A DNA stretch of 64,000 nt from Shinella zoogloeoides. GTDB lineage: Bacteria > Pseudomonadota > Alphaproteobacteria > Rhizobiales > Rhizobiaceae. Numbering within the stretch: the first letter of the stretch is position 1; the number at the start of each line of letters is the position of its first letter. Where the stretch lies: positions 248,001-312,000 of the forward strand of contig NZ_QNUJ01000004.1 of the NCBI RefSeq assembly GCF_003574625.1, in the 5' to 3' direction. Positions 1 through 64,000 of the stretch are shown here, piece after piece. Made by a program: the position numbers and the translations under genes. The notes below the pieces were generated by a model. That model was not told where the DNA came from. It did no database searches and saw only the letters and a list, made by a program, of their open reading frames with translations.

Positions 1-456
1 GTAGCCGAAGGAGCCGAAATAGGCCTTTCCCTTCAACGCCGTGTCCAGGAGATCCACCGCGAAGACGAGCGCGAAGGCGCCGAAGAACCATTTGCGCCGC
101 GAATAGAAATAGTCCTCATAGCCGGCATAGTCGTCGAGCGTGGTCGGGAACAGGAAGACGGCGAGCAGGAAGAACAGGCAGCAATAGCTGATCAGGAAGA
201 GATAGACGCCGAAGCCGATGGTCGCCAGCGCCTGCAGGCGGAACTCCCACCACCAGAAATGCAGAAGGAACAGCAGCAGGAAGCCCGCCCAGGCCAGATG
301 GACCGGATAGGCCTTCACCTTGCCGGGGTGCTGGACGAAGAGCGCAACGCCGGTGAGGATGCGCGCCACGCTGAGGCTGACCACCATGCCGATGACGACG
401 CGAACATGGCCGAAGAGCGCGGGATCGTGCTGGACATGCTCCATGGCGCCCTCCAT
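1..456 (-). CDS. Integral membrane protein, C-terminus cut by window edge
   Basis: This open frame of 152 codons runs off the left edge, so only its N-terminal part is seen. The chosen start is the ATG at 456; a second ATG lies at 444. The product is rich in aromatic and hydrophobic residues, with about four membrane spans (for example LLLFLLHFWWWEF near residue 65 and a long hydrophobic stretch near 80-105), followed by a charged aromatic loop with a YEDYFYSRRKW motif. The start lies 3 bp after the stop of the YciA-like thioesterase gene on the same strand, so the two are probably one transcript. I do not recognise the family; an uncharacterised rhizobial inner-membrane protein is the safe call. 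Confidence 0.6.
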   Translation of the reverse strand, partial: MEGAMEHVQHDPALFGHVRVVIGMVVSLSVARILTGVALFVQHPGKVKAYPVHLAWAGFLLLFLLHFWWWEFRLQALATIGFGVYLFLISYCCLFFLLAVFLFPTTLDDYAGYEDYFYSRRKWFFGAFALVFAVDLLDTALKGKAYFGSFGY

Positions 457-459
457 CTT

Positions 460-846
460 CTATTCGACGGGTACGGGGGTCGGGTGACCCTGCTGGTCGA
501 GCGCGACCATGACGAAGGTGGCGCCCGTCACCTTTTCCAGCGTCGTGGTGAGATAGCGCTGCGCCCAGGCCTCCACTGCCAGCGTGATCGAGGTTCTGCC
601 GACGCGGGCGATGTCGGTATAGATGCTGAGCGTGTCGCCGATCTTCACCGGCAGTTCGAAGGCCATTTCCTTGACGGCGGCGGTGACGACACGGCCGCGC
701 GCCCGCTCGGCGGCACGGATGCCCGAGGCAAGGTCCATCTGCGCCATGACCCAGCCGCCGAAGATGTCGCCTGCGGCATTGGCATCGCCCGGCATGGCGA
801 GCGTGCGAAGGGTGAGCTGTCCGTTCGGCATTTTCGTATCGGTCAT
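460..846 (-). CDS. yciA: YciA-family acyl-CoA thioesterase
   Basis: A 128-residue hotdog-fold acyl-CoA thioesterase, predicted to hydrolyse acyl-CoA thioesters in the cytoplasm. The sequence aligns well by eye with E. coli YciA: LRTLAMP near residue 13, then NAAGDIFGGW at 23-32 with the helix-capping Asp27 typical of the active site, and a conserved GDT/V beta-strand region later. The ATG at 846 is preceded by GGAGAGG, so it is preferred to a TTG five codons upstream. Length matches the family (about 130 residues). It sits 3 bp upstream of a membrane protein gene on the same strand. The physiological acyl-CoA substrate cannot be read from sequence. Confidence 0.9.
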   Translation of the reverse strand: MTDTKMPNGQLTLRTLAMPGDANAAGDIFGGWVMAQMDLASGIRAAERARGRVVTAAVKEMAFELPVKIGDTLSIYTDIARVGRTSITLAVEAWAQRYLTTTLEKVTGATFVMVALDQQGHPTPVPVE

Positions 847-945
847 GCGGGGCCTCTCCAACTTTCCTTCAGGTCTAGCCGAATGCGGGCCATGGAGAAA
901 GGGGGAAGGGCAGGCGCATTTTCGAGTATTTTCAACCTCTAAAAA

Positions 946-975
946 TTGACGATTGCAATTTTAGATCATTTTAAA
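946..975 (+). promoter_or_regulatory. Candidate sigma70 promoter for the Cache chemoreceptor
   Basis: TTGACG at 946-951 is followed after 18 bp by TTTAAA at 970-975 in a locally AT-rich stretch. This would start transcription near 983 and places the reading-frame extension upstream of 1036 partly inside the promoter, which supports the GTG at 1036 as the real start. Confidence 0.4.
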
Positions 976-1035
976 GGGTTTCCCGCAGCTTCGTCGACAA
1001 GGCGTATTGCGCCTGCCGAAGTCGAGGAGAGCCCG

Positions 1036-2856
1036 GTGAAGAATTACAGAATATCCACGCGCCTGTCGTTGCTTGTGGGCCTTGCCCTGACCATCTTCGC
1101 CGTCGCGCTCGTCTACAGCCTCTACCATTACCAGGAGGCGATGGTCGCCGAGCGCAAGTCGAAGCTCGCGGCGATGGACGAGAGCATGCTGACGCTCTTC
1201 AAGCATTACCACGAGCTGGAGGTTGCCGGCACGCTGACCCGCGAGGAGGCGCAGACTCGGGCAAAGGACGCCGTGCGGGCGCTGCGCTACGAGGACAGCG
1301 GCTATTTCTGGATCAACGACATGAATGCCGTGATCGTCATGCACCCGATCAAGCCGGCACTCGACGGCACCGACCAGTCGGGCATGGCCGACCCGACGGG
1401 CAAGCACATCTTCACCGAATTCGTGAAGGCCGTGAAGGCGAGCCCGACCGGGCAGGATTTCGTCGATTACTACTGGCCGAAGCCGGGCTTCGAGGAGCCG
1501 GTGCTGAAATATTCGCATGTCGCGGGCTTCGCGCCCTGGGGCTGGGTCGTCGGCACGGGCGTCTATGCGGACGACCTCGCCGCCCTGTTCCGCCGCAACG
1601 CCCTCGGCATGGCGGTGATCCTCGCCGCCGGCGGCCTCGTCATCATCCTTGCCGCCTATGCTATAGTGAAGAGCGTAACCGGCCCCATCGTGCGCCTCAA
1701 GGCGACCATGCAGGCCATCGCCGAGGAGGACGTTTCCGGCGCGGTGCCGGAGACCGACCGCAAGGACGAGATCGGCGAGATGGCGAAGGTGGTCTCGATC
1801 CTGCGCCAGTCGGTCGCCGAGCGGGCGGAGCTGCGTGTCCGTGAGGGCGAGCAGCAGGCCCGCCTCGATGCCGAGCGCTCGGACGGCGAGCGCCGCCAGC
1901 GCGCCGTCAGCCAGAGCCAGTCGGATGCCATGCAGACCGTCGGCGAGGCGCTGGAACGGCTGGCGGGCGGCGACCTGACGGTCTCCATCTCTGCGATCGC
2001 GCCGGAATATGCCAAGCTGCGCGACGATTTCAACAGCGCGGTGGACGCGCTTTCCGGCGTCGTCCATGCCATCGCCCGGTCCACCGACATCGTGCATGGC
2101 AGCGCATCGGGCATTGCCGAGGCGGCCAACAACCTATCGCATCGCACCGAGCAGCAGGCGGCCTCGCTCGAGGAGACTGCCGCGGCGCTCGACGAGATCA
2201 CGGCGACGGTGCGCAACGCCTCCGACCGCGCGGCGGAGGCGAGCCGCATGGTGGTCGAGACCAAGCAGTCGGCCGGCCGGTCGGGCGCCATCGTGCGCGA
2301 CGCCGTCACCGCCATGAGCCGCATCGAGGATGCCTCCAACCGCATCGGTCAGATCATCGGCGTGATCGATGAGATCGCCTTCCAGACCAACCTCCTCGCG
2401 CTCAATGCCGGCGTCGAGGCGGCGCGGGCGGGCGAGGCGGGGCGGGGCTTCGCGGTCGTGGCGCAGGAGGTGCGCGAGCTTGCCCAGCGTTCGGCCAATG
2501 CCGCCAAGGAGATCAAGGGGCTGATCGGCAATTCGGCCGCGGAAGTCGGCAACGGCGTGGCGCTGGTGCGCTCGACTGGCGATGCGCTCACCGAGATCGA
2601 GACCCTCGTCAACCGGGTGAACGATCAGGTGACCTCTATCGCCACCTCCGCCCGCGAGCAGGCGACGGGCCTTGCCGAGGTGAACACGGCGGTCAACCAG
2701 ATGGACCAGATGACGCAGCAGAACGCCGCCATGGTCGAGGAGACCAATGCCGCCGGCCAGACGCTGACCCGCGAAAGCGAGCAGCTGAAAGCGCTGCTCG
2801 GGAATTTCCGGCTGGATGCAGCCGGAGCGGCGGACCACCGCCGCCGCGCGGCATAA
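1036..2856 (+). CDS. Methyl-accepting chemotaxis protein with single Cache sensor
   Basis: A 606-residue chemoreceptor. The start is the GTG at 1036, preceded by GAGGAGAG and giving an N-terminus [10 protein letters not shown] that leads straight into a membrane span (about 10-28). A periplasmic sCache_2-type domain follows (about 35-185, with YFWINDMN and GWVVGTGVY motifs), then a second span (about 188-214), a HAMP domain (to about 265) and the cytoplasmic signalling hairpin. The kinase-contact tip [20 protein letters not shown] is intact near 446-465. There is no NWETF-type CheR tether at the C-terminus, which ends in DHRRRAA. sCache_2 receptors often sense small organic acids; the ligand here is unknown. 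A strong terminator follows. Confidence 0.92.
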
Positions 2857-2883
2857 TCAGAAGACCATCTCCGGAATGCCTTG

Positions 2884-2910
2884 CCCCGGCGCCCCCGCGC
2901 CGGGGTTTTT
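2884..2910 (+). terminator. Rho-independent terminator after the Cache chemoreceptor
   Basis: Nine-base arms CCCCGGCGC (2884-2892) and GCGCCGGGG (2897-2905) enclose a CCCC loop and are followed directly by TTTTT. Confidence 0.85.
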
Positions 2911-3105
2911 CGTTTCCGCCGGGAACGCTTCGTTTACCCTGTTGCGACAAAATCCCAAGGGAAAGCAGGCATGTCGGCCTGCCGTCCGGCTTTCAGGCCC
3001 GTCTCGTCCGAATGCGGACAAAAGCGGCCTGCACCATCGCCGGACAGGACTGTGTGCAACCGGGACTCCGCAACGGGCGGAGGCGGGCGCCGGGCGGATG
3101 TGACC

Positions 3106-4272
3106 ATGGGTATTGCGTTTGTTTCTCGTCTTCGAAGGCCGCTCGGGCTCCTGTTGATCCCGGCGATGCTGGCTGCCTGTTCCGGCGGCATGACGCCGCC
3201 TGACGATATCGACGGCGCGGGCGTCAGCGCGGTCACGCCTGTCATGGATATGGGCGATACGGGCGGCGAGCCGGTCGAGACCGCGATGGCCGTGCCGGTG
3301 CGGCAGAAGAAGCGCCTGCCGATGATCGACAGCGACGAGGCGATGGGCGTCACGCAGCCGGTGCAGGCCTCTTCCGGCGCGCTCACCGTTCCCGAAGGCG
3401 GCGTCAACATGGACGAGGGGCTCGGCGTCGGGCGCGTCGAGGGGCTGGCCGAGGCGCAGGCGAACGAGATTGCCGAGGGCAATGCCAGCCAGGTCGTGGT
3501 CGACGGTGTCGGCACGGATATGCCGCGGCAGGTCGGTGAGCCGGCGTCGATCCCGATGTCGGACGGGGGCGCGGAACTCGGCGGCGAAGGCGACGGATAT
3601 CTTCGCGTGCCGGACAAGGCGGCGACGCGCCGGCGGCAGGCGAGCGATGGCGAGCAGGTCGCCTTCCTGCCGCGGATGAGCAACCCGATGCAGATGCCCG
3701 AAGCGATGGGCGGCATGCCGGCCTCCGAACGGGCCTGTCGGCAGCGGCTGCAGAAGCTCGGCGTGAAATTCCGCGACGTGCCGCGCATCTCCCGCGGCCG
3801 CTCCTGCGGCATCGAGTGGCCGGTGGAGCTTTCCGGCCTTTCCGGCGGCATCCAGATCAAGCCGGCGGCGCAGGTCAACTGCCAGATCACCGAGGCCTTC
3901 GCGCGCTGGGTGAAACAGGAACTCGTGCCCTCGACGCGGATGCGCTACCTCTCCGGCGTCTCGGCCATCCACCAGATGTCGTCCTATTCCTGCCGCACCA
4001 TGAATTCGCAGCGCGGCGCGGCGATGTCGGAGCACGCCAAGGGCAATGCCATCGACGTCGGCAAGATCGTGCTGACCTCCGGCAAGGCCATCGCCATCGA
4101 GAAGAAGGGCTTCTTCGCTTTCCGCGAGAAGGGGCTTCTGAAATCGGTGCGTGGCGACAGCTGCAAGTATTTCTCGACCGTGCTCGGCCCCGGCAGCGAC
4201 CGCTTCCACAAGGACCATTTCCACTTCGACCTTCGCGCGCGCAAATCGGGCTACCGGCATTGCAGCCTGTGA
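3106..4272 (+). CDS. Extensin-like C-terminal domain lipoprotein (putative Zn peptidase fold)
   Basis: A 388-residue envelope protein. Starting at the ATG at 3106 (an in-frame GTG lies 6 bp upstream) the N-terminus has a basic patch, a hydrophobic core and a lipobox LAAC with Cys25, so it is probably a lipoprotein. Residues about 30-200 are low-complexity and acidic. The C-terminal half (about 206-388) matches the Extensin_C family, which resembles LAS-type M15/VanY enzymes: H310 and D317 in SEHAKGNAID and H373 in DHFHFD form a plausible zinc triad. Cell-wall remodelling is inferred from the fold. The nucleotidyltransferase gene starts 3-6 bp after the stop, suggesting one transcript. Confidence 0.85.
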   Translation: MGIAFVSRLRRPLGLLLIPAMLAACSGGMTPPDDIDGAGVSAVTPVMDMGDTGGEPVETAMAVPVRQKKRLPMIDSDEAMGVTQPVQASSGALTVPEGGVNMDEGLGVGRVEGLAEAQANEIAEGNASQVVVDGVGTDMPRQVGEPASIPMSDGGAELGGEGDGYLRVPDKAATRRRQASDGEQVAFLPRMSNPMQMPEAMGGMPASERACRQRLQKLGVKFRDVPRISRGRSCGIEWPVELSGLSGGIQIKPAAQVNCQITEAFARWVKQELVPSTRMRYLSGVSAIHQMSSYSCRTMNSQRGAAMSEHAKGNAIDVGKIVLTSGKAIAIEKKGFFAFREKGLLKSVRGDSCKYFSTVLGPGSDRFHKDHFHFDLRARKSGYRHCSL

Positions 4273-4277
4273 GCGTG

Positions 4278-5054
4278 ATGGCGGACGGGCTGAAACAGGC
4301 GAGGGCGGCGTGCGATGTGTTGCGCGACGTGCTCGGCGACGCCCTCCTGGCCGTCTACCTCCATGGTTCGGCGGTTTCCGGTGGATTGCGGCCGCAAAGC
4401 GATGTCGATCTGATCGCCGTCATCGAGCGGCGCATGACAGATGGGGAGCGGCGGACGCTTCTTGCGGCGCTGCTTGTCCTGTCGGGTCCGCACCCGGCCC
4501 CGCCGGGCGGACCCCGATGCCTTGAGGTGATGATTTTCGTGAAGGCGGATCTCGCAAGGCCGGCCTTTCCGGCGCGGGTCGAATTCCTCTACGGCGAATG
4601 GCTGCGCGATGCATTCGAGACCGGGGTTCTTCCCGGACCGTCAAGCGATGCGGAGAATACGCTGGTGCTGGCGCAGGCGCGCCGGGAGGCGATGGCGCTC
4701 CTCGGGCCGGATGCGCGGACGCATCTGCCGGAAATCCCGGCGAAACACGTGCGCCGGGCGATGCGCGAGGCGCTCCCCGCGCTTCTGGCGAGCCTTGAGG
4801 GCGATGAGCGCAATGTGCTGCTGACCCTTGCCCGGATGTGGCGGACCGCGGCCCTCGGTGATTTCGTCGCCAAGGACGTGGCTGCCGTCTGGGCCGCGCC
4901 GATGATGGCCGCGGGCGAAGCTGAGACGCTGCTCCTTGCGCGGGACGGCTATACCGGCAAGGCGAAGGACGTCTGGCTGGACCGGCGAGAGGCTGCCCGT
5001 CGCGCGGCGGATGCCATGTCCATGGAGATATCCGCGCTGCTGGAGCCGGATTGA
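4278..5054 (+). CDS. aadA: AadA-like aminoglycoside (3'')(9) nucleotidyltransferase
   Basis: A 258-residue protein, the same length and layout as AadA, which adenylylates streptomycin and spectinomycin. Visible motifs are YLHGSAVSGGL with SDVDL (D42 and D44, metal-binding), CLEV with E83 at the position of the AadA catalytic base, EW near 113, and GDERNVLLTLARMW in the C-terminal helical domain. The ATG at 4278 is in frame with a GTG at 4275; either may be used. Base composition matches the neighbours and there is no integron or transposon signature, so this looks like an intrinsic chromosomal homologue rather than an acquired cassette. Actual resistance, or another native substrate, cannot be decided from sequence. 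Confidence 0.85.
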   Translation: MADGLKQARAACDVLRDVLGDALLAVYLHGSAVSGGLRPQSDVDLIAVIERRMTDGERRTLLAALLVLSGPHPAPPGGPRCLEVMIFVKADLARPAFPARVEFLYGEWLRDAFETGVLPGPSSDAENTLVLAQARREAMALLGPDARTHLPEIPAKHVRRAMREALPALLASLEGDERNVLLTLARMWRTAALGDFVAKDVAAVWAAPMMAAGEAETLLLARDGYTGKAKDVWLDRREAARRAADAMSMEISALLEPD

Positions 5055-5470
5055 AGGCAAAAAAAGACCGGCGGGACGCCGGTCGAAAGGGTGGCAGGCA
5101 CGCGGAGGGGCGGCTGCCCGGAACTGTCACATTCCACCACCCGCGCCGGGGCGTCCGGCGAGGATGCATGCGGGCTTCCGTAAGGAAGCGGGCGGATGGG
5201 GCCGCCGGAGGCTCCCGCAGGGTATGGGAGCAAGGCCGCTGCGCAGGCAGGGGAACGATGGGGTGAGCGGGGGTGCAAACCGTTCCCTTCGGCCTCGATG
5301 AGAGCTTCCCTGAAATCGGTCACGGTTTGATGACAGGCGCTGTCCCGTCGCATGAAGATTTTGCGAGAGCCGGGCGGGGCGAATTTTTTCCGCGGCACGG
5401 GTGAAAATTGATGAGGAACACGCCATATAGGGTGTCCTTCCGCATGAATTTCCTCTTTCCGGACCCTCCC
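5055..5470. other. 416-bp gene-free, highly structured intergenic stretch
   Basis: No convincing coding frame is present on either strand. The stretch is full of inverted repeats: GACCGGCG/CGCCGGTC (5066-5084), GGGTGG (5089-5094) with CCACCC (5137-5142), GCTTCC-GTAA-GGAAGC (5174-5189, a GNRA-type loop on the plus strand) and GGGAACG (5251-5257) with CGTTCCC (5281-5287) nested in GGCCG/CGGCC. A minus-strand terminator lies at its left end and a CTATAT hexamer occurs on the minus strand near 5425-5430. It could hold a minus-strand small RNA or a structured leader of the ABC exporter; I could not match it to RNase P, tmRNA, SRP or 6S RNA. Confidence 0.4.
5059..5084 (-). terminator. Minus-strand Rho-independent terminator with no minus-strand gene before it
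   Basis: Read on the minus strand, arms GACCGGCG and CGCCGGTC (5066-5084, loop TCC) are followed by seven T residues (5059-5065). On the plus strand there is no T-run after the stem, so it does not look like the terminator of the upstream aadA-like gene. Confidence 0.6.
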
Positions 5471-6397
5471 ATGGCGCCCATCGTTTCCATTCGCAACCTT
5501 ACCAAGAGCTATGCTTCGGGGTTCCAGGCGCTGAAGGGCGTCGATCTCGACATCGAGGAGGGCGAGATTCTCGCGCTGCTCGGGCCGAACGGCGCCGGCA
5601 AGACCACGATGATCTCGATCATCTGCGGTATCGTCACGCCGAGTGGCGGCAGCGTGACCGTCGCGGGCCACGACATCCTGCGCGACTATCGCGAGACGCG
5701 CTCCATCATCGGCCTCGTGCCGCAGGAGCTGACGCTCGACGCCTTCGAGACGGTGTGGAACACGGTGGCCTTCTCGCGCGGCCTGCACGGGCGCAAGCCG
5801 GATCCGGCGCTGATCGAGCGTATCCTCAAGGACCTTTCGCTTTTCGACAAGAAGGACACGATGCTGCGTCACCTTTCCGGCGGCATGCGGCGGCGCGTGC
5901 TGATCGCCAAGGCGCTCTCCTACGAGCCGAAGGTGCTGTTCCTCGACGAGCCGACGGCGGGCGTGGACGTGTCGCTGCGCAAGGACATGTGGCAGCTCGT
6001 CGAGCGCCTGCGCGCCGCCGGCGTCACGATCATCCTGACGACGCACTATATCGAGGAGGCCGAGGAGATCGCCGACCGCATCGGCGTCATCAACCACGGG
6101 CAGATCCTGCTGGTGGAGGACAAGAAGGCGCTGATGGCCAAGCTCGGGCGCAAGCAGATGACCGTCGAGCTTGCCGAGCCGATCGCCGCAGTTCCTGACG
6201 CGCTGTCGGCCTACGGGCTGACGCTTGCGGGCGAGGGCGCGCGCCTCGTCTACGAATTCGATTCCACCGGCGAGCGCACCGGCATCTCCTCGCTGATCAC
6301 CGCCCTCTCGCAATGCGGCCTGCGGGTGAAGGATATTTCCACCGAGCAGAGCTCGCTGGAGGACATTTTCGTGGAACTGGTGGGAGCCGGCGCATGA
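5471..6397 (+). CDS. yadG: ABC-2 type transporter ATP-binding protein (YadG-like)
   Basis: A 308-residue ATPase of an ABC exporter. Walker A GPNGAGKT is at 38-45, the signature LSGGM near 135-139 and Walker B LFLDEPT near 156-162, followed by the H-loop in TTHYIEEAE. Overall order and the C-terminal extension (about 220-308) resemble E. coli YadG. The start [10 protein letters not shown] at 5471 is chosen by family alignment, since an upstream ATG at 5444 would add an unconserved leader. The stop overlaps the start of the permease gene (ATGA), so the two are translationally coupled. YadG/YadH systems are annotated as multidrug or sugar exporters, but the substrate here is unknown. Confidence 0.9.
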
Positions 6398-7155
6398 ACT
6401 TCGAAGCCATCAGGTCCATCTACGCATTCGAGATGGCGCGCACGCGCCGCACGCTGTTGCAGAGCGTCGTGTCGCCGGTCATCACCACCTCGCTCTATTT
6501 CATCGTCTTCGGCGCGGCCATCGGCTCGCGCATGCAGGAGGTGGGGGGCGTTTCCTACGGCGCCTTCATCGCGCCCGGCCTCATCATGCTGACGCTGCTC
6601 AACCAGTGTATCGGCAACGGCTCCTTCGGCATCTATTTCCCGAAATTCACCGGCACGATCTACGAGATCCTGTCCTCGCCGATCTCGATGATCGAGATCG
6701 TCATCGGCTATGTCGGGGCGGCGGCGACCAAGGGGCTGATCGTCGGCACGATCATCCTCATAACAGCCTCGCTCTTCGTCGACATATCGATCAAGCATCC
6801 CTTCATGATGGTGCTGTTCTTCGTGCTGACGGCGGTGAGCTTCTCGCTGTTCGGCTTCATGATCGGCATATGGGCGAAGGACTTCGAGCAGCTCAACCTC
6901 TTCCCGATGCTGATCGTCCCGCCGCTCGTCTTCCTCGGCGGCAGCTTCTATTCCATCGAGATGCTGCCGCCCTTCTGGCAGACCGTCAGCCACTTCAATC
7001 CGATGCTCTATCTCGTCTCCGGCTTCCGCTGGAGCTTTTACGAGATCGCCGACGTCAATCCGATTGTCAGCCTCGTGATCGTGCTCGGCTTCCTCGTCGC
7101 GTGCCTGTCGATCACGGCCTGGATCTTCAAGACCGGATACAAGCTGAAGAACTGA
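6394..7155 (+). CDS. yadH: ABC-2 type transporter permease (YadH-like)
   Basis: A 253-residue inner-membrane permease with six predicted spans, matching ABC2_membrane proteins such as YadH. A family-typical segment [20 protein letters not shown] lies near 181-200. The ATG at 6394 overlaps the stop of the ATPase gene in an ATGA junction, so the two products form one exporter, presumably as two permeases with two ATPases. No periplasmic partner gene is nearby. The exported substrate cannot be assigned. Confidence 0.9.
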
Positions 7156-7296
7156 GACCGCCCCATTTCCTTGCGGTCCCGGCCGCGCTAGTCTCGACAT
7201 CGTGGGCACCGTCCTGCTGACCCAAACATCAACGCGCGTACCTTTCGCCGGCACCGTCCGGTACGGTTTCGCGCCGTTGCAAACGGAGGTTCTGCG

Positions 7297-7674
7297 ATGA
7301 ACGACATCGCCGATCACGGTGTCCGGTTTGGACGGATTGCGGCCATGCTGCCGGTCAGGGACATGGACAAGGCCCATGACTTCTACACGCGCGTTCTCGG
7401 TTTCACGAAAGTCTTCGAGAACGGAAATCCCGTCGGCTTCATGATCCTGAAGCGCGATGCGGGGGAGCTGCACCTCACCCTGCAGCCCTCGCACGAGGCG
7501 GCGAATTTCAACGTCGCCCATCTGATGGTGGACGATGCCGATGCGCTGCATGCCCTGTGCCAGCGCCACGGCCTGAGGATCATCAAGCGCCTTCAGGACA
7601 AGGACTATGGCCTCAGGGCCTTCGTGTTCGAAGACCCGGACGGCAACCGCATCGATGTGGGGCAGCCGATCTGA
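7297..7674 (+). CDS. VOC (glyoxalase/bleomycin-resistance fold) family protein
   Basis: A 125-residue single VOC domain made of two beta-alpha-beta-beta-beta units: AAMLPVRDMDKAHDFYTRVLGF at the N-terminus with the usual FYTRVLGF signature, and ending in FEDPDGNRIDV, the classic VOC C-terminal strand. GGAGG precedes the ATG at 7297. Such proteins include glyoxalases, dioxygenases and drug-binding proteins. Too few metal ligands can be assigned with certainty to choose between these. It is a single-gene unit closed by a terminator. Confidence 0.85.
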   Translation: MNDIADHGVRFGRIAAMLPVRDMDKAHDFYTRVLGFTKVFENGNPVGFMILKRDAGELHLTLQPSHEAANFNVAHLMVDDADALHALCQRHGLRIIKRLQDKDYGLRAFVFEDPDGNRIDVGQPI

Positions 7675-7683
7675 GGCGAATGA

Positions 7684-7710
7684 ACGGGGCGGCATGGTCC
7701 GCCCCGTTTT
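7684..7710 (+). terminator. Terminator after the VOC gene
   Basis: ACGGGGCGG (7684-7692) pairs with CCGCCCCGT (7699-7707) and is followed by a short T-run. It lies between convergent genes and may also slow minus-strand transcription. Confidence 0.75.
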
Positions 7711-7726
7711 CGCCTGTCGCGAAATG

Positions 7727-8425
7727 TCAGTCCTTCAGCCGCAGTTCGTCGCGGGTGATCTCGATGGAGCCGAGGGTTTCGAGGAAGCTCATGCCGAGGA
7801 GGCTCTGGTCGAGCCGGCCCTGTTCGGTGACCATGCCGCGGATCGTGCCGCGCAGGATGGGGCCGATGGCGATCTGGCGCAGCGTCACGGGCGCGGCGAG
7901 CGCCCGGCCGTTGGCGGTGGAGACGTCGATGGAGAAGACGAGGTTGTCCGGGTTGATGCCGAGGCGCATGGCGTCCTCGTAGGAGAGTACCACCGAGCTT
8001 GCGCCGGTATCGACCAGCATGCGCATGGGAATGCCGTCGATGCTCACATCCGCCTCGAAATGGCCGGAGACGCCCTTGTGGATGACGAGGATCTGCTCGC
8101 CCTCGGCATTCGTCGTCACCACGGCGCGGCCGGGGATGAGGCCGGCGGTCAGCCGGTTGCCGACCTCCTGCAGGTCGAAGCGATAGAGATAGCCCGTCGC
8201 CAGCGCCATGATGATCACCAGCCAGATCGCCGCCTGCCGCAGGCTTTCGCCCCATTGCCGGCGGCCTGCCAGAATGCCGGCGGCGAGCATCGCGCCGATG
8301 GCGGAGAGCGAGACGAGCCGGCCGAAATCGTCGTTGGCAAGGCCGAGCGTGCGACCGCCGTCATGGTTGAGGATGAGGAGCGCAAGGCCCCCGGCGAGGA
8401 TGGCGAGAAGGATATAGAGCCTCAT
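7727..8425 (-). CDS. TIGR02281-type retropepsin-like aspartic protease
   Basis: A 232-residue membrane-anchored clan AA aspartic protease. Three hydrophobic segments occupy about residues 1-85 (MRLYILLAIL onwards), and the protease domain begins near 115 with the catalytic motif LVDTGAS (Asp139), followed by hydrophobic-Gly strands typical of retropepsins. The start at 8425 overlaps the stop of the DUF1289 gene (ATGA), so translation is coupled. Together with cobS upstream this forms a minus-strand transcript. The target protein is unknown. Confidence 0.85.
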   Translation of the reverse strand: MRLYILLAILAGGLALLILNHDGGRTLGLANDDFGRLVSLSAIGAMLAAGILAGRRQWGESLRQAAIWLVIIMALATGYLYRFDLQEVGNRLTAGLIPGRAVVTTNAEGEQILVIHKGVSGHFEADVSIDGIPMRMLVDTGASSVVLSYEDAMRLGINPDNLVFSIDVSTANGRALAAPVTLRQIAIGPILRGTIRGMVTEQGRLDQSLLGMSFLETLGSIEITRDELRLKD

Positions 8426-8616
8426 GCGCTGCGCTCCGTCATCGGGGCCTGCCGGGGCATCGCGGCGAGCCGGGCCGGCAATGTCGCCATCAGGCTTCGG
8501 CGCTCGTCGGATGTGTAGCGCGTCCAGGCGCCGATCTCCTCGCGCGTGCGCCCGCAGCCGAGGCAATAGCCGGTCTCCGTATCGATCGAACAGACGAGGA
8601 TGCAGGGCGATTCCAT
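8422..8616 (-). CDS. DUF1289 small cysteine-rich protein
   Basis: A 64-residue protein of the DUF1289 (YdhL-like) family. It begins with the characteristic SPCILVCSID and then YCLGCGRTREEI, giving four cysteines in a C-x3-C...C-x2-C spacing that suggests metal or Fe-S binding. The stop overlaps the start of the aspartic protease gene, and the start lies 43 bp downstream of cobS. The function of the family is unknown. Confidence 0.85.
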   Translation of the reverse strand: MESPCILVCSIDTETGYCLGCGRTREEIGAWTRYTSDERRSLMATLPARLAAMPRQAPMTERSA

Positions 8617-8659
8617 CGCGGCTCCGGGCTTCGTTGCGTTTCGGTTCTATATCGGCGGC

Positions 8660-9442
8660 TCAGAGCGCCAGGGCAAGGGCGAAGAGCACTGACATTTCCG
8701 CGAGCTGCTGGGTCGCGCCGATCGTGTCGCCGGTGTGTCCGCCGATCTTGCGGCCGGCGATGCGGTTGAAGACCAGCACGGCGGCGACGGCGGCGGCGAG
8801 CGCGAGGACGAGCGCGAGGACCGTGCCGTGCGGCAGGAGGAGGAGCGCGGCGATCGCGATGCCGCTTGCCAGCGCGAAGATTGTGGCGCTGCCGTCCGGT
8901 TCGCCGACGGAGGCGGCGACGCCGTCGCGGCGGGCGGGCGGCAGCAGCGACCAGTGCCAGACCATGGCGGTGCGGCTGGCGGCGGCGACCGCAAGCAGCA
9001 CCATGCCGAGGCCGGAGGGCGTGAGCACCGTCGCAAGCGCGGCGATGGCGGCGGCGCGCAGGCCGAAGGAGAGGATGAGCGCCACGGCGCCGTAGGAGCC
9101 GACGCGGCTGTCCTTCATGATCGCCAGCGCGTTGTCGCGATCCCGCCCGCCGCCGATGCCGTCGGCGCTGTCGGAAAGCCCGTCCTCATGCAGCGCACCG
9201 GTGACGAGCACCTGCAATGCGAGGGCGGCGAAGGCCAGCAGCGCGGGCGGGGCATGGATAGCCGAAAGTACGGCGGCAAGGGCCGCCGCCGGCAGGGTGA
9301 TCAGTACGCCGGCCAGCGGGAAGGCGCGCACGGCCTGCGACAGGCGGCCGTCATGCCCGGTGAAATGGCGCTGCGGCACCGGCACGCGCGAGAGGAAGGC
9401 GACCGAGCGTGCCGTGTCGTCGATGAAGTCGTGGATGGCCAA
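8660..9442 (-). CDS. cobS: Adenosylcobinamide-GDP ribazoletransferase (cobalamin synthase)
   Basis: A 260-residue membrane enzyme that joins adenosylcobinamide-GDP and alpha-ribazole (phosphate) in the last step of cobalamin assembly (CobS, called CobV in Pseudomonas denitrificans). The family motif ALHEDGLSDSADGIGGG is present near residues 84-100, followed by RDNALAIMKDSRVGSYG and several membrane spans. I chose the TTG at 9442, preceded by GGAAGGAG, because it matches the N-terminus of homologues; the frame stays open further upstream but runs into a repeat element. It faces cobT (9752) on the other strand, so the divergent region may control both genes. No cobalamin riboswitch is visible there. 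Confidence 0.92.
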   Translation of the reverse strand: MAIHDFIDDTARSVAFLSRVPVPQRHFTGHDGRLSQAVRAFPLAGVLITLPAAALAAVLSAIHAPPALLAFAALALQVLVTGALHEDGLSDSADGIGGGRDRDNALAIMKDSRVGSYGAVALILSFGLRAAAIAALATVLTPSGLGMVLLAVAAASRTAMVWHWSLLPPARRDGVAASVGEPDGSATIFALASGIAIAALLLLPHGTVLALVLALAAAVAAVLVFNRIAGRKIGGHTGDTIGATQQLAEMSVLFALALAL

Positions 9443-9486
9443 GGCGAGCGCTCCTTCCTGGGAGCGACGGCGAAGTCGGCGATTGT

Positions 9487-9600
9487 CCCTCATCCCCTGC
9501 CTCTTTCGCCCCGCAGGCGGGGAGAAAGAGGCAGAACGGCGCGCCCATCGTTCCTCGCCCCGTTCACGGGGAGAGGATGCCGGCAGGCAGGGTGAGGGGC
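9487..9600. repeat. Palindromic intergenic repeat (RIME/Bru-RS-like)
   Basis: The element begins with CCCTCATCCCCTGCCT and ends with AGGCAGGGTGAGGGGC, which are inverted copies. Two internal hairpins are CCCCGCAGGCGGGG and CCCCGTTCACGGGG. This layout and wording match the abundant short palindromic repeats of Rhizobiales intergenic regions. It lies between cobS and cobT. Confidence 0.75.
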
Positions 9601-9751
9601 CTTTCGCGCGGCTGTGCCTTCGCATCCGGTTGCCCTGTGACGAAAGGGCGGCGCAGACCGCCGCAATTGCGGTTGTCGGATTCGCGCCCTCGCTCTATTA
9701 GGAGACACCAAACACCCGCCTTTGAAAGCCTGAAGCGAGGAATTCCCCAAG

Positions 9752-10768
9752 ATGAGTGCCAGCGGCCTGCCGTTCGATGATTTTCGTGAATTGCTGCGTA
9801 ACCTGCCCGGTCCGGATTCGGCGGCGCTGGTCGCGGCGCGAGAACGCGATTCGCAGCTCACGAAGCCGCCGGGCGCGCTCGGCCGGCTGGAGGAGATCGC
9901 CTACTGGCTTGCCGCCTGGACCGGCCGTCCGCCCGCCGTCACGCGTCCGCTCGTCGCCATCTTCGCCGGCAATCACGGCGTCACCAAACAGGGCATCACG
10001 CCCTATCCGTCCACCGTCACGGCGCAGATGGTGGAGAATTTCGCGGCCGGCGGCGCGGCGATCAACCAGATCTGCGTGACGCACGATCTCGGCCTCAAGG
10101 TCTTCGACCTCGCGCTCGACTATCCTACTGCCGACATCACCGAGGAAGCCGCGCTCTCCGAGCGCGACTGCGCCGCCACCATGGCCTTCGGCATGGAGGC
10201 CGTTGCCGGCGGCACGGACCTCCTGTGCATCGGCGAGATGGGCATCGGCAACACGACGATCGCGGCAGCCATCAACCTCGCGCTCTACGGCGGCACGGCG
10301 GAAGAATGGGTTGGCCCCGGCGCGGGTTCGGAGGGCGAACTGCTCCAGCGCAAGATCGCGGTGGTGAAGAGGGCGGTGGAGCTGCACCGCGCGCATCTTT
10401 CTGATCCGCTCGAAGTGCTGCGTCGCCTCGGCGGGCGCGAGATCGCGGCGATGGCCGGCGCGATCCTCGCCGCGCGCATGCAGAAGATCCCCGTCATCAT
10501 CGACGGCTATGTCGCGACGGCGGCGGGCGCAATCCTGCGCGCCGCCAATCCCTCGGCGCTCGACCATTGCCTGATCGGCCACGTCTCGGGCGAGCCGGGG
10601 CACATGAAGGCCATCGAGAAGCTCGGCAAGACGCCGCTGCTGGCGCTCGGCATGCGGCTTGGCGAGGGCACCGGCGCGGCGCTTGCTGCCGGCATCGTCA
10701 AGGCGGCCGCGGCCTGCCATTCCGGCATGGCGACCTTCGTTCAGGCGGGCGTCAGCAACCGTTCGTAG
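9752..10768 (+). CDS. cobT: Nicotinate-nucleotide-dimethylbenzimidazole phosphoribosyltransferase
   Basis: A 338-residue enzyme that transfers phosphoribose from nicotinate mononucleotide to dimethylbenzimidazole, giving alpha-ribazole phosphate for the lower ligand of cobalamin. Motifs typical of CobT are present: SQLTKPPGALGRLE near 34-47, IFAGNHGVTKQG near 69-80, GEMGIGNTT near 160-168 and the C-terminal LGMRLGEGTGAALA containing the catalytic Glu. Length equals the family norm. Its product is used with that of the divergent cobS gene. A stem-loop lies downstream, before dgkA. Confidence 0.95.
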   Translation: MSASGLPFDDFRELLRNLPGPDSAALVAARERDSQLTKPPGALGRLEEIAYWLAAWTGRPPAVTRPLVAIFAGNHGVTKQGITPYPSTVTAQMVENFAAGGAAINQICVTHDLGLKVFDLALDYPTADITEEAALSERDCAATMAFGMEAVAGGTDLLCIGEMGIGNTTIAAAINLALYGGTAEEWVGPGAGSEGELLQRKIAVVKRAVELHRAHLSDPLEVLRRLGGREIAAMAGAILAARMQKIPVIIDGYVATAAGAILRAANPSALDHCLIGHVSGEPGHMKAIEKLGKTPLLALGMRLGEGTGAALAAGIVKAAAACHSGMATFVQAGVSNRS

Positions 10769-10812
10769 CGCATCGTCGGCAAAAAGCCCCAATGGCGTGA
10801 ATTGAGAGCCCC

Positions 10813-10835
10813 GCATGCCCGTCCCAAGGGCATGC
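10813..10835 (+). other. Stem-loop between cobT and dgkA
   Basis: Perfect eight-base arms GCATGCCC and GGGCATGC with a seven-base loop. There is no T-run after it, so it could be a weak terminator or an mRNA-stabilising hairpin. Confidence 0.45.
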
Positions 10836-10864
10836 TGCAGGCACGGTGAGAGCGGGATATCGGA

Positions 10865-11242
10865 ATGGGTCAGGCACCAATCGAGAAGAAGACGGGCATC
10901 AGCCACCTGTTCGCGGCGGCGAGCTATTCGGCGGCCGGCGCGCGCCGCCTGCTCGGCGAATCGGCCTTCCGGCACGAGCTGATCGCCTTCGGCGTCGCCA
11001 TGGCGATCTTCGCCTTCGTCGGCGCGTCGTTCTTCCAGTATGTCGCGATGGCGATCCTCTTCCTGCTGATGGTCGCCTTCGAGGCGCTCAACACCGCCAT
11101 CGAGGAGATCGTCGACCGGGTGTCGCCGGAGATTTCCGAGATGGGCAAGCATTCGAAGGACCTCGGTTCCTTCGCCGTCTTCTGCCTCATCATCGCCAAT
11201 GCCGGCTATGCCGGGTATGTGGTGGTGTCCCAGTTCATCTGA
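10865..11242 (+). CDS. dgkA: Diacylglycerol kinase
   Basis: A 125-residue three-span inner-membrane kinase of the DgkA family. It phosphorylates diacylglycerol to phosphatidate, recycling the lipid left over when phosphoglycerol or other head groups are moved to periplasmic glucans. The conserved segment [17 protein letters not shown] is near residues 72-88, followed by [11 protein letters not shown], both hallmarks of the active site. It lies 96 bp after cobT with a stem-loop between them, so it may be a separate unit. This window also encodes an LTA-synthase-like phosphoglycerol transferase (52317-54245) that would generate diacylglycerol. Confidence 0.95.
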
Positions 11243-11256
11243 ACGTGGCCGACGCC

Positions 11257-12819
11257 TCAGGCGAAGCTCTTCCTGCGCGGGGTAACGGGCTGGGTCTCGC
11301 TGACGGCGGGCAGGCTCTGGAGGACGCGCTTGGCGGGCAGGATGGCGATGGCCTCGGTGCCTTCGCGCAGCCGGGATTTCAGGATGAATTCGCCGTTGTG
11401 CTTGGCGAGGATCGCCTGGACGATGGGCAGGCCGAGGCCGGTGCCCTGTTCGGCGCTCTTGATGGCGATGGAGCCCTGGCCGAAGGCGGAGAGGACCACG
11501 GGAATCTCGTCTTCCGGGATGCCGGGGCCGTTGTCCTTGATGGAGACATACTGGCCGCCGCCGGCCGTCCAGCCGGCTTTGACGACGACTTCGCCGCCCT
11601 GCGGCGTGAACTTCACGGCGTTCGACAGGAGGTTCAGGATGACCTGGCGCAGCGCCTTCTCGTCCGCCCAGACCGCCGGCATGCCGCTCTCGACCTGCTC
11701 GGAGATGGTGATGTTCTTGGCGCGGGCGCGCAGCTGCACCATGCCGATGCAGTCTTCGGCGATATCGACGAGCGCCACCGAATCCTCCGCGAGATCGTAC
11801 TTGCCCGCCTCGATGCGCGAGAGGTCGAGGATCTCGTTGATGAGGTTGAGCAGGTGCTGGCCGGAGCGGTGGATGTCGGACGTGTATTCCTTGTAGACCG
11901 GGTTGTTGAGCGGCCCGAGCACTTCCGTCGACATGACCTCGGAGAAGCCGAGGATGGCGTTGAGCGGGGTGCGCAGCTCATGTGACATGGAGGCGAGGAA
12001 GCGGGATTTCGCGAGATTCGCCTCCTCGGCGCGGCGGCGCGCCTCGTCGGACATGGACTTGGCGACCTCCAGCTCGGCGATGAGGTCGTCCTTCTCCGAT
12101 TGCGAGGAGAGGAGTTGCGCACTGGTGTGGCGCAGGCGGTGCGTCATGAAGACGAGGAAGGCGAGGGCGGCGGCGACGATGGCCGTCATGCCGACGGTCG
12201 AGGGATCGGGGCGCAGCAGCGAGGAGGCCGACAGCGCGATGATCGTGGGCATGAAGGCGCACAGGATCGCATGGCGCAGCATGAGCGTGCTCATGGCGGT
12301 GACGGCGAGCGCCACCAGCAGCGAGGAGCCCTTGTAGAAATCGAAGGCGACGCCGGAGCAGCGTCCGCAGGTCTGGAGCGCGAAGGTCGCCCAGGCAAGG
12401 CCCATGAGGACCTGCGCGAGGAGGAAGCGGCGCTGCCAGCGGCGCACGTTCTCGCCGGTGATGTCGTGCCGGCGCGCGCGGCGCGCGACGAGCATGCCGA
12501 TGGCATGGACGCTGAGCGCCAGCACGGCCCAGGCGAGAAGGCCGATCTCCTGCGTGAGGTAGATGCCGCCGGCGGCGATCAGCACCACGACGACCGGGAT
12601 GGCGAGCGCGCCCTGCACGGTCGCGCTGATGTGGAGCTGCATCATCTCGCGGTCGAAGCCCGGCGAATTGCCCGTTGCCGTCTGCAACCGCTCGCGAGTC
12701 GCGCGGACAGCCCGCGAGACAGCCTTGTTACGATGGCTGCGCGACTTGTCGACGATGATCTTGTCGGTCGAGGTACTGACGCCGGTACTCATCACGGTTG
12801 CAACTGTTGCGGACAGCAT
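11257..12819 (-). CDS. Membrane sensor histidine kinase, PleC/DivJ/PdhS group
   Basis: A 520-residue histidine kinase. About 60 N-terminal soluble residues are followed by paired hydrophobic segments (about 70-110 and 130-225, five or six spans), a coiled linker and the kinase core. The phosphoacceptor is His280 in SHELRTPLNAILGFSE; the N-box is NLLSNAVKF (Asn400), the G1 box DNGPGIP (429-435) and the G2 box GTGLGLP (459-465). The AFGQGSIAIKSAEQGTGLGL wording is typical of the alphaproteobacterial PleC/DivJ/PdhS kinases that act on DivK. No response regulator gene is adjacent. The ATG at 12819 is used; an ATG at 12792 is possible. Assignment within the group is uncertain. Confidence 0.82.
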   Translation of the reverse strand: MLSATVATVMSTGVSTSTDKIIVDKSRSHRNKAVSRAVRATRERLQTATGNSPGFDREMMQLHISATVQGALAIPVVVVLIAAGGIYLTQEIGLLAWAVLALSVHAIGMLVARRARRHDITGENVRRWQRRFLLAQVLMGLAWATFALQTCGRCSGVAFDFYKGSSLLVALAVTAMSTLMLRHAILCAFMPTIIALSASSLLRPDPSTVGMTAIVAAALAFLVFMTHRLRHTSAQLLSSQSEKDDLIAELEVAKSMSDEARRRAEEANLAKSRFLASMSHELRTPLNAILGFSEVMSTEVLGPLNNPVYKEYTSDIHRSGQHLLNLINEILDLSRIEAGKYDLAEDSVALVDIAEDCIGMVQLRARAKNITISEQVESGMPAVWADEKALRQVILNLLSNAVKFTPQGGEVVVKAGWTAGGGQYVSIKDNGPGIPEDEIPVVLSAFGQGSIAIKSAEQGTGLGLPIVQAILAKHNGEFILKSRLREGTEAIAILPAKRVLQSLPAVSETQPVTPRRKSFA

Positions 12820-12958
12820 TGAATTCTAGGGTGGAATCCTTAAGAAGATGCTGCCGCGCATAAACCATTTGCGAACCATTCCGGCATTTTCCGTGACATG
12901 CGTTCGGCCATGTTCCGGCATAGGACCGATGTCGGGAATCAGGATAGGAATACGGTCC

Positions 12959-13528
12959 ATGGGACTTTCCAGGCGGGGACGCGATGTCGGCGTGGCGGTT
13001 GCGTTTCTGGCGCTGACGGCGCTGATCGTCTTGCGGGTCGGCGGCGAGAGCGGCGGGACGATCACCGGCACGGCGCGGGCGGCGGACGGCGACACGCTGA
13101 CGCTGGAGGGCCACCGCATCCGCCTCCTCGGCTTCGATGCGCCGGAGCTCATGCAGATGTGCAAAAGAGACGGCGCGGAATGGCGCTGCGGCGTCGCCGC
13201 GCGTTCGCGCATGGCGGAGATGTTGCGCGCCGGGCCGATCACCTGCCGCACGCAGGCCACTGACAAGTACGAGCGATGGCTGGCGCGCTGCACCGGCGCC
13301 GACGGCGCCGATCTCGGCGAGCGCATGGTGCGGGAGGGGCTTGCCGTCGCCTATGGTGGCTATGAGGGCGAGGAGCGGCTCGCCAAGGCCGAGCGCAAGG
13401 GGCTCTGGGGCTCGCAGTTCGACGTTCCACAGGAGTGGCGGCGGATGAACGGTCGGCCTCAGGAGGGACGGCATATGGCCGAGCCCGGCCTGTTCGGTGA
13501 CATTCTGGAAGCATTGGGACTGAACTGA
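12959..13528 (+). CDS. Thermonuclease (SNase-like) domain protein
   Basis: A 189-residue protein with an N-terminal signal anchor (about residues 7-25) and an SNase-like OB-fold domain: GTARAADGDTLTLEGHRIRL near 34-53, with GFDAPE next and a later KYERWLARC segment corresponding to the catalytic Asp/Arg region. Staphylococcal-type nucleases cleave DNA or RNA with Ca2+; many alphaproteobacterial members are secreted or membrane-anchored. The ATG at 12959 is preceded by AGGAATA. The stop overlaps the start of the uracil-DNA glycosylase gene (TGATG), so the two are translationally coupled. Confidence 0.82.
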   Translation: MGLSRRGRDVGVAVAFLALTALIVLRVGGESGGTITGTARAADGDTLTLEGHRIRLLGFDAPELMQMCKRDGAEWRCGVAARSRMAEMLRAGPITCRTQATDKYERWLARCTGADGADLGERMVREGLAVAYGGYEGEERLAKAERKGLWGSQFDVPQEWRRMNGRPQEGRHMAEPGLFGDILEALGLN

Positions 13529-14166
13529 TGGACGCAGACGGAAGGGAACGCGATCTGGCGGCGCTTGCCGCCGCCATTGCGGCCTGCCGGCTCTGTCGCG
13601 ACGCGCCCGCGAAGGCCGACAATCCGTTGCCGCACGAGCCGCGGCCGGTCGCGGTGCTTTCCGAAAGCGCCCGCATCCTGATCGCCGGGCAGGCGCCGGG
13701 GCTGCGGGTGCACGAAAGCGGCCTGCCGTTCAACGACGCATCGGGCGACCGGCTGCGCAGCTGGATGGGCGTCACCCGCGAGGATTTCTACGATCCGCGG
13801 AAATTCGCCATCGTGCCTATGGGCTTCTGCTTTCCGGGCTACGACGCCCATGGCAGCGACCTGCCGCCGCGGCGGGAATGCGCGCCGCTGTGGCGCTCGC
13901 GCGCGATGGCGGCCATGCCGCAGGTCGAGCTGGTGCTGGCGATCGGCCAGTATGCGCAGTCCTGGCATCTCGGCGCGGCGAAGGCCGCCAGCATGACGGA
14001 GACGGTACGCGACTGGCGCCGGCATCTCCACCGCAACACGGGGCCGGCCGTGCTGCCGCTGCCGCATCCGAGCTGGCGCAACACGGCATGGCTCAAGCGC
14101 AATCCCTGGTTCGAGGAAGAGGTGCTGCCCGAGCTGCGAAAGCGTGTGAAAACGCTGGCTGGGTGA
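13528..14166 (+). CDS. Uracil-DNA glycosylase family protein with Fe-S cysteine set
   Basis: A 212-residue member of the COG1573 uracil-DNA glycosylase superfamily. Motif A appears as GQAPGLRVHESGLPF near 54-68 and the closing motif as LPHPSWRN. Cysteines at 20, 23, 101 and 118 give C-x2-C...C-x16-C, the spacing that holds a 4Fe-4S cluster in family 4/5 enzymes. It would remove uracil, or another deaminated base, from DNA. The start overlaps the stop of the nuclease-like gene, suggesting co-expression. The exact substrate preference is not determinable. Confidence 0.82.
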   Translation: MDADGRERDLAALAAAIAACRLCRDAPAKADNPLPHEPRPVAVLSESARILIAGQAPGLRVHESGLPFNDASGDRLRSWMGVTREDFYDPRKFAIVPMGFCFPGYDAHGSDLPPRRECAPLWRSRAMAAMPQVELVLAIGQYAQSWHLGAAKAASMTETVRDWRRHLHRNTGPAVLPLPHPSWRNTAWLKRNPWFEEEVLPELRKRVKTLAG

Positions 14167-14232
14167 AATGTAATTCTTCCCATCCGGCCTGATTTGGGTG
14201 TATGAGGGAATTAATTTTCATAGGGGGACACA

Positions 14233-14721
14233 ATGGACCGTCTGGACCGCAAGATCCTGCGTCTGCTACAGGAAGATTCCACGCTCGCGGTGGCGGATCT
14301 CGCCAAGAAGGTGGGGCTTTCCACCACGCCCTGCTGGCGGCGCATCCAGAAGATGGAAGAGGATGGCGTGATCCGCAAGCGCGTCGCGCTGCTCGATCCC
14401 GTCAAGATCAACACCAAGGTCACCGTCTTCGTCTCGATCCGCACCAATTCGCATTCGACGGAATGGCTGAAGCGCTTCTCCGAGGTGATCGTCGAGTTCC
14501 CGGAAGTCGTCGAGTTCTACCGCATGAGCGGCGAGGTGGATTACCTGCTGCGCGTCGTCGTGCCCGACATCGCGGCCTATGACGCCTTCTACAAGCGCAT
14601 GATCGCCCGCATCGAGATCCGCGACGTCTCCTCCGCCTTCGCCATGGAGCAGATCAAGTACACGACCGAGCTTCCGCTCGACTACATGGCCGTGGACAAC
14701 CAGAAGAGCGGCGAGGAATAG
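14233..14721 (+). CDS. Lrp/AsnC family transcriptional regulator
   Basis: A 162-residue regulator with an N-terminal winged HTH (LDRKILRLLQEDSTLAVADL, then GLSTTPCWRRIQKME) and a C-terminal RAM/AsnC ligand domain containing EVVEFYRMSGEVDYLLRVVV. Members form octamers and respond to amino acids. It stands alone between a plus-strand DNA-repair pair and a minus-strand operon, so it has no obvious adjacent target. The short AT-rich leader holds GGGAATTAATTTTC, a possible autoregulatory half-palindrome. Confidence 0.92.
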   Translation: MDRLDRKILRLLQEDSTLAVADLAKKVGLSTTPCWRRIQKMEEDGVIRKRVALLDPVKINTKVTVFVSIRTNSHSTEWLKRFSEVIVEFPEVVEFYRMSGEVDYLLRVVVPDIAAYDAFYKRMIARIEIRDVSSAFAMEQIKYTTELPLDYMAVDNQKSGEE

Positions 14722-14728
14722 GCGCCGC

Positions 14729-15097
14729 TCACAGGTCGTCCGGCGGCCTGAAGGTGACGAGAAGCGTCTTCCACGTCGCATAGGGCGCAAGCTCGGCCAA
14801 TCCCTTGAAGGGCGCGCAGCGGACGACGGCGCGCACCGCGCTCGCGGCAAAAGCCTTTGTCGCCGGGTCGCCGGCGACGGGGCCATCGATCGTCGGCGAC
14901 CCGTCGAGTTCACCGGATTCGGTCAGCGAGACCTTCACGCGCACCGTAGCATCGACCGGCGTATCGGCCGGGAGCGACCAGCACCGGGCGATCTGCCGGT
15001 GCAGCGTCGTGGCCAGCGCCGCCGTCGCGTCCTCGGCCCTCGCCGGTGCGGAGAGGGCGAGGGCGGCCAAAGCGACGAGGGCTGTGCGGCGCAGCAC
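14729..15097 (-). CDS. Secreted TonB/TolA C-terminal-like protein
   Basis: A 122-residue protein with a clear Sec signal peptide (LRRTALVALAALALSAPARA, cleavage after residue 21 or so). The mature part begins DATAALATTLHRQIARCWSLP and continues VRVKVSLTESGELDG, a pattern typical of TolA/TonB C-terminal domains that bind envelope partners. The start is the GTG at 15097, one base after the stop of the dehydrogenase gene, so the two are in one transcript. A role in the envelope is inferred only. Confidence 0.75.
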   Translation of the reverse strand: MLRRTALVALAALALSAPARAEDATAALATTLHRQIARCWSLPADTPVDATVRVKVSLTESGELDGSPTIDGPVAGDPATKAFAASAVRAVVRCAPFKGLAELAPYATWKTLLVTFRPPDDL

Positions 15098-15098
15098 C

Positions 15099-15971
15099 CT
15101 ATTTCCTTTCGAGCCGCGCCAGCAGGGAAGACGTGTCCCAGCGGTTGCCGCCCATGTCCTGCACGTCGCCGTAGAACTGGTCGACGAGGGCGGTGACGGG
15201 CAGCTTGGCGCCGTTGCGGCGGGCTTCGGACAGCACGATGTCGAGGTCCTTGCGCATCCAGTCGATGGCGAACCCGAAATCGTATTTGCCGGCGTTCATC
15301 GTCTTGTGGCGGTTCTCCATCTGCCAGGAGCCGGCGGCGCCCTTGGAGATCACCTCCACGACTTTCTCGATGTCGAGGCCGGCCTTCTTGCCGAAATGAA
15401 TGCCCTCGGCGAGGCCCTGCACGAGGCCGGCGATGCAGATCTGGTTGATCATCTTGGTGAGCTGGCCGGCGCCGGCCGGGCCCATCAGGCCGACCATGCG
15501 GGCATAGGCGTCAATGACGGGTCGGGCCTTTTCGAAGGTCGCCTCGTCGCCGCCGCACATGACGGTGAGCACGCCGTTCTCCGCGCCGGCCTGGCCGCCG
15601 GAGACGGGGGCGTCGATGAAGCCGCAGCCCTTTTCCTTCGCGGCGGCGTCGAGCTCGCGGGCGACTTCGGCGGAGGCAGTGGTGTTGTCGATGAGGATCG
15701 CGCCCGGCTTCATGCCTTCGAGGACGCCGTCCTTGCCGATCGTCACCGAGCGCAGGTCGTCGTCGTTGCCGACGCAGGTGAAGACGAAATCGGCGTCCTT
15801 CGCCGCTTCCGCCGGCGTGCGAAACGCCTTGCCGCCGAATTCGGCCGCCCATTTCTCCGCCTTGGCGAAGGTGCGGTTGTAGACCGCCACCTCATGGCCT
15901 CCCTTGACCTTCAGATGGCCTGCCATGGGATAGCCCATGACGCCGAGACCGATGAATGCAACCTTTGCCAT
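15099..15971 (-). CDS. NAD(P)-dependent beta-hydroxyacid dehydrogenase
   Basis: A 290-residue enzyme of the 3-hydroxyisobutyrate/tartronate-semialdehyde reductase/GLYR family. The Rossmann motif GLGVMGYPMAGHL is at residues 7-19, the substrate motif DAPVSGGQAGAENG is near 122-135 and the catalytic Lys lies in GAGQLTKMINQI near 170. AGGAGG precedes the ATG at 15971. It would oxidise a beta-hydroxyacid such as 3-hydroxyisobutyrate, or reduce a semialdehyde such as succinic or glyoxylic semialdehyde. Substrate specificity is not readable. A secreted TolA-like protein follows in the same transcript. Confidence 0.88.
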   Translation of the reverse strand: MAKVAFIGLGVMGYPMAGHLKVKGGHEVAVYNRTFAKAEKWAAEFGGKAFRTPAEAAKDADFVFTCVGNDDDLRSVTIGKDGVLEGMKPGAILIDNTTASAEVARELDAAAKEKGCGFIDAPVSGGQAGAENGVLTVMCGGDEATFEKARPVIDAYARMVGLMGPAGAGQLTKMINQICIAGLVQGLAEGIHFGKKAGLDIEKVVEVISKGAAGSWQMENRHKTMNAGKYDFGFAIDWMRKDLDIVLSEARRNGAKLPVTALVDQFYGDVQDMGGNRWDTSSLLARLERK

Positions 15972-16063
15972 GTCGTAACCTCCTGCAATTGCTGGCAGGT
16001 GGTGTAGCGGATGATCGATTTCGGCGAAAGTGTTTCTCGCAAAAGGTGATGGTGCGGGCGTGG

Positions 16064-16094
16064 ATGGATCCTTGGGGTCGACCCGAGGATCCAT
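16064..16094. repeat. 31-bp near-perfect palindrome (rhizobial GGATCC...GGATCC repeat)
   Basis: ATGGATCCT at 16064-16072 is inverted at 16086-16094, around a GGGTCGACCC core. The same wording is common in rhizobial intergenic regions. It lies between the methyltransferase and dehydrogenase genes, both on the minus strand, and may act as an mRNA hairpin. Confidence 0.65.
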
Positions 16095-16114
16095 CATCCG
16101 CGAAAACCTTCCGG

Positions 16115-16930
16115 TCAGCCGCGATATTTCGCCAGCACCAGATGGCCGGCAATGGGCTCGCCTTCCTCCATGCGCACGGTGATGTCCGTGATCTCGACGA
16201 GGTCGAAGCCGGTTTCGTCGAGGCGCTGGCGGACATAGCCGGCGGAATGGGCGAAGCGCTGGTGCGGGCCGACCATGAAGGGACGGCCGGCGAAGGTTTC
16301 GTCGGGCAGCGTCTCGGAGGAAAAGATGAAATGGCCGCCGGGCACGAGATTCTCGGCGGCGCCGAAGAACAGCGGCTCCAGCGCGCCGAGATAGGGCAGC
16401 ACGTCGGTCGCGGTGATGAGGTCGAAGGGCTCGTCCTCGTTGTCGTCGAGGAAATCGACGGCCTCGGCGACGTAGAGCGTCTCGTAGAGGTCCTTGTCGT
16501 GGGCGACCTCGACCATGTTCTCCGAGAGGTCGACGCCGGTGATGTCCTCGGCCATGTCGCGCAGTGCCCCGCCGGTGAGGCCCGTGCCGCAGCCGAGGTC
16601 CAGGACGCGCTTGAACGGTCCCAGGCCGAGCGCCTGGAAGCGCTGGCGCACGAGGAGCGGCACGCAATAGCCGAGCTGGTCGACGAGCACGTTGTCGAAG
16701 ACCTCGGCATGCTGGTCGAAGAGCGTGGTGACATAGGCGTCGGGCGCCTTTTCGGGCGTGTCGCCGCGGCCCATCGAGGCAAGGCGCACGGCCGCGCCGC
16801 CGTGGTCTTCCGGGTCGAGCGCCAGCACCTCGGCATAGGCCTTCGCGGCGGCGTCGAAATCGCCGGACTTCTCCAGCGAAAGGGCGCGGTTGTAGGCTTC
16901 CGCGAGCGCGTCTTCGTCGATCTTCTTCAT
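16115..16930 (-). CDS. TPR-containing class I SAM-dependent methyltransferase
   Basis: A 271-residue protein. Residues about 8-60 look like a TPR-type helical pair (ALSLEKSGDFDAAAKAYAEV), followed by a DQHAEVFDNVL linker and a Rossmann methyltransferase with motif I VLDLGCGTGLTGG near 116-128 and an acidic loop ITGVDLSENMVEVA. The start MKKIDED at 16930 is chosen over an upstream in-frame ATG (16999) because the extra residues look non-conserved. The substrate is unknown; related proteins are annotated only as predicted methyltransferases. Confidence 0.82.
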   Translation of the reverse strand: MKKIDEDALAEAYNRALSLEKSGDFDAAAKAYAEVLALDPEDHGGAAVRLASMGRGDTPEKAPDAYVTTLFDQHAEVFDNVLVDQLGYCVPLLVRQRFQALGLGPFKRVLDLGCGTGLTGGALRDMAEDITGVDLSENMVEVAHDKDLYETLYVAEAVDFLDDNEDEPFDLITATDVLPYLGALEPLFFGAAENLVPGGHFIFSSETLPDETFAGRPFMVGPHQRFAHSAGYVRQRLDETGFDLVEITDITVRMEEGEPIAGHLVLAKYRG

Positions 16931-17057
16931 GCGGCGTCTCTTACGGTCCGGTGCGGGCTTTGGCAATGAAGGATGCGCGGGCAAATAAGCATTTATCAAT
17001 CAACGAAAGAGGCGCATGATCGCTCCCAAGACCAAAAAGACCATTGGGAGGAATGAC

Positions 17058-17786
17058 ATGCCCGCCGATATGCCCCTCACGTCGCTCTCCACCGATGCCA
17101 AGCGTTCCGCCAGTCCGGGCCTGCCGTCGACGCCGATGGAGACGATCAACACCATGGTGCACTACTACCGTGGCGAGCTCGGCCGCATGGCCGGCTGGCG
17201 CGACCGCATCGACCGGACCTCGAATTGGGCGATCACGGTGGTCGCGGCGCTGCTTTCGGTGTCGCTGTCGACGCCCAACGCGCATCACGGCGTGCTGCTC
17301 TTCGCCATGCTGCTGGTGACGCTGCTGCTCCTCATCGAGGCGCGGCGCTACCGCTTTTTCGACGTCTACCGGGCGCGGGTGCGCCAGCTCGAGCGGTTCT
17401 ATTTCGCCGAAATCCTCAATCCGCGCGACCAGCTCGCCCTCGACTGGGCGGCGCCCATCGCTAAAAGCCTGCGCAAGCCGGAGTTCCTGATCAGCTACCG
17501 GGATGCCGCCTGCCGGCGGCTGCGGCGCAACTATTGCTGGATGTATCTCATCCTGCTGCTTGCCTGGGGGCTGAAGATCTCGTCCTCGGCTTTGCAGCGG
17601 CCCGCGACGGCGGGCCGGGACATGTCGCTCGCCGTCGAGCATGTGGTGGGCAATGCGGCGCTCGGGCCGGTGCCCGGCGGCGTGGTGATCGCGCTGGTGC
17701 TGATCTTCTACGTCGCCATCGCCTATTTCTCGCTCAAGGTGGACATGTCCGACAGCGAACTGGCGCACGGCTCGGTGCATGTCTGA
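17058..17786 (+). CDS. DUF2270 integral membrane protein
   Basis: A 242-residue inner-membrane protein of the DUF2270 family. The region TMVHYYRGELGRMAGWRDRIDRTSNWAI (start of the domain) is followed by paired spans near residues 62-95, a basic amphipathic stretch with ARRYRFFDVYRARVRQLERF, and two more spans near 165 and 215-235. The ATG at 17058 has GGGAGGAATG upstream, so it is preferred to an ATG 14 codons earlier. Function of the family is unknown. Confidence 0.82.
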   Translation: MPADMPLTSLSTDAKRSASPGLPSTPMETINTMVHYYRGELGRMAGWRDRIDRTSNWAITVVAALLSVSLSTPNAHHGVLLFAMLLVTLLLLIEARRYRFFDVYRARVRQLERFYFAEILNPRDQLALDWAAPIAKSLRKPEFLISYRDAACRRLRRNYCWMYLILLLAWGLKISSSALQRPATAGRDMSLAVEHVVGNAALGPVPGGVVIALVLIFYVAIAYFSLKVDMSDSELAHGSVHV

Positions 17787-17798
17787 GCGGAGCCGGCG

Positions 17799-18065
17799 TC
17801 AGTTGATGACGAATTCGCCCTTCAGCGCGCGCCATTCCGTCGCCGAGATCAGGCGGCGGTGGACGTAGCTGACGGAGTGGATGGGTCCGTCCAGCTTCTC
17901 CTGCCAGAATTTCAGGAAGCTCTTCATCTCCGGGAAATCCGGGGCGAGATCGTAGTGCTGCCAGATATAGGTCTGCAGGAATTGCCGGTGGTCCGGCATG
18001 CGGTAGAGGATCTGGGCCGTGGTCATGCCGTAGCCCCTGAGTTGCAGTGCCATGTCGTCGGTCAT
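17799..18065 (-). CDS. usg: Usg family protein
   Basis: An 88-residue cytoplasmic protein of the Usg family, named from a gene near the trp operon of Caulobacter-like bacteria. Hallmarks are TTAQILYRMPDHRQFLQTYIWQHYDLAPDFP and LDGPIHSVSYVHRRLISATEWR, shown here only as partial motifs: YRMPDH, YDLAPDFP and LDGPIHSV. GAGG lies before the ATG at 18065, so longer in-frame starts are not needed. A TTAA-N7-TTAA site sits about 55 bp upstream. The function is unknown. Confidence 0.85.
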   Translation of the reverse strand: MTDDMALQLRGYGMTTAQILYRMPDHRQFLQTYIWQHYDLAPDFPEMKSFLKFWQEKLDGPIHSVSYVHRRLISATEWRALKGEFVIN

Positions 18066-18118
18066 AACGGACCTCATTGCTTGCGAATGATGGTCCTTAT
18101 GAGTGTGCGCCGGCATGA

Positions 18119-18133
18119 TTAACCGGACCTTAA
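18119..18133 (-). promoter_or_regulatory. Candidate CtrA-binding site upstream of usg
   Basis: TTAACCGGACCTTAA is an exact TTAA-N7-TTAA match, the full CtrA recognition sequence of alphaproteobacteria. It lies 54-68 bp upstream of the usg start codon, a suitable distance for promoter control. Confidence 0.45.
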
Positions 18134-18162
18134 AATCTGCACTGTAACGGGAATAATTCCGT

Positions 18163-18204
18163 AAAAACAGGATGTTGGCAGCACCCATCGTCGAGTGCTG
18201 CCAA
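18163..18204 (-). terminator. Terminator of the amino-acid ABC permease operon
   Basis: Perfect ten-base arms TTGGCAGCAC (18175-18184) and GTGCTGCCAA (18195-18204). Read on the minus strand the stem is followed a few bases later by TTTTT (18163-18167). Confidence 0.7.
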
Positions 18205-18209
18205 GATGT

Positions 18210-19040
18210 TCAGCGCTTGAGGTGGCGCGTCAGGCGGGCTTCCAGCCAGGCCCAGACATTGCGCAGCAACTCCACGATGATGAGGTAGAGCAGCGCTGCC
18301 CAGAGATAGGCCTGGTAGTCGAAGGTGCGCGAGAAGGCGCGGCGGGTCTCGCCCATCAGGTCGAAGACCGTGACGATGGCGACGATGGCCGAGCCCTTGA
18401 TCATCAGGATGATCTCGTTGCCGTAGGGGCGCAGCGCCACGATGAGCGCCTGCGGCAGGATGACCTTGAAGAAGGCGACCTTCTTCGGCAGGCCGAGGGC
18501 GGCGGCGCCCTCGTGCTGGCCGCGCGCGACGCTCTCGATCGCCCCGCGCAGGATCTCGGCCTGGTAGGCGGCCGTGTTGAGGGTGAAGGTCAGCAGCGCG
18601 CAGTTCCATGCATCGCGGAAGAACCACCAGAGCCCCCAGGCCTTCAGCTCGGCCGAGAAGCTGCCGAGGCCGTAATAGACGAGGAAGAGCTGCGTCAGCA
18701 GCGGCGTGCCGCGGAAGAAGTAGACATAGCCATAGGCGAGCCAGGACAGGGCCTTGTTCTTCGACATGCGCGCGAAGGCGATGGGCAGCGAGAGCAGGCC
18801 GCCGAGCACGATGGAAAGGCTGACGAGCAGCAGCGTCACGCCGAGGCCGGAAATGTAGTTCGGGCCGTATTTGGTGAATTTCTCCGGATCCCAGCCCTCG
18901 ACCATCATCATGAAGATGCCGACGGTGAGCGCCAGCCAGACGCCGAGGAAGATGTTGCCGAAGAAGCGGCCGGCGGTGAAGGGCTTGGGCGGCGCCGGGG
19001 GCGGGGCCTGCGGCGGCAGGAGGGTGGTGACGTGGCTCAT
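18210..19040 (-). CDS. Polar amino-acid ABC transporter permease (HisM/ArtM-like)
   Basis: A 276-residue inner-membrane permease of the His/Glu/Gln/Arg/opine family. A proline-rich N-terminus (PPQAPPPAPPKPF) precedes the first span; the periplasm-facing helices follow, and the ATPase-docking EAA loop is visible as EGAAALGLPKKVAFFKVILPQA near 190-211. The start overlaps the stop of the partner permease gene (ATGA). The proteins would form a heterodimer importing a basic amino acid, given the downstream binding-protein type. A terminator follows. Confidence 0.9.
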   Translation of the reverse strand: MSHVTTLLPPQAPPPAPPKPFTAGRFFGNIFLGVWLALTVGIFMMMVEGWDPEKFTKYGPNYISGLGVTLLLVSLSIVLGGLLSLPIAFARMSKNKALSWLAYGYVYFFRGTPLLTQLFLVYYGLGSFSAELKAWGLWWFFRDAWNCALLTFTLNTAAYQAEILRGAIESVARGQHEGAAALGLPKKVAFFKVILPQALIVALRPYGNEIILMIKGSAIVAIVTVFDLMGETRRAFSRTFDYQAYLWAALLYLIIVELLRNVWAWLEARLTRHLKR

Positions 19041-19840
19041 CGCGCGGCCTCCGAACGCTTGGCCCAGCTCTCGATCCACGAGAAGATCAGCGAGGAGAGG
19101 AAGGCGAGGATGAGGAAGAGCAGGCAGGCGATGGCGTAGAACTCAAAGGCCTGCTTGGTCACGCGCGCGGCGACGCTCGTCTGGCGCAGGATATCGGGAA
19201 GGCCGACGACCGAGACGAGGGCGGTATCCTTGAGCAGCGCCATCCAGAGATTGCCGAGGCCGGGCAGGGCGACGCGAATGAGCTGCGGCAGGACGATGAG
19301 CTGCATGGTGCGTCCGTGATGCAGGCCGAGCGCATAGCCCGCCTCGTACTGGCCGCGCGGAATGGCCTTGAAGGCCGAGAGCAGCACTTCCGAGCAATAG
19401 GCGGAGAAGACGACGCCGAGCGCCACCATGCCGGCGGCGAAGGCATTGATCTCGACCGTGCCCTGATAACCGATGGCGGTCATGAGGTTCTGTACAAGGA
19501 TCTGCAGGCCGTAATAGACGATGAACAGCGTCAGCAGTTCCGGCAGGCCGCGGAAGAGCGTGGTGTAGATGTCTGCCGCCAGGCGCAGCGACTTTTCTTC
19601 CGACTGCTTGGCAAGCGCGATGAAGAAGCCCATGGCGAGACCGACGGGCAAGGTGGCGACGGCAAGCGCTCCGGTGACCAGGAAGCCGAAGGCGATCTCG
19701 TCGCCCCAGCCGGCATCGCCGCATGCCAGCAGCGTGTTACCCGCGAACAGTTTGAAGATGCCGACCGGCCCGCAGAGAGGATCTATGATCCCGAAAAACG
19801 CGTATACCGCCTCGACAATGGCGGTGAAGAACCCGCTCAT
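19037..19840 (-). CDS. Polar amino-acid ABC transporter permease (HisQ/ArtQ-like)
   Basis: A 267-residue permease paired with the one overlapping its stop codon. It has five or six predicted spans and the EAA motif EAGYALGLHHGRTMQLIVLPQ near 166-186. SLRLAADIYTTLFRGLPELLTLFIVYYG near 85-112 is the family signature. Spacing of 204 bp from the binding-protein gene, with an internal hairpin, suggests that the binding protein is made in excess over the permeases. No ATP-binding subunit gene is present in this cluster. Confidence 0.9.
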   Translation of the reverse strand: MSGFFTAIVEAVYAFFGIIDPLCGPVGIFKLFAGNTLLACGDAGWGDEIAFGFLVTGALAVATLPVGLAMGFFIALAKQSEEKSLRLAADIYTTLFRGLPELLTLFIVYYGLQILVQNLMTAIGYQGTVEINAFAAGMVALGVVFSAYCSEVLLSAFKAIPRGQYEAGYALGLHHGRTMQLIVLPQLIRVALPGLGNLWMALLKDTALVSVVGLPDILRQTSVAARVTKQAFEFYAIACLLFLILAFLSSLIFSWIESWAKRSEAAR

Positions 19841-19962
19841 GCCAAAATCCCCCGATGCGCTTTGCGCTTGTCTTTAAGGCGTTTTCCACGCCCCGTCTTT
19901 TGTTCGTAGCGACGCCGTTTCGGTCGCGAAACCCCGTCTATCCTCGACTTCTCAAACAAATA

Positions 19963-19988
19963 CGGCGGGAGAGCAAGCCCTCCCGCCG
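19963..19988 (-). other. Intercistronic stem-loop between binding protein and permease genes
   Basis: CGGCGGGAG (19963-19971) pairs with CTCCCGCCG (19980-19988). On the minus strand it is followed by TATTTGTTTG, a broken T-run, so partial termination or 3' protection of the binding-protein mRNA is likely, as in other amino-acid ABC operons. Confidence 0.55.
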
Positions 19989-20044
19989 CTGCATTCTCGT
20001 GATGGGGTCAGAAAAAACCCGCATGAAGAGAAAGATGTTGCCTA

Positions 20045-20827
20045 TCACTCACCGTAGACGTCGAACGGGAAGTACTTGGCGTTGATTTCCTGGTACTTGC
20101 CGTTGGCGCGGATCGCGGCGATCGCCGCGGTGAACTTGTCGGCGAGCGGATCGCCCTTGCGCACGGCCGCACCCACGCCGTTGCCGTTGATGACGGGATC
20201 GACCGGCAGGGTGCCGAGCAGCTTGCAGCAGGCGCCGTCTTCGGTCTTCAGCCATTCGGAGAGAATCACAACGTCGTCGATGGCCGCATCGATACGGCCG
20301 TTGGCAATGTCGAGCTTGTATTCGTCAGCCGTCGGGTAGAGCTTGAGCTCGGCATCCTTCATATGCGCTTCGGCATAGTTGGCGTGGGTCGTGGAACCCT
20401 GTGCGCCGAGCGTCTTGCCGGCAAGCGATTCGGCCGAGGCGTCCTTGATGTCGGAATCCTTCGGCACGACGATGGCCGGCGGCGTGTTGTAGTACTTCTT
20501 GGAGAAGTCGACCTTTTCCTTGCGCTCGTCGGTGATCGACATGGAGGCGAAGATCGCGTCGAACTTCTTTGCGATCAGCGCGGGGATCATGCCGTCCCAG
20601 TCCTGCGTGACGAAGGTGCAGTCCGCCTTCATCTCCTCGCAGAGGGCCTTGGCGATGTCGACGTCGAAGCCGGTCAGCGTGCCGTCGGATTCGAGATTGT
20701 TGAAGGGCGGGTAGGCGCCTTCCGTGGCGATCACGATCTTCTCGCCCTCCGCCATCGCGGCAGACGAGGCGAACAGCGCGATGACGGCGGCGGAGGCTGC
20801 CAGCGTGAAACGTTTGGAAATACGCAT
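20045..20827 (-). CDS. Basic amino-acid ABC transporter substrate-binding protein (LAO/HisJ-like)
   Basis: A 260-residue periplasmic protein with a typical signal peptide ending ASSAAMA (cleavage near residue 26). The mature protein starts EGEKIVIATEGAYPPFN, followed by LTGFDVDIAKALC and DWDGMIPALIAKKFDAI, the standard SBP_bac_3 sequence order seen in lysine/arginine/ornithine and histidine/octopine binding proteins. The acidic residue and Trp/Tyr pattern of the site fits a cationic amino acid, but the exact ligand is not certain. It is the first gene of the minus-strand transport operon. Confidence 0.88.
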   Translation of the reverse strand: MRISKRFTLAASAAVIALFASSAAMAEGEKIVIATEGAYPPFNNLESDGTLTGFDVDIAKALCEEMKADCTFVTQDWDGMIPALIAKKFDAIFASMSITDERKEKVDFSKKYYNTPPAIVVPKDSDIKDASAESLAGKTLGAQGSTTHANYAEAHMKDAELKLYPTADEYKLDIANGRIDAAIDDVVILSEWLKTEDGACCKLLGTLPVDPVINGNGVGAAVRKGDPLADKFTAAIAAIRANGKYQEINAKYFPFDVYGE

Positions 20828-21166
20828 TTTAATCCTCTCAGTTGAAGGCGCTCGGGTTCTTCTTTTTGTCCGGGCCTTAAGTCCAGCGGGCAGGGCTGCC
20901 CGCTTGGGCCGGATAATCGACCCGTTTTCGCCAAAAAATCAACTGGTTTTCCGCCGTCATTCCGCCCCGTTTCCCCGACAATTTCTGCGCCCGCCTCTGG
21001 TTCGGCGGAAGGCGCGACCTATCTCGCCGGTCAACAGGAGGTTGTTCAGCGGGCATTCAGGCGCCTCTGATTACGCCTTTTCAGGAAAACGGCGATTTGC
21101 CGACCGGCCGCAGAAGCCGGCCGGTCGCTCTCGAAACAACAGACGGGACACCGTGAGGACAGAACG
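20828..21166. other. 339-bp divergent intergenic region
   Basis: The region separates the binding-protein gene (minus) from the OmpA-like gene (plus) and must hold both promoters. I see no coding frame and no clear promoter boxes. Its only distinct element is a leader hairpin at 21101-21127. Confidence 0.5.
21101..21127 (+). other. Hairpin in the leader of the OmpA-like gene
   Basis: CGACCGGCC (21101-21109) pairs with GGCCGGTCG (21119-21127), 40 bp before the start codon. It may stabilise the mRNA or modulate translation. Confidence 0.45.
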
Positions 21167-23326
21167 ATGACTTTTCGCTCAAGACTTTTTGCAACCGTGG
21201 CGCTTCCGCTGCTTTCGGCATCGCTGATCGCCACGCCCTCGCTGGCCGATGCCCTGTCAAAGCCCTTCGAGGTTGCTCAGGAAAGCTCCGATGAAGGCCA
21301 GCCGAGCGAGGACGAACTGCTGCTGAAGCAGCAGCAGGAGGAACAGCGCCAGGCAGAGGAACAACAGCGCCAGGCCGAAGAGCAGCAGCGTCAGGCCGAG
21401 GAACAGCAGAAGGCTGCCGAGGATCAGCAGCGCGCGGCCGAACAGGAAGCCCAGCGTCAGGCCGAGGAGCAGAAGGCCGCCGAGGAAAGCGCCCAGCCGG
21501 CCGCCGAGGAAGAGCAGCCCCGCACCCAGAAGGAGCGCAAGGGCAAGAAGCGGCACCAGCAGGAGCAGCAGAGCGAAGAGCAGCAGCCCTCCGAGGAGCA
21601 GAACGCGGTCGGCGAGGACACCCAGCGCCAGGCTGAGGATCAGCAGCGCGCTGCCGAGGAAAGCGCCCAGCCTGCCGAAGAAGAGCAGCAGCGCCCGAAG
21701 AAGGAGCGCAAGGGCAAGAAGCACCAGCAGCAGCAGGAGCAGCAGCAGACCGAGGAGCAGCAGCCCGCCGAAGAGCAGAATGCGGACACCCCGCGTCAGG
21801 CCGAGGAGCAGAAGGCCGGTGAGGAAAGCGCCCAGCCAGCCGAGGAGCAGCAGCCCTCGCAGAAGGAACGCAAGGGCAAGAAGCGGCACCAGCAGGAGCA
21901 GCAGCAGACAGAAGGGCAGCAGCCGACCGAGGAACAGCCGGCGATGACCGGCAAGGGCACGCCTGCCGAAACGGAAGGACAGCCTTCGACCGCCGAACAG
22001 CCGATGGACGCGGAACAGCAGCCGGCCACCGCCGAGGGCGGCGAGGCATCCGGCGAGAAGAAGGCCCCGGCGGTCGTCGAGACCCTTTCCGAGGAGCAGA
22101 AGCAGGAAATCGCCGCTGATCCGAGCAAGACCGACGAAACCGTCGTCCTGCCGGTCGAAAACGGTGCCGCCGTGCTGGACAGCGACAAGGACGCCGACAA
22201 TGCCGGCGGCCAGAAGAGCCGCGACCAGCGCCGCAAGAAGCGCGAGGAACTGCGTGCCGAGGAAGAGGCGGCTCCCATGCCGGAATCCGACGTCTCGGCC
22301 CAGGCTCCCATCTCGGACGAGGTGCGTGAGGCCCTGCCGCAGCGAATCGACGCCGCGATCAAGGAAAAGGGCGAGCGCCTCGACGCCGCGCCTGTCTTCG
22401 AAGTCCCGCAGACGACCAATGTCATCAACAATACCGTGATCAACAACACGGTGAACAACAATGTCACGCATGTGAACGTGGTGGAGAAGGTCGACAACCG
22501 CATGGTTCTGTCGATCGGCAACCAGCTCGTCGTGCGTGGCGACGACCGGGAACGCCTGCGGCACGATTCGGAAGAGGTCTATTACGACAACCTCGCGCGC
22601 GGCCGTGTCCGTGAAACCATCGTGCGTCCGGGCGGCGTGCGGCTGGTGACGATCTACAACCGCTACGGCGACATCATCCAGCGTTCGCGCATCGGCCGCG
22701 ACGGCGACGAGCATATCCTCGTCTACGCGCCCGACCTCGGCGACGATGCGCCGCGGCCCGATTTCGTCGATGTCGGCTACGAGCTGCCGCCGATGCGCCT
22801 GCGCATTCCGGTTCGCGACTACATCATCGACACGTCCAGCGATCCGGACCGCGACTATTACGACTTCCTCGCCGAGCCGCCGGTCGAGCGCGTCGAGCGC
22901 GTCTACACGATTGACGAGGTGAAGCACTCGGCCCGCCTGCGCGACAAGGTGCGCCGTATCGACCTCGATACGATCACCTTCGCTACCGGCAGCGCGGAAG
23001 TGCCGATGTCTCAGGCCCGCACCCTGCGCAAGGTCGCCGACGCCATGCAGAAGGTGCTGGACAAGGATGCGGGCGAGACCTTCCTCATCGAAGGCCATAC
23101 GGATGCGGTGGGGTCGGACAAGTCGAACCTCATCCTCTCCGACGAACGCGCCGAATCCGTCGCGAGCCTGCTCACCGACGTCTATGGCATCCCGCCGGAA
23201 AATCTGCAGACGCAGGGCTATGGCGAGCGCTTCCTGAAGGTTCGCACCCAGTCCGCAGAACAGCAGAACCGCCGCGTCACCATCCGCCGCGTCACGACGC
23301 TGGTCCGCCCGGTTGCGCAGAACTGA
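21167..23326 (+). CDS. OmpA-family protein with Gln/Glu-rich tandem repeats
   Basis: A 719-residue envelope protein. A signal peptide (to about 28, SLADA) is followed by a Q/E/A-rich low-complexity region (about 45-260) built of QAEEQQR heptads and three longer repeats, each with a basic KERKGKK block. An unusual Asn/Thr/Val segment (NVINNTVINNTVNNNVTHVN) lies near 422-441. The C-terminal about 120 residues form an OmpA/Pal peptidoglycan-binding domain: ITFATGSAEVP, then LIEGHTDAVGSDKSN and LSDERAESV, with the Asp and Arg that bind diaminopimelate. It probably tethers the outer envelope to peptidoglycan through a long flexible arm. A bidirectional terminator follows. Confidence 0.88.
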   Translation: MTFRSRLFATVALPLLSASLIATPSLADALSKPFEVAQESSDEGQPSEDELLLKQQQEEQRQAEEQQRQAEEQQRQAEEQQKAAEDQQRAAEQEAQRQAEEQKAAEESAQPAAEEEQPRTQKERKGKKRHQQEQQSEEQQPSEEQNAVGEDTQRQAEDQQRAAEESAQPAEEEQQRPKKERKGKKHQQQQEQQQTEEQQPAEEQNADTPRQAEEQKAGEESAQPAEEQQPSQKERKGKKRHQQEQQQTEGQQPTEEQPAMTGKGTPAETEGQPSTAEQPMDAEQQPATAEGGEASGEKKAPAVVETLSEEQKQEIAADPSKTDETVVLPVENGAAVLDSDKDADNAGGQKSRDQRRKKREELRAEEEAAPMPESDVSAQAPISDEVREALPQRIDAAIKEKGERLDAAPVFEVPQTTNVINNTVINNTVNNNVTHVNVVEKVDNRMVLSIGNQLVVRGDDRERLRHDSEEVYYDNLARGRVRETIVRPGGVRLVTIYNRYGDIIQRSRIGRDGDEHILVYAPDLGDDAPRPDFVDVGYELPPMRLRIPVRDYIIDTSSDPDRDYYDFLAEPPVERVERVYTIDEVKHSARLRDKVRRIDLDTITFATGSAEVPMSQARTLRKVADAMQKVLDKDAGETFLIEGHTDAVGSDKSNLILSDERAESVASLLTDVYGIPPENLQTQGYGERFLKVRTQSAEQQNRRVTIRRVTTLVRPVAQN
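21455..21946 (+). repeat. Three tandem in-frame repeats in the OmpA-like gene
   Basis: Units start at 21455 (57 codons), 21626 (56 codons) and 21794 (about 51 codons). Each runs RQAE(E/D)Q - (A/G)EESAQPAEE - KERKGKK - QQEQQ - EEQ(P/N). Shorter QAEEQQR heptads precede them at about 21347-21410. The DNA is repetitive enough for slippage or recombination to alter copy number. Confidence 0.8.
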
Positions 23327-23346
23327 TCGCAGGCATGAATAGGAAA

Positions 23347-23374
23347 GGCCGCGGGAGAAATCCCGCGGCCTTTT
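23347..23374. terminator. Terminator between the OmpA-like gene and mobB
   Basis: GGCCGCGGGA (23347-23356), loop GAAA, TCCCGCGGCC (23361-23370) then TTTT. Three A residues precede the stem, so it may work in both directions between these convergent genes. Confidence 0.8.
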
Positions 23375-23386
23375 CATGTCCGGCGG

Positions 23387-23896
23387 TCAGGAAAGGCCGG
23401 TAAGGCGGACGACGAAATCGGCGATGGCCTTCGTGTCGTCGAGGTCGAAGACGGGCAGCGCCGTGTTCGTGACCGGATGGTCGGCGGCGATGGCGGCGAT
23501 ATGGGGATCTTCCGGGGCGAGCGGCGTGCGGTTGGCCGCGTCCAGCCGGCGCGCCTCGATCTTCGGGATCGGCTCGCGCTTGTAGCCCTCGATCAGCACG
23601 AGGTCGCAGGGGGCGAGGCGGGCGAGGATCTCCTCGAAGGAGGGTTCCGGCGCGCCGCGCAGCTCGTGCATGATGGCATAGCGCGTGCCGGAGACGATGG
23701 TGACCTCATGGGCGCCGGCCTGTCGGTGGCGGTAGCTGTCGGCGCCGACCTTGTCGATGTCGAAGTCATGGTGAGCGTGCTTGATGGTCGAGACGCGGTA
23801 GCCGCGGGCGACGAGTTCGCTCACAAGGCGGACGGCAAGGCCGGTCTTGCCGGAATTCTTCCAGCCGGCAATGCCGAAGATTTTCGGTCGCGTCAT
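23387..23896 (-). CDS. mobB: Molybdopterin-guanine dinucleotide biosynthesis adaptor MobB
   Basis: A 169-residue P-loop GTP-binding protein. The Walker A motif GWKNSGKT is at residues 11-18 and STIKHAHHDFDIDKVGADSYRH, the family signature, follows near 36-57. MobB binds GTP and MobA and improves insertion of the guanine nucleotide into molybdenum cofactor, though it is dispensable in E. coli. The start codon overlaps the stop of mobA by four bases, so the genes are translationally coupled. moaA lies about 5 kb away. Confidence 0.93.
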   Translation of the reverse strand: MTRPKIFGIAGWKNSGKTGLAVRLVSELVARGYRVSTIKHAHHDFDIDKVGADSYRHRQAGAHEVTIVSGTRYAIMHELRGAPEPSFEEILARLAPCDLVLIEGYKREPIPKIEARRLDAANRTPLAPEDPHIAAIAADHPVTNTALPVFDLDDTKAIADFVVRLTGLS

Positions 23897-24528
23897 CGTT
23901 CCAGTATCCAGAGCCAGTTTTCCGCCGCATCGAGATCGTCCGGCGTATTGATGTTGAAGAAGGGGTCGAAGGCGCCGCGCGGGGTCTCGACCGCTGGAAA
24001 GGCGACCTCCCGCGCCTGGTGGCGCTCCAGGTAGCTGCGCACCCTGAGCGCGCCCCCGCCGGTCAGCCAGGCGGCAAGATCGTCCATCAGCGCGACGGGC
24101 CAGAGGGCGAAGACCGGATGGGGGCCGCTCACCGAGCGGGCGGCGGCGATGCGCTCCGGCCTGTCGACGGCCTCAGCGAGGCGTGCGACGAGATCGACCG
24201 GGAAGAAAGGGCTGTCCGTCGGCACGGTCGCCACGTGGCTCGCTTCGGGATGAAAGCGCCTTGCATGGTCGAGGGCGGCGAGCACGCCGCCGAGCGGGCC
24301 GGAGCGGGAGGCGTCGAGATCGGCGAAGACCGGCAGTTCCCCGCCTTCCTCGAAAAGCACGGGGCCGTTGGCATTGACGGCGAGGGCGGAGACCTGCGGG
24401 CGCAGCCGCCGGGCGGCGCGGTCGATCAGCGAGAGTCCGCCGAGCCGGATGCGCGCCTTGTCCTGCCCCATGCGGGACGACAGGCCGCCGGCCAGGATCA
24501 CGCCCGGTATCGTCTCGCTCAGTGCCAT
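23893..24528 (-). CDS. mobA: Molybdenum cofactor guanylyltransferase MobA
   Basis: A 211-residue nucleotidyltransferase that joins GMP from GTP to molybdopterin, forming the bis-MGD cofactor of the DMSO-reductase family. The N-terminal loop LAGGLSSRMGQDK is near 12-24, and PTDSPFFP (about 103-110) carries the metal-binding Asp. NINTPDDL near the C-terminus is also family-typical. The stop overlaps the start of mobB. The gene is 57 bp downstream of the EamA transporter gene, which ends with a short stem-loop. Confidence 0.93.
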   Translation of the reverse strand: MALSETIPGVILAGGLSSRMGQDKARIRLGGLSLIDRAARRLRPQVSALAVNANGPVLFEEGGELPVFADLDASRSGPLGGVLAALDHARRFHPEASHVATVPTDSPFFPVDLVARLAEAVDRPERIAAARSVSGPHPVFALWPVALMDDLAAWLTGGGALRVRSYLERHQAREVAFPAVETPRGAFDPFFNINTPDDLDAAENWLWILER

Positions 24529-24563
24529 TTCCTCCCCGCCTTTCCTTTATCCGATCTAGGCCC

Positions 24564-24580
24564 TGCGGGCTTTGCCCGCA
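24564..24580 (-). other. Stem-loop between the EamA transporter gene and mobA
   Basis: TGCGGGC-TTT-GCCCGCA, immediately after the transporter stop on the minus strand. No T-run follows, so termination is uncertain. Confidence 0.4.
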
Positions 24581-24585
24581 AGTGT

Positions 24586-25488
24586 TCAGGATGCCACGGG
24601 GATTTGCGCTTCGGCCGCCTCGGACCGCCGCCGGTTCTCGCGATAGAAGGTGTAGAGGCCGGAGGCGACGATGATCGTAATGCCGACCGTCATCCAGGCG
24701 TCGGGCAGTTCGGCGAAGAACAGGAAGCCGATGGCGATGGCCCAGACGAGGCTGGTATAGCGGAAGGGCGCGATGAAGGAGATCTCGCCGACGCGCATGG
24801 CGCTGACGATCGTCTGGTAGCCGACGAGAAGCAGCACGCTCGCCGCCGCCAGCCGCGCGAGGACATCGGGCGGCATTGGCTGCCAGCCGCCCATCGGCAC
24901 GACGAGCGCCCCGCCAAACAGCGTGATGGCGGCGGCCGTCACGGCGCTGATGAAGATGGAGGGTATGTCGCTGCGAATCCTGCGGGTGGAGAGGTCGCGC
25001 GCCGCGGCGCCGACCACCGAGCCGATGGCGTAGGTCGCCGCCATGGAAAAGCCCTCCGGGCCCGGCCGGATGATGACCAGCACGCCGGCGAAGCCCGCGG
25101 CGATGGCAAGCCAGCGCCGCCAGCCGACCGTCTCGCCGAGGAACAGCGCCGCGCCCAGCGTGACGGCGAGCGGCAGGGACTGGAGGATGGCGGACGTATT
25201 GGCGAGCGGCATGGCGCCGAGAGCCGAGATATAGGTGAGCGAGGCGAATATCTCCGCCGCAAGGCGCAGCGCCACGGCCGGCTGCAACACGATCCGCCAG
25301 GAGCCGAGCGCGCCCATGCTCCATGCGATCAGGAGGACCAGCGCGCTGGTCATCAGCCCGCGCACGAAGAGGATCTGGCCGGTATTCATGACATGGGTGA
25401 CGGATTTGACGAGGGCGTCGTTGCAGGTGAAGGCCGCCATGGCGATGACCATGTAGAGCGCGCCCCGTGCGTTTCCGGAAGTGTTCAT
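24586..25488 (-). CDS. EamA/DMT-family transporter
   Basis: A 300-residue inner-membrane protein with ten predicted spans in two EamA repeats. The first begins GALYMVIAMAAFTCNDALVK and the second is near residue 165 onwards; the QSLPLAVTLGAALFLGE segment (about 98-114) is typical. The family exports or exchanges small metabolites such as amino acids and drugs. The start MNTSGNARG (25488) is chosen over an upstream ATG because it begins right before the first span. The substrate is unknown. Confidence 0.87.
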   Translation of the reverse strand: MNTSGNARGALYMVIAMAAFTCNDALVKSVTHVMNTGQILFVRGLMTSALVLLIAWSMGALGSWRIVLQPAVALRLAAEIFASLTYISALGAMPLANTSAILQSLPLAVTLGAALFLGETVGWRRWLAIAAGFAGVLVIIRPGPEGFSMAATYAIGSVVGAAARDLSTRRIRSDIPSIFISAVTAAAITLFGGALVVPMGGWQPMPPDVLARLAAASVLLLVGYQTIVSAMRVGEISFIAPFRYTSLVWAIAIGFLFFAELPDAWMTVGITIIVASGLYTFYRENRRRSEAAEAQIPVAS

Positions 25489-25843
25489 GCGGATGATTCC
25501 GAGCCTCTGTCGTCTTGTCATAGGCCGAATGGCGCAGCTTATCGACCGGAACAATCAGGGGTAACGGCAAAAGAGGATGCAAAGTCCGGTTTCCGTGCGG
25601 CTTGCGCCTGAATTGCTGCCCTCCCGCCGAAGGGTTTCATTAAGCTTCCCCACCTATCGTTGCGTGATCCCGATGAGCGATCGCATGATGCGACGGGTGA
25701 GGGCGCGCCGCCTGGTGGAAGATCGGCCGAAGCCCTGACAGCGAGGAGAACGGCCGGGCTCGGCAACGAGCCGAGCGGCCGCTTCGGCTTTGAGACACCC
25801 TGGGAAATCTTGGCTCTCATAAGAAGAACATATTGGGGAATCC
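25489..25843. other. 355-bp divergent intergenic region before the second chemoreceptor
   Basis: The region lies between the EamA gene (minus) and the chemoreceptor gene (plus). Its left half shows nothing recognisable. The right half is a strongly structured leader at 25726-25790. No coding frame is convincing. Confidence 0.45.
25726..25790 (+). promoter_or_regulatory. Multi-stem structured leader upstream of the chemoreceptor gene
   Basis: GCCGAAGC (25726-25733) pairs with GCTTCGGC (25781-25788). Inside are CGGCC (25751-25755) with GGCCG (25777-25781) and a GGCTCG-GCAA-CGAGCC hairpin (25757-25772) capped by a GNRA-type GCAA loop. The arrangement resembles a folded 5' leader, but I could not match any known riboswitch. 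Confidence 0.4.
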
Positions 25844-28387
25844 ATGTCATTCATCGACCGCCTGCTGCAGCAGCGTCGCATCGTCACGAAGGTGCTGCTG
25901 TTCGTCATTCCTCTCGTCGCCCTGATCGCGGGCATCGGCCTCGTCGGCTATTTCACCGCGAGCACGCTCAACGGCCACATGACCGTGACGCGCGAGACGA
26001 TCAACAGCCTGTCGCATTTCCAGAACCTGCGCACCGGGCTTCAGGATTTCGTCGACCGGCCGGGCCAGGAAACGCGCGATGCGCTGGGCGCGCGGATCGA
26101 CGAGCAGGAGGCCGGCATCCACGATCTCGACGCGCTTCTGCCCGACGCGGCGGAAAAGGCGAAGATCGCCTCCGTCGTCGCGCTTGCCGCGACCATGCGC
26201 AGCCAGAGCGAGACGCTCTGGGCCATCGACCAGGAGCGCAACGCCGTGACGGCTGACCTCGAAGGCGCGCTTGCCGCCATGACGCGCGACGGCGAATTCG
26301 CCGAAAAGCAGATCGGCGTCATCCGTGGCGAATCGGGCGAGAAGGAAGCCTTCGCCAAGGCGCTGCTCTTCGACGCCGCCGCCTACCAGGGCCTTGCCGA
26401 GCGCATCGGCAAGTTCCGCAAGCCCGTCGCGCTGGCGATGAAGGCCGAGGACAAGGTGAAGGCGGCCGAGACCTACCTGCCGCCGCTCCTCAAGCAGCTC
26501 GACGAATCCAAGGCGATCGCCTCGGCCAAGGCGCTGGAGCAGATCAAGCCGCTCGAGGTCGAGATCGCCGCCATCAAGGAAATCCTCGCCGCCGGCGACG
26601 ATGCCGAGACGAAGAAGACGAAATTCGTGCCGGTTCTGACGCGGCTTTCGAAATTCGATGCGGATTTCGTGAAGGAGGCCGGCAAGAACTCCGACACCGC
26701 CGCCAAGCGTTTCGTCGGCATGGATGCCGAGATCGCCCTCCTGAAGACGCTGATCGCGCTGATGGGCGATACGTTCAAGGGCATCGACGAGACCCGCCTG
26801 CATATCAGCGAGCTGCACCGCAAGCTCGACCAGGCGAGCCGCGACGCCGTGCTGGTGGACGTGAAGGCGGTTTCCGAAAGCGCCGGCAAGCTTGCCGAAC
26901 TCGGCGCCAAGAATGCCGCATTGCGCGACCTTGCCGAAAAGCTCGCCCCCTCGCTCGCCAAGATCAAGAAGGGCACGCAGGATCTCATCTCCGTCGGCGA
27001 GAAGTGGCAGGCGGCGCGTGTTGCCGCCTATGCCTCGGTCGCCGATGCCAGCCAGACGCTCGAGCAGTTCGTCTCCAGCGCGCAGGAAGCCGGCAAGAAG
27101 GACAGCCAGCGCTCGGCCAATGTCTCCATCATCGCCATGGTCGCGGGCACGCTGCTCGCCATCGTCGGCGGCCTGATGCTGGTGGAAACCCTGCGCGGTC
27201 CGCTGAAGCGCGTCACCGAGGCCATGTCGCGGCTCGCCAGCGGTGACCTCGACATCAGCATCGACGGGCGCAACCGCGGCGACGAGATCGGCGACATGGT
27301 GCGCTCGGTCGCCGTCTTCCGCGATGCGGCGCTTGAGAACATCCGGCTGGAGCAGGAGGCCGAAGCCCAGCGCCAGCTCACCGCGGAAGAGGAGGCCCGC
27401 CGCGCCAGCGAGCGCGCCCGCATCGAGGCGGAGCAGACCGAGGCGCTGACGGCGCTGTCCGACGTGCTCGGCCAGCTTGCCGCCGGCAATCTCGAGGAGA
27501 GCATGACGGAGGCGCTGGCCGCCGAATATGTCGCCATGGCCCGCACCTACAACAATGCGGTCGAGGCGCTGCGCGCCACGCTTTCCGACGTTCGCGCGAC
27601 GACGATGGAGATCAACGGCGGCGCCGGCAACCTTGCCGCCTCCGCCGACGACCTCGCCCGCCGCACCGAGCAGCAGGCGGCGGCGCTGGAGGAAAGCTCG
27701 CGGGCGCTCCGCCAGCTCACCGACATCGTCCGCTCGACGGCCGAAAGCGCGCAGCAGACCGCCGTTTCCGTCGACGAGACGCACAGCTATGCCCGGCGCT
27801 CCGGCGAGGTCGTGGCCAAGGCGGTCGACGCCATGGGCGAGATCAACCGCTCCTCGGAGAAGATCGGCACGATCATCGGCGTCATCGACGAGATCGCCTT
27901 CCAGACGAACCTGCTCGCCCTCAATGCGGGCGTCGAGGCCGCGCGGGCGGGCGAGGCGGGGCGCGGCTTCGCCGTCGTCGCGCAGGAGGTGCGCGAGCTT
28001 GCCCAGCGCTGCGCGGGTGCCGCCCGCGAGATCAAGGGCCTCATCTCCGACAGCTCGGCGCAGGTGCGCAACGGCGTCGCGCTCGTCACCGAGACGGGCG
28101 AGGCGCTGACCGTCATCAACGAACACATCTCCTCGATCCATACGCTCGTCGGCAAGATCGAGGCGGCGGCGGCCGCGCAGTACGAAGGCATCAACGAGGT
28201 GAACCAGGCGGTGCACCAGGTCGAGCTCATCACGCAGCAGAACGCCGCGATGGTGGAGGAGAATACCGCCGAGATCCACGGCCTGCGCCGGCGCGTGCAG
28301 ACCCTCAACGAGAAGATCGACCACTTCAAGACCCGCGACCTCGACCTGCGGCAGGACGACGGCTACGGCCGGTATCACGCGGCCTGA
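25844..28387 (+). CDS. Methyl-accepting chemotaxis protein with large helical periplasmic sensor
   Basis: An 847-residue chemoreceptor. The first span is about residues 17-38. A periplasmic region of roughly 385 residues follows; it is almost entirely predicted helix, rich in Ala, Lys and Glu, and has no Cache or PAS motif. The second span is about 427-449, with a HAMP domain to about 500 and a second HAMP-like helix pair after it. The signalling tip [20 protein letters not shown] is near 684-703. No CheR-binding pentapeptide is present. The sensor may be a tandem four-helix or HBM-like bundle; the ligand is unknown. A terminator follows the gene. Confidence 0.88.
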   Translation: MSFIDRLLQQRRIVTKVLLFVIPLVALIAGIGLVGYFTASTLNGHMTVTRETINSLSHFQNLRTGLQDFVDRPGQETRDALGARIDEQEAGIHDLDALLPDAAEKAKIASVVALAATMRSQSETLWAIDQERNAVTADLEGALAAMTRDGEFAEKQIGVIRGESGEKEAFAKALLFDAAAYQGLAERIGKFRKPVALAMKAEDKVKAAETYLPPLLKQLDESKAIASAKALEQIKPLEVEIAAIKEILAAGDDAETKKTKFVPVLTRLSKFDADFVKEAGKNSDTAAKRFVGMDAEIALLKTLIALMGDTFKGIDETRLHISELHRKLDQASRDAVLVDVKAVSESAGKLAELGAKNAALRDLAEKLAPSLAKIKKGTQDLISVGEKWQAARVAAYASVADASQTLEQFVSSAQEAGKKDSQRSANVSIIAMVAGTLLAIVGGLMLVETLRGPLKRVTEAMSRLASGDLDISIDGRNRGDEIGDMVRSVAVFRDAALENIRLEQEAEAQRQLTAEEEARRASERARIEAEQTEALTALSDVLGQLAAGNLEESMTEALAAEYVAMARTYNNAVEALRATLSDVRATTMEINGGAGNLAASADDLARRTEQQAAALEESSRALRQLTDIVRSTAESAQQTAVSVDETHSYARRSGEVVAKAVDAMGEINRSSEKIGTIIGVIDEIAFQTNLLALNAGVEAARAGEAGRGFAVVAQEVRELAQRCAGAAREIKGLISDSSAQVRNGVALVTETGEALTVINEHISSIHTLVGKIEAAAAAQYEGINEVNQAVHQVELITQQNAAMVEENTAEIHGLRRRVQTLNEKIDHFKTRDLDLRQDDGYGRYHAA

Positions 28388-28412
28388 GGGCAAAAACTTT
28401 CGGTTGGAGGCG

Positions 28413-28437
28413 GGCCGGGCGGAAGCCCGGCCGTTTT
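28413..28437 (+). terminator. Terminator after the second chemoreceptor
   Basis: GGCCGGGC (28413-28420), loop GGAA, GCCCGGCC (28425-28432), then GTTTT. Confidence 0.75.
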
Positions 28438-28447
28438 CACGTCGGCC

Positions 28448-29086
28448 CTACCTGCCCGCCTCGTAGACGACATAGCTTTCCGGAACGTCCGGCAGAGGGT
28501 CGCCATAGGTGGGGTCGAATTCGAAGCGGATCAGCACGAAATCGCCGCTGCGGAATGTCCATTCACCGCTGTCCCAGGCGTCGCCGATGCCGCGCCATGC
28601 GGTATGGCTATTGATGGTCCGGCTCTTCTCGTCGAAACCGGCATTCACCAGAAGCGGCGTCGCGCGGAAACCGCGCACGATCGGCTCGGCTTTCAGCCTG
28701 TTTCGGTTGTCGTTCGTATAGCTGTAGTCGACGTCGGGCATGGCGAAGGCGATAAGCTTCGGCGTGTCGTCGTTACTCGTCTTCAGCACGACGGCATTGC
28801 GGATATTGTAGGCGCCGGAGCCGCAGAAGAGCAGGTAGAGCTCGGCCTGAATATCCTCGCCACCGGGATCGTAGGTGGGCTTGTAGGAGAAGCGGTAGAC
28901 GGAATGGGCGAAGCCTTCCGCCTCGGGCCCGGCCATCGGAACCTCCTCCATGCCGTTCATGTCGCAATTCTCGCCGAGAGCCGCTTTGGCGATGGCCTCG
29001 GCGGCGGCGATGCCGGCCGGGCGGTCGGCGGTGACGCCGGGCGCGGGAAGGGCGGTGCAGAGGAGGGCTGCTAGAAGACGTTTCAC
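28448..29086 (-). CDS. DUF1176-like secreted protein
   Basis: A 212-residue protein with a signal peptide (KRLLAALLCTALPAPGVTA). The mature part resembles DUF1176 proteins: an acidic N-terminal portion, YLLFCGSGAYNIRNAVVL near 84-101, FAMPDVDYSYTNDN near 113-126 and INSHTAWRGIGDAWDSGEWTF near 158-178. The start is a GTG at 29086 preceded by GGAGG. It lies 19 bp after moaA on the same strand, so they are probably co-transcribed, although no molybdenum role is evident. The function of the family is unknown. Confidence 0.7.
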   Translation of the reverse strand: MKRLLAALLCTALPAPGVTADRPAGIAAAEAIAKAALGENCDMNGMEEVPMAGPEAEGFAHSVYRFSYKPTYDPGGEDIQAELYLLFCGSGAYNIRNAVVLKTSNDDTPKLIAFAMPDVDYSYTNDNRNRLKAEPIVRGFRATPLLVNAGFDEKSRTINSHTAWRGIGDAWDSGEWTFRSGDFVLIRFEFDPTYGDPLPDVPESYVVYEAGR

Positions 29087-29105
29087 CTGGCCTCCGTTCC
29101 GGCGA

Positions 29106-30152
29106 TCAGCCGCCGGTGACGCTCATGTGACGGGCGACGGCCGGGCGGTTGCGGCGGTCGATGATGAAATCGTGGCCCTTCGGCTTGCGGCCGATCGCCT
29201 CGTCGATCGCCTGCGAGAGCAGGGCGTCGTTCTCGGAGGCGCGCAGCGGCAGGCGTAGGTCGGCCGCGTCGTTCTGGCCGAGGCACATATAGAGCGTGCC
29301 GGTGCAGGTGAGGCGGACGCGGTTGCAGCTTTCGCAGAAATTGTGCGTCATCGGCGTGATGAAGCCGAGGCGGCCGCCGGTCTCCTCCACCGTCACGTAG
29401 CGCGCCGGGCCGCCGGTGCGGTAGGCGTTTTCGGTGAGGGTGAATTCTTCGGCGAGCCGGGCGCGCATTTGCGAGAGCGGCAGGTAGCGGTCCGTGCGAT
29501 CCTCCTCGATCTCGCCCATCGGCATGGTCTCGATGAGGGTGAGGTCCATGCCGCGGCCGTGCGCCCAGCGCATCAGGTCGGGGATTTCGCGGTCGTTGAA
29601 GTCCTTCAGCGCCACGGCGTTGATCTTGATCCTGAGGCCCGCGGCCTGTGCCGCGTCGATGCCCTCCATGACCTTGGAAAGCTCGCCCCAGCGGGTGATG
29701 GTCCTGAACTTTTCCGCGTCGAGCGTGTCGAGCGAGACGTTGATGCGCCGCACGCCGCAATCGGCAAGCTCGGCGGCATGCCTTGCAAGCTGCGAGCCGT
29801 TCGTCGTCAGCGTCAGCTCGTCGAGACGACCGGCATGGACATGGGCGCCGAGCCCGCGCACCAGATGCATGATGTTCTTGCGCACCAGCGGCTCGCCGCC
29901 GGTCAGGCGCAGCTTGCGCACGCCCTTGGCGATGAAGGCGGAACAGAGCCGCTCCAGCTCTTCCAGCGTGAGGAGATCCTTCTTCGGCAGGAAGGTCATG
30001 TTCTCCGCCATGCAGTAGGTGCAGCGGAAATCGCAGCGGTCGGTGACCGATACGCGCAGATAGGTGATCGCCCGCCCGAAGGGGTCGATCATCGGCGCTT
30101 CGGATTGCGCGACCGCGTTCGCGCCGTTCCAGGGTCCTGCATGCGAATTCAA
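29106..30152 (-). CDS. moaA: GTP 3',8-cyclase MoaA
   Basis: A 348-residue radical-SAM enzyme that starts molybdenum cofactor synthesis by converting GTP to 3',8-cyclo-GTP. The radical-SAM cluster is C40-x3-C44-x2-C47 (CDFRCTYC), and the second cluster is C273-x2-C276-x13-C290. The protein ends in the required GG dipeptide. I use the TTG at 30152, which has AGGAG upstream; the next in-frame ATG is at residue 21. With mobA and mobB it gives two separate molybdenum cofactor loci in the window. The DUF1176-like gene follows it by 19 bp. Confidence 0.95.
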
Positions 30153-30292
30153 ACCACGTCTCCTTTATCGACATGTCGTGCGCGGGGCGCGCTCCGTCAA
30201 GCCAATGCGGCGATTATGACAGCATTTTCAGCCTTGCGCATCCCCGGCTTGCGGCATAGTCCTTCGCGAAATCGAATGGAAAGGGATCAGGC

Positions 30293-30667
30293 ATGAGCGA
30301 CCTCTGGCCGACCGAGCTGCGTGTGTCCAAGGACCGCCAGCGTCTCGTCGTCACCTTCAACGACGACGCGAGCTTCGATCTTTCCGCCGAGCTCCTGCGC
30401 GTGCTTTCGCCCTCTGCCGAAGTGCAGGGCCATGGGCCGGGGCAGAAGGTGACGGTGCCCGGCAAGCGCAATGTCGCGATCATCTCCATGACGCCGACCG
30501 GCAATTACGCCGTCCGCATCGGCTTCGACGACTTTCACGATACCGGCATCTATACGTGGTCCTATCTCCGGGAACTCGGGGAAAAGGGCGCCGGGCTCTT
30601 TGCCGATTACGAGCGCGAGCTTGCGGAGAAGGGCATGAGCCGCGATATTTCCGAGAAGCCGCGATAA
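30293..30667 (+). CDS. DUF971 (gamma-butyrobetaine hydroxylase-like N-terminal domain) protein
   Basis: A 124-residue stand-alone DUF971 domain. The sequence LWPTELRVSKDRQRLVVTFND at the start and the IGFDDFHDTGIYTWSYLREL segment near 82-101 are family hallmarks. In eukaryotes the domain caps gamma-butyrobetaine hydroxylase and binds zinc; bacterial stand-alone members are often linked to Fe-S or cofactor assembly. Here it lies divergent from moaA with a 140-bp gap and 54 bp upstream of a KefB-like gene. Confidence 0.87.
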   Translation: MSDLWPTELRVSKDRQRLVVTFNDDASFDLSAELLRVLSPSAEVQGHGPGQKVTVPGKRNVAIISMTPTGNYAVRIGFDDFHDTGIYTWSYLRELGEKGAGLFADYERELAEKGMSRDISEKPR

Positions 30668-30721
30668 ACTTGGACTGCCTGCCGAAGGTAGCGTCCATTC
30701 CAATCCCGTCGGGAGACGCCT

Positions 30722-32548
30722 TTGGCAGCAGAAACGAACGCAAACGATCTCACCCAGGTTGTCGTGCTCCTGGCGGCGGGCGTCGCCGCCGTGCCGGTCT
30801 TCAAGAAGATCGGCCTCGGCTCGGTGCTCGGCTATCTGGCGGCGGGCCTTGCCATCGGTCCGTTCGGCCTCGGCTTCTTCTCCGATCCGCAGGCGATCAT
30901 CCATGTCGCCGAACTCGGCGTGGTGATGTTCCTCTTCATCATCGGCCTTGAAATGCAGCCCTCGCGGCTCTGGGGCATGCGCAAGGACATTTTCGGCCTC
31001 GGCACGTTCCAGGTGCTCGGCGCCATGGCGGCGCTCACCGGGATCGGGCTTGCCTTCGGCTTTCCGCTCATTCCCTCCTTCGTCGCCGGCACCGGCTTCG
31101 TGCTCACCTCCACCGCCATCGTCATGCAGATGCTGCAGGAGAGGGGCACGCTTTCCACGCTCAAGGGGCAGCGCATCATCGCGATCCTGCTCTTCGAGGA
31201 CCTTGCCATCGTGCCGCTGCTCGCCGTCGTCGCGCTGCTCGGCACGGGTGCAGCGGCGGCGGATGCGTCCGACCGCTGGCTGTCGATCGCGATTGCCATC
31301 GGCGCGGTCGTCGCGCTGGTGCTGGCCGGACGGTACCTCTTGAACCCGCTCTTCCGGGTGCTGGCGGCATCCGGCGCGCGCGAGGTGATGACGGCGGCGG
31401 CGCTGCTCGTGGTGCTCGGCTCGGCGCTCGCCATGCAGCTCTCGGGCCTTTCCATGGCCATGGGTGCCTTCCTTGCCGGCGTGCTGCTCTCCGAATCGTC
31501 CTTCCGCCACCAGCTCGAAGCGGATATCGAGCCGTTCCGCGGCATCCTGCTCGGCCTGTTCTTCCTCGGCGTCGGCATGGCGATCGACCTTTCGGTCATC
31601 GCCGCCAACTGGACGCTCGTGGTGGCGAGCGTCGCCGGCTACATGGTTGCCAAGACGGTGCTGATCTACGTCGTGGCGCGCCTCGTCGGCACCTGTCACA
31701 GCGAAAGCCTGGAGCGGGCGGTGCTGATGGCGCAGGGCGGCGAGTTCGCCTTCGTGCTCTATGCCGCCGCCGTCTCCGCCGGCATCCTCAACGGCGAGCA
31801 GAACGCCATCCTGACGGCGACCATCATCATCTCCATGGTGCTGACGCCGCTCTTCGTCATGCTGCACGACCGGCTGGTGCCGAAGAGCCAGCCATCCATC
31901 GAGGGCCTGACGTTGCCGGAAAATGTCGAGGGCACCGTGCTGATGATCGGTTTCGGCCGGTTCGGCCAGATCGTTAGCCAGCCGCTGCTTGCCCGTGGCT
32001 ATACGCTCTCGCTGATCGACAAGGACGCGGAATTCGTGCGCGACGCCTCGGAATTCGGCTTCAAGGTCTATTACGGCGACGGCTCGCGCATCGACATCCT
32101 GCATGCGGCGGGCGCGGCGACGGCGAAAGCGATCCTCATCTGCGTCGACGACAAGGAAGCGGCGGTGAAGATCGCCGAGGTGGTGAAGGAGGAGTTCCCG
32201 CTCGTGCCCCTGCTTGCCCGCGCCTATGACCGCGGCCACGCGATCGACCTCGTCCATGCGGGGGTCGACTTCCAGATCCGCGAGACCTTCGAATCCGCCA
32301 TGATCTTCAGCCGCGAGACGTTGAAGGCGCTCGGCGAGGACGAGGAACTGGCGGGCGAGGTGGTCGAGGAATTCCGCGACACGGACCGCGAGCGCTTCTC
32401 CCTCGAGACGGTCGGCGGCATCTATGCGGGCCGCCAGCTCATCCGCGGCAATGCCCAGCCCGCCGATATCGTGGCTGCGCGCACCGGCAGGGTACGGGCG
32501 GCGGCGGAAGAGGAGCGCCAGCGCCACGCCGAGGAAGAGGCGAATTGA
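30722..32548 (+). CDS. CPA2-family K+/H+ antiporter with TrkA-N domain (KefB-like)
   Basis: A 608-residue protein. About twelve spans (residues 10-385) form a CPA2 antiporter: LGYLAAGLAIGPFGLG near 38-53 and FLFIIGLEMQPSRLW follow the family. A Rossmann RCK/TrkA-N domain follows, with GFGRFGQIV near 409-417 and a C-terminal acidic tail. It would extrude K+ in exchange for H+ under control of NAD(H) or glutathione adducts. The start is a TTG at 30722 with GGGAG six bases upstream. It leads a cluster with a TMEM175-type channel and an LtrA protein, which hints at cation homeostasis. Confidence 0.9.
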   Translation: MAAETNANDLTQVVVLLAAGVAAVPVFKKIGLGSVLGYLAAGLAIGPFGLGFFSDPQAIIHVAELGVVMFLFIIGLEMQPSRLWGMRKDIFGLGTFQVLGAMAALTGIGLAFGFPLIPSFVAGTGFVLTSTAIVMQMLQERGTLSTLKGQRIIAILLFEDLAIVPLLAVVALLGTGAAAADASDRWLSIAIAIGAVVALVLAGRYLLNPLFRVLAASGAREVMTAAALLVVLGSALAMQLSGLSMAMGAFLAGVLLSESSFRHQLEADIEPFRGILLGLFFLGVGMAIDLSVIAANWTLVVASVAGYMVAKTVLIYVVARLVGTCHSESLERAVLMAQGGEFAFVLYAAAVSAGILNGEQNAILTATIIISMVLTPLFVMLHDRLVPKSQPSIEGLTLPENVEGTVLMIGFGRFGQIVSQPLLARGYTLSLIDKDAEFVRDASEFGFKVYYGDGSRIDILHAAGAATAKAILICVDDKEAAVKIAEVVKEEFPLVPLLARAYDRGHAIDLVHAGVDFQIRETFESAMIFSRETLKALGEDEELAGEVVEEFRDTDRERFSLETVGGIYAGRQLIRGNAQPADIVAARTGRVRAAAEEERQRHAEEEAN

Positions 32549-32619
32549 CGTTACGCAATCTTCTGTAGCGACTCAGCGCAACATGCGGCATCTCTAATGA
32601 GAACGGATAGGGAGCGCGC

Positions 32620-33186
32620 ATGAACAAGGGACGTCTGGAAGCCTTCAGCGATGGCGTGATCGCCATCATCATCACGATCATGGTGTTGCAGCTCACGGTG
32701 CCGAAGGAACCGACCTTCGCGGCGCTGCTGCCGCTGATGCCGGTCTTTCTCGGCTATATCCTGAGCTTCGTCTATGTGGGGATCTACTGGAACAACCATC
32801 ATCACCTGCTGACGGTATGTGACAATGCCAGCGGCAGCGTGCTCTGGGCGAACATGCATCTGCTTTTCTGGATGTCGCTCATTCCTTTCGTCACCGCCTG
32901 GATGGGCAACAATCCCTCCGCGGCGCTGCCGACGGCGCTCTACGGCGCGATCCTCCTGCTGTCGGCCATCGCCTATGCCATCCTGCAGATACGAATCGTT
33001 GCGGTTCATCCCGATCCCGAGCGGGTAAAGCGCGCCCTCGGAACCGACTTCAAGGGACGCTTTTCGCCTCTCTTCTATCTCGCCGCGATCCTGCTCGCCT
33101 TCGTCTCTCCGACGATCTCGCACCTCATCTACGCCGCCGTCGCGCTGCTCTGGGTGGTGCCGGACCGTCGTCTCGAAAAGCTCTAA
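32620..33186 (+). CDS. TMEM175-family potassium channel-like protein
   Basis: A 188-residue, six-span protein of the TMEM175 (DUF1211) family. The signature RLEAFSDGV starts at Arg5 (FSDGV at 9-13), the motif around which the hydrophobic K+ filter of bacterial TMEM175 tetramers forms. A YWNNHHHLL segment follows span 2. The gene is 71 bp downstream of a KefB-like antiporter gene and 15 bp upstream of an LtrA gene, so it is probably in their operon. Potassium selectivity is inferred from the family. Confidence 0.88.
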   Translation: MNKGRLEAFSDGVIAIIITIMVLQLTVPKEPTFAALLPLMPVFLGYILSFVYVGIYWNNHHHLLTVCDNASGSVLWANMHLLFWMSLIPFVTAWMGNNPSAALPTALYGAILLLSAIAYAILQIRIVAVHPDPERVKRALGTDFKGRFSPLFYLAAILLAFVSPTISHLIYAAVALLWVVPDRRLEKL

Positions 33187-33201
33187 CCGAGGAAACCCGC
33201 C

Positions 33202-34413
33202 ATGACGGCGCAGAATGACGAACGCTTCGCCCATTCCGCGAGCCTGCGGGCACGCGGCACCGCGCAGGAAGGCAAGGTCGCCTTTGCCGAGCTCTTCTTC
33301 GATCTCGTCTTCGTGCTGACGATCATCCAGCTTTCCCATACGCTCGCCGCACATTATTCGCCGCTCGGCCTCGTCGAGGCGGGCGTGCTGTTGCTGGCGG
33401 TCTGGTGGGTGTGGATCTACACGACCTGGGCGACGAACTGGCTCGACCCGGACAAGACGCCGGTGCGCGTGCTGCTCTTCGTGCTGATGTTCCTCGGCCT
33501 GATGCTCTCCATCGCCATTCCGACCGCCTTCGGCGAGGGCGGGCTGCTGTTCGCGCTGACCTATGTCGCCATGCAGGTCGGTCGCTCGGCCTTCACCGCC
33601 TTCGCGATGCGGCGGGACTGGCCGGAGAACAGCCGCAACTTCACGCGCATCACCGCCTGGACGGTGTTTTCCGCCGTGTTCTGGCTGGCCGGCGCCTTCG
33701 TCGAGCACGAGGCGCGGCTGGCGCTCTGGCTGGTCGCGCTCGGCGTCGAATATGTCTCGCCGGCGCTCGGCTTTGCCGTGCCCGGCCTCGGGCGTTCGTC
33801 GGTGAGCGACTGGCAGGTGTCGGGCGAGCACATGGCCGAGCGTTGCGCGCTCTTCGTCATCATCTGCCTCGGCGAGACCATCCTCGTGACCGGCCGCACG
33901 GTTGCCGGCATGGAACTGCTCGACGGCTTCACCATCTTCATGCTGGCCGCGGCCTTCGTCTCGACGGCGACCATGTGGTGGATCTACTTCCGCTTCGGCC
34001 ACGGCGAGGCGGCGCATCTGATCGAGCATTCGGCAACGCCCGGCCGCATCGCGCGCATGGCCTTCACCTATGCCCATATCCCGATTGTCGCCGGCATCAT
34101 CCTTTCGGCGGTGGCGGAGGAGTTCGCTCTCGCCCATCCGCACGGCCATCTCGATTTCAGGACGGCGAGCGCTATCATCGGCGGGCCGGTCGTTTTCCTG
34201 CTCGGCAATATCTGGTTCAAGGCGGCGATCCGCGGACGCTCGCCGCTGTCGCATCTTGTCGGCATCGGCGCGCTGCTGGCGTTGTCGCTGGTCGTGCCGG
34301 TCGTAGAACCCTACCAGCTCTTCATGGCGGCCGGCGCGGTGCTGTTCGGCGTCGCCGTCTGGGAGTTCCTGTCGCTGCGGTCGACCCGCGCGGACGACGT
34401 CGCCGCCGTCTAG
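33202..34413 (+). CDS. Low temperature requirement protein A (LtrA) family membrane protein
   Basis: A 403-residue integral membrane protein with about eleven spans. The family signature FAELFFDLVFVLTIIQLSHTL begins near residue 29, and SGEHMAERCALFVIICLGETIL is near 208-229. LtrA was named from a Listeria mutant that grows poorly in the cold; its biochemical role is unknown. The gene starts 15 bp after a TMEM175-type gene. Its stop codon shares a CTAG with the convergent marR-like gene. Confidence 0.88.
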   Translation: MTAQNDERFAHSASLRARGTAQEGKVAFAELFFDLVFVLTIIQLSHTLAAHYSPLGLVEAGVLLLAVWWVWIYTTWATNWLDPDKTPVRVLLFVLMFLGLMLSIAIPTAFGEGGLLFALTYVAMQVGRSAFTAFAMRRDWPENSRNFTRITAWTVFSAVFWLAGAFVEHEARLALWLVALGVEYVSPALGFAVPGLGRSSVSDWQVSGEHMAERCALFVIICLGETILVTGRTVAGMELLDGFTIFMLAAAFVSTATMWWIYFRFGHGEAAHLIEHSATPGRIARMAFTYAHIPIVAGIILSAVAEEFALAHPHGHLDFRTASAIIGGPVVFLLGNIWFKAAIRGRSPLSHLVGIGALLALSLVVPVVEPYQLFMAAGAVLFGVAVWEFLSLRSTRADDVAAV

Positions 34414-34886
34414 TCTCCGGCGTCCGTTTCCGTCTCCATCGTCTGGAGGAGGCGGATGATGTCCTCCATCGCCTCGGCGACCTGGAGGCAGCGGTCGGCG
34501 GGCGTCTGCGACATGATCTTCTCGATCATTCCCGTCTGGATGGCCATGGCTTCCATGGTGAGCTTGCGGCCGGCTTCCGTCAGCGAAAGGCGCAGGATGC
34601 GCTTGTCCTTCGTATCCGGGCGGCGGACGATCAGGCCGCGCTTTTCGAGCTGCGGCAGCAGCATGCTCATGTTCGAGCGGCCGACCAGAAGCTTGCGGGC
34701 CAGCTCCTGCTGGGAAATGCCGTCGAAGCGGTAGAGATTGATCAGGATGTCGAGATGCGGCGTCTTGATGCCGAGGTCCGCGATCGCCCTAGTCATCGCC
34801 TGCTGCATGAGCTGGCAGGCGCGCGCCACGCCGATCCAGCTGCGAAAGCGCGGATGATCCCAGGGGAAGGCTTGATTTTCGTTCAT
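34410..34886 (-). CDS. MarR-family transcriptional regulator
   Basis: A 158-residue winged-helix regulator. The HTH lies near residues 57-85 (ISQQELARKLLVGRSNMSMLL), with the wing at RRPDTKDKRILRLSLTEAG. Members are dimeric repressors that release DNA on binding phenolic or oxidising compounds. It is divergent from an alpha/beta hydrolase gene with a 47-bp gap holding a perfect 6-4-6 palindrome, so it probably represses itself and the hydrolase. Its TAG stop overlaps that of the convergent LtrA gene. Confidence 0.92.
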   Translation of the reverse strand: MNENQAFPWDHPRFRSWIGVARACQLMQQAMTRAIADLGIKTPHLDILINLYRFDGISQQELARKLLVGRSNMSMLLPQLEKRGLIVRRPDTKDKRILRLSLTEAGRKLTMEAMAIQTGMIEKIMSQTPADRCLQVAEAMEDIIRLLQTMETETDAGD

Positions 34887-34899
34887 GGTTGTACTTTAT

Positions 34900-34915
34900 T
34901 GTTCAGCATTGAACA
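34900..34915. promoter_or_regulatory. Candidate MarR operator
   Basis: TGTTCAGCATTGAACA is a perfect inverted repeat (six-base arms, four-base centre) in the 47-bp region between the marR-like and hydrolase start codons, the usual place for an autorepressor site. Confidence 0.6.
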
Positions 34916-34933
34916 TTTTTATGGATTCCCACT

Positions 34934-35842
34934 ATGGCATCCTTTGGCTTGAAGGTCATCCGGCTGGCGCTTTCGGGCGTGGCCGCGGTGTCTCCCGATG
35001 CGGCCGGCCGCGCCGCCTTCCGTCTCTTCGCGATGACGCCCCGCCGGCGCCCCGGCACGGCGAAGGAGAAGGAGCTGTTCGCCCGCTCGCGCGGCTGGAT
35101 GCGGCAGGCGCAGCGCGTCACGCTTTCCTTCGAGGGCGGCAGCGCCGTCGCGCACCGCTTTGCCGCGCGCCCCTGCGAGGCCTTTGCGGGGCGCGTCCTC
35201 GTGGTGCATGGCTGGGGCTCGCGCACGGCCTATCTTGCCGCCCTTACCGAGGGGCTGGTCGCCGCGGGCCATGAGGTCGTCGCGCTCGACCTGCCGGGCC
35301 ACGGCGCCTCGCGGGGTCGCACGCTGACGCTGCCGATGGCCGTCCGGGCGATCGACGCGGCCTGGCAGCGCTTCGGCGGCTTCGACTATTTCTGCGGCCA
35401 TTCCTTCGGCGGCGCGTCGCTTGCCTGCGCGGCAAGCGGCCTCGTGCCCTCGGTTCCCGCCCACCGGCCGCGCCGGCTCGTCACCATCGGCTCGCCGAGT
35501 GAGATGACATGGCTTTTCAAGGATCTCGGCCGGCTGCTGAAGCTGGGGCCCCGGGCGCAGGCGGCGCTGGAGAGCCACGTGGAACGGATCGCCGGCGCGC
35601 CGCTTTCGGCCTTCGATGCGGCGAACGGGGCAGGGCGGCTCGCAACGCCCATGCTGGTCCTCCACGCCGAGGACGACAAGGAGGTGCCGGCGCTGCATGC
35701 CCGCCGCTATGCGACCGCCGGGCCGAACGTGACGCTCGAATGGGCGAACGGCTTCGGCCATCGCCGCATCGTTTCGGCCGAACCGGTGATCGACCGCATC
35801 GTCGATTTCCTGGCGGAGGACCGGCGGCGTCTTGCCGCCTGA
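34934..35842 (+). CDS. Alpha/beta hydrolase
   Basis: A 302-residue alpha/beta-hydrolase. The oxyanion motif VVHGWGSR is near residues 90-97, the nucleophile elbow is GHSFGG with Ser157, the acid is probably an Asp in LHAEDDKEVP and the His lies in GFGHRRI near 273-277. The residue at the oxyanion turn and the size suggest an esterase or lipase-like enzyme; no substrate can be named. It is likely under control of the divergent MarR regulator. A short GCCGCCT/AGGCGGC hairpin lies across its stop codon. Confidence 0.87.
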   Translation: MASFGLKVIRLALSGVAAVSPDAAGRAAFRLFAMTPRRRPGTAKEKELFARSRGWMRQAQRVTLSFEGGSAVAHRFAARPCEAFAGRVLVVHGWGSRTAYLAALTEGLVAAGHEVVALDLPGHGASRGRTLTLPMAVRAIDAAWQRFGGFDYFCGHSFGGASLACAASGLVPSVPAHRPRRLVTIGSPSEMTWLFKDLGRLLKLGPRAQAALESHVERIAGAPLSAFDAANGAGRLATPMLVLHAEDDKEVPALHARRYATAGPNVTLEWANGFGHRRIVSAEPVIDRIVDFLAEDRRRLAA

Positions 35843-35917
35843 AGAAGGCGGCGAATATCCGGACCTGCCCGCCCGTCTTGTCATTGCTAAGGGCTTCGGC
35901 CGGATTTGGAGTGAGAA

Positions 35918-36304
35918 ATGCGGACAGGAATTTTCGCGGCGGCTTGTGCTGCAACATTGATGGTTTCGACGGGTGCGGCCCATGCCGACGAATTGCTGGA
36001 AAGCTATGACGCCTATATCGGGCAGGACGATCTCTACAATTCCAGCAACGAGCGCCTGACCCAGCCCTGGCAGGTCATCCGCCAGGATCGCGCCAATGTG
36101 CACCGCTTCGGCATCCGCCAGCCTGGCGACGATATCGACAGCTTCTTCGCATCCGCCCGCAACCGCGATCTTGCCGAGCGCATGATCCGTAGCGGCCGGA
36201 TCGAGGGCAGCGCCGCGCGCCGCATCCTCAATGGCGACGTGCGCATCTCCGTCGAAATCTGGCGCGGCGCGGGAGGCGACTATATCAATATCTCCGTCGA
36301 CTAA
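35918..36304 (+). CDS. Small secreted protein of unknown function
   Basis: A 128-residue protein with a signal peptide (MRTGIFAAACAATLMVSTGAAHA). The mature part begins DELLESYDAYIGQDDLYNSS and ends in a strand pattern VRISVEIWRGAGGDYINISVD. Similar short secreted proteins occur in rhizobia, but I do not recognise a named family. Its 3' end overlaps the 5' end of the M15 peptidase gene by up to 74 bp in another frame, so the two are probably co-expressed. Confidence 0.75.
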   Translation: MRTGIFAAACAATLMVSTGAAHADELLESYDAYIGQDDLYNSSNERLTQPWQVIRQDRANVHRFGIRQPGDDIDSFFASARNRDLAERMIRSGRIEGSAARRILNGDVRISVEIWRGAGGDYINISVD

Positions 36305-37088
36305 GCGCTGGTTCGCCGCCGCGCTCGCGCTGGCGGCGGCCATGCCGGCCGCGCGCGCGGCCGAGCCCGACCTTGCCACGCGCCTCAAACTCCTCGTGGA
36401 GGTCTATCCCGAGAGCCTTTCCGGCGTCGAGGGCAACATGCTTCTCCTGCGCGACGGCGGCGAGCCGCTTCAGATCGACGACGGCAAGGCGAAGGACCAT
36501 CAGGCGGCGCTCGCCGGCGGGGACATCGAGGACAGCCTGCGGCAGATCTATCCGCTCGGCGCCTGCGAGGCGAAGCCCGTGCTCGATTTCGACCCGGGCC
36601 GCGTCCGCAGCGATGCGCTGATGATGCGGCTCTATGGCCGGACCGCGAAGGCGGTGGAAGGCGACCTCGTTCCCGTCGCCTGGTTCGGCACGACATTGCG
36701 CGTCACCAAGCGGCAGGGCGCCGCGGCGGCGCTGGAAAAGGTGCGGGACGCGCTTGCGGAAAGGCCGGCGCTGAAGCGCTATCTGGCGCCCTCCGCCGGC
36801 ACCTTCAACTGGCGCAAGGTCTCCGGCGCGCCGAACATGTCGGTGCACAGCTTCGGCGCGGCCATCGACCTCAACACGAAATTCGCCGATTACTGGGTCT
36901 GGTCCGGCGGCAAGCCGGGCAAGGTGCCGCGCCATGCCAACCGGTATCCGCTGGAGATCGTCGAGATTTTCGAGCGGCACGGCTTCATCTGGGGCGGGCG
37001 CTGGTACCACTACGACACCATGCATTTCGAATACCGCCCGGAACTCATCGCAATAGCAAAAGCGGCAGGCGCATCGGCCTGCCGCTGA
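36231..37088 (+). CDS. M15-family D-alanyl-D-alanine carboxypeptidase-like protein
   Basis: A protein of up to 285 residues with an M15/LAS zinc-peptidase fold. VHSFGAAIDLN carries His206 and Asp213, and MHFEYRPEL carries His265, together forming the zinc triad. A signal peptide (RWFAAALALAAAMPAARA) lies near residues 26-43. The only usual start codon in frame is the ATG at 36231, inside the preceding gene, which leaves about 24 residues before the signal core; a rare ATA or ATC start nearer the signal peptide is possible. It would trim peptidoglycan stem peptides in the periplasm. Confidence 0.8.
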   Translation: MATCASPSKSGAAREATISISPSTKRWFAAALALAAAMPAARAAEPDLATRLKLLVEVYPESLSGVEGNMLLLRDGGEPLQIDDGKAKDHQAALAGGDIEDSLRQIYPLGACEAKPVLDFDPGRVRSDALMMRLYGRTAKAVEGDLVPVAWFGTTLRVTKRQGAAAALEKVRDALAERPALKRYLAPSAGTFNWRKVSGAPNMSVHSFGAAIDLNTKFADYWVWSGGKPGKVPRHANRYPLEIVEIFERHGFIWGGRWYHYDTMHFEYRPELIAIAKAAGASACR

Positions 37089-37103
37089 TCGTTCCGGTCT
37101 TCC

Positions 37104-37748
37104 TCAATTACGCACGATGACCGTCGTGCCGGGCGTCACCTGCGCATAGAGGTGCTCGACATCCTCGTTCGCCATGCGGATGCAGCCGGACGATTGCGCC
37201 TTGCCGAGCGAGGACGGCTGGTTCGTGCCGTGGATGCGATAGATGGTGGAGCCGAGATAGATGGCGCGGGAGCCAAGCGGGTTGTCGAGGCCGCCCTTCA
37301 TGGTGACCGGCAGGACCTTGCCCTTCTTCGCCTCGCGGGCGCGCATGTCTTCCGGCGGCGTCCAGGTCGGCCATTCGGTCTTGCGCGTCACCGTTTCCGT
37401 GCCGATCCAGATGAAGCCCTCGCGGCCGACGCTGACGGCATATTTCATGGCAAGGCCGGAACCGAGCACGTGGTAGAGGCGCCGCTCGGAATTGTCGACG
37501 ATGATCGTGCCGGACGGGACGTCCTCGTCGAAGGCGACGAGTTCGCGGGCGATGGGCGCGCGGGAGACGGCGGCGATCTTTGTATTCGACTTCACCGGCT
37601 TGCCGCCGGAGAGCACCTGCAGCCAGCCGGTCTTCTGCGAGGCGGAGGAGAGTGATGCGACCTCGATCGGATCGACCCTATTGTCGGCGGCGGCAATGCC
37701 CGTGGTGGAAAGAAAGCCGGCGATGAGCGCGATGGCAAACTTTTTCAT
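37104..37748 (-). CDS. L,D-transpeptidase (ErfK/YbiS/YcfS/YnhG type)
   Basis: A 214-residue secreted enzyme with a signal peptide (MKKFAIALIAGFLSTTGIAAA) and a YkuD domain. The catalytic motif runs from His173 (YRIHGTNQ) to Cys189 in SSGCIRM. Such enzymes make 3-3 cross-links or attach outer-membrane proteins to peptidoglycan, a feature of polar-growing Rhizobiales. The ATG at 37748 is chosen since it starts the signal peptide; an upstream start would add a proline-rich leader. The neighbouring M15 enzyme gene is convergent. Confidence 0.92.
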   Translation of the reverse strand: MKKFAIALIAGFLSTTGIAAADNRVDPIEVASLSSASQKTGWLQVLSGGKPVKSNTKIAAVSRAPIARELVAFDEDVPSGTIIVDNSERRLYHVLGSGLAMKYAVSVGREGFIWIGTETVTRKTEWPTWTPPEDMRAREAKKGKVLPVTMKGGLDNPLGSRAIYLGSTIYRIHGTNQPSSLGKAQSSGCIRMANEDVEHLYAQVTPGTTVIVRN

Positions 37749-37869
37749 GTCCTGTCCCCTGTCTTGAGGCCGGGGCGTTCCGCCCGGCGTGTTCCGATGG
37801 GGACGTTGTAGGACGGCGGCGGATGCCACGATGTTCCGGGGGGAACAGGCGCCCGCCGGCCGTATACCC

Positions 37870-37947
37870 TCAGAAGGGCTGAATCCAGACGAGGCTGCTG
37901 ACCATCAGGACTGCGATGATCGTCATTTCGAGAAATCCGTTCTGCAT
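37870..37947 (-). CDS. Possible 25-residue membrane microprotein
   Basis: The frame ATG (37947) to TGA (37870) encodes 25 residues: a polar MQNGFLE start, a hydrophobic core TIIAVLMVSSLVWI and a QPF end, which is one membrane span. GGAGGA sits eight bases before the ATG, a strong ribosome site for a stretch that otherwise has no gene. It lies between the diguanylate cyclase and L,D-transpeptidase genes on their strand. I know no named family. Confidence 0.5.
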   Translation of the reverse strand: MQNGFLEMTIIAVLMVSSLVWIQPF

Positions 37948-38037
37948 GGCACGATCCTCCATTTGCCGTGGAAACGCTCAGGTCCCGCCACGGTTCCGCC
38001 GGATTTGGCCGGGGAGAAAATTTCGTTGCCGAAATGC

Positions 38038-38063
38038 AAACGGCGCCGCAAAGGGCGCCGTTT
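38038..38063 (-). terminator. Terminator of the diguanylate cyclase gene
   Basis: Ten-base arms AAACGGCGCC (38038-38047) and GGCGCCGTTT (38054-38063) with a six-base loop. It sits 20 bp after the stop codon on the minus strand. Confidence 0.7.
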
Positions 38064-38082
38064 CGGGACAGGAACGGATGTC

Positions 38083-39153
38083 CTACTTGCGGTAGATCAG
38101 CCAGCTCTTGGTGAAGTCCTTCTTCATGCCGTCTTCGAAGGCCATGGTGCGGTTGCGCCCGCCGTTCTTGGCGCAGTAAAGCGCGATATCGGCCTTGGAG
38201 TAGAGTTCGCCAGGGCCTTCCGCCCAGGAGGCCATGCAGAAGCCGAGCGAGATGGTGATCGGGCCGTAGTTGACGCCGGTCTTGGAGTTCTTGAACGGCG
38301 TGTGCTCCAGCGCGGTGCGGATGCGCTCGGCGATCGCCATCGCCTCTTCCTCGGTATTGCCCTCGATGATCATCGCGAATTCCTCGCCGCCGGTGCGTGC
38401 GACGAGGATGTCCTTGCGCACGTTCGCGCGGATCAGGCTGGCGACGGAGGCGAGGATCTTGTCGCCGACCGGATGGCCATAGGTGTCGTTGATCTTCTTG
38501 AAATGGTCGATATCGGCAAGGACCAGCGCGGTGACGTTGCGCGACATGGAGGAATTGTAGATCGCCGAGAGCTTGTCGTCGAAGGCGCGGCGGTTGGAGA
38601 GCTGCGTCAGCGAATCGGTGTTGGCGATACGCTTGTATTCGTCCAGCTCCTTGCGGACGTTCTCCATCTCTATGGATTTCTGCGCGACGTTCTCGACCAT
38701 CTCCTTGCCCTGGGTGATGGTGTCGCCGGTCGCTTCCGTCAGGACGCCGATGGCGCTGCGGATGATCTCGGCGCTGGTGACGCTCTTGCCGCTGATGCGC
38801 ACGAAGGTTTCGTCGAGCAGCCTGTTATAGCTTTCGAGCGAGGTCTGTTCCTGCTTCAGGAGGCGGAGGATGCCTTCCAGCTCGCCGACGATCCTCGTAT
38901 GCGCGCCGTCGATGACTGTTTCGCCGTGATGATGGCCGAAATAGCGGGCGCCGATCTCGTCCAGTTCCTCCTGCGAGGCCTTGGTGCCGAGGGCGGCCAG
39001 TTCCCGCGTCAGCTTGGGGTTCGAGCCGATATAGGCTTCGTAGAACAGCTCGTAATTCCGCGGAATGGGAGAAACGCCCATTATGCGCATGGCATAGGTC
39101 ACCTGTGCCGCGATGTCGGGCACCTGGACCTTCTGCGCGACTGCCGTGTTCAT
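38083..39153 (-). CDS. Cytoplasmic diguanylate cyclase (GGDEF)
   Basis: A 356-residue protein without membrane spans. The N-terminal 170 residues are helical, with SPIPRNYELFYEAYIGSNPKL near 28-48 and a coiled stretch to the output domain. The GGDEF domain (about 175-345) has the active motif GGEEF at 255-259. The usual RxxD inhibitory site is absent, since the stretch before the motif is VRKDILVART with the wrong spacing. It should make c-di-GMP from two GTP, governing attachment and motility. A 15-bp palindrome lies 83 bp upstream of the start. Confidence 0.92.
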   Translation of the reverse strand: MNTAVAQKVQVPDIAAQVTYAMRIMGVSPIPRNYELFYEAYIGSNPKLTRELAALGTKASQEELDEIGARYFGHHHGETVIDGAHTRIVGELEGILRLLKQEQTSLESYNRLLDETFVRISGKSVTSAEIIRSAIGVLTEATGDTITQGKEMVENVAQKSIEMENVRKELDEYKRIANTDSLTQLSNRRAFDDKLSAIYNSSMSRNVTALVLADIDHFKKINDTYGHPVGDKILASVASLIRANVRKDILVARTGGEEFAMIIEGNTEEEAMAIAERIRTALEHTPFKNSKTGVNYGPITISLGFCMASWAEGPGELYSKADIALYCAKNGGRNRTMAFEDGMKKDFTKSWLIYRK

Positions 39154-39235
39154 TGCGGCTGCTCCTGATTTCCCTGGTTGGCTCCCATCCCGTAAAATAC
39201 TGCGAAAAAGCTTTGGGAAAGATTAACGTTTGTGT

Positions 39236-39250
39236 ATTCCGTAACGGAAT
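39236..39250. promoter_or_regulatory. 15-bp palindrome upstream of the diguanylate cyclase gene
   Basis: ATTCCGTAACGGAAT has seven-base arms around one central base, in an AT-rich segment between the fumC terminator and the diguanylate cyclase start. It may be an operator for a dimeric regulator. Confidence 0.35.
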
Positions 39251-39256
39251 GCGGAA

Positions 39257-39294
39257 AGAAAAAAGGCCGAAAATCCAATGATCTGCGGCCTTTT
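39257..39294 (-). terminator. Terminator of fumC
   Basis: AAAAGGCCG (39261-39269) pairs with CGGCCTTTT (39286-39294). On the minus strand the stem is followed by a T-rich run (TTTTTTCTTTCC). Confidence 0.7.
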
Positions 39295-39320
39295 CGCTTA
39301 TTATATTAAAAAAAACTTCT

Positions 39321-40712
39321 TCAACCCGGCATGATCATTTTTTCCGGGCGCACAACCTCGTCGAACTCCTCGTTCGTGACGTAACCGCCGCCGACGGCCT
39401 CCTCGCGGAGCGTCGTGCCGTTCTTGTGCGCGGTCTTGGCGATCTTGGCGGCATTATCGTAGCCGATCTTCGGGGCGAGCGCCGTGACGAGCATCAGCGA
39501 GCGGTCGAGCGCCGCCTTGATGTTGTCCTCGCGCGCCTCGATGCCGACGACGCAATTGTCGGTGAAGGAGATCGCGGCATCCGAAAGCAGCTGGACGGAC
39601 TGCAGGAAATTGTAGGCCATCAGCGGGTTGAAGACATTGAGCTCGAAGTGGCCCTGGCTGCCGGCGAAGGTCAGCGAGGCATGGTTGCCGAAGACCTGGG
39701 CGCAGACCTGGGTGAGGGCTTCGCACTGGGTCGGGTTGACCTTGCCGGGCATGATGGACGAGCCGGGCTCGTTTTCCGGCAGGGAGAGTTCGCCGAGACC
39801 GGAGCGTGGGCCGGAGCCGAGGAAGCGGATATCGTTGGCGATCTTGAAGAGGGCGGCGGCGGCCGCGTTGATCGCGCCGTGCGAGAAGACCATGGAATCG
39901 TGCGCGGCGAGCGCCTCGAACTTGTTCGGCGCGGTCTTGAAGGCGATGCCGGTGATCTTCGCGATCTGATCGGCGACCTTTTCCGCAAAGCCGACCGGGG
40001 CATTGAGGCCGGTGCCGACGGCGGTGCCGCCCTGGGCGAGTTCGCAAAGGCCCGGCAGGGTCAGTTCGATGCGCTTGATCGAGGAGGCGACCTGCGCGGC
40101 ATAGCCGGAGAATTCCTGGCCGAGGGTCAGCGGGGTGGCGTCCTGCGTGTGCGTGCGGCCGATCTTGATGATGTGGTCGAAGGCCTTGACCTTGGCCTCG
40201 AGCGCGGCGTGCAGGTGCTTGAGCGCCGGCAGCAGGTCATGGACGATGCGCTCGGCGCAGGCGATGTGCATGGCCGTCGGATAGGTATCGTTCGACGACT
40301 GGCTCATGTTGACGTGGTCGTTCGGATGCACCGGCTTCTTGGAGCCCATGACGCCGCCGAGCATTTCGATGGCCCGGTTGGAGATCACCTCGTTGGCGTT
40401 CATGTTGGACTGGGTGCCCGAGCCCGTCTGCCAGACGACGAGCGGGAAATGGTCGTTGAGTTTGCCGTCGATGACTTCCTGCGCTGCGGCGACGATCGCT
40501 TCGCCGAGCTTCGGGTCGAGGCGGCCGAGCTCCACGTTGGCGCGGGCGGCGGCCTGCTTGACGATGCCGAGGGCGCGCACGACCGAAAGCGGCTGCTTTT
40601 CCCAGCCGATCTTGAAGTTGCCGAGCGAACGCTGGGCCTGCGCGCCCCAATAGCGGCTGTTGTCCACTTCGATGGGGCCGAATGTATCCGTTTCCGTGCG
40701 CGTCGATGTCAT
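39321..40712 (-). CDS. fumC: Class II fumarate hydratase
   Basis: A 463-residue fumarase that hydrates fumarate to malate in the TCA cycle. The superfamily signature [11 protein letters not shown] is intact near residue 315-325, with [17 protein letters not shown] near 187-203 and [15 protein letters not shown] near 94-108. Length matches FumC, and being iron-free it works under oxidative stress. The ATG at 40712 is preceded by GGGAAG. It is a single-gene unit; the 536-bp region upstream separates it from an L,D-transpeptidase gene on the other strand. Confidence 0.96.
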
Positions 40713-41248
40713 TGTGCTTCCCGCTTTAAAGCCCATGCGCTCCATCCTGCCGCCGGCGATGCCGCCGCATGGGGCGCGGCAGGCCGGGCGAGCGCGGGCC
40801 GTTCGGGAAGGGCCGCGCTGGCGCGAAAAAATCGCGCAAATCTCTGGCCCATCTCAGACCCGGTTGCAAGGGCGGATTGGCGGTGCGGGACGAGACTTTC
40901 GGTTAAAATCGATTAGGCGGCGGATATGGTCGCGCAAGGGGTCTCGAAGGCCTCGCAGGCGCTGTGCCTTTTCCATCACAACCGACGGCACAAATTTTTT
41001 CTGATTTTCTGCCGAGGGATTTGGAAAACCGGCTCCAGGTAAAAAAATCCGCGTCAATTCAAATTTTTACCGGGTGTCGTCCGTCCTGTTTTGCAGGTTC
41101 GGGCATAACGGTTTCGTGAGGCGTGGAACGGTCGGCGGGGAGGGGCGTTTCCTTTTCATTCACCATCCTTTCCTATAACTTACCGGCCTGCTGGTTCGGG
41201 CGCCGCCAGAGACCGCAAGGTGCGGTTCATTCGGGGAATGGAATACTT
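40713..41248. other. 536-bp divergent intergenic region
   Basis: Between fumC (minus) and the YcbB-like gene (plus) I find no convincing gene. A 40-codon minus-strand frame (40854-40976) lacks a ribosome site. The region contains an AT-rich inverted repeat GGTAAAAA (41038-41045)/TTTTTACC (41064-41071), and CCTATAAC about 70 bp before the plus-strand start may be part of a promoter. Confidence 0.45.
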
Positions 41249-43129
41249 ATGAAGCTGTCAAAGACTGCCGTGCTGGCCGCTGCGCTGGCTCTGTCCTGCG
41301 CCACCATCACGCTGCACGCCGCGCCCGCAAATGCCATTACGCTGATGGATTTCATTCGCGGCGGCAAGAAGAAGGAGCCGAAGCGCGAGGAGCTTCCGGG
41401 CGTGCAAACCGGCGCGGTGATGCCGAATGCCGTGGTAAAGCAGGAAGCAAAGCCCCTGCCGCGCGTCACCGGCCCCCGTTACTATACCTACAAGGCCGAT
41501 GCCCTGAAGCGTGTCGCCGTCGATAAACTGGCCGATCCCGTCGTAACCAGCTCGATCTCCGCGGATATCGTGCCGGCCGGCGATTCCGGCATTCGCGCGG
41601 CCTTCGCTTCGGTCAACGTGCGCACCACGCCGGACGCCGCCAAGGCGGTCGAGACGTTCTACGCCGACCACAAGAAGCTCGTCTGGGTCGTGGGCACGGG
41701 CATCAGCGAGAAAGCCAAGGCTGCCATCGCGGTGCTCGCAGATGCCGCGGCCGTCGGTCTCGACCCCTGGGACTACGCGGTGCAGATCCCCGCGGACAGC
41801 TTCGACAGCGCCGACATGAACGCGCGCTACAACGAGCTTGCGACCTTCGAGATCGCCCTCTCGTCGGCCGTCGCGACCTATGTGCAGGACGCGGTGCGGG
41901 GCCGGATCGATCCGAACCGGATTTCGGGCTATCACGACTTCAAGCGCAAGGACGTCAATCTCGTCGCCGCGCTGAAGAACGTGGCGCTGAGCGGCAACGT
42001 GAAGGGCTACCTCGAAAGCCGCTCGCCGGCCAATGCCGATTTCCAGGCGCTCAAGGCCGAGCTTGCCAGGCTGCGCGCCGAGACCGAGGGCGACGACCGC
42101 GTGGTGATCGCCGAAAATACCCTGCTGAAGCCGGGCCAGAGCAGCCCGGAACTCGCCAATATCGTCAAGGGCATCGTCAAGCACGGCTCGGATGCGTTGA
42201 AGACCGACCATTCGGTGACCATCGCAAGCTATGCGGGCACGCCGGACTATACGCCGGAACTGGTCGCGCTCGTCGAGGCCTTCCAGAAGGAAAACGGCCT
42301 GAAGCCGGACGGCGTCGTCGGCAAGGCGTCGATCCGCAAGCTCGTCGGCGGCGATTCGGTGGCCGACAAGGTCGCCAAGCTCGAAGTCGCGCTGGAACAG
42401 GCCCGCTGGCTGCCGGCCGATCTCGGCGCGCGCCATGTCTTCATCAACCAGCCGGCCTTCATGGTCTACTACTACGAGGACGGCGCGGAAAAGTTCTCGA
42501 TGCGCACGGTCGTCGGCTCCAAGTCGCACCAGACCTATTTCTTCGAGGACCGCATCCAGACCGTCGAGGTCAACCCATATTGGGGCGTGCCGCAGTCGAT
42601 CATCATCAACGAGATGCTGCCGAAGCTGCGCAACGACCCGTCCTATCTCGACCGCATGGGCTACGAGGTGGCCGTGGGCGGCCGGGCGGTGCCGTCGTCC
42701 TCCGTCAACTGGAGCGGCTCGACCGCCGGCGTTTCCGTGCGCCAGCCGCCGAGCGGCGACAATGCGCTGGGCGAATTGAAGATCCTCTTCCCGAACAGCC
42801 ACGCCATCTACATGCACGACACGCCGTCGAAGAGCTTCTTCAAGAAGGACATGCGGGCGCTCAGCCACGGTTGCGTGCGCCTTGCCGAACCGCGCAAGAT
42901 GGCGGCGGCCGTGCTCGGCGTCAGCGAGGCGGATGTCGGCAAGGAGATCGCGGCCGGCCGCAACAAGGCGCTGAGCGTGAAGGCGGATATCCCGATCTAC
43001 ATCACCTATTTCACCGCCTGGCCGAACAAGAACGGCGCGGTCGAATATTTCGACGACGTCTATGGCCGTGACGACTACATGCGCAAGGCCTTCGCCGCCA
43101 CGCGCTCGGCACGGCAGGTCCAGGGCTGA
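41249..43129 (+). CDS. YcbB/LdtD-type L,D-transpeptidase
   Basis: A 626-residue secreted enzyme with a signal peptide (MKLSKTAVLAAALALS, cleavage near AAPANA). A scaffold domain and a peptidoglycan-binding helix bundle (about 330-375, PELVALVEAFQKENGLKPDGVVGKASI) precede the catalytic YkuD domain (about 405-570) with His540 and Cys542 in SHGCVRLAEP. LdtD enzymes form 3-3 cross-links between stem peptides, prominent in rhizobial walls. The ATG at 41249 starts the signal peptide. A perfect palindromic terminator follows. Confidence 0.92.
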   Translation: MKLSKTAVLAAALALSCATITLHAAPANAITLMDFIRGGKKKEPKREELPGVQTGAVMPNAVVKQEAKPLPRVTGPRYYTYKADALKRVAVDKLADPVVTSSISADIVPAGDSGIRAAFASVNVRTTPDAAKAVETFYADHKKLVWVVGTGISEKAKAAIAVLADAAAVGLDPWDYAVQIPADSFDSADMNARYNELATFEIALSSAVATYVQDAVRGRIDPNRISGYHDFKRKDVNLVAALKNVALSGNVKGYLESRSPANADFQALKAELARLRAETEGDDRVVIAENTLLKPGQSSPELANIVKGIVKHGSDALKTDHSVTIASYAGTPDYTPELVALVEAFQKENGLKPDGVVGKASIRKLVGGDSVADKVAKLEVALEQARWLPADLGARHVFINQPAFMVYYYEDGAEKFSMRTVVGSKSHQTYFFEDRIQTVEVNPYWGVPQSIIINEMLPKLRNDPSYLDRMGYEVAVGGRAVPSSSVNWSGSTAGVSVRQPPSGDNALGELKILFPNSHAIYMHDTPSKSFFKKDMRALSHGCVRLAEPRKMAAAVLGVSEADVGKEIAAGRNKALSVKADIPIYITYFTAWPNKNGAVEYFDDVYGRDDYMRKAFAATRSARQVQG

Positions 43130-43155
43130 TGCTGCGAGCCGGCTGGTAAATCAAA

Positions 43156-43186
43156 GGGCACGCCTCCCGGGAGGCGTGCCCTTTTT
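43156..43186. terminator. Terminator between the YcbB-like gene and gph
   Basis: GGGCACGCCTC (43156-43166) pairs with GAGGCGTGCCC (43171-43181); TTTTT follows. AAA before the stem lets it serve the convergent gph gene too. Confidence 0.85.
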
Positions 43187-43219
43187 CATTGCAGCATTTT
43201 CACATTTGCCGGAGATGCT

Positions 43220-43894
43220 CTAGCGGGCGATGAGGCGCTCCACGAGGTCGGGCGTCAGTTCGTCGAAATGGGCGATGACGTGGTTCGGCTCGAGTTCGGC
43301 GACCGGCACGTCCGAATAACCGAAGGGCACGCCGATCGACGGGACGCCGGCATTGCGGGCGACGAGCATGTCGTTGAGGCTGTCGCCGATCATCACCGTG
43401 CGCTTCGGATCCGCCCCGGCAAGGCGGACGGTGCCGAGCAGGTGTTCGGCATCCGGCTTGCGCACGGCGAAGGTATCGCCGCCGGTGATGGCGGCGAAGC
43501 GCGCCGTGAGGCCGAGGCCGTCGACGAGGCGGCGGGCAAGCCCTTCCATCTTGTTCGTGCAGACGGCGAGGCGGTAGCCGGTTCCGGCAAGACGGTCCAT
43601 GGCGTCGGTGAGGCCGGGATAGGGCGTCGAGACGCCGGGCATGGCGTCCGCATAGTGCTCGACGAAGACGGCGAGCATGCGCTGCAGTTCCTCGTCGGAA
43701 ATCTCGCGGCCGCGCAGCGCGAAGGCGCGCTTGATCATCACCTGGCCGCCGTGGCCGACGAGATAGGTGAGGTCGCCATAGCCGACCGGCTCCAGCCCTT
43801 CGAGGCCGATCGTGTGGTTGAGGCTCGCCACGAGATCGTGTGCCGTATCGATGAGGGTGCCGTCGAGATCGAAGACTACGAGAGGAGCGGACAT
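43220..43894 (-). CDS. gph: Phosphoglycolate phosphatase (HAD family)
   Basis: A 224-residue HAD-superfamily phosphatase. Motif I VVFDLDGTLIDTA (Asp9 and Asp11), motif II CTNK near 112-115, and motif III/IV MIGDSLNDMLVARNAGV near 167-183 are all present. The cap helix sequence fits Gph, which removes 2-phosphoglycolate. The start at 43894 is preceded by GCAGG. It is divergent from rpiA with a 189-bp gap, an arrangement kept in rhizobia. Confidence 0.9.
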   Translation of the reverse strand: MSAPLVVFDLDGTLIDTAHDLVASLNHTIGLEGLEPVGYGDLTYLVGHGGQVMIKRAFALRGREISDEELQRMLAVFVEHYADAMPGVSTPYPGLTDAMDRLAGTGYRLAVCTNKMEGLARRLVDGLGLTARFAAITGGDTFAVRKPDAEHLLGTVRLAGADPKRTVMIGDSLNDMLVARNAGVPSIGVPFGYSDVPVAELEPNHVIAHFDELTPDLVERLIAR

Positions 43895-44083
43895 GAAAAC
43901 CTGCGGGTGGAAAGAGGGAGGATGCTTCCGGTATGCGACGGCGGGGCGGCATTTGCAATCCGCTTTCCTGCCGCAGGGAGGCGGCGATTTTGGCTTTCGT
44001 TTGCCGGCAGGGGCGTGTAAGTGTCTCACCGGAATTTCGGCCGCTTCGCGCGCCGGTTTGCAACGGCTCAGGGAGTTTTGGGC

Positions 44084-44782
44084 ATGGACGCCCGTGAAAT
44101 GAAGATCAAGGCCGCCGAGGCAGCGCTGGCCCATGTAGAAGACGGCATGCGCCTCGGCATCGGCACCGGCTCGACCGCCGAGGAATTCGTGCGGCTCCTG
44201 GCCGAGAAGGTGGCCGGCGGCCTCAGGGTCGAGGGCGTGCCCACCTCCGAGCGCACGGCGCGGCTCTGCGTCGAACTCGGCGTGCCGCTGAAGTCGCTCG
44301 ACGAACTGCCGGAACTCGACCTCACCATCGACGGCGCCGACGAGGTGGACGGCAGGCTGCGCCTCATCAAGGGCGGCGGCGGCGCGCTGCTGCGCGAGAA
44401 GATTGTCGCCAGCGCCTCGCAGCGCATGATCGTGATCGCTGACGAGAGCAAGGTCGTCGAGACGCTCGGCGCCTTCAAGCTGCCGATCGAGGTCAATCCG
44501 TTCGGTCTTGCCGCGACGCGCATCGCCATCGAGAAGACGGCCGCGCGCCTTTCCCTTTCCGGTCCGATCGCGCTGCGCACCTCCGGCGACGGCCCGTTCA
44601 TGACGGACGGTGGACACTACATTCTCGACGCATCTTTTGGCCGCATTCCTGATGCAGATGCGCTCGCAAGCAATCTCAATGACATACCGGGCGTCGTCGA
44701 ACACGGCCTCTTCATCAATATGGCGTCGCTTGCCATCATCGCGGGACCCGCTGGTGCGCGCACGCTGACGGCGAAAGAATAG
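44084..44782 (+). CDS. rpiA: Ribose-5-phosphate isomerase A
   Basis: A 232-residue isomerase linking ribose-5-phosphate and ribulose-5-phosphate in the pentose phosphate pathway. [11 protein letters not shown] is near 26-36 (phosphate loop), [12 protein letters not shown] near 82-93 (catalytic Asp) and [11 protein letters not shown] near 100-110 (catalytic Glu and Lys). The ATG at 44084 gives a normal family N-terminus, [15 protein letters not shown]. The DUF2059 gene follows 18 bp later in the same transcript. Confidence 0.95.
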
Positions 44783-44800
44783 ACAGGAGCACAGACCGAC

Positions 44801-45340
44801 ATGATCAAATTTGCTGGTTTCGGCCGGACCCTCGCGGTGACCCTCATCGTTTCGGCTGGCTTTGCCGGCGCCGTCAAGGCGCAGGACGTCACGGACGCGC
44901 AGATCAAGGCAGCCCGCGCCGCCATCGACGCCATCGGCGCGACGAGCCGCTTCGACGATATCCTTCCGAGCCTTGCCGCCCGGGTGAAGGCGTCTTTCGT
45001 GCAGGCATCGCCGAACCACGAATCGGAAATCAGTGCCGTCGTCGACGAACAGGCGCTGGCGCTGGCGCCGCGCCGTGCTGACCTCGAGAAGGAAGCCGCG
45101 ACGATCTACGCCAAGACCTTCACGCAGGACGAGCTGAAGGCCATTGCCGACTTCTACGGCTCGGCCGTCGGCAAGAAGCTGCTGTCGGACGGCCCGATCG
45201 CCACGCGCGAAGTCGTGAAGGCTGCCGAAATCTGGGCTTCGGGCATCGACCGCGACCTGCGCACCGAAAGCGGCACCAAGCTCGACCAGATGATTGGCGC
45301 CAAGCCTGCCGAGGGCGGCGACGCGAAGCCGAAGCAGTAA
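44801..45340 (+). CDS. DUF2059 secreted protein
   Basis: A 179-residue protein with a signal peptide (cleavage after VKA, near 28). The mature part is helical; TFTQDELKAIADFYGSAVGKKL near 109-130 is the DUF2059 signature. The family is common in proteobacterial periplasms and its function is unknown. The gene follows rpiA by 18 bp and ends with a strong terminator, so rpiA-DUF2059 is a two-gene unit. Confidence 0.85.
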   Translation: MIKFAGFGRTLAVTLIVSAGFAGAVKAQDVTDAQIKAARAAIDAIGATSRFDDILPSLAARVKASFVQASPNHESEISAVVDEQALALAPRRADLEKEAATIYAKTFTQDELKAIADFYGSAVGKKLLSDGPIATREVVKAAEIWASGIDRDLRTESGTKLDQMIGAKPAEGGDAKPKQ

Positions 45341-45350
45341 GTATCGACGG

Positions 45351-45377
45351 AAAAAGGCGGCCACGGGCCGCCTTTTT
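45351..45377. terminator. Terminator after the DUF2059 gene
   Basis: AAAAAGGCGGCC (45351-45362), loop ACG, GGCCGCCTTTTT (45366-45377). The stem is symmetrical with A and T tracts, so it works for both convergent genes. Confidence 0.9.
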
Positions 45378-45409
45378 CATATGCCTCGATGGCGACGGCC
45401 CGGCGCCGT

Positions 45410-45745
45410 CTATTCGTGGATCGTGTAGGAGCCGAGTTCGCACAGGTTCTGCGTGTCGGTCGTCGTATCCAGGGCGGAATCCTCCGAAAACTCGAAGCGC
45501 ATGTCGTACTCGCAGACATCGCGGCCATCCGCGATGGTGACTTCGATCGTCTCGCCGGGCTCGAGCACCTGGTCGCCGAACACATCCTCTTCCCAACGGT
45601 CCTCGCCGACCGGGGAGGTGTAGAAGGCGGTGAGCGTGGAATTGGTGCCGTTCCTTAGCTCGAAGACGAGGTCTTCGGCGGCCGCAGGGCCTGCCAGGAG
45701 GGCGAGTACGGCCGCGCAGGCCGCGATACGCAGGGGCTTTTTCAT
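45410..45745 (-). CDS. Small secreted protein, rhizobial conserved family
   Basis: A 111-residue protein with a clear signal peptide (MKKPLRIAACAAVLALLAGPAAA). The mature part begins EDLVFELRNGTNSTLTAFYTS and includes GETIEVTIADGRDVCEYDMRF and the C-terminal LCELGSYTIHE, with two cysteines that may pair. I recognise it only as a conserved alphaproteobacterial secreted family, sometimes wrongly labelled argininosuccinate lyase. The ATG at 45754 is a possible earlier start. It is divergent from gor. Confidence 0.72.
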   Translation of the reverse strand: MKKPLRIAACAAVLALLAGPAAAEDLVFELRNGTNSTLTAFYTSPVGEDRWEEDVFGDQVLEPGETIEVTIADGRDVCEYDMRFEFSEDSALDTTTDTQNLCELGSYTIHE

Positions 45746-46015
45746 GATGATCATCCACTTGGACCACAATCGGTCAGGTATTTCCTAACGCCCCTTCGCC
45801 CCGGCGTAAATCGGGCATCCACGCCGCCCGGTCCAGCATTTGGGGCGGATTTTCCGGCAATGTAAAGCGACCGCAGCGGGAGTGGCGCTCAACCGGCGAT
45901 CCGGCCTTTTCCTTTTGGGCGCGCTGTTCCTATATGTGTCGGACGCAGCGGGCGGATTCGCCTTCCGCGTCCTCAGACGGCCGTCCGGCCAGGCTTGCCC
46001 GCAGGAGATCGCGAC

Positions 46016-47404
46016 ATGACGACATTCGACTACGACCTCTTCGTCATCGGTGGAGGCTCCGGCGGCGTGCGCAGCGCGCGCCTTGCCGCAGCCATGGGCA
46101 AGAAGGTGGCGATCGCCGAGGAGTTCCGCTTCGGCGGCACCTGTGTCATCCGCGGCTGCGTGCCGAAGAAGCTCTATGTCTATGCCTCGCAGTTCCACGA
46201 GCATTTCGAGGATGCCGCCGGCTTCGGCTGGCAGGTCGGCGAGACGACATTCGACTGGCCGGCGCTCGTTTCGGCCAAGGAGAAGGAGATCGCGCGCCTC
46301 GAAGGTCTCTATCGCAAAGGGCTGGAGAATGCCGGCGCGATCATCCTCGCGACGCGCGCAGTACTCGTCGGGCCGAACACGATCCGCCTGACCGCCACCG
46401 ACGAGCTGGTGACGGCCGAGCGCATCCTGATCGCCGTCGGCGGTCATCCGACGCCGCATTTCGACCTGCCCGGTCATGATCTCTGCATCACCTCGAACGA
46501 GGCCTTCGACCTGCCGGCGCTGCCGAAATCCATCCTGATCGCGGGCGGTGGCTATATCGCCGTCGAATTCGCCAATATCTTCCACGGGCTCGGTGTCGAG
46601 ACGACGTTGATCTATCGCGGCAAGCAGATCCTCTCGCGCTTCGATCAGGACATGCGCCACGGCCTGCAGTCGGCGATGATCGGCAAGGGCATCCGCGTCA
46701 TCTGCGAGGATATCATCACCAGCGTCGCCGAAGGCGAGGGCGGGCGCCGTGTCGTGAAGACCAAGACCGGCGAGACACTGACCGTCGACCAGGTGATGCT
46801 GGCGCTCGGCCGCGTGCCGAACACCGGCAGCCTCGGGCTGGAGACGGCGGGCGTCGCCATGAACGAGCGTGGCGCGATCATCGTCGATGAGCATTCGCGG
46901 ACCAACGCTCCCGGCATCTTTGCGCTTGGCGACGTGACCGACCGCGTGCAGCTGACGCCGGTCGCGATCCACGAAGCGATGTGCTTCATCGAGACGGAGT
47001 TTCGCGGCAATCCGGTCTCGCCGGATCATGACCTCATCGCGACCGCCGTGTTCTCGCAGCCCGAGATCGGTACGGTCGGCCTCAGCGAGGAGGAAGCAGC
47101 GAAGCGGTTCGACGATCTCGAAATCTACCGCGCCGAGTTCCGCCCGATGAAGGCGACGCTTTCCGGCCGGCAGGAAAAGACGATCATGAAGCTCGTCGTC
47201 AATGCCTCCGACCGAAAGGTGGTGGGCGCGCATATCCTCGGCCACGAGGCGGGCGAGATGGCGCAACTTCTTGGCATCTCGCTGAAGGCTGGTGTCACCA
47301 AGGACGACTTCGACCGCACCATGGCGGTGCATCCGACGGCGTCGGAGGAACTGGTGACGATGTACCAGCCAAGCTACCGCGTCAGGAACGGCCAGCGGGT
47401 CTGA
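46016..47404 (+). CDS. gor: Glutathione-disulfide reductase
   Basis: A 462-residue FAD/NADPH-dependent reductase. The FAD loop GGGSGG is at 12-17, the redox-active pair is Cys43/Cys48 in GGTCVIRGCVPKK, the NAD(P) loop is GGGYIAVEFA near 180-189 and the catalytic His lies in the C-terminal HPTASEE. It keeps glutathione reduced. AGGAG stands eight bases before the ATG at 46016, so a longer in-frame start is not needed. In rhizobia gor commonly follows gph and rpiA, as here. Confidence 0.95.
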   Translation: MTTFDYDLFVIGGGSGGVRSARLAAAMGKKVAIAEEFRFGGTCVIRGCVPKKLYVYASQFHEHFEDAAGFGWQVGETTFDWPALVSAKEKEIARLEGLYRKGLENAGAIILATRAVLVGPNTIRLTATDELVTAERILIAVGGHPTPHFDLPGHDLCITSNEAFDLPALPKSILIAGGGYIAVEFANIFHGLGVETTLIYRGKQILSRFDQDMRHGLQSAMIGKGIRVICEDIITSVAEGEGGRRVVKTKTGETLTVDQVMLALGRVPNTGSLGLETAGVAMNERGAIIVDEHSRTNAPGIFALGDVTDRVQLTPVAIHEAMCFIETEFRGNPVSPDHDLIATAVFSQPEIGTVGLSEEEAAKRFDDLEIYRAEFRPMKATLSGRQEKTIMKLVVNASDRKVVGAHILGHEAGEMAQLLGISLKAGVTKDDFDRTMAVHPTASEELVTMYQPSYRVRNGQRV

Positions 47405-47551
47405 CGGCGGTTGCCACATCTGGCGCATTTGGGACAGTCGATCGCTAGAACTCCCGCTATGCAAGAACCATCTATCGGTTTATAAGCCCGCATCGTTAAA
47501 ACGGAGGGGCGTTCCTGGCTTGTTGGGAGCGCTTCAGGACAGGTGAGTATC

Positions 47552-48925
47552 ATGGCACAGAATTGGACGCCGAGCAGCTGGCGGCAGAAGCCCATCCAGC
47601 AGGTTCCGGATTATCCCGATCTCGCCGCATTGGCGGCGACCGAAGAACGCCTCGCGAAGTTTCCGCCGCTCGTCTTCGCCGGTGAGGCACGCCGCCTCAA
47701 GACCGCGCTTGCGAACGTGGCCGAAGGCAAGGGCTTCCTGCTTCAGGGCGGCGATTGCGCCGAGAGTTTCGCCGAGCACGGTGCCGATACGATCCGCGAC
47801 TTCTTCCGCGCCTTCCTCCAGATGGCCGTGGTGCTGACCTTCGGCGCCCAGCTTCCGGTGGTCAAGGTCGGCCGCATCGCCGGCCAGTTCGCCAAGCCCC
47901 GTTCCTCGGGCATCGAGAAGCAGGGCGATGTATCGCTGCCGTCCTACCGCGGCGACATCATCAACGGCATCGAGTTCACGGAAGAGGCCCGCGTGCCGAA
48001 CCCGGAACGCCAGATCATGGCCTACCGCCAGTCCGCGGCGACGCTGAACCTCCTGCGCGCTTTCGCCATGGGCGGCTATGCCAACCTGGAGAACGTCAAC
48101 CAGTGGATGCTTGGCTTCGTCAAGGACAGCCCGCAGGCCGAGCGCTACCGCAAGCTCGCCGACCGGATTTCCGAGACCATGGACTTCATGAAGGCCATCG
48201 GCATCACCTCGGAGAACCACGCGAACCTGCGCGAGACGGATTTCTTCACCAGCCATGAGGCGCTGCTGCTCGGTTACGAGCAGGCGCTGACCCGCGTCGA
48301 TTCGACCTCGGGCGACTGGTACGCGACGTCCGGCCATATGATCTGGATCGGCGACCGCACCCGCCAGGCCGACCATGCGCATATCGAATATTGCCGTGGC
48401 ATCAAGAACCCGATCGGCCTCAAGTGCGGTCCGTCGCTGACGAGCGATGGCCTCCTTGAGCTCATCGACCTCCTCAACCCGCAGAACGAGGCCGGCCGCC
48501 TGACGCTGATCTGCCGCTTCGGCCACGACAAGGTCGCGGAGAACCTGCCGCGCCTCATCCGTGCCGTCGAGCGGGAAGGCAAGAAGGTCGTGTGGTCCTG
48601 CGACCCGATGCATGGCAACACGATCACGCTCAACAACTACAAGACCCGTCCCTTCGAGCGGATCCTGTCGGAAGTGGAGAGCTTCTTCCAGATCCACCGC
48701 GCCGAAGGCACGCATCCGGGCGGCATCCATATCGAGATGACCGGCAACGACGTGACGGAATGCACGGGCGGCGCACGGGCGCTTTCGGGCGCGGACCTTG
48801 GCGACCGCTACCACACGCATTGCGACCCGCGCCTCAACGCCGACCAGGCGCTGGAGCTCGCCTTCCTTCTTGCCGAGCGCATGAAGGGCGGCCGCGACGA
48901 GAAGCGGATGGTCGTGAACGGCTGA
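47552..48925 (+). CDS. aroF: Class II (plant-type) DAHP synthase
   Basis: A 457-residue 3-deoxy-D-arabino-heptulosonate-7-phosphate synthase of class II, the first step of the shikimate pathway, joining phosphoenolpyruvate and erythrose-4-phosphate. Motifs include [13 protein letters not shown] near 64-76 (metal-binding Cys), [11 protein letters not shown] near 350-360, and [11 protein letters not shown] with ECTGG near 388-410. The ATG at 47552 gives [11 protein letters not shown], the normal class II start; a GTG nine bases earlier is possible. The symbol varies between genomes (aroG, aroF). A terminator lies 75 bp after the stop. Confidence 0.93.
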
Positions 48926-49000
48926 TCGCCTTCCGTTCACGCTTCGGTTCCGTCGATGAGCGGGGCTGATGCATGCATTCAGGAATGTGAATTTGACAGG

Positions 49001-49032
49001 ACCGGGCCGGCTGGCAAAGCTGGCCCGGTTTT
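49001..49032 (+). terminator. Terminator of the DAHP synthase gene
   Basis: ACCGGGCC (49001-49008) pairs with GGCCCGGT (49022-49029), with an inner GCT/AGC hairpin and a short T-run. It lies just before the ribosome site of the GFA gene. Confidence 0.7.
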
Positions 49033-49046
49033 CGTTTGGGGGGAAT

Positions 49047-49442
49047 ATGAGCGAGGAACATCGGGGACATTGCCTCTGCGGCGCGGTGCGTTTCCGCACG
49101 CAAGGAGACCTCAGCAAGATCGTCGCCTGCCATTGCAGCCAGTGCCGGCGGCAGACCGGGAATTTCTACGCCGCGGTCAATGTGCGCGACGAGAAGCTGA
49201 CGGTGGAAGGATCGGAGAACGTCGCCTGGTATCGTGCAAGCGATTGGGCGGGCCGGGGCTTCTGCCGGACCTGCGGCTCCGCCCTGTTCTGGAAGGGCGA
49301 CGGTTCCAACTATACCTCGGTCATGGCCGGCTCCTTCGACAGGCCGACGGGGTTTTCCATCGGCGTGCACATCTATTGCGCCGACAAGGGCGACTATTAC
49401 GAGATTACCGACGGCGCGCCGCAATTCCCGCAGGGCGGCTAA
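49047..49442 (+). CDS. GFA-family zinc protein (glutathione-dependent formaldehyde-activating-like)
   Basis: A 131-residue Mss4-like protein of the GFA/CENP-V family. Zinc ligands are CLC at Cys9/Cys11, CHCSQC with Cys28/30/33 and CRTC with Cys73/Cys76. The family includes glutathione-dependent formaldehyde-activating enzyme, but most members are uncharacterised. GGGGGGA precedes the ATG at 49047, so the longer frame from 48969 is not used. The gene is convergent with tadG, with a gap of only 3 bp. Confidence 0.9.
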   Translation: MSEEHRGHCLCGAVRFRTQGDLSKIVACHCSQCRRQTGNFYAAVNVRDEKLTVEGSENVAWYRASDWAGRGFCRTCGSALFWKGDGSNYTSVMAGSFDRPTGFSIGVHIYCADKGDYYEITDGAPQFPQGG

Positions 49443-49445
49443 GCC

Positions 49446-51161
49446 CTATTGCACGAGGGCGGGGCGCTGGCAGGCGACGCCCGTCACGCGGATATCCGCT
49501 TCCCCGATCTTCACGCCGACGGCGAGCAGCAGATTGTAGAGCAGTTCGTCCAGCGCTGGCGTCGCCGCGCCGAGCGTCGAGGCGAGCGCCTGCGTGACGA
49601 GCGAGGTGCTGAGCCCGAGATTGAGCAGCTTGATGTTGATCTCGACCTCGAGCTTTCCGAGCAGGCTCTGGATGGTGGAGGTGAGCGTATCGCGTGTCGA
49701 GGTGGATTTCGTCGCCTTGGCGGCGATCTCCGTCGGCGTGAAGGTGAGGCGGTCCTTCGTAAGGTTCTTGGCCTCGGCATGCGCCAGCGCGTCGATGCTG
49801 AGGAGCAGGGCATCGACGATCCGGGCTTTCTGCACCCGGGGCTCGTCGGAGAAATCGGCGAGCACGGACGGGTCCACCTTGCCGATGGCGATCTCCGCCA
49901 CGCCCGCCACGGCATCGACCGCGACATTGGCATTGGACGGCGAGCCGCCGAGGCAGCGGATATCGGCGAGCTTTGCCTCGGACGCTGCGACCTCGACATA
50001 GAGCGGCAGCTTGATCCGAAGGCCCGCCAGCGCGGCAAGCCCGTCGACGCCGACCTCGACCGCAAGTCGCGTCTGGGCGCTGCGCACGGCGCTGCCAGGT
50101 GCGCCCAGACGGTGGGAGGGCGTTTCGACCGGCGGTTCGCCGATGGCGAGCGCGACCGTCACCGAGGCGAGGCCCGGAATGGCAAGGCCGGTGTCGAGCG
50201 CCACCTGGTTCTTGCCGTTGGCAAGGGCCGCGGCGGCGGTGACGATCTGCAGGGCGTTGACGGACATCGCCCAGTCGCCGCCCGTCGCCACGGCTATGCC
50301 CTTCTTCGGGTCGATGTTGAGGATGCGGGCGAGGGGGAGCTTCACCTTGCTGCCCGACGTCGCCGTCTCTATGGCGTGGAGGGCGGAGCGGACAGGGCCG
50401 GAAAGCCCCTCGACGGCGCGCATGGAGGCGAGAAGCTGCGGCATGGTGATGCCGGCATTCAGCACGTCCTCATAGGTGCCGGCCGTCAGGTTCAATTGCG
50501 TGGCGACGGCCTTCAGGAAGGGCTGTACCGAAAGATCCGTGTCGACCAACGCGCGGTAGTCCATCACCTTGAGCGAAAGCTTCGTGCCGAGGAGCTTGCC
50601 GAGCAGTGCGTTGAGGATGCCGTCGTTGAGGCTGGCAAGGCGTGTGCCGATGGAGAAGGCGGCGACCTTGGTGCGCGATGCCGAGCCGGTTGCCGAAAGC
50701 AGCGGCGACTTCGGCATGAAGACAGAGGCGACGAAGAGGTCGGCGGGGCGGGACAGCGTCACCCGTGCGGCGTCGGCATCGGCCGTCGCCGGCTTGAAGC
50801 GGTCCTCGGGCGGAATGTCGGGATCGGCGACGTAGCGGCCGCGCTCGACCGTCGCGGTGGTGACGGCGGCCTTGAGGCCGACCGGCGTCGCGGCGGGGAT
50901 CGTCACGCCGTTCGTGCCGGAGACGGAAGCCGGCAGGTGGTTGAGTGCGAAATAGGTCGCGGCAGCCTTTTCCGCCTCCGCCACGTTGGAGGCGGCGGCG
51001 ATCGCGGCAAGGTCCGCGGAGGACTGCAACTGCCGACGCTGCACGGTGAGGTAGCCGTAGTCCACGCCCAGCGCCAGCGAGAAGATCATCAGGGGCAGGC
51101 TCGCCGCCGCGAGTATGCCGATATTGCCGGAACGGTCCTGGAGCAGGCGGGGAGGCTTCAT
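49446..51161 (-). CDS. TadG-like Flp pilus assembly protein
   Basis: A 571-residue protein with a short basic N-terminus (DRSGNIGILAAASLPLMIF) and one membrane span (about 12-37), followed by QRRQLQSSADLAAIAAA, the TadE/TadG signature. The long periplasmic part has no von Willebrand motif, so it is a short-form TadG. Such proteins help assemble or anchor Tad pili. The start lies one base after the stop of the tadE-like gene. Other tad genes are absent from the window, so the pair is outside the main tad locus. Confidence 0.82.
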   Translation of the reverse strand: MKPPRLLQDRSGNIGILAAASLPLMIFSLALGVDYGYLTVQRRQLQSSADLAAIAAASNVAEAEKAAATYFALNHLPASVSGTNGVTIPAATPVGLKAAVTTATVERGRYVADPDIPPEDRFKPATADADAARVTLSRPADLFVASVFMPKSPLLSATGSASRTKVAAFSIGTRLASLNDGILNALLGKLLGTKLSLKVMDYRALVDTDLSVQPFLKAVATQLNLTAGTYEDVLNAGITMPQLLASMRAVEGLSGPVRSALHAIETATSGSKVKLPLARILNIDPKKGIAVATGGDWAMSVNALQIVTAAAALANGKNQVALDTGLAIPGLASVTVALAIGEPPVETPSHRLGAPGSAVRSAQTRLAVEVGVDGLAALAGLRIKLPLYVEVAASEAKLADIRCLGGSPSNANVAVDAVAGVAEIAIGKVDPSVLADFSDEPRVQKARIVDALLLSIDALAHAEAKNLTKDRLTFTPTEIAAKATKSTSTRDTLTSTIQSLLGKLEVEINIKLLNLGLSTSLVTQALASTLGAATPALDELLYNLLLAVGVKIGEADIRVTGVACQRPALVQ

Positions 51162-51162
51162 C

Positions 51163-51585
51163 TCACATCCCCCCGATGCGCACGGTGGCGTAGCGCTGGA
51201 TCTCTTCCTTCGGCAGCGCGAAGGTGAAGAGCTTCCAGATCGGCAGGTCGCTGGAATCGTAGGTGATGGTGACGGTGAACTGGTCCGGATTGCCCGGATC
51301 GTCCGTGACGAGCACCTTCATCTTCGTGCGGTTGATGAAGGAATAGTCGAGGCGGGATGCATCGAGGTAGCGGTTGACGAGCGTGACGCGCTCGGTCGGG
51401 TTGAGCCCGGCAACCGCCGTGCGGGCGGCATCGGCGGCGATCTGCTGCACGGAATGCGTGACGGAAAGGTAGATGCCGTAGGCGATCAGCGTGAACAGCG
51501 CGAGGAAGAAGAGCGGGGCGATGATCGCGAATTCCAGCGCCGATGTGCCGGCGCGATCCTTCGACAGGCGGGACAAGGCGTGCAC
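51163..51585 (-). CDS. TadE-like pilus pseudopilin family protein
   Basis: A 140-residue TadE-family protein. Residues about 8-38 hold the TadE-like hydrophobic segment (SKDRAGTSALEFAIIAPLFF), with the Glu expected at position +5 of a prepilin-like site, and HSVQQIAADAARTAVAG follows. The GTG at 51585 is used because GGAGGAG lies seven bases upstream and it matches homologue N-termini; longer in-frame starts lack a ribosome site. One base separates the stop from the tadG start, so they are coupled. Confidence 0.82.
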   Translation of the reverse strand: MHALSRLSKDRAGTSALEFAIIAPLFFLALFTLIAYGIYLSVTHSVQQIAADAARTAVAGLNPTERVTLVNRYLDASRLDYSFINRTKMKVLVTDDPGNPDQFTVTITYDSSDLPIWKLFTFALPKEEIQRYATVRIGGM

Positions 51586-51729
51586 GACATCTCCTCCTTC
51601 GGATTGTGTGACGGCATGGCATTCCCCGCATCCCTGATGTGGATGCACGTTTATCGTGCGCCGAGAATCTTAATTTCTCCTATAGATTGATTTGTGTGAA
51701 TCCCGCCTATTTTTGGTTGTGGCGGGTTG

Positions 51730-52260
51730 TCACCTCCGTTGGTGCAGCACGTCGTGCAGCCGCAGGATTTCCATCTTCAGCGCGGCGATCTCCTCGATGA
51801 AATGGGTGTCGATCTTGTGATGCAGCGCCATGAGCTCGATCTCCGCCTTGAGGTTCACCTCGTAGTCCTTGGTGGCCTCGAAGCGGTCGCGGGCGGCCTG
51901 CCGGTTCTGCGACATCATGATGATCGGAGCCTGGAGGGCGGCGAGCATGGAAAGCACGAGGTTGAGGAAGATGAAGGGGTAGGGATCGAAGGCATCCTTC
52001 GTCAGCAGCAGCGTATTGGCGACCGTCCAGACGACGAGGAAGGCGAGGAAGCCGATGATGAAGGCCCAGGAGCCGCCGATGCGGGCGATGGCGTCGGCGA
52101 TGCGCTCGCCGACCGATTGCTTCGCCTCGTAGGCGATGTTGCGGTCTTCCGAAAGAATGCGGCCCTCGCGGGAGTGCAGCAGTACGTCGCGCTCGGTCTC
52201 ATCGAGCTGGTCGGCAGGCTTACCGAAGAGGATTTGGGCTGCGTCGTCGAAGGGTCTCAT
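51730..52260 (-). CDS. DUF1003 membrane protein
   Basis: A 176-residue protein of the DUF1003 family. GERIADAIARIGGSWAFIIGFLAF starts the domain near residue 51, followed by two membrane spans and NLVLSMLAALQAPIIMMSQNRQAARDR (about 99-125), the family signature. The C-terminal part is a coiled coil of about 40 residues. Function is unknown, although the fold is sometimes linked to cyclic-nucleotide-gated channels. It is a single gene downstream of the phosphoglycerol transferase on the same side of the tad pair. Confidence 0.88.
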   Translation of the reverse strand: MRPFDDAAQILFGKPADQLDETERDVLLHSREGRILSEDRNIAYEAKQSVGERIADAIARIGGSWAFIIGFLAFLVVWTVANTLLLTKDAFDPYPFIFLNLVLSMLAALQAPIIMMSQNRQAARDRFEATKDYEVNLKAEIELMALHHKIDTHFIEEIAALKMEILRLHDVLHQRR

Positions 52261-52316
52261 GGCCGGGCTCCGGAAGCGGGAATCGGAACTCTAGCCTAGC
52301 CTTATTCCGGCGAAAA

Positions 52317-54245
52317 TCAGTAGCCTGCCGCCATCAGCTCCGCATGGGAGTCGAAGAAGCGCTCGAGGCCGTACTGCTTGCCGAACATGATGTCGTGCTG
52401 CAGGAAGCGGAAGTCGCGCACCAGCGGGTCGAGCGTCTTCTTGCGCGCCCAATCGGGCGTGGCGTTGCCCTTGGCGTCGATCAGCATGTAGCGGTCGATG
52501 ACGCGCAGCTTGTCGTGCACCGCGCCGAGGAAGCCGGTGTAGTAGGGGTGCTCGTAGCCCGCTTCCTTGAGGATGTAGTAGGAGAGGAATGCCGGGCTGA
52601 TCGTGCCCACTTCCTTCTCCACGCCGGTCTTGTTCGACCAGATGACGAGCGGGGTCTCGTGCTCCTTCTTCATCTGCTCGGCCGAGCCCTTGCGCGAGGC
52701 GGTGATGCCCTGCATGTAGCCGGATGTCTTGTAGACCGTGTTGAGCGGCGGCAGGTGGTCGCCGAAGACGACGATGATCGTCTCGCGGTCGCGTTCCTTC
52801 GCCCAGTCCATCAGCATCTTGAGGCTCTGGTCGGCTTCCTTCACGCCCTGGGCGTAGCTTGCCAGCATGCGGTTCTCGCGGGCGTCGAGCTTGCCGTCGA
52901 TGGCGATGTCGGTCTTCTTGTAGCGGCCGTCGTCATAGGGGCCGTGGCCCTGCAGCGTGACGGCGAAGAAGAAGAACGGGTTTTCCTGCGCGTCCGCCTG
53001 GCGGATGATTTCCTTCGTCAGCGCCTCGTCCGAGGTGAAGTTGCCGCGCTTTGCCAGCGGCGGCATCTGGTCGACGTCCTTGAAGGCCTCGAAACCGAAG
53101 GCCTTGTAGACGCTGGTGCGGTTCCAGAACCAGCCGGAGAACGGATGGATGGCGCGTGCCGTATAGCCTTCCGCGCGGAAGAACGTGGCGAGCGAGGGGA
53201 TCGGCTTGCGCACATATTGCTGGTAGGGGATGCTGCCGGTCGGCAGGAAGGCGTTGGAGAAGCCCGTCAGCGCCTCGAATTCCACATTGGCCGTCAGGCC
53301 GCCGAATTCCGGCGAGAAGACGTTGCCGCTGGCGTTTTCGCGGATGACCGGCATCGGATCGGGCGACAGCTTGACGTTCTCAAGGCGCGTCGGATCCCAG
53401 AGGGACTCGCTCATCACCACGATGACGTCCGGCTTGGAGCGGTGCGTCGTGCCGGCCGGCAGGGGCTTGGACGGAATCTTGTCGATGGCGTCGGTCATGT
53501 AGCCGGCAGGCGCCTGCACGTTCGCCATCGGCAGGTTGATCGCGAAGGCCATGACGAAGCCGTTATGGCGGTAGTTCTCCGCCTGGTCCCACATGATCGG
53601 GAAGACCTTCAGCCGGTCGCGCACCCAGGAGAAGTCGTTGTAGTCCATGATGGACACGAATCCGGCGAGCAGCGGCAGCGTGACGGCAAGGCGCGTCAGG
53701 CGCTCCTTCCTGGTCAGCGGGCGGAAGCGGCGCCAGGCGAAGATCCACAGGGCGATGAGGCCGGCGACCGCGGCGAGAACGGTCAGCGCAAGGCCCGCGG
53801 CGGTCCACGGGCGGTCCTGCACCAGCACGGGCATCAGCTCGAGGATCTGGCGGCCGAAAAGCAGGTCGGTCGGATAGAGCGGGTCGGTAAGGAACACCTG
53901 CTTCTGCTGCGAGATGACGCCCATCAGCACGACGAGCGGGGAGACCAGCAGCACGGCCTTGTGCTGGCGGCCGATCAGCGCGTCGATGGCGAGATAGAGC
54001 AGGAAGAACATGCCGGCGGTCGTCCAGCCGGGCTGCTGGAGATTGGTCAGATAGGCATAGGTCTGCCCGAGCGAGCCACGCGTGATGAGTTCGACGACGA
54101 CGACGGTGGCAAGCGCCAGGAGAAACGAGACGGCCAGCGAGCGCAGAACCGCCAGCGCCTTGGCATGGCGCGCGAAAAAGCCTGCCTCTGCGGCGGAAAT
54201 CTCGGTGGCTTCGATTGCCACGGCTGCGGAAGTGAACAGGGCCAA
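52317..54245 (-). CDS. LTA-synthase-like sulfatase, putative phosphoglycerol transferase
   Basis: A 642-residue inner-membrane protein. Five spans (about 30-205) precede a periplasmic sulfatase/LTA-synthase-type domain. GGLTANVEFEALTGFSNAFLP (about 312-332) holds the likely Thr nucleophile, SESLWDPT starts the domain and VVFGDHLPPL has the metal-binding DH. It resembles phosphoglycerol transferases that decorate periplasmic cyclic glucans, such as CgmB of Sinorhizobium, but other LTA-synthase-like enzymes are possible. The start is a TTG at 54245 after GGAGAAGG. A Pho box directly upstream fits a phosphate-sparing control. Its by-product diacylglycerol is the substrate of dgkA. Confidence 0.82.
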   Translation of the reverse strand: MALFTSAAVAIEATEISAAEAGFFARHAKALAVLRSLAVSFLLALATVVVVELITRGSLGQTYAYLTNLQQPGWTTAGMFFLLYLAIDALIGRQHKAVLLVSPLVVLMGVISQQKQVFLTDPLYPTDLLFGRQILELMPVLVQDRPWTAAGLALTVLAAVAGLIALWIFAWRRFRPLTRKERLTRLAVTLPLLAGFVSIMDYNDFSWVRDRLKVFPIMWDQAENYRHNGFVMAFAINLPMANVQAPAGYMTDAIDKIPSKPLPAGTTHRSKPDVIVVMSESLWDPTRLENVKLSPDPMPVIRENASGNVFSPEFGGLTANVEFEALTGFSNAFLPTGSIPYQQYVRKPIPSLATFFRAEGYTARAIHPFSGWFWNRTSVYKAFGFEAFKDVDQMPPLAKRGNFTSDEALTKEIIRQADAQENPFFFFAVTLQGHGPYDDGRYKKTDIAIDGKLDARENRMLASYAQGVKEADQSLKMLMDWAKERDRETIIVVFGDHLPPLNTVYKTSGYMQGITASRKGSAEQMKKEHETPLVIWSNKTGVEKEVGTISPAFLSYYILKEAGYEHPYYTGFLGAVHDKLRVIDRYMLIDAKGNATPDWARKKTLDPLVRDFRFLQHDIMFGKQYGLERFFDSHAELMAAGY

Positions 54246-54257
54246 GGCCTTCTCCGG

Positions 54258-54297
54258 GTGTCATAAAACTTTCGTGTATCTGTCATACGGATGTCAT
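54258..54297 (+). promoter_or_regulatory. Pho box (PhoB site), four 11-bp-phased units
   Basis: Four seven-base units start exactly 11 bp apart: GTGTCAT (54258), CTTTCGT (54269), CTGTCAT (54280) and ATGTCAT (54291). The last two, with a four-base spacer, read CTGTCATacggATGTCAT and match the PhoB consensus with one change. The site begins 13 bp upstream of the phosphoglycerol transferase start (minus strand) and about 240 bp upstream of nadE (plus strand), and its orientation is that of the plus strand. Confidence 0.7.
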
Positions 54298-54537
54298 CTT
54301 GAACAGAACATGAATGGCTTGCCCAACGTTTCCGGCGTGCTTTGGTTCCTTCTGTTGCATTGCGGCAATGGTCGCGAACCCCCTGAAAAACGACGGATTT
54401 TGCCGAAATCGAATGCAAACCGGCCGCCGTTCATTCCCAAAACGCCAGCCATGCTCTAAAGAGCGTATCGACCGTCCGTCGTTTCCTCCGGCATCGCGCG
54501 GGAAAGGCGGACACGAGCAGGAGACGGGTCCGCAGAC

Positions 54538-56217
54538 ATGACTTCCGAGACTGAAAAGACCACGCTGCGCATCGCTGTCGCGCAATTGAACCCGACGGTC
54601 GGCGACGTCGCCGGCAACCTCGCCAAGGCGCGCGCCGCCCGCGAGGATGCGGCCCGGCAGGGCGCCGATCTCCTGCTCCTGACGGAACTCTTCATCTCCG
54701 GCTATCCGCCGGAGGATCTTGTGCTCAAGCCAGCCTTCCTGAAGGCCTGCCGCCGGGCGATCGACGACCTTGCCGCCGATACGGCGAAGGGCGGCCCCGG
54801 CGTCGTCATCGGTTTTCCGCGCCAGGACGAGACCGGGCGATACAATGCCGTCGCCGTGCTCGACGGCGGCAAGGTGATCGCGGTGCGCGACAAGGTGGAC
54901 CTGCCGAACTACGGCGAGTTCGACGAGAAGCGCGTCTTCGACCAGGGCGCCATGCCCGGCCCGGTCAATTTCCGCGGCGTGCGGCTCGGCATTCCGATCT
55001 GCGAGGATATCTGGGGCGATCTCGGCGTCTGCGAGACGCTGGCCGAGAGCGGCGCGGAAATCCTGCTGTCGCCGAATGGCTCGCCCTATTATCGCGGCAA
55101 GGTGGACATGCGCCATCAGGTCGCCCTGAAACAGGTGATCGAGACCGGCCTGCCGCTCCTCTACGCCAACCAGCTCGGCGGGCAGGACGAACTTGTCTTC
55201 GACGGCGCGAGCTTCGCCTTCAACGCGGACAAGACGCTCGCCTTCCAGATGAGCCAGTTCGAAGAGACGATCGCGCTCACCACCTGGAAAAAGCACGGCG
55301 GGAGCTGGGTCTGCGACGGCGGGCCGATGTCGCGCATTCCCGAGCGGGAGGAGGCGGATTATCGCGCATGCCTTCTCGGCTTCCGCGACTACGTCAACAA
55401 GAACGGCTTCAAGAATGTCGTGCTCGGCCTTTCCGGCGGCATCGACTCGGCGATCTGCGCGGCCATCGCCGTGGACGCGCTCGGTGAGGAGCGGGTGCGC
55501 TGCGTCATGCTGCCCTACCGCTACACATCGAAGGACTCGCTGAAGGACGCGGCCGATTGCGCGAAGGCGCTCGGTTGCCGCTACGACATCGTGCCAATCG
55601 AGGCGCCGGTCAGCGGCTTCCTCTCTTCGCTCTCCGAGCTTTTCGAGGGGACGGACGAGGGGATCACCGAGGAGAACCTTCAGAGCCGCGCGCGCGGCAC
55701 GATCCTCATGGCGATCTCCAACAAGTTCGGCTCGATGGTCGTCACGACCGGCAACAAGTCGGAAATGTCGGTCGGCTACGCCACGCTTTACGGCGATATG
55801 AACGGCGGCTTCAATCCCATCAAGGACCTCTACAAGATGCAGGTCTACGGCCTGTCGCGCTGGCGCAACGGGCATGTGCCGCCGGGCGCGCTCGGCCCCT
55901 CGGGCGAGGTCATTCCGCACAACATCATCGACAAGGCTCCGTCCGCGGAACTGCGGCCCAACCAGACCGACCAGGATTCGCTGCCGCCTTATCCGGTGCT
56001 CGACGACATCCTCGAATGCCTCGTCGAAATGGAGATGAGCACGGAGGAGATCGTCGCGCGCGGCCACGACGCGGCGACCGTCCACCGCATCGAGCACCTG
56101 CTCTACATCGCCGAATACAAGCGCCGCCAGTCCGCGCCGGGCGTGAAGATCACCCGCAAGAATTTCGGCCGCGACCGCCGCTACCCGATCACCAACCGCT
56201 TCCGTGACCGGGGGTAG
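54538..56217 (+). CDS. nadE: Glutamine-dependent NAD+ synthetase
   Basis: A 559-residue two-domain enzyme that amidates nicotinate adenine dinucleotide to NAD+. The N-terminal nitrilase-type glutaminase (about 10-270) has its Glu in TELFISGYPPEDL, Lys in KVDLPNYGEFDEKR and Cys in GIPICEDIW. The C-terminal NAD synthetase (about 280-559) has the P-loop LSGGIDSA near 299-306. Length matches the eukaryote-like two-domain form. A terminator follows before the NYN gene. Confidence 0.96.
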   Translation: MTSETEKTTLRIAVAQLNPTVGDVAGNLAKARAAREDAARQGADLLLLTELFISGYPPEDLVLKPAFLKACRRAIDDLAADTAKGGPGVVIGFPRQDETGRYNAVAVLDGGKVIAVRDKVDLPNYGEFDEKRVFDQGAMPGPVNFRGVRLGIPICEDIWGDLGVCETLAESGAEILLSPNGSPYYRGKVDMRHQVALKQVIETGLPLLYANQLGGQDELVFDGASFAFNADKTLAFQMSQFEETIALTTWKKHGGSWVCDGGPMSRIPEREEADYRACLLGFRDYVNKNGFKNVVLGLSGGIDSAICAAIAVDALGEERVRCVMLPYRYTSKDSLKDAADCAKALGCRYDIVPIEAPVSGFLSSLSELFEGTDEGITEENLQSRARGTILMAISNKFGSMVVTTGNKSEMSVGYATLYGDMNGGFNPIKDLYKMQVYGLSRWRNGHVPPGALGPSGEVIPHNIIDKAPSAELRPNQTDQDSLPPYPVLDDILECLVEMEMSTEEIVARGHDAATVHRIEHLLYIAEYKRRQSAPGVKITRKNFGRDRRYPITNRFRDRG

Positions 56218-56240
56218 TTTCGCATTAACCGTTGCAAGCA

Positions 56241-56280
56241 AAAGGCGGTGGTGTCGATTGCGACGGCGCCGCCTTTTGTT
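56241..56280 (+). terminator. Terminator of nadE
   Basis: AAAGGCGG (56241-56248) pairs with CCGCCTTT (56269-56276), with an inner GTCG-ATTG-CGAC hairpin, followed by more T residues. Confidence 0.65.
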
Positions 56281-56312
56281 ATCGTTTCCGCAAAATGGCG
56301 GAGGCGATGGCC

Positions 56313-57071
56313 ATGACGGTGCAGCATGTAGCGGTTCTCATCGATGCGGAGAACGTGTCGGTCTCGGCAGCGGCAAGGATTGTCGACGAGGCGGCACGGC
56401 ACGGCCTTGTGCGGGAGCGGCGGCTCTATGGCGACTTCGCGCGGCAACATCTTGCTTCCTGGCTTGACGCCGCGCCGCGCCATGCACTGACGCCGCGCCA
56501 AACGGCCGGGGGCACGACAGGCAAGAACGGTGCGGACATCGCGCTCGTCATCGATGCCGTCGAAATGCTTTGCCGGAACGAGGTGGACGTCTTCTGCATC
56601 GCCACCTGCGACGGAGACTTCACGCAACTGGCGATGCGCATCCGGCAGGAGGGAAAAACCGTTATCGGCCTCGGCAGCGCAGCGGTGTCGGCCCATTTCA
56701 GGCAGGCGTGCGATGCTTTCGTGGAGGTGGCGAAGGGCAGCAAGCCGGCAATTGTCTGCACCAGGGCCGCGCCGCCGGCAAGCAATGCATCTGCGCCGCG
56801 CAGGCTGGAGGCCGATCTCCTCCAGCGGGCCTTTGTCGCGGCGCCGCGGCTGGATGGCGGCGATTGGGTTGGCCTGCCGGACATGATGAAGGCCTTGAAG
56901 GAATGCGCGCCGGGCTTTGAGGTCAAGACCTACGGGCATAGCCAGCTTTGCAAGCTGCTCGCCTTTTCCGGCGCCGAACTGGCCGACAGCAACAGGAAGG
57001 TGCGCGTCGGCAAGTGCGCGCTGAAGAAGGTTGTCGATAACGGGCAGCCTTCCGTTGCAGTCGTGGGTTAA
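56313..57071 (+). CDS. NYN-domain RNase-like protein with C-terminal LOTUS/OST-HTH domain
   Basis: A 252-residue protein. The NYN (PIN-like) domain begins VAVLIDAENVS (Asp11) and carries Asp75 in NGADIALVIDAVEML and Asp100/Asp102 in CDGDFTQLAMRI, a plausible metal-binding acidic set of a ribonuclease. The C-terminal OST-HTH/LOTUS domain (about 167-245) has LPDMMKALKECAPGFEVKTYG and LCKLLAFSG. This order matches bacterial LabA/Limkain-b1-like proteins. GGAGG lies before the ATG at 56313; an ATG at 56295 is also possible. The RNA target is unknown. Confidence 0.85.
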   Translation: MTVQHVAVLIDAENVSVSAAARIVDEAARHGLVRERRLYGDFARQHLASWLDAAPRHALTPRQTAGGTTGKNGADIALVIDAVEMLCRNEVDVFCIATCDGDFTQLAMRIRQEGKTVIGLGSAAVSAHFRQACDAFVEVAKGSKPAIVCTRAAPPASNASAPRRLEADLLQRAFVAAPRLDGGDWVGLPDMMKALKECAPGFEVKTYGHSQLCKLLAFSGAELADSNRKVRVGKCALKKVVDNGQPSVAVVG

Positions 57072-57164
57072 GCTTTCGCTCACCAGCCTGTTTAAGCGAA
57101 TTTTGCCGTCTGTCCGCTAGCCTTCCCCCAACAATCCGGAAAACCGGATGGCCGGACAGGGGAA

Positions 57165-58658
57165 ATGATGGCGGGCAGGGCGGAAAAGGGGCGGGCGAGG
57201 CGACGGCGCGGTGTCGGGACGGCAATCCGGATGACGGCCGTCATGATTGTCGTTCTGTTCGGCGCCGCCAATTATCTCGTCCTCGACCATGCCATCGACC
57301 GGTCCGACAGCTTCGTCATCGAGACCGAGCGCACGCTGGTCCGCAACGAGTTCAGCCACCAGATCGATCAGGTGGTGCAGTATCAGAGCCAGCTTTCCTT
57401 CTGGGACAAGACCTTCAGGGAACTGGCGAACGGCATGCCCGGCGAGGCTTTCGTGCATGACCAGATCCGCGACTGGATGTGGTCGGATTTCGGCTTCTCA
57501 TGGATGATCTTCGCCTCGCCGGATGGGGAAAAGGTTCTCGGCGTGCATCGCGGCGAGAAGGTCTCGGACCGCAAGGCCCGCGAGAAGCTGCAATGGGTGA
57601 GCGATCTCACCCGCAAGGCCGAGCGGGCCTACCGCAATGCGCTTTCGCCCGATCGGGGCGGCTGGCAGGTTGCCCCCGCAAAGGAGGATCCCGACCTTCT
57701 GACGCCGGCGCTGCCGCAGATCCACGTCACCGGCATGCGGCTCATCGAGGGCACGATGAGCATCGTCGTCGTGCAGGCGGTCGTTCCGAAGACGCTCTAT
57801 ATCCCGGCAGGGCGTCTGCAGCCCACCCTGCTCGTCACGGTCAAGCCGATCTCGCAGAAGATGCTGGCCGATGCGGAACGGCGGCTCGGCGTGCATGGCC
57901 TTGCCTTCGTTCCCATCGTCAGCGTGGAGCCCGGGTTGGCGATGACGTCTGTCGGTGCCGATGCCTATAATCCCATGGTCGCCTCGTGGCGTCCGAACAT
58001 GCCGGGCTCCTTCGTCTGGCACTCGGCGTTGCCGCAGATCGCGCTGTTCGTGCTGGTCTTTGCCGGCGTGATGCTCTTCGGTGCGGCCCGCTTTGCCGCT
58101 CTCGTCCGGGCGCTGCAGCGCAGCGAGGAAAAGAATGCCTTTCTCGCCCGGCACGATCCGCTGACAGGGCTGAGGAACCGCAGCGGCTTCGACGAGGACC
58201 TGCTTCACGCCGAGGGCGCGGGCAAGGGCTTTTCCATCCTCTCCATCGACCTCGACCGGTTCAAGGCGGTCAACGACCGGCATGGCCATGTGGCGGGCGA
58301 TATCGTGCTGCAGGCCGTCGCCCGTCGCTTTTCCGACCGGGTCGGCGGGCAGGGCTGCGTGGCGCGGCTCGGCGGCGACGAATTCTGCGTGCTGCTGGCT
58401 GGCGAGCATGACCGCGAAAGCCTTCTGGCGCTGGCCGGCAACCTCGTGCTCGATACGCAGCTGCCCATCGCCTATGGCGCCCATCTGCTGCTGATCGGCG
58501 GCAGTGCCGGCATCGCGCAGTTCCCGGTCCATGGCGGAACCGTTCACGATGTCATGGTGAAGGCCGACGCCGCGCTCTATGCGGCCAAGAACGCCGGCCG
58601 TAACCGCGCCGTCCATGCCGGCGACATCGAGAACGTCGCGAGCACGCACGCCGCCTAG
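57165..58658 (+). CDS. CHASE4-GGDEF membrane diguanylate cyclase
   Basis: A 497-residue inner-membrane protein. The first span (about 22-43) is followed by a periplasmic CHASE4 domain (about 50-275, SFWDKTFRELANGMPGEAFVHD) and a second span (about 288-310), then a GGDEF domain with intact GGDEF at 403-407. No RxxD inhibitory site is visible before it. It should make c-di-GMP in response to a periplasmic signal. Its stop shares CTAG with the convergent LacI-family gene. Two ATGs (57165, 57168) are both near AGGGGAA. Confidence 0.9.
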   Translation: MMAGRAEKGRARRRRGVGTAIRMTAVMIVVLFGAANYLVLDHAIDRSDSFVIETERTLVRNEFSHQIDQVVQYQSQLSFWDKTFRELANGMPGEAFVHDQIRDWMWSDFGFSWMIFASPDGEKVLGVHRGEKVSDRKAREKLQWVSDLTRKAERAYRNALSPDRGGWQVAPAKEDPDLLTPALPQIHVTGMRLIEGTMSIVVVQAVVPKTLYIPAGRLQPTLLVTVKPISQKMLADAERRLGVHGLAFVPIVSVEPGLAMTSVGADAYNPMVASWRPNMPGSFVWHSALPQIALFVLVFAGVMLFGAARFAALVRALQRSEEKNAFLARHDPLTGLRNRSGFDEDLLHAEGAGKGFSILSIDLDRFKAVNDRHGHVAGDIVLQAVARRFSDRVGGQGCVARLGGDEFCVLLAGEHDRESLLALAGNLVLDTQLPIAYGAHLLLIGGSAGIAQFPVHGGTVHDVMVKADAALYAAKNAGRNRAVHAGDIENVASTHAA

Positions 58659-59686
58659 CGGATAAGGTCGGCCGGAATATTGAAGGGCGTCACCACTTCG
58701 ACGGCCGAGAGCCGCGCCGGGCCGCCGGCCTGCCGCGGGCGCTTTCGGGCAAGCACCGCCTCGAAGACCCGCCGCGCATCCGTGCGCAGGTCGTGGTGCA
58801 GCACGAAGGAGAGCTTTCCCGCCCGCAGGAGATCGAGATTTTCGGCATCGAGGTCATGCCCGACATAGATCCGGCAGGGTCTTGCCGCCGCCTCGAAGGC
58901 CGAGAGCACGGCGCGGTTTCCGCCGCCGATGGAATAGACACCGGCAATGTCCGGGTGCCTTGCAAGGGCCGCGGCGACGAGGGCACCGGTCGCCGTATCG
59001 CGGCCGAAACCCTCGCTGACTTCGACGATGCCGAGTTCGGGATAGCACTCGCGCATCAGCCGGCGAAAGCCGATCTCGCGCTCCTCCTCGCCGCGGAAGC
59101 GGTTGGAGCTGAGCGTGACAAGGATATGGAGCCTTTCGCCCTTCAGCCGCTCGCCGATGAGATAGGCCGCCGTTTCGCCGGCGGCGCGGTTGTCCGCGCC
59201 GGCATAGGCGGTGCGCGGCGTGTTGGGCAGGTCCGTCACCAGCGTGACGACGGGTATTCCCGCCGCTTCCAGCCGGGCGACCGCGCCGGCCACTTCCGGC
59301 ACGTCCGCCGCCTTGAGCGCGACGCCGTCGGTGCCGCGCAGGCGGATGCGGTCGAGCATCTGCGCCATGTCCGCCGGGCGGATGAGCTCGGCGAAATGGA
59401 AGCGCGCACGGAAAACGGCGGCGGCGAATGTCGCCGCCTCGCTTTCGAAGGCGCGGCGCACAGCGCTGGTGAAGCGATCCGGCGCCTCTATGACCACGTC
59501 GATGCCATGCAGGCGGGCGGGACTGTCCTGCGCCGCGGCTTGGCGTTCCAGCTCGATGATGGCCGCATGCACGCGTGCCGCCGTCTGCCGGCGCACGCCC
59601 GGGCGGCCGTTCAGCACGCGGTCGACGGTCGCCGTGCTGAGGCCGGCCTGGAAGGCGATGTCCTTGACGAGGAAGGGATGGGCCAT
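58655..59686 (-). CDS. LacI-family transcriptional regulator
   Basis: A 343-residue repressor. The HTH near residues 5-30 (LVKDIAFQAGLSTATVDRVLNG) and hinge helix (LNGRPGVRRQTAARV) are typical, followed by a periplasmic-binding-fold effector domain with DGVALKAADVPEV near 126-138 and VYSIGGGNRAVL near 247-258. It is divergent from an SDR gene with a 198-bp gap containing two palindromes. It probably represses a sugar-catabolic gene. The ATG at 59686 is used, since upstream in-frame starts add non-conserved residues. Its TAG overlaps the stop of the convergent GGDEF gene. Confidence 0.92.
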   Translation of the reverse strand: MAHPFLVKDIAFQAGLSTATVDRVLNGRPGVRRQTAARVHAAIIELERQAAAQDSPARLHGIDVVIEAPDRFTSAVRRAFESEAATFAAAVFRARFHFAELIRPADMAQMLDRIRLRGTDGVALKAADVPEVAGAVARLEAAGIPVVTLVTDLPNTPRTAYAGADNRAAGETAAYLIGERLKGERLHILVTLSSNRFRGEEEREIGFRRLMRECYPELGIVEVSEGFGRDTATGALVAAALARHPDIAGVYSIGGGNRAVLSAFEAAARPCRIYVGHDLDAENLDLLRAGKLSFVLHHDLRTDARRVFEAVLARKRPRQAGGPARLSAVEVVTPFNIPADLIR

Positions 59687-59714
59687 GGCGTTCCTGATGG
59701 ATTTTTGATGGTTT

Positions 59715-59735
59715 CCCGATCTATCGCGGATCGGG
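59715..59735. promoter_or_regulatory. Candidate operator 1 between the LacI and SDR genes
   Basis: CCCGATC (59715-59721) is inverted as GATCGGG (59729-59735) with a seven-base spacer, 29 bp from the LacI-family start codon. Confidence 0.35.
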
Positions 59736-59784
59736 GTAGGCCGTATAGTTCCCGTTCGATATCGCATGCCGCCGGATATCCGCT

Positions 59785-59807
59785 TTTCGAAGGAAAGCCT
59801 TCCGAAA
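59785..59807. promoter_or_regulatory. Candidate operator 2 between the LacI and SDR genes
   Basis: TTTCGAAGG (59785-59793) is nearly inverted as CCTTCCGAAA (59798-59807). It is closer to the SDR start (78 bp upstream) and its wording is compatible with LacI-type operators. Confidence 0.35.
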
Positions 59808-59884
59808 CAGATGGATGGCCGCCACGGCTAAGAAAAAGAGTCAATGGGAAGCGGCCTCGTGACGAGGCCCGGAGGAGGAATGCA

Positions 59885-60703
59885 ATGAGCGATGGTGCAC
59901 GACTCGACGGCAGGATCGCCGTCGTCACCGGGGGGACGCAGGGGCTCGGCGCGACGATCGCCCGGCTTTTCGCCGAGCGCGGCGCGGCCGGCCTCGTCAT
60001 CTGCGGCCGCAACGCGGCCAAGGGCGAGGCGAAGGCGCGGGAGATTTCGGAGATGACGGGCGTGAAGACCGTCTATGTGCAGGCGGATCTCGAAAAGGTC
60101 GACGATGCAAGGGCGGTGATCGCCGCCGCGGACAAGGCTTTCGGGCGCATCGACGCGCTGGTCAATGCCGCCGCCCTCACGGATCGCGGCACGATCCTCG
60201 ATACGAGCCCGGAACTCTTCGACAGGATGTTCGCCGTCAATGTGCGCGCGCCGTTCTTCCTGATGCAGGAGGCGATCAAGGTGATGCGGCGCGAGAAGAT
60301 CGAGGGCACGATCGTCAATATCGGTTCCATGTCCGCCAAGGCGGGCCAGCCCTTCATCTCGACCTATTGCGCCTCCAAGGGCGCGCTGGAGACGCTGACG
60401 AAGAACACGGCCTATGCCGTTCTGCGCAACCGCATCCGCGTCAACGGCCTCAATATCGGCTGGATGGCTTCCGAAGGCGAGGACCGCATCCAGCGTGAAT
60501 ATCACGGTGCGGCGGAGGACTGGCTGGCGAAGGCGGCGGCGGCCCAGCCGTTCGGCCGGCTCGTCGATCCGGCGGAAGTGGCGCGGGCCTGCGCCTATCT
60601 TTCCTCGGCGGAATCCGGCCTGATGACGGGTTCGGTCATCTGCTTCGACCAGTCGATCTGGGGCGCCTATGACGGCTCGCCCCATCCCGAAGCGCCGCTC
60701 TGA
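59885..60703 (+). CDS. SDR-family oxidoreductase
   Basis: A 272-residue short-chain dehydrogenase/reductase. The NAD(P) loop TGGTQGLG is at 15-22, LVNAAA at 92-97, catalytic Ser148, Tyr161 and Lys165 in YCASK, and an unusually clear RVNGLNIGW segment follows. AGGAGGA precedes the ATG at 59885. It is divergent from a LacI-family repressor, so a sugar or polyol substrate is likely, but no transport genes are adjacent. Its stop lies 17 bp from that of the convergent DUF2865 gene. Confidence 0.9.
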   Translation: MSDGARLDGRIAVVTGGTQGLGATIARLFAERGAAGLVICGRNAAKGEAKAREISEMTGVKTVYVQADLEKVDDARAVIAAADKAFGRIDALVNAAALTDRGTILDTSPELFDRMFAVNVRAPFFLMQEAIKVMRREKIEGTIVNIGSMSAKAGQPFISTYCASKGALETLTKNTAYAVLRNRIRVNGLNIGWMASEGEDRIQREYHGAAEDWLAKAAAAQPFGRLVDPAEVARACAYLSSAESGLMTGSVICFDQSIWGAYDGSPHPEAPL

Positions 60704-60720
60704 GCGGCCGGCCGCCGGCG

Positions 60721-61827
60721 TCAGTTGACGTCGGCGTCGGCCGGGCGGCCGAGGTCGATGGCGGTGGAGTTCTCCGGCAGGAAGACCGGGCCGACGGTGC
60801 GCACCTTGCTTTTTGCGGGATCGTAGTCGCGTTCCTCGACGGCGACCGGCGGCTTTTCGGCGACCGTTTCCTTCTTCGGCAGGGTGCGGATTGTGGTGAC
60901 GGAACCGTTCTTGCCGCCGCCCGCTTCGCCGGTGCCGGCGGTCGTGCCGTTGCCTTCGACCGCCTTCTCGCGCCTGATCATCTCCTGATAATAGGCCGAG
61001 AGATTGCAGCCGCAATCGCCGGGTCTGGAGAGATCGCGTGTGCGGTAGGCGAAGGCGTTCTGTAATTCGTAATAGGGGCGCCCGGTGACCGTCGAGGTCA
61101 TCTGCTCGGTTTCCTGGCCGCTCGACATCGACTGATAGAAGAGCTCCGTCGGCGTCTGCGGGCACATCATCTCGCAGACCTTCTGGTCGCGGCGGAAGTC
61201 GAGGGGCGTCGCGCTCGAGGAGATCGGGAAGAAGCCGCCGTCGCAGGTGCGCACGCAGACGGTGCGCAGGTTGCCATGGCCTGAGCTGCCGCCGAGCGAG
61301 CGCAGCTCCAGCCGCTCGCTGCCCTCCGGCGCCGTGCCGAGCGGCAGGGTGCGGGTGTCGTCGAGCGTGCGCAGGGGCTCGGTCGCGGCGACCGGCATGA
61401 TTTCCGGCTCGTCGTTGCAGCCATTGGCCTCCAGGGCCGCAAGCAGGCGGTTCCGCTTGCCTGAAGATGACACGCCGCCGGCAAACTCCCGCCGCTTGCC
61501 GTCGAGCACCTGGATGTTCTGCTCCATGCGGCCGATGACGGAGGCGAGCGTCGCGCAGGCATCGGCATTCGGTCCGCCGATCACGATGATGCTGCCGCTG
61601 GAGCAGCGCAGGCGCCGCTGGTCGCTCTTCGCCTTGCGCAACTGGATGTTCTGCCGGGCGATCGCACTGGCATATTTGCGGGCGCTCGCCGTGTCGACGA
61701 CGACTTTTGGCAGGTTCGCAAGCTCGGCCCGGATGCCCTCGCACACGCCCGCCGCCGCCGTGCCGCCCGAAAGGATGAGCGGCAGGCCGGCGAGAGCGGC
61801 GAAAAGAAGACGGGCACGTGCCTTCAC
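60721..61827 (-). CDS. DUF2865 secreted protein
   Basis: A 368-residue protein of the DUF2865 family. A signal peptide (VKARARLLFAALAGLPLILSGG) is followed by a helical part with C-rich turns: LRCSSGSIIVIGG near 74-86, VCVRTCDGGFFPISSSAT near 190-207 and VCEMMCPQTPTELFYQS near 216-232. The C-terminal third is lysine- and glycine-rich. The GTG at 61827 with AGGGA upstream is preferred to an ATG 20 codons earlier. The family is typical of Rhizobiales and of unknown function. Confidence 0.8.
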   Translation of the reverse strand: MKARARLLFAALAGLPLILSGGTAAAGVCEGIRAELANLPKVVVDTASARKYASAIARQNIQLRKAKSDQRRLRCSSGSIIVIGGPNADACATLASVIGRMEQNIQVLDGKRREFAGGVSSSGKRNRLLAALEANGCNDEPEIMPVAATEPLRTLDDTRTLPLGTAPEGSERLELRSLGGSSGHGNLRTVCVRTCDGGFFPISSSATPLDFRRDQKVCEMMCPQTPTELFYQSMSSGQETEQMTSTVTGRPYYELQNAFAYRTRDLSRPGDCGCNLSAYYQEMIRREKAVEGNGTTAGTGEAGGGKNGSVTTIRTLPKKETVAEKPPVAVEERDYDPAKSKVRTVGPVFLPENSTAIDLGRPADADVN

Positions 61828-62067
61828 GTCGATCGATCCCTGAATGCTTGAATTCCTTGGGCCTGAAGGCCGTTTTCGAGGCTTCATCATAGGCCGCGCG
61901 GAGGGGATCGCAACGTTCTCCCGCATTTGTGATTAACGGGCCTGCCTTGCAACCGCCGCCGCAGGGCCCTAGATATCGGCCATCGTCAATGCCGACCGGA
62001 TGGTGCGCCATGGAATTCGACCCGACCGCAAACCGACTTCGTTTTGTCCTCGGGGAAATCCGTATCC

Positions 62068-63645
62068 ATGCCGCATTCCATCACACTTTCGAAAATCACG
62101 TGGTCGACGCCTGACGGGCACACGCTTCTTTCCGATCTCGACCTGACCTTCGGCTCCGAGCGCGCCGGCCTTGTCGGCCGCAACGGCGTCGGCAAGACGG
62201 CGCTGCTGAAGCTCGTTACCGGCGATCTTGCGCCGCAATCCGGCTCCGTCACGGTCGACGGCACGCTCGGCCTCCTGCGCCAGAGCGTGCAAATCGCGCC
62301 GGACGAAACGGTTGCCGATCTCTTCGGCATTGCCGAAGCGCTCGACCTTCTTGCCCGCGCCGAGCGCGGCGAGGCGAGCGCCGAGGCGCTTGCCGGGGCC
62401 GACTGGACGCTGGAGGCCCGGCTTGCCGCCGCGCTCGCCCGCGTCGGGCTGGAGGCGGAGGCGGGAACGCCGCTGGCCGCGCTTTCCGGCGGGCAGGGGA
62501 CGCGGGCGGCGCTTGCCGCCCTCATCTTCCGCGAGCCGGATTTCCTGCTGCTCGATGAGCCGACCAACAATCTCGACCGCGATGGGCGGCGGGCGGTCAT
62601 CGACATGCTCGCCGGCTGGCGGGCGGGCGCCATCGTCGTCAGCCACGACCGCGAACTTCTCGACACGATGGACGCCATCGTCGAGCTGACAGGCCTCGGC
62701 GCGACGCGCTACGGCGGCAACTGGAGCGCCTATCGCGCGCGAAAGGCGCTGGAGCTTGCGGCCGCGCATCGCGACCTTGCTGACGCGGAAAAGCATGCGG
62801 TCGATATCGCGCGCACAGCGCAGGCCGTTGCCGAGCGCAAGGCACGCAAGGACAGCGCCGGGCGCCGCAAGAAGGCGCGAGGCGACATTCCGCGCATCAT
62901 GCTGGGCGCGATGAAGGAGCGGAGCGAGCTGACGAGCGGCGCGAATGCGCGGCTTGCCGAAAGCCGGCAGGCGCAGGCGGCCGAGGCGGTGACGACGGCG
63001 CGCGAGCGCATCGAGGTCCTCCAGCCGCTCACCGTCTCCGTGCCGCCGACGCATCTTCCAGCAAGCCGGACGGTGCTGCGCATGGAGGGCGTGACGGCCG
63101 GCTATCTGCCGGAACGGCCGGTGATCCGCGACCTTTCCTTCGCGATGACCGGGCCGGAGCGGGTCGCGGTGACGGGGCCGAACGGCTCCGGCAAGACGAC
63201 GTTCCTCGCGCTCGTCACCGGACAGTTGCAGCCTTGGCAGGGGAGCGTGCGCCTCTTCACCGATGCCGCGATGCTGGACCAGCGCGTCAGCCTGCTCGAC
63301 CCGGCGCTGTCGATCCGCGACAACTTCCGGCGCATCAATCCCGAGGCCGACGAGAATGCCTGCCGCGCGGCGCTGGCGCGTTTCATGTTCCGGGCGGATG
63401 CGGCCTTGCAGGTCGCCGGAAGCCTGAGCGGTGGGCAGATGCTCCGCGCCGGCCTTGCCGCCGTACTCGGCGGGGCCAGGCCGCCGGCGCTTCTCATCCT
63501 CGACGAGCCGACGAACCATCTGGACATCGATTCCATCGAGGCGGTGGAGGCGGGTTTGCGATCCTATGACGGCGCGCTGCTGGTAGTCAGCCACGATGAG
63601 CCGTTCCTGCAAGCTATCGATATCACGCGCCGGCTGGAACTCTGA
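62068..63645 (+). CDS. ABC-F family ATPase
   Basis: A 525-residue soluble protein with two ABC cassettes and no membrane part. Cassette 1: Walker A GRNGVGKT near 38-45, signature LSGGQGTRA near 144-152, Walker B LLLDEPTNNLD near 163-173. Cassette 2: GPNGSGKT near 370-377, LSGGQMLRAG near 453-462, LLILDEPTNHLD near 475-486. The linker between them is long and helical, as in ribosome-associated ABC-F proteins. It likely acts on translating ribosomes; resistance is not implied. The ATG at 62068 matches the family start. A terminator follows. Confidence 0.9.
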   Translation: MPHSITLSKITWSTPDGHTLLSDLDLTFGSERAGLVGRNGVGKTALLKLVTGDLAPQSGSVTVDGTLGLLRQSVQIAPDETVADLFGIAEALDLLARAERGEASAEALAGADWTLEARLAAALARVGLEAEAGTPLAALSGGQGTRAALAALIFREPDFLLLDEPTNNLDRDGRRAVIDMLAGWRAGAIVVSHDRELLDTMDAIVELTGLGATRYGGNWSAYRARKALELAAAHRDLADAEKHAVDIARTAQAVAERKARKDSAGRRKKARGDIPRIMLGAMKERSELTSGANARLAESRQAQAAEAVTTARERIEVLQPLTVSVPPTHLPASRTVLRMEGVTAGYLPERPVIRDLSFAMTGPERVAVTGPNGSGKTTFLALVTGQLQPWQGSVRLFTDAAMLDQRVSLLDPALSIRDNFRRINPEADENACRAALARFMFRADAALQVAGSLSGGQMLRAGLAAVLGGARPPALLILDEPTNHLDIDSIEAVEAGLRSYDGALLVVSHDEPFLQAIDITRRLEL

Positions 63646-63649
63646 ACGA

Positions 63650-63675
63650 AAACGGCCGCCGGAAGGCGGCCGTTT
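63650..63675. terminator. Terminator between the ABC-F gene and the malic enzyme gene
   Basis: AAACGGCCGCC (63650-63660), loop GGAA, GGCGGCCGTTT (63665-63675). It can serve both convergent genes. Confidence 0.8.
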
Positions 63676-63695
63676 CATAAGGCGGATGGCGCGGC

Positions 63696-64000
63696 TCAGG
63701 CCGGGTTGGAGGCTTCCACCACGGCGAGCGCGGCCATGTTGACGACACCGCGCGAGGTGACGGACGGCGAGAGGATGTGGGCGGGCATGGCCGCGCCAAG
63801 CAGGATCGGGCCGACATGCAGGCTGTCCGTCATCGTCTTCACCACGCCGAGCGTGATGTTGGCGGCGTCGAGGTTCGGGAAGACCAGCAGGTTGGCCTCG
63901 CCGGTGAGCGTCGAATCCGGCATGACGCGCTGGCGCAGCACCTCGGAGATCGCCGAATCGCCGTGCATTTCGCCATCGGCTTCCAGCGTCGGGTCCACCT
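63696..64000 (-). CDS. Malic enzyme with Pta-like tail, C-terminus only
   Basis: Only the last 101 codons lie in the window; the gene continues beyond the right edge. The visible part, MHGDSAISEVLRQRVMPDST, ANLLVFPNLDAANI and LLGAAMPAHILSPSVTSRGVVNMAAL, matches the C-terminal phosphotransacetylase-like domain of rhizobial NAD(P)-dependent malic enzymes (Dme/Tme), which convert malate to pyruvate. A stand-alone phosphate acetyltransferase is an alternative. The GTG at 63998 that opens this fragment is an internal codon, not the start. Confidence 0.75.
   Translation of the reverse strand, partial: VDPTLEADGEMHGDSAISEVLRQRVMPDSTLTGEANLLVFPNLDAANITLGVVKTMTDSLHVGPILLGAAMPAHILSPSVTSRGVVNMAALAVVEASNPA

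Follow-up and report, generated by a model that had tools for sequence, protein, structure and literature searches.

A conserved PhoB-type site beside a candidate FeuP motif in the predicted promoter region of a phosphoglycerol-transferase gene of Shinella zoogloeoides

In the 64,000-nucleotide stretch of Shinella zoogloeoides DNA analyzed here (the window), a minus-strand gene of the phosphoglycerol-transferase type and a plus-strand gene, nadE, diverge from a shared intergenic region. A Pho box lies close to the start of the transferase gene and is oriented away from it, which raises the question of which of the two genes the box serves and whether PhoB bound there would switch that gene on or off. 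The features concerned are listed in Table 1.

Table 1. Features of the transferase–nadE region, in window coordinates
Feature	Position	Strand	Remarks
LTA-synthase-like/phosphoglycerol-transferase gene	52317–54245	−	642 aa, TTG start; predicted target
Ribosome-binding site GGAG	54252–54255	−	6 bases before the TTG start
Pho box, four 7-base units	54258–54297	+	Units in 11-bp phase; points away from the minus-strand gene
TATGAC, predicted −10 of the transferase gene	54282–54287	−	Inferred; inside the Pho box; transcription start predicted at about 54275
TTCATGTTCTGTTCA (TTCA-N7-TTCA), candidate FeuP-binding motif	54300–54314	−	At the far edge of the box; points at the transferase gene
nadE, glutamine-type NAD+ synthase	54538–56217	+	Divergent neighbor; not the predicted target

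Anatomy and rarity of the Pho box

The box consists of the units GTGTCAT (54258–54264), CTTTCGT (54269–54275), CTGTCAT (54280–54286), and ATGTCAT (54291–54297), with a step of 11 bp throughout. According to the relevant passage of PMC3131613, a Pho box comprises at least two 7-base units resembling CTGTCAT with 4 bases between them, and the window box has these units and this spacing. The sequence-only reading of this DNA had claimed four units in exact 11-bp phase and had proposed a scan for PhoB-type units; the positions bear out the claim, and when both strands of the whole window were scored for four TGTCAT units at 11-bp steps, the box ranked first with 22 of 24 matches, versus 16 of 24 for the best place not overlapping it. 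A weak four-unit score near position 21134 was inspected and dropped. The same reading had put the box 13 bp before the start codon, a distance that needs correcting to 12 bases.

Within the 5.4-Mb genome, CTGTCATNNNNATGTCAT has one exact copy, and allowing up to two mismatches yielded 15 places as compared with one for a backwards control. The pair TGTCAYNNNNNTGTCAY (TGTCAY-N5-TGTCAY) occurs exactly at three places, one of them in the window box, and at 31 places with at most one mismatch (control, 3), many of the one-mismatch places being located within long open frames. The window scan, the genome counts, and shuffles together ruled out a chance origin of the four-unit box. One single-mismatch pair, at 1501–1517 of locus L183, lies 81 bp before a minus-strand gene (269–1420) and points at it; the product is a family-21 glycosyltransferase weakly similar to HpnI, so that PhoB may induce a gene for a phosphate-free glycolipid here.

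The remaining two exact TGTCAY-N5-TGTCAY sites precede btaA and orfA-pit. The site of btaA (DUF3419) is found 101 bp upstream in forward orientation, pointing at the gene, and that of orfA-pit (PhoU_div and PHO4) is found about 25 bp before the start in reversed orientation, pointing away. The upstream regions of pstS-type genes at five Shinella loci carry a weak three-unit forward box (13–14 of 18) that includes a TTTCGT-type half-site, as does the second unit of the window box, whereas upstream regions of pstC, tried as a Pho control, turned out to be the wrong place. PhoB itself is encoded beside pst genes (344.6 bits, family cut-off 296.2).

Conservation of the box and assignment to one of two divergent genes

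Conservation was assessed in two partly overlapping sets. The titled set comprises the 80 highest-ranking loci out of 538 titled matches (hereafter, the best 80), and the family set comprises 26 good homologues, namely, 25 from 60 relatives searched plus the window genome, with shorter and weaker matches excluded. The closest homologues among the best 80 are from Shinella (88–90% identical; S. daejeonensis, 73%), and one same-genus genome has a homologue that is 92–93% identical.

Read on the gene strand, the reversed pair ATGACA-N5-ATGACA scores at least 10 of 12 in 78 of the best 80 loci and 11 or 12 in 67 of them, as compared with 5 of the best 80 for the forward pair at the lower threshold; Markov shuffles reach 10 of 12 in 1.3% of cases. 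Spacing matters: an 11-bp step gave 78 loci, and steps of 8, 9, 10, 12, 13, and 14 bp gave 9, 6, 0, 3, 1, and 2, respectively, among the same best 80. Of the backwards control words, TACTGT in duplicate reached 10 of 12 in none of the best 80 and ACAGTA in duplicate did so in 21, because of which a score of 10 alone is weak evidence. In the family set, each of the 26 homologues, that of the window genome among them, scores 11 or 12. The absence of the units from close relatives, which the sequence-only reading had named as an outcome that would speak against a PhoB site, is thus not what the two sets show.

The S. meliloti orthologue is preceded by TTCATCCCCTGTTCAAGATGACAGTCGTATGAC, in which the second unit is weakened. 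Three distant homologues (L032–L034) have three Pho units (15–16 of 18) and lack the FeuP motif described below, which indicates that the Pho box is independent of FeuP.

The units are oriented as they would be in a plus-strand promoter, since the boxes of btaA and pstS point at their genes, and the sequence-only reading had accordingly offered activation of nadE as its alternative. We consider it very unlikely that PhoB acts on this box to activate rightward transcription toward nadE. The box is 240 bp away from nadE, and the −10 element of a rightward promoter would fall on the FeuP motif, which is kept at every locus of the best 80. Furthermore, the box follows the transferase gene. nadE lies within the locus in 66 of the best 80 (once at just 58% identity), and the box is retained, in unchanged orientation, beside five kinds of divergent neighbor: NadE, PD40, nitroreductase, acyltransferase, and GH25. 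These neighbor types were assigned by Pfam from a single example of each type, except that two were used for PD40; the acyltransferase was assigned by Pfam in L032 and by eye in L033. The PD40 case is weaker evidence, since S. meliloti has a TolB-family gene downstream of nadE on the same strand, so that nadE may simply have been lost there.

We also searched for nadE elsewhere in 16 genomes, comprising those of 13 of the 14 loci that lack an adjacent nadE (L149 was excluded) and G027, G028, and G034. A nadE orthologue was found elsewhere in two of them (L274 and L275), where no unit pair above 8 of 12 occurs within 400 bp of the gene, whereas the transferase genes of the same genomes (L032 and L033) keep pairs scoring 11. 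The other 14 genomes yielded distant nadE matches only, of which one per genome was scanned (that of L276 being a 265-residue frame rather than a full NadE); none has a unit pair above 9 of 12. As far as the sequence allows, nadE was thus rejected as the target on the basis of orthologues located elsewhere without the box and of boxes kept beside other neighbors, and the claim that the box activates nadE finds no support. On these comparisons, the box is a real and conserved PhoB-type site, and it belongs to the transferase gene. Closer to nadE, at about 54429–54467, Shinella and its near relatives share a second conserved block, TTCATTCCCAAA...ATGCTCTAAAGAGC, which may be the promoter of nadE itself.

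A candidate FeuP motif in register with the box

FeuP is the response regulator of an osmosensory system tied to cyclic-glucan export. Next to the Pho box, we found a TTCA-N7-TTCA motif, which the sequence-only reading had missed and whose placement beside a Pho box is new here. The motif is present on the gene strand in 80 of the best 80 loci (shuffles, 0.75%) and in 23 of the 26 family homologues, and other spacings (N3–N6 and N8–N12) occur in 0–2 of the best 80; in two rows of the promoter alignment (L085 and L014), the anchor sat on a second, upstream TTCA pair. The motif itself is a published candidate site. In the excerpts of Schlueter 2013 (PMC3616915), TTCA-N7-TTCA appears as Motif 3, located within 40 nt upstream of the start sites of 12 genes, five of which are FeuP-dependent, and is proposed as the FeuP site of feuN and ndvA. 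As compared with these Motif 3 promoters, the window promoter has an additional Pho box downstream.

The window genome encodes a regulator (L237) that shares 90.5% identity with the annotated FeuP of S. meliloti and is followed by a histidine kinase and preceded by a small frame, as in a feuN-feuP-feuQ operon. The motif before this feuNPQ-like operon (upstream of L237:2148, minus strand), TTCATTTGCCATTCA, is identical to the one that stands 68 bp before feuN in S. meliloti, and at the Shinella transferase gene, the motif begins 68–69 bp before the start codon. Both features looked for in a FeuP-dependent promoter, a motif pointing at the gene and a FeuPQ operon in the genome, were found. A fully shared FeuP regulon is made less likely by ndvA, a FeuP target in S. 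meliloti with TTCA-N7-TTCA at −321: the exact motif is missing within 350 bp of ndvA at all 20 Shinella loci (L039–L042 and L044–L059), and among 23 ndvA-type loci, it was seen only in L043, which is from another genus. A looser form of the motif is likewise absent within 700 bp of ndvA in the window genome. Another FeuP target may exist at L269 (1501–1516, minus strand), where GTTCATCTTCGGTTCA, which is FeuP-like, is located 69 bp upstream of the gene for a small His/Arg-rich, probably secreted protein that has no Pfam match.

In all of the best 80 loci, the best Pho pair is in an 11-bp register with the FeuP motif (our own count). Two layouts were observed, with the Pho pair at 17+11k bases from the motif start in 52 of the best 80 (Shinella, Sinorhizobium/Ensifer, and others) and at 14+11k bases in 28 of the best 80 (L131–L160 except L133 and L143). 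In the 14-base layout, the final A of the second TTCA also belongs to the first Pho unit. The −10 element of the transferase gene was predicted from its sequence and from the distance to be expected between such an element and a motif confined to the 40 nt before start sites, and this predicted element is not kept in the 28 shifted-layout promoters among the best 80. With the predicted start, the FeuP motif would span about −39 to −25, and the Pho units would cover roughly −22 to +18.

Among 15 response-regulator loci of the genome, two have TTCA-N7-TTCA upstream, the FeuP-like one and L242, which we take to be CenR. At L242, TTCACGCAATGTTCA stands approximately 145 bp before the response-regulator gene and fits both the FeuP candidate motif and a CenR matrix of published sites, which means that the FeuP and CenR motifs overlap, and one may sometimes have been mistaken for the other. 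Repeats at 11 bp could in principle be read by another regulator of the OmpR family, above all CenR, at the Pho-like box, the TTCA motif, or both. When reversed, both the box (TGACATCCGTATGAC) and the TTCA motif (TGAA-N7-TGAA) formally fit the CenR word TGA-N8-TGA, CenR also controls envelope genes, and the best CenR score in the promoter, 9.2, exceeds the median for published sites (8.7) and is just above the highest value from 40 shuffles (9.1). However, this best match (ACACGAAAGTTTTAT) lies inside the box but off the TGA..TGA pair, the L242 upstream region scores 10.9 with a different word (TCACGCAATGTTCAG), and both further exact matches to the box precede Pho genes. The btaA region, too, scores 10.3, which means that the matrix discriminates poorly. 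We regard use of the repeats by CenR or another OmpR-family regulator as very unlikely. ChvI motifs, compared by eye, are unlike the box.

The transferase gene and its proposed repression by PhoB

The product of the transferase gene has a sulfatase-fold domain. Its match to the lipoteichoic acid synthase family (50 of 970 bits) is far under the cut-off, and the nearest solved relative by sequence is the phosphoglycerol transferase GacH (E = 2.5e-24), with which it shares a G-G-x-T-A-N-x-E-F stretch. The earlier description of the gene as LTA-synthase-like, or as a phosphoglycerol transferase, agrees with this domain and this relative. Host and acceptor differ from those of GacH, which are presumably Streptococcus and a cell-wall polysaccharide. 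The promoter is followed by GGAG near the start in most aligned rows.

The window gene also has the LTA-synthase-type phosphoglycerol-transferase domain by which CgmB is characterized, and its activity is presumed to be the same as that of CgmB. Judging from the family, the FeuP motif, and earlier work on cgmB, the enzyme probably decorates cyclic glucan. Osmotic control of cgmB was reportedly described by Wang et al. in 1999. cgmB corresponds to SMc04438 of S. meliloti and, in two comparative genome papers, is reported for one strain only, whereas the window gene is widespread and occurs in an S. meliloti record. The two are likened by presumed function rather than by sequence, and the single-strain listings call for caution in equating SMc04438 with the window gene. 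PMC10315480 names CgmB solely in a figure legend.

We consider it likely, if well short of certain, that the transferase gene has a two-signal promoter, with activation by FeuP and repression by PhoB at low phosphate. The region 54252–54314 would constitute this promoter and read both signals. FeuP would bind the TTCA motif and recruit RNA polymerase to the weak −10 element (54287–54282 in the direction of transcription), and transcription would start near 54275. Under phosphate scarcity, the four units would be filled by PhoB~P, which would cover the −10 element and the start together with the beginning of the transcript, and the gene would be off; phosphoglycerol from membrane phospholipid would then no longer be moved to the periplasmic glucan. 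Binding, start site, the sign of both effects, and glucan as the acceptor are what we infer from the sequence.

The Pho genes of the genus, btaA and orfA-pit, share the box, which is itself conserved in relatives, and orfA-pit provides an internal yardstick for repression. In the parts of PMC8829014 consulted here, Pi stress in S. meliloti puts btaA in the group of highly induced genes and pit1 in that of the most repressed ones. The orfA-pit operon of S. meliloti is described as repressed under Pi starvation, and its Pho box, in contrast to most others, as lying immediately upstream of the start codon (PMC3131613, in excerpt). Of 20 Shinella genomes searched, 19 have orfA (G005 gave no match), and in all 19, a reversed box is found 50–51 bp before the orfA family match, scoring 12 of 12 in 18 genomes and 11 of 12 in one. 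The window gene resembles orfA-pit in having a reversed box close to the start codon and in encoding a product that would be useless or wasteful when phosphate is scarce; the differences are that orfA-pit has two good units rather than four and that it serves transport rather than envelope decoration. Because the layout is the same, reversed and start-proximal, repression of the transferase gene by PhoB is the most likely reading, and the original suggestion of a repressing box fits the comparative tests, in that the box follows the transferase gene and not nadE and is laid out as at orfA-pit.

Phosphate limitation lowers, rather than raises, phosphoglycerol substitution. This argues against activation of the transferase gene by PhoB from the reversed site, for example, for recycling phospholipid head groups, as does the position of the box over the predicted −10 element and start, in the layout of the repressed orfA-pit box. 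PhoB can act from unusual positions, and the transferase reaction would release diacylglycerol usable in lipid remodeling; even so, we deem such activation unlikely.

If repression by PhoB is correct, the loss of phosphoglycerol from these glucans at low phosphate would have a direct cause in transcription, and glucan decoration would act as a phosphate-saving reserve. To our knowledge, PhoB-repressed genes are few in rhizobia, and the transferase promoter adds a conserved and structurally clear candidate. It would also tie two two-component systems, one osmotic (FeuPQ) and one for phosphate (PhoRB), to a single envelope gene, and it offers a simple promoter test of the old observation that the cyclic glucans of rhizobia are mainly neutral under phosphate limitation. 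For the broader proposal, that Shinella, Sinorhizobium, and Rhizobium have glucan decoration under one promoter, turned on by FeuPQ and off by PhoB, with sites that overlap and so would be mutually exclusive in 28 of the best 80 loci, we see the chances as evenly balanced. The main texts of two S. meliloti Pi-stress papers contain none of the words cgm, glucan, and nadE, and among the matches listed, no title joins PhoB, FeuP, and the transferase gene; the tables of Yuan 2006 may already contain the box.

In S. meliloti Ak57 (CP090106.1, L304:5849–7800), a frame change breaks the orthologue of the transferase gene, for which the record gives no protein; an early stop was seen in none of the best 80 loci. 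CP090106.1 is a 3.7-Mb replicon labeled pSymB, yet it carries nadE, ndvA, and feuNPQ, and it therefore looks like a wrongly labeled chromosome. On the plus strand of the window, a 640-codon open frame (52344–54266) runs antisense to nearly the whole transferase gene and is probably the shadow frame of a G+C-rich gene.
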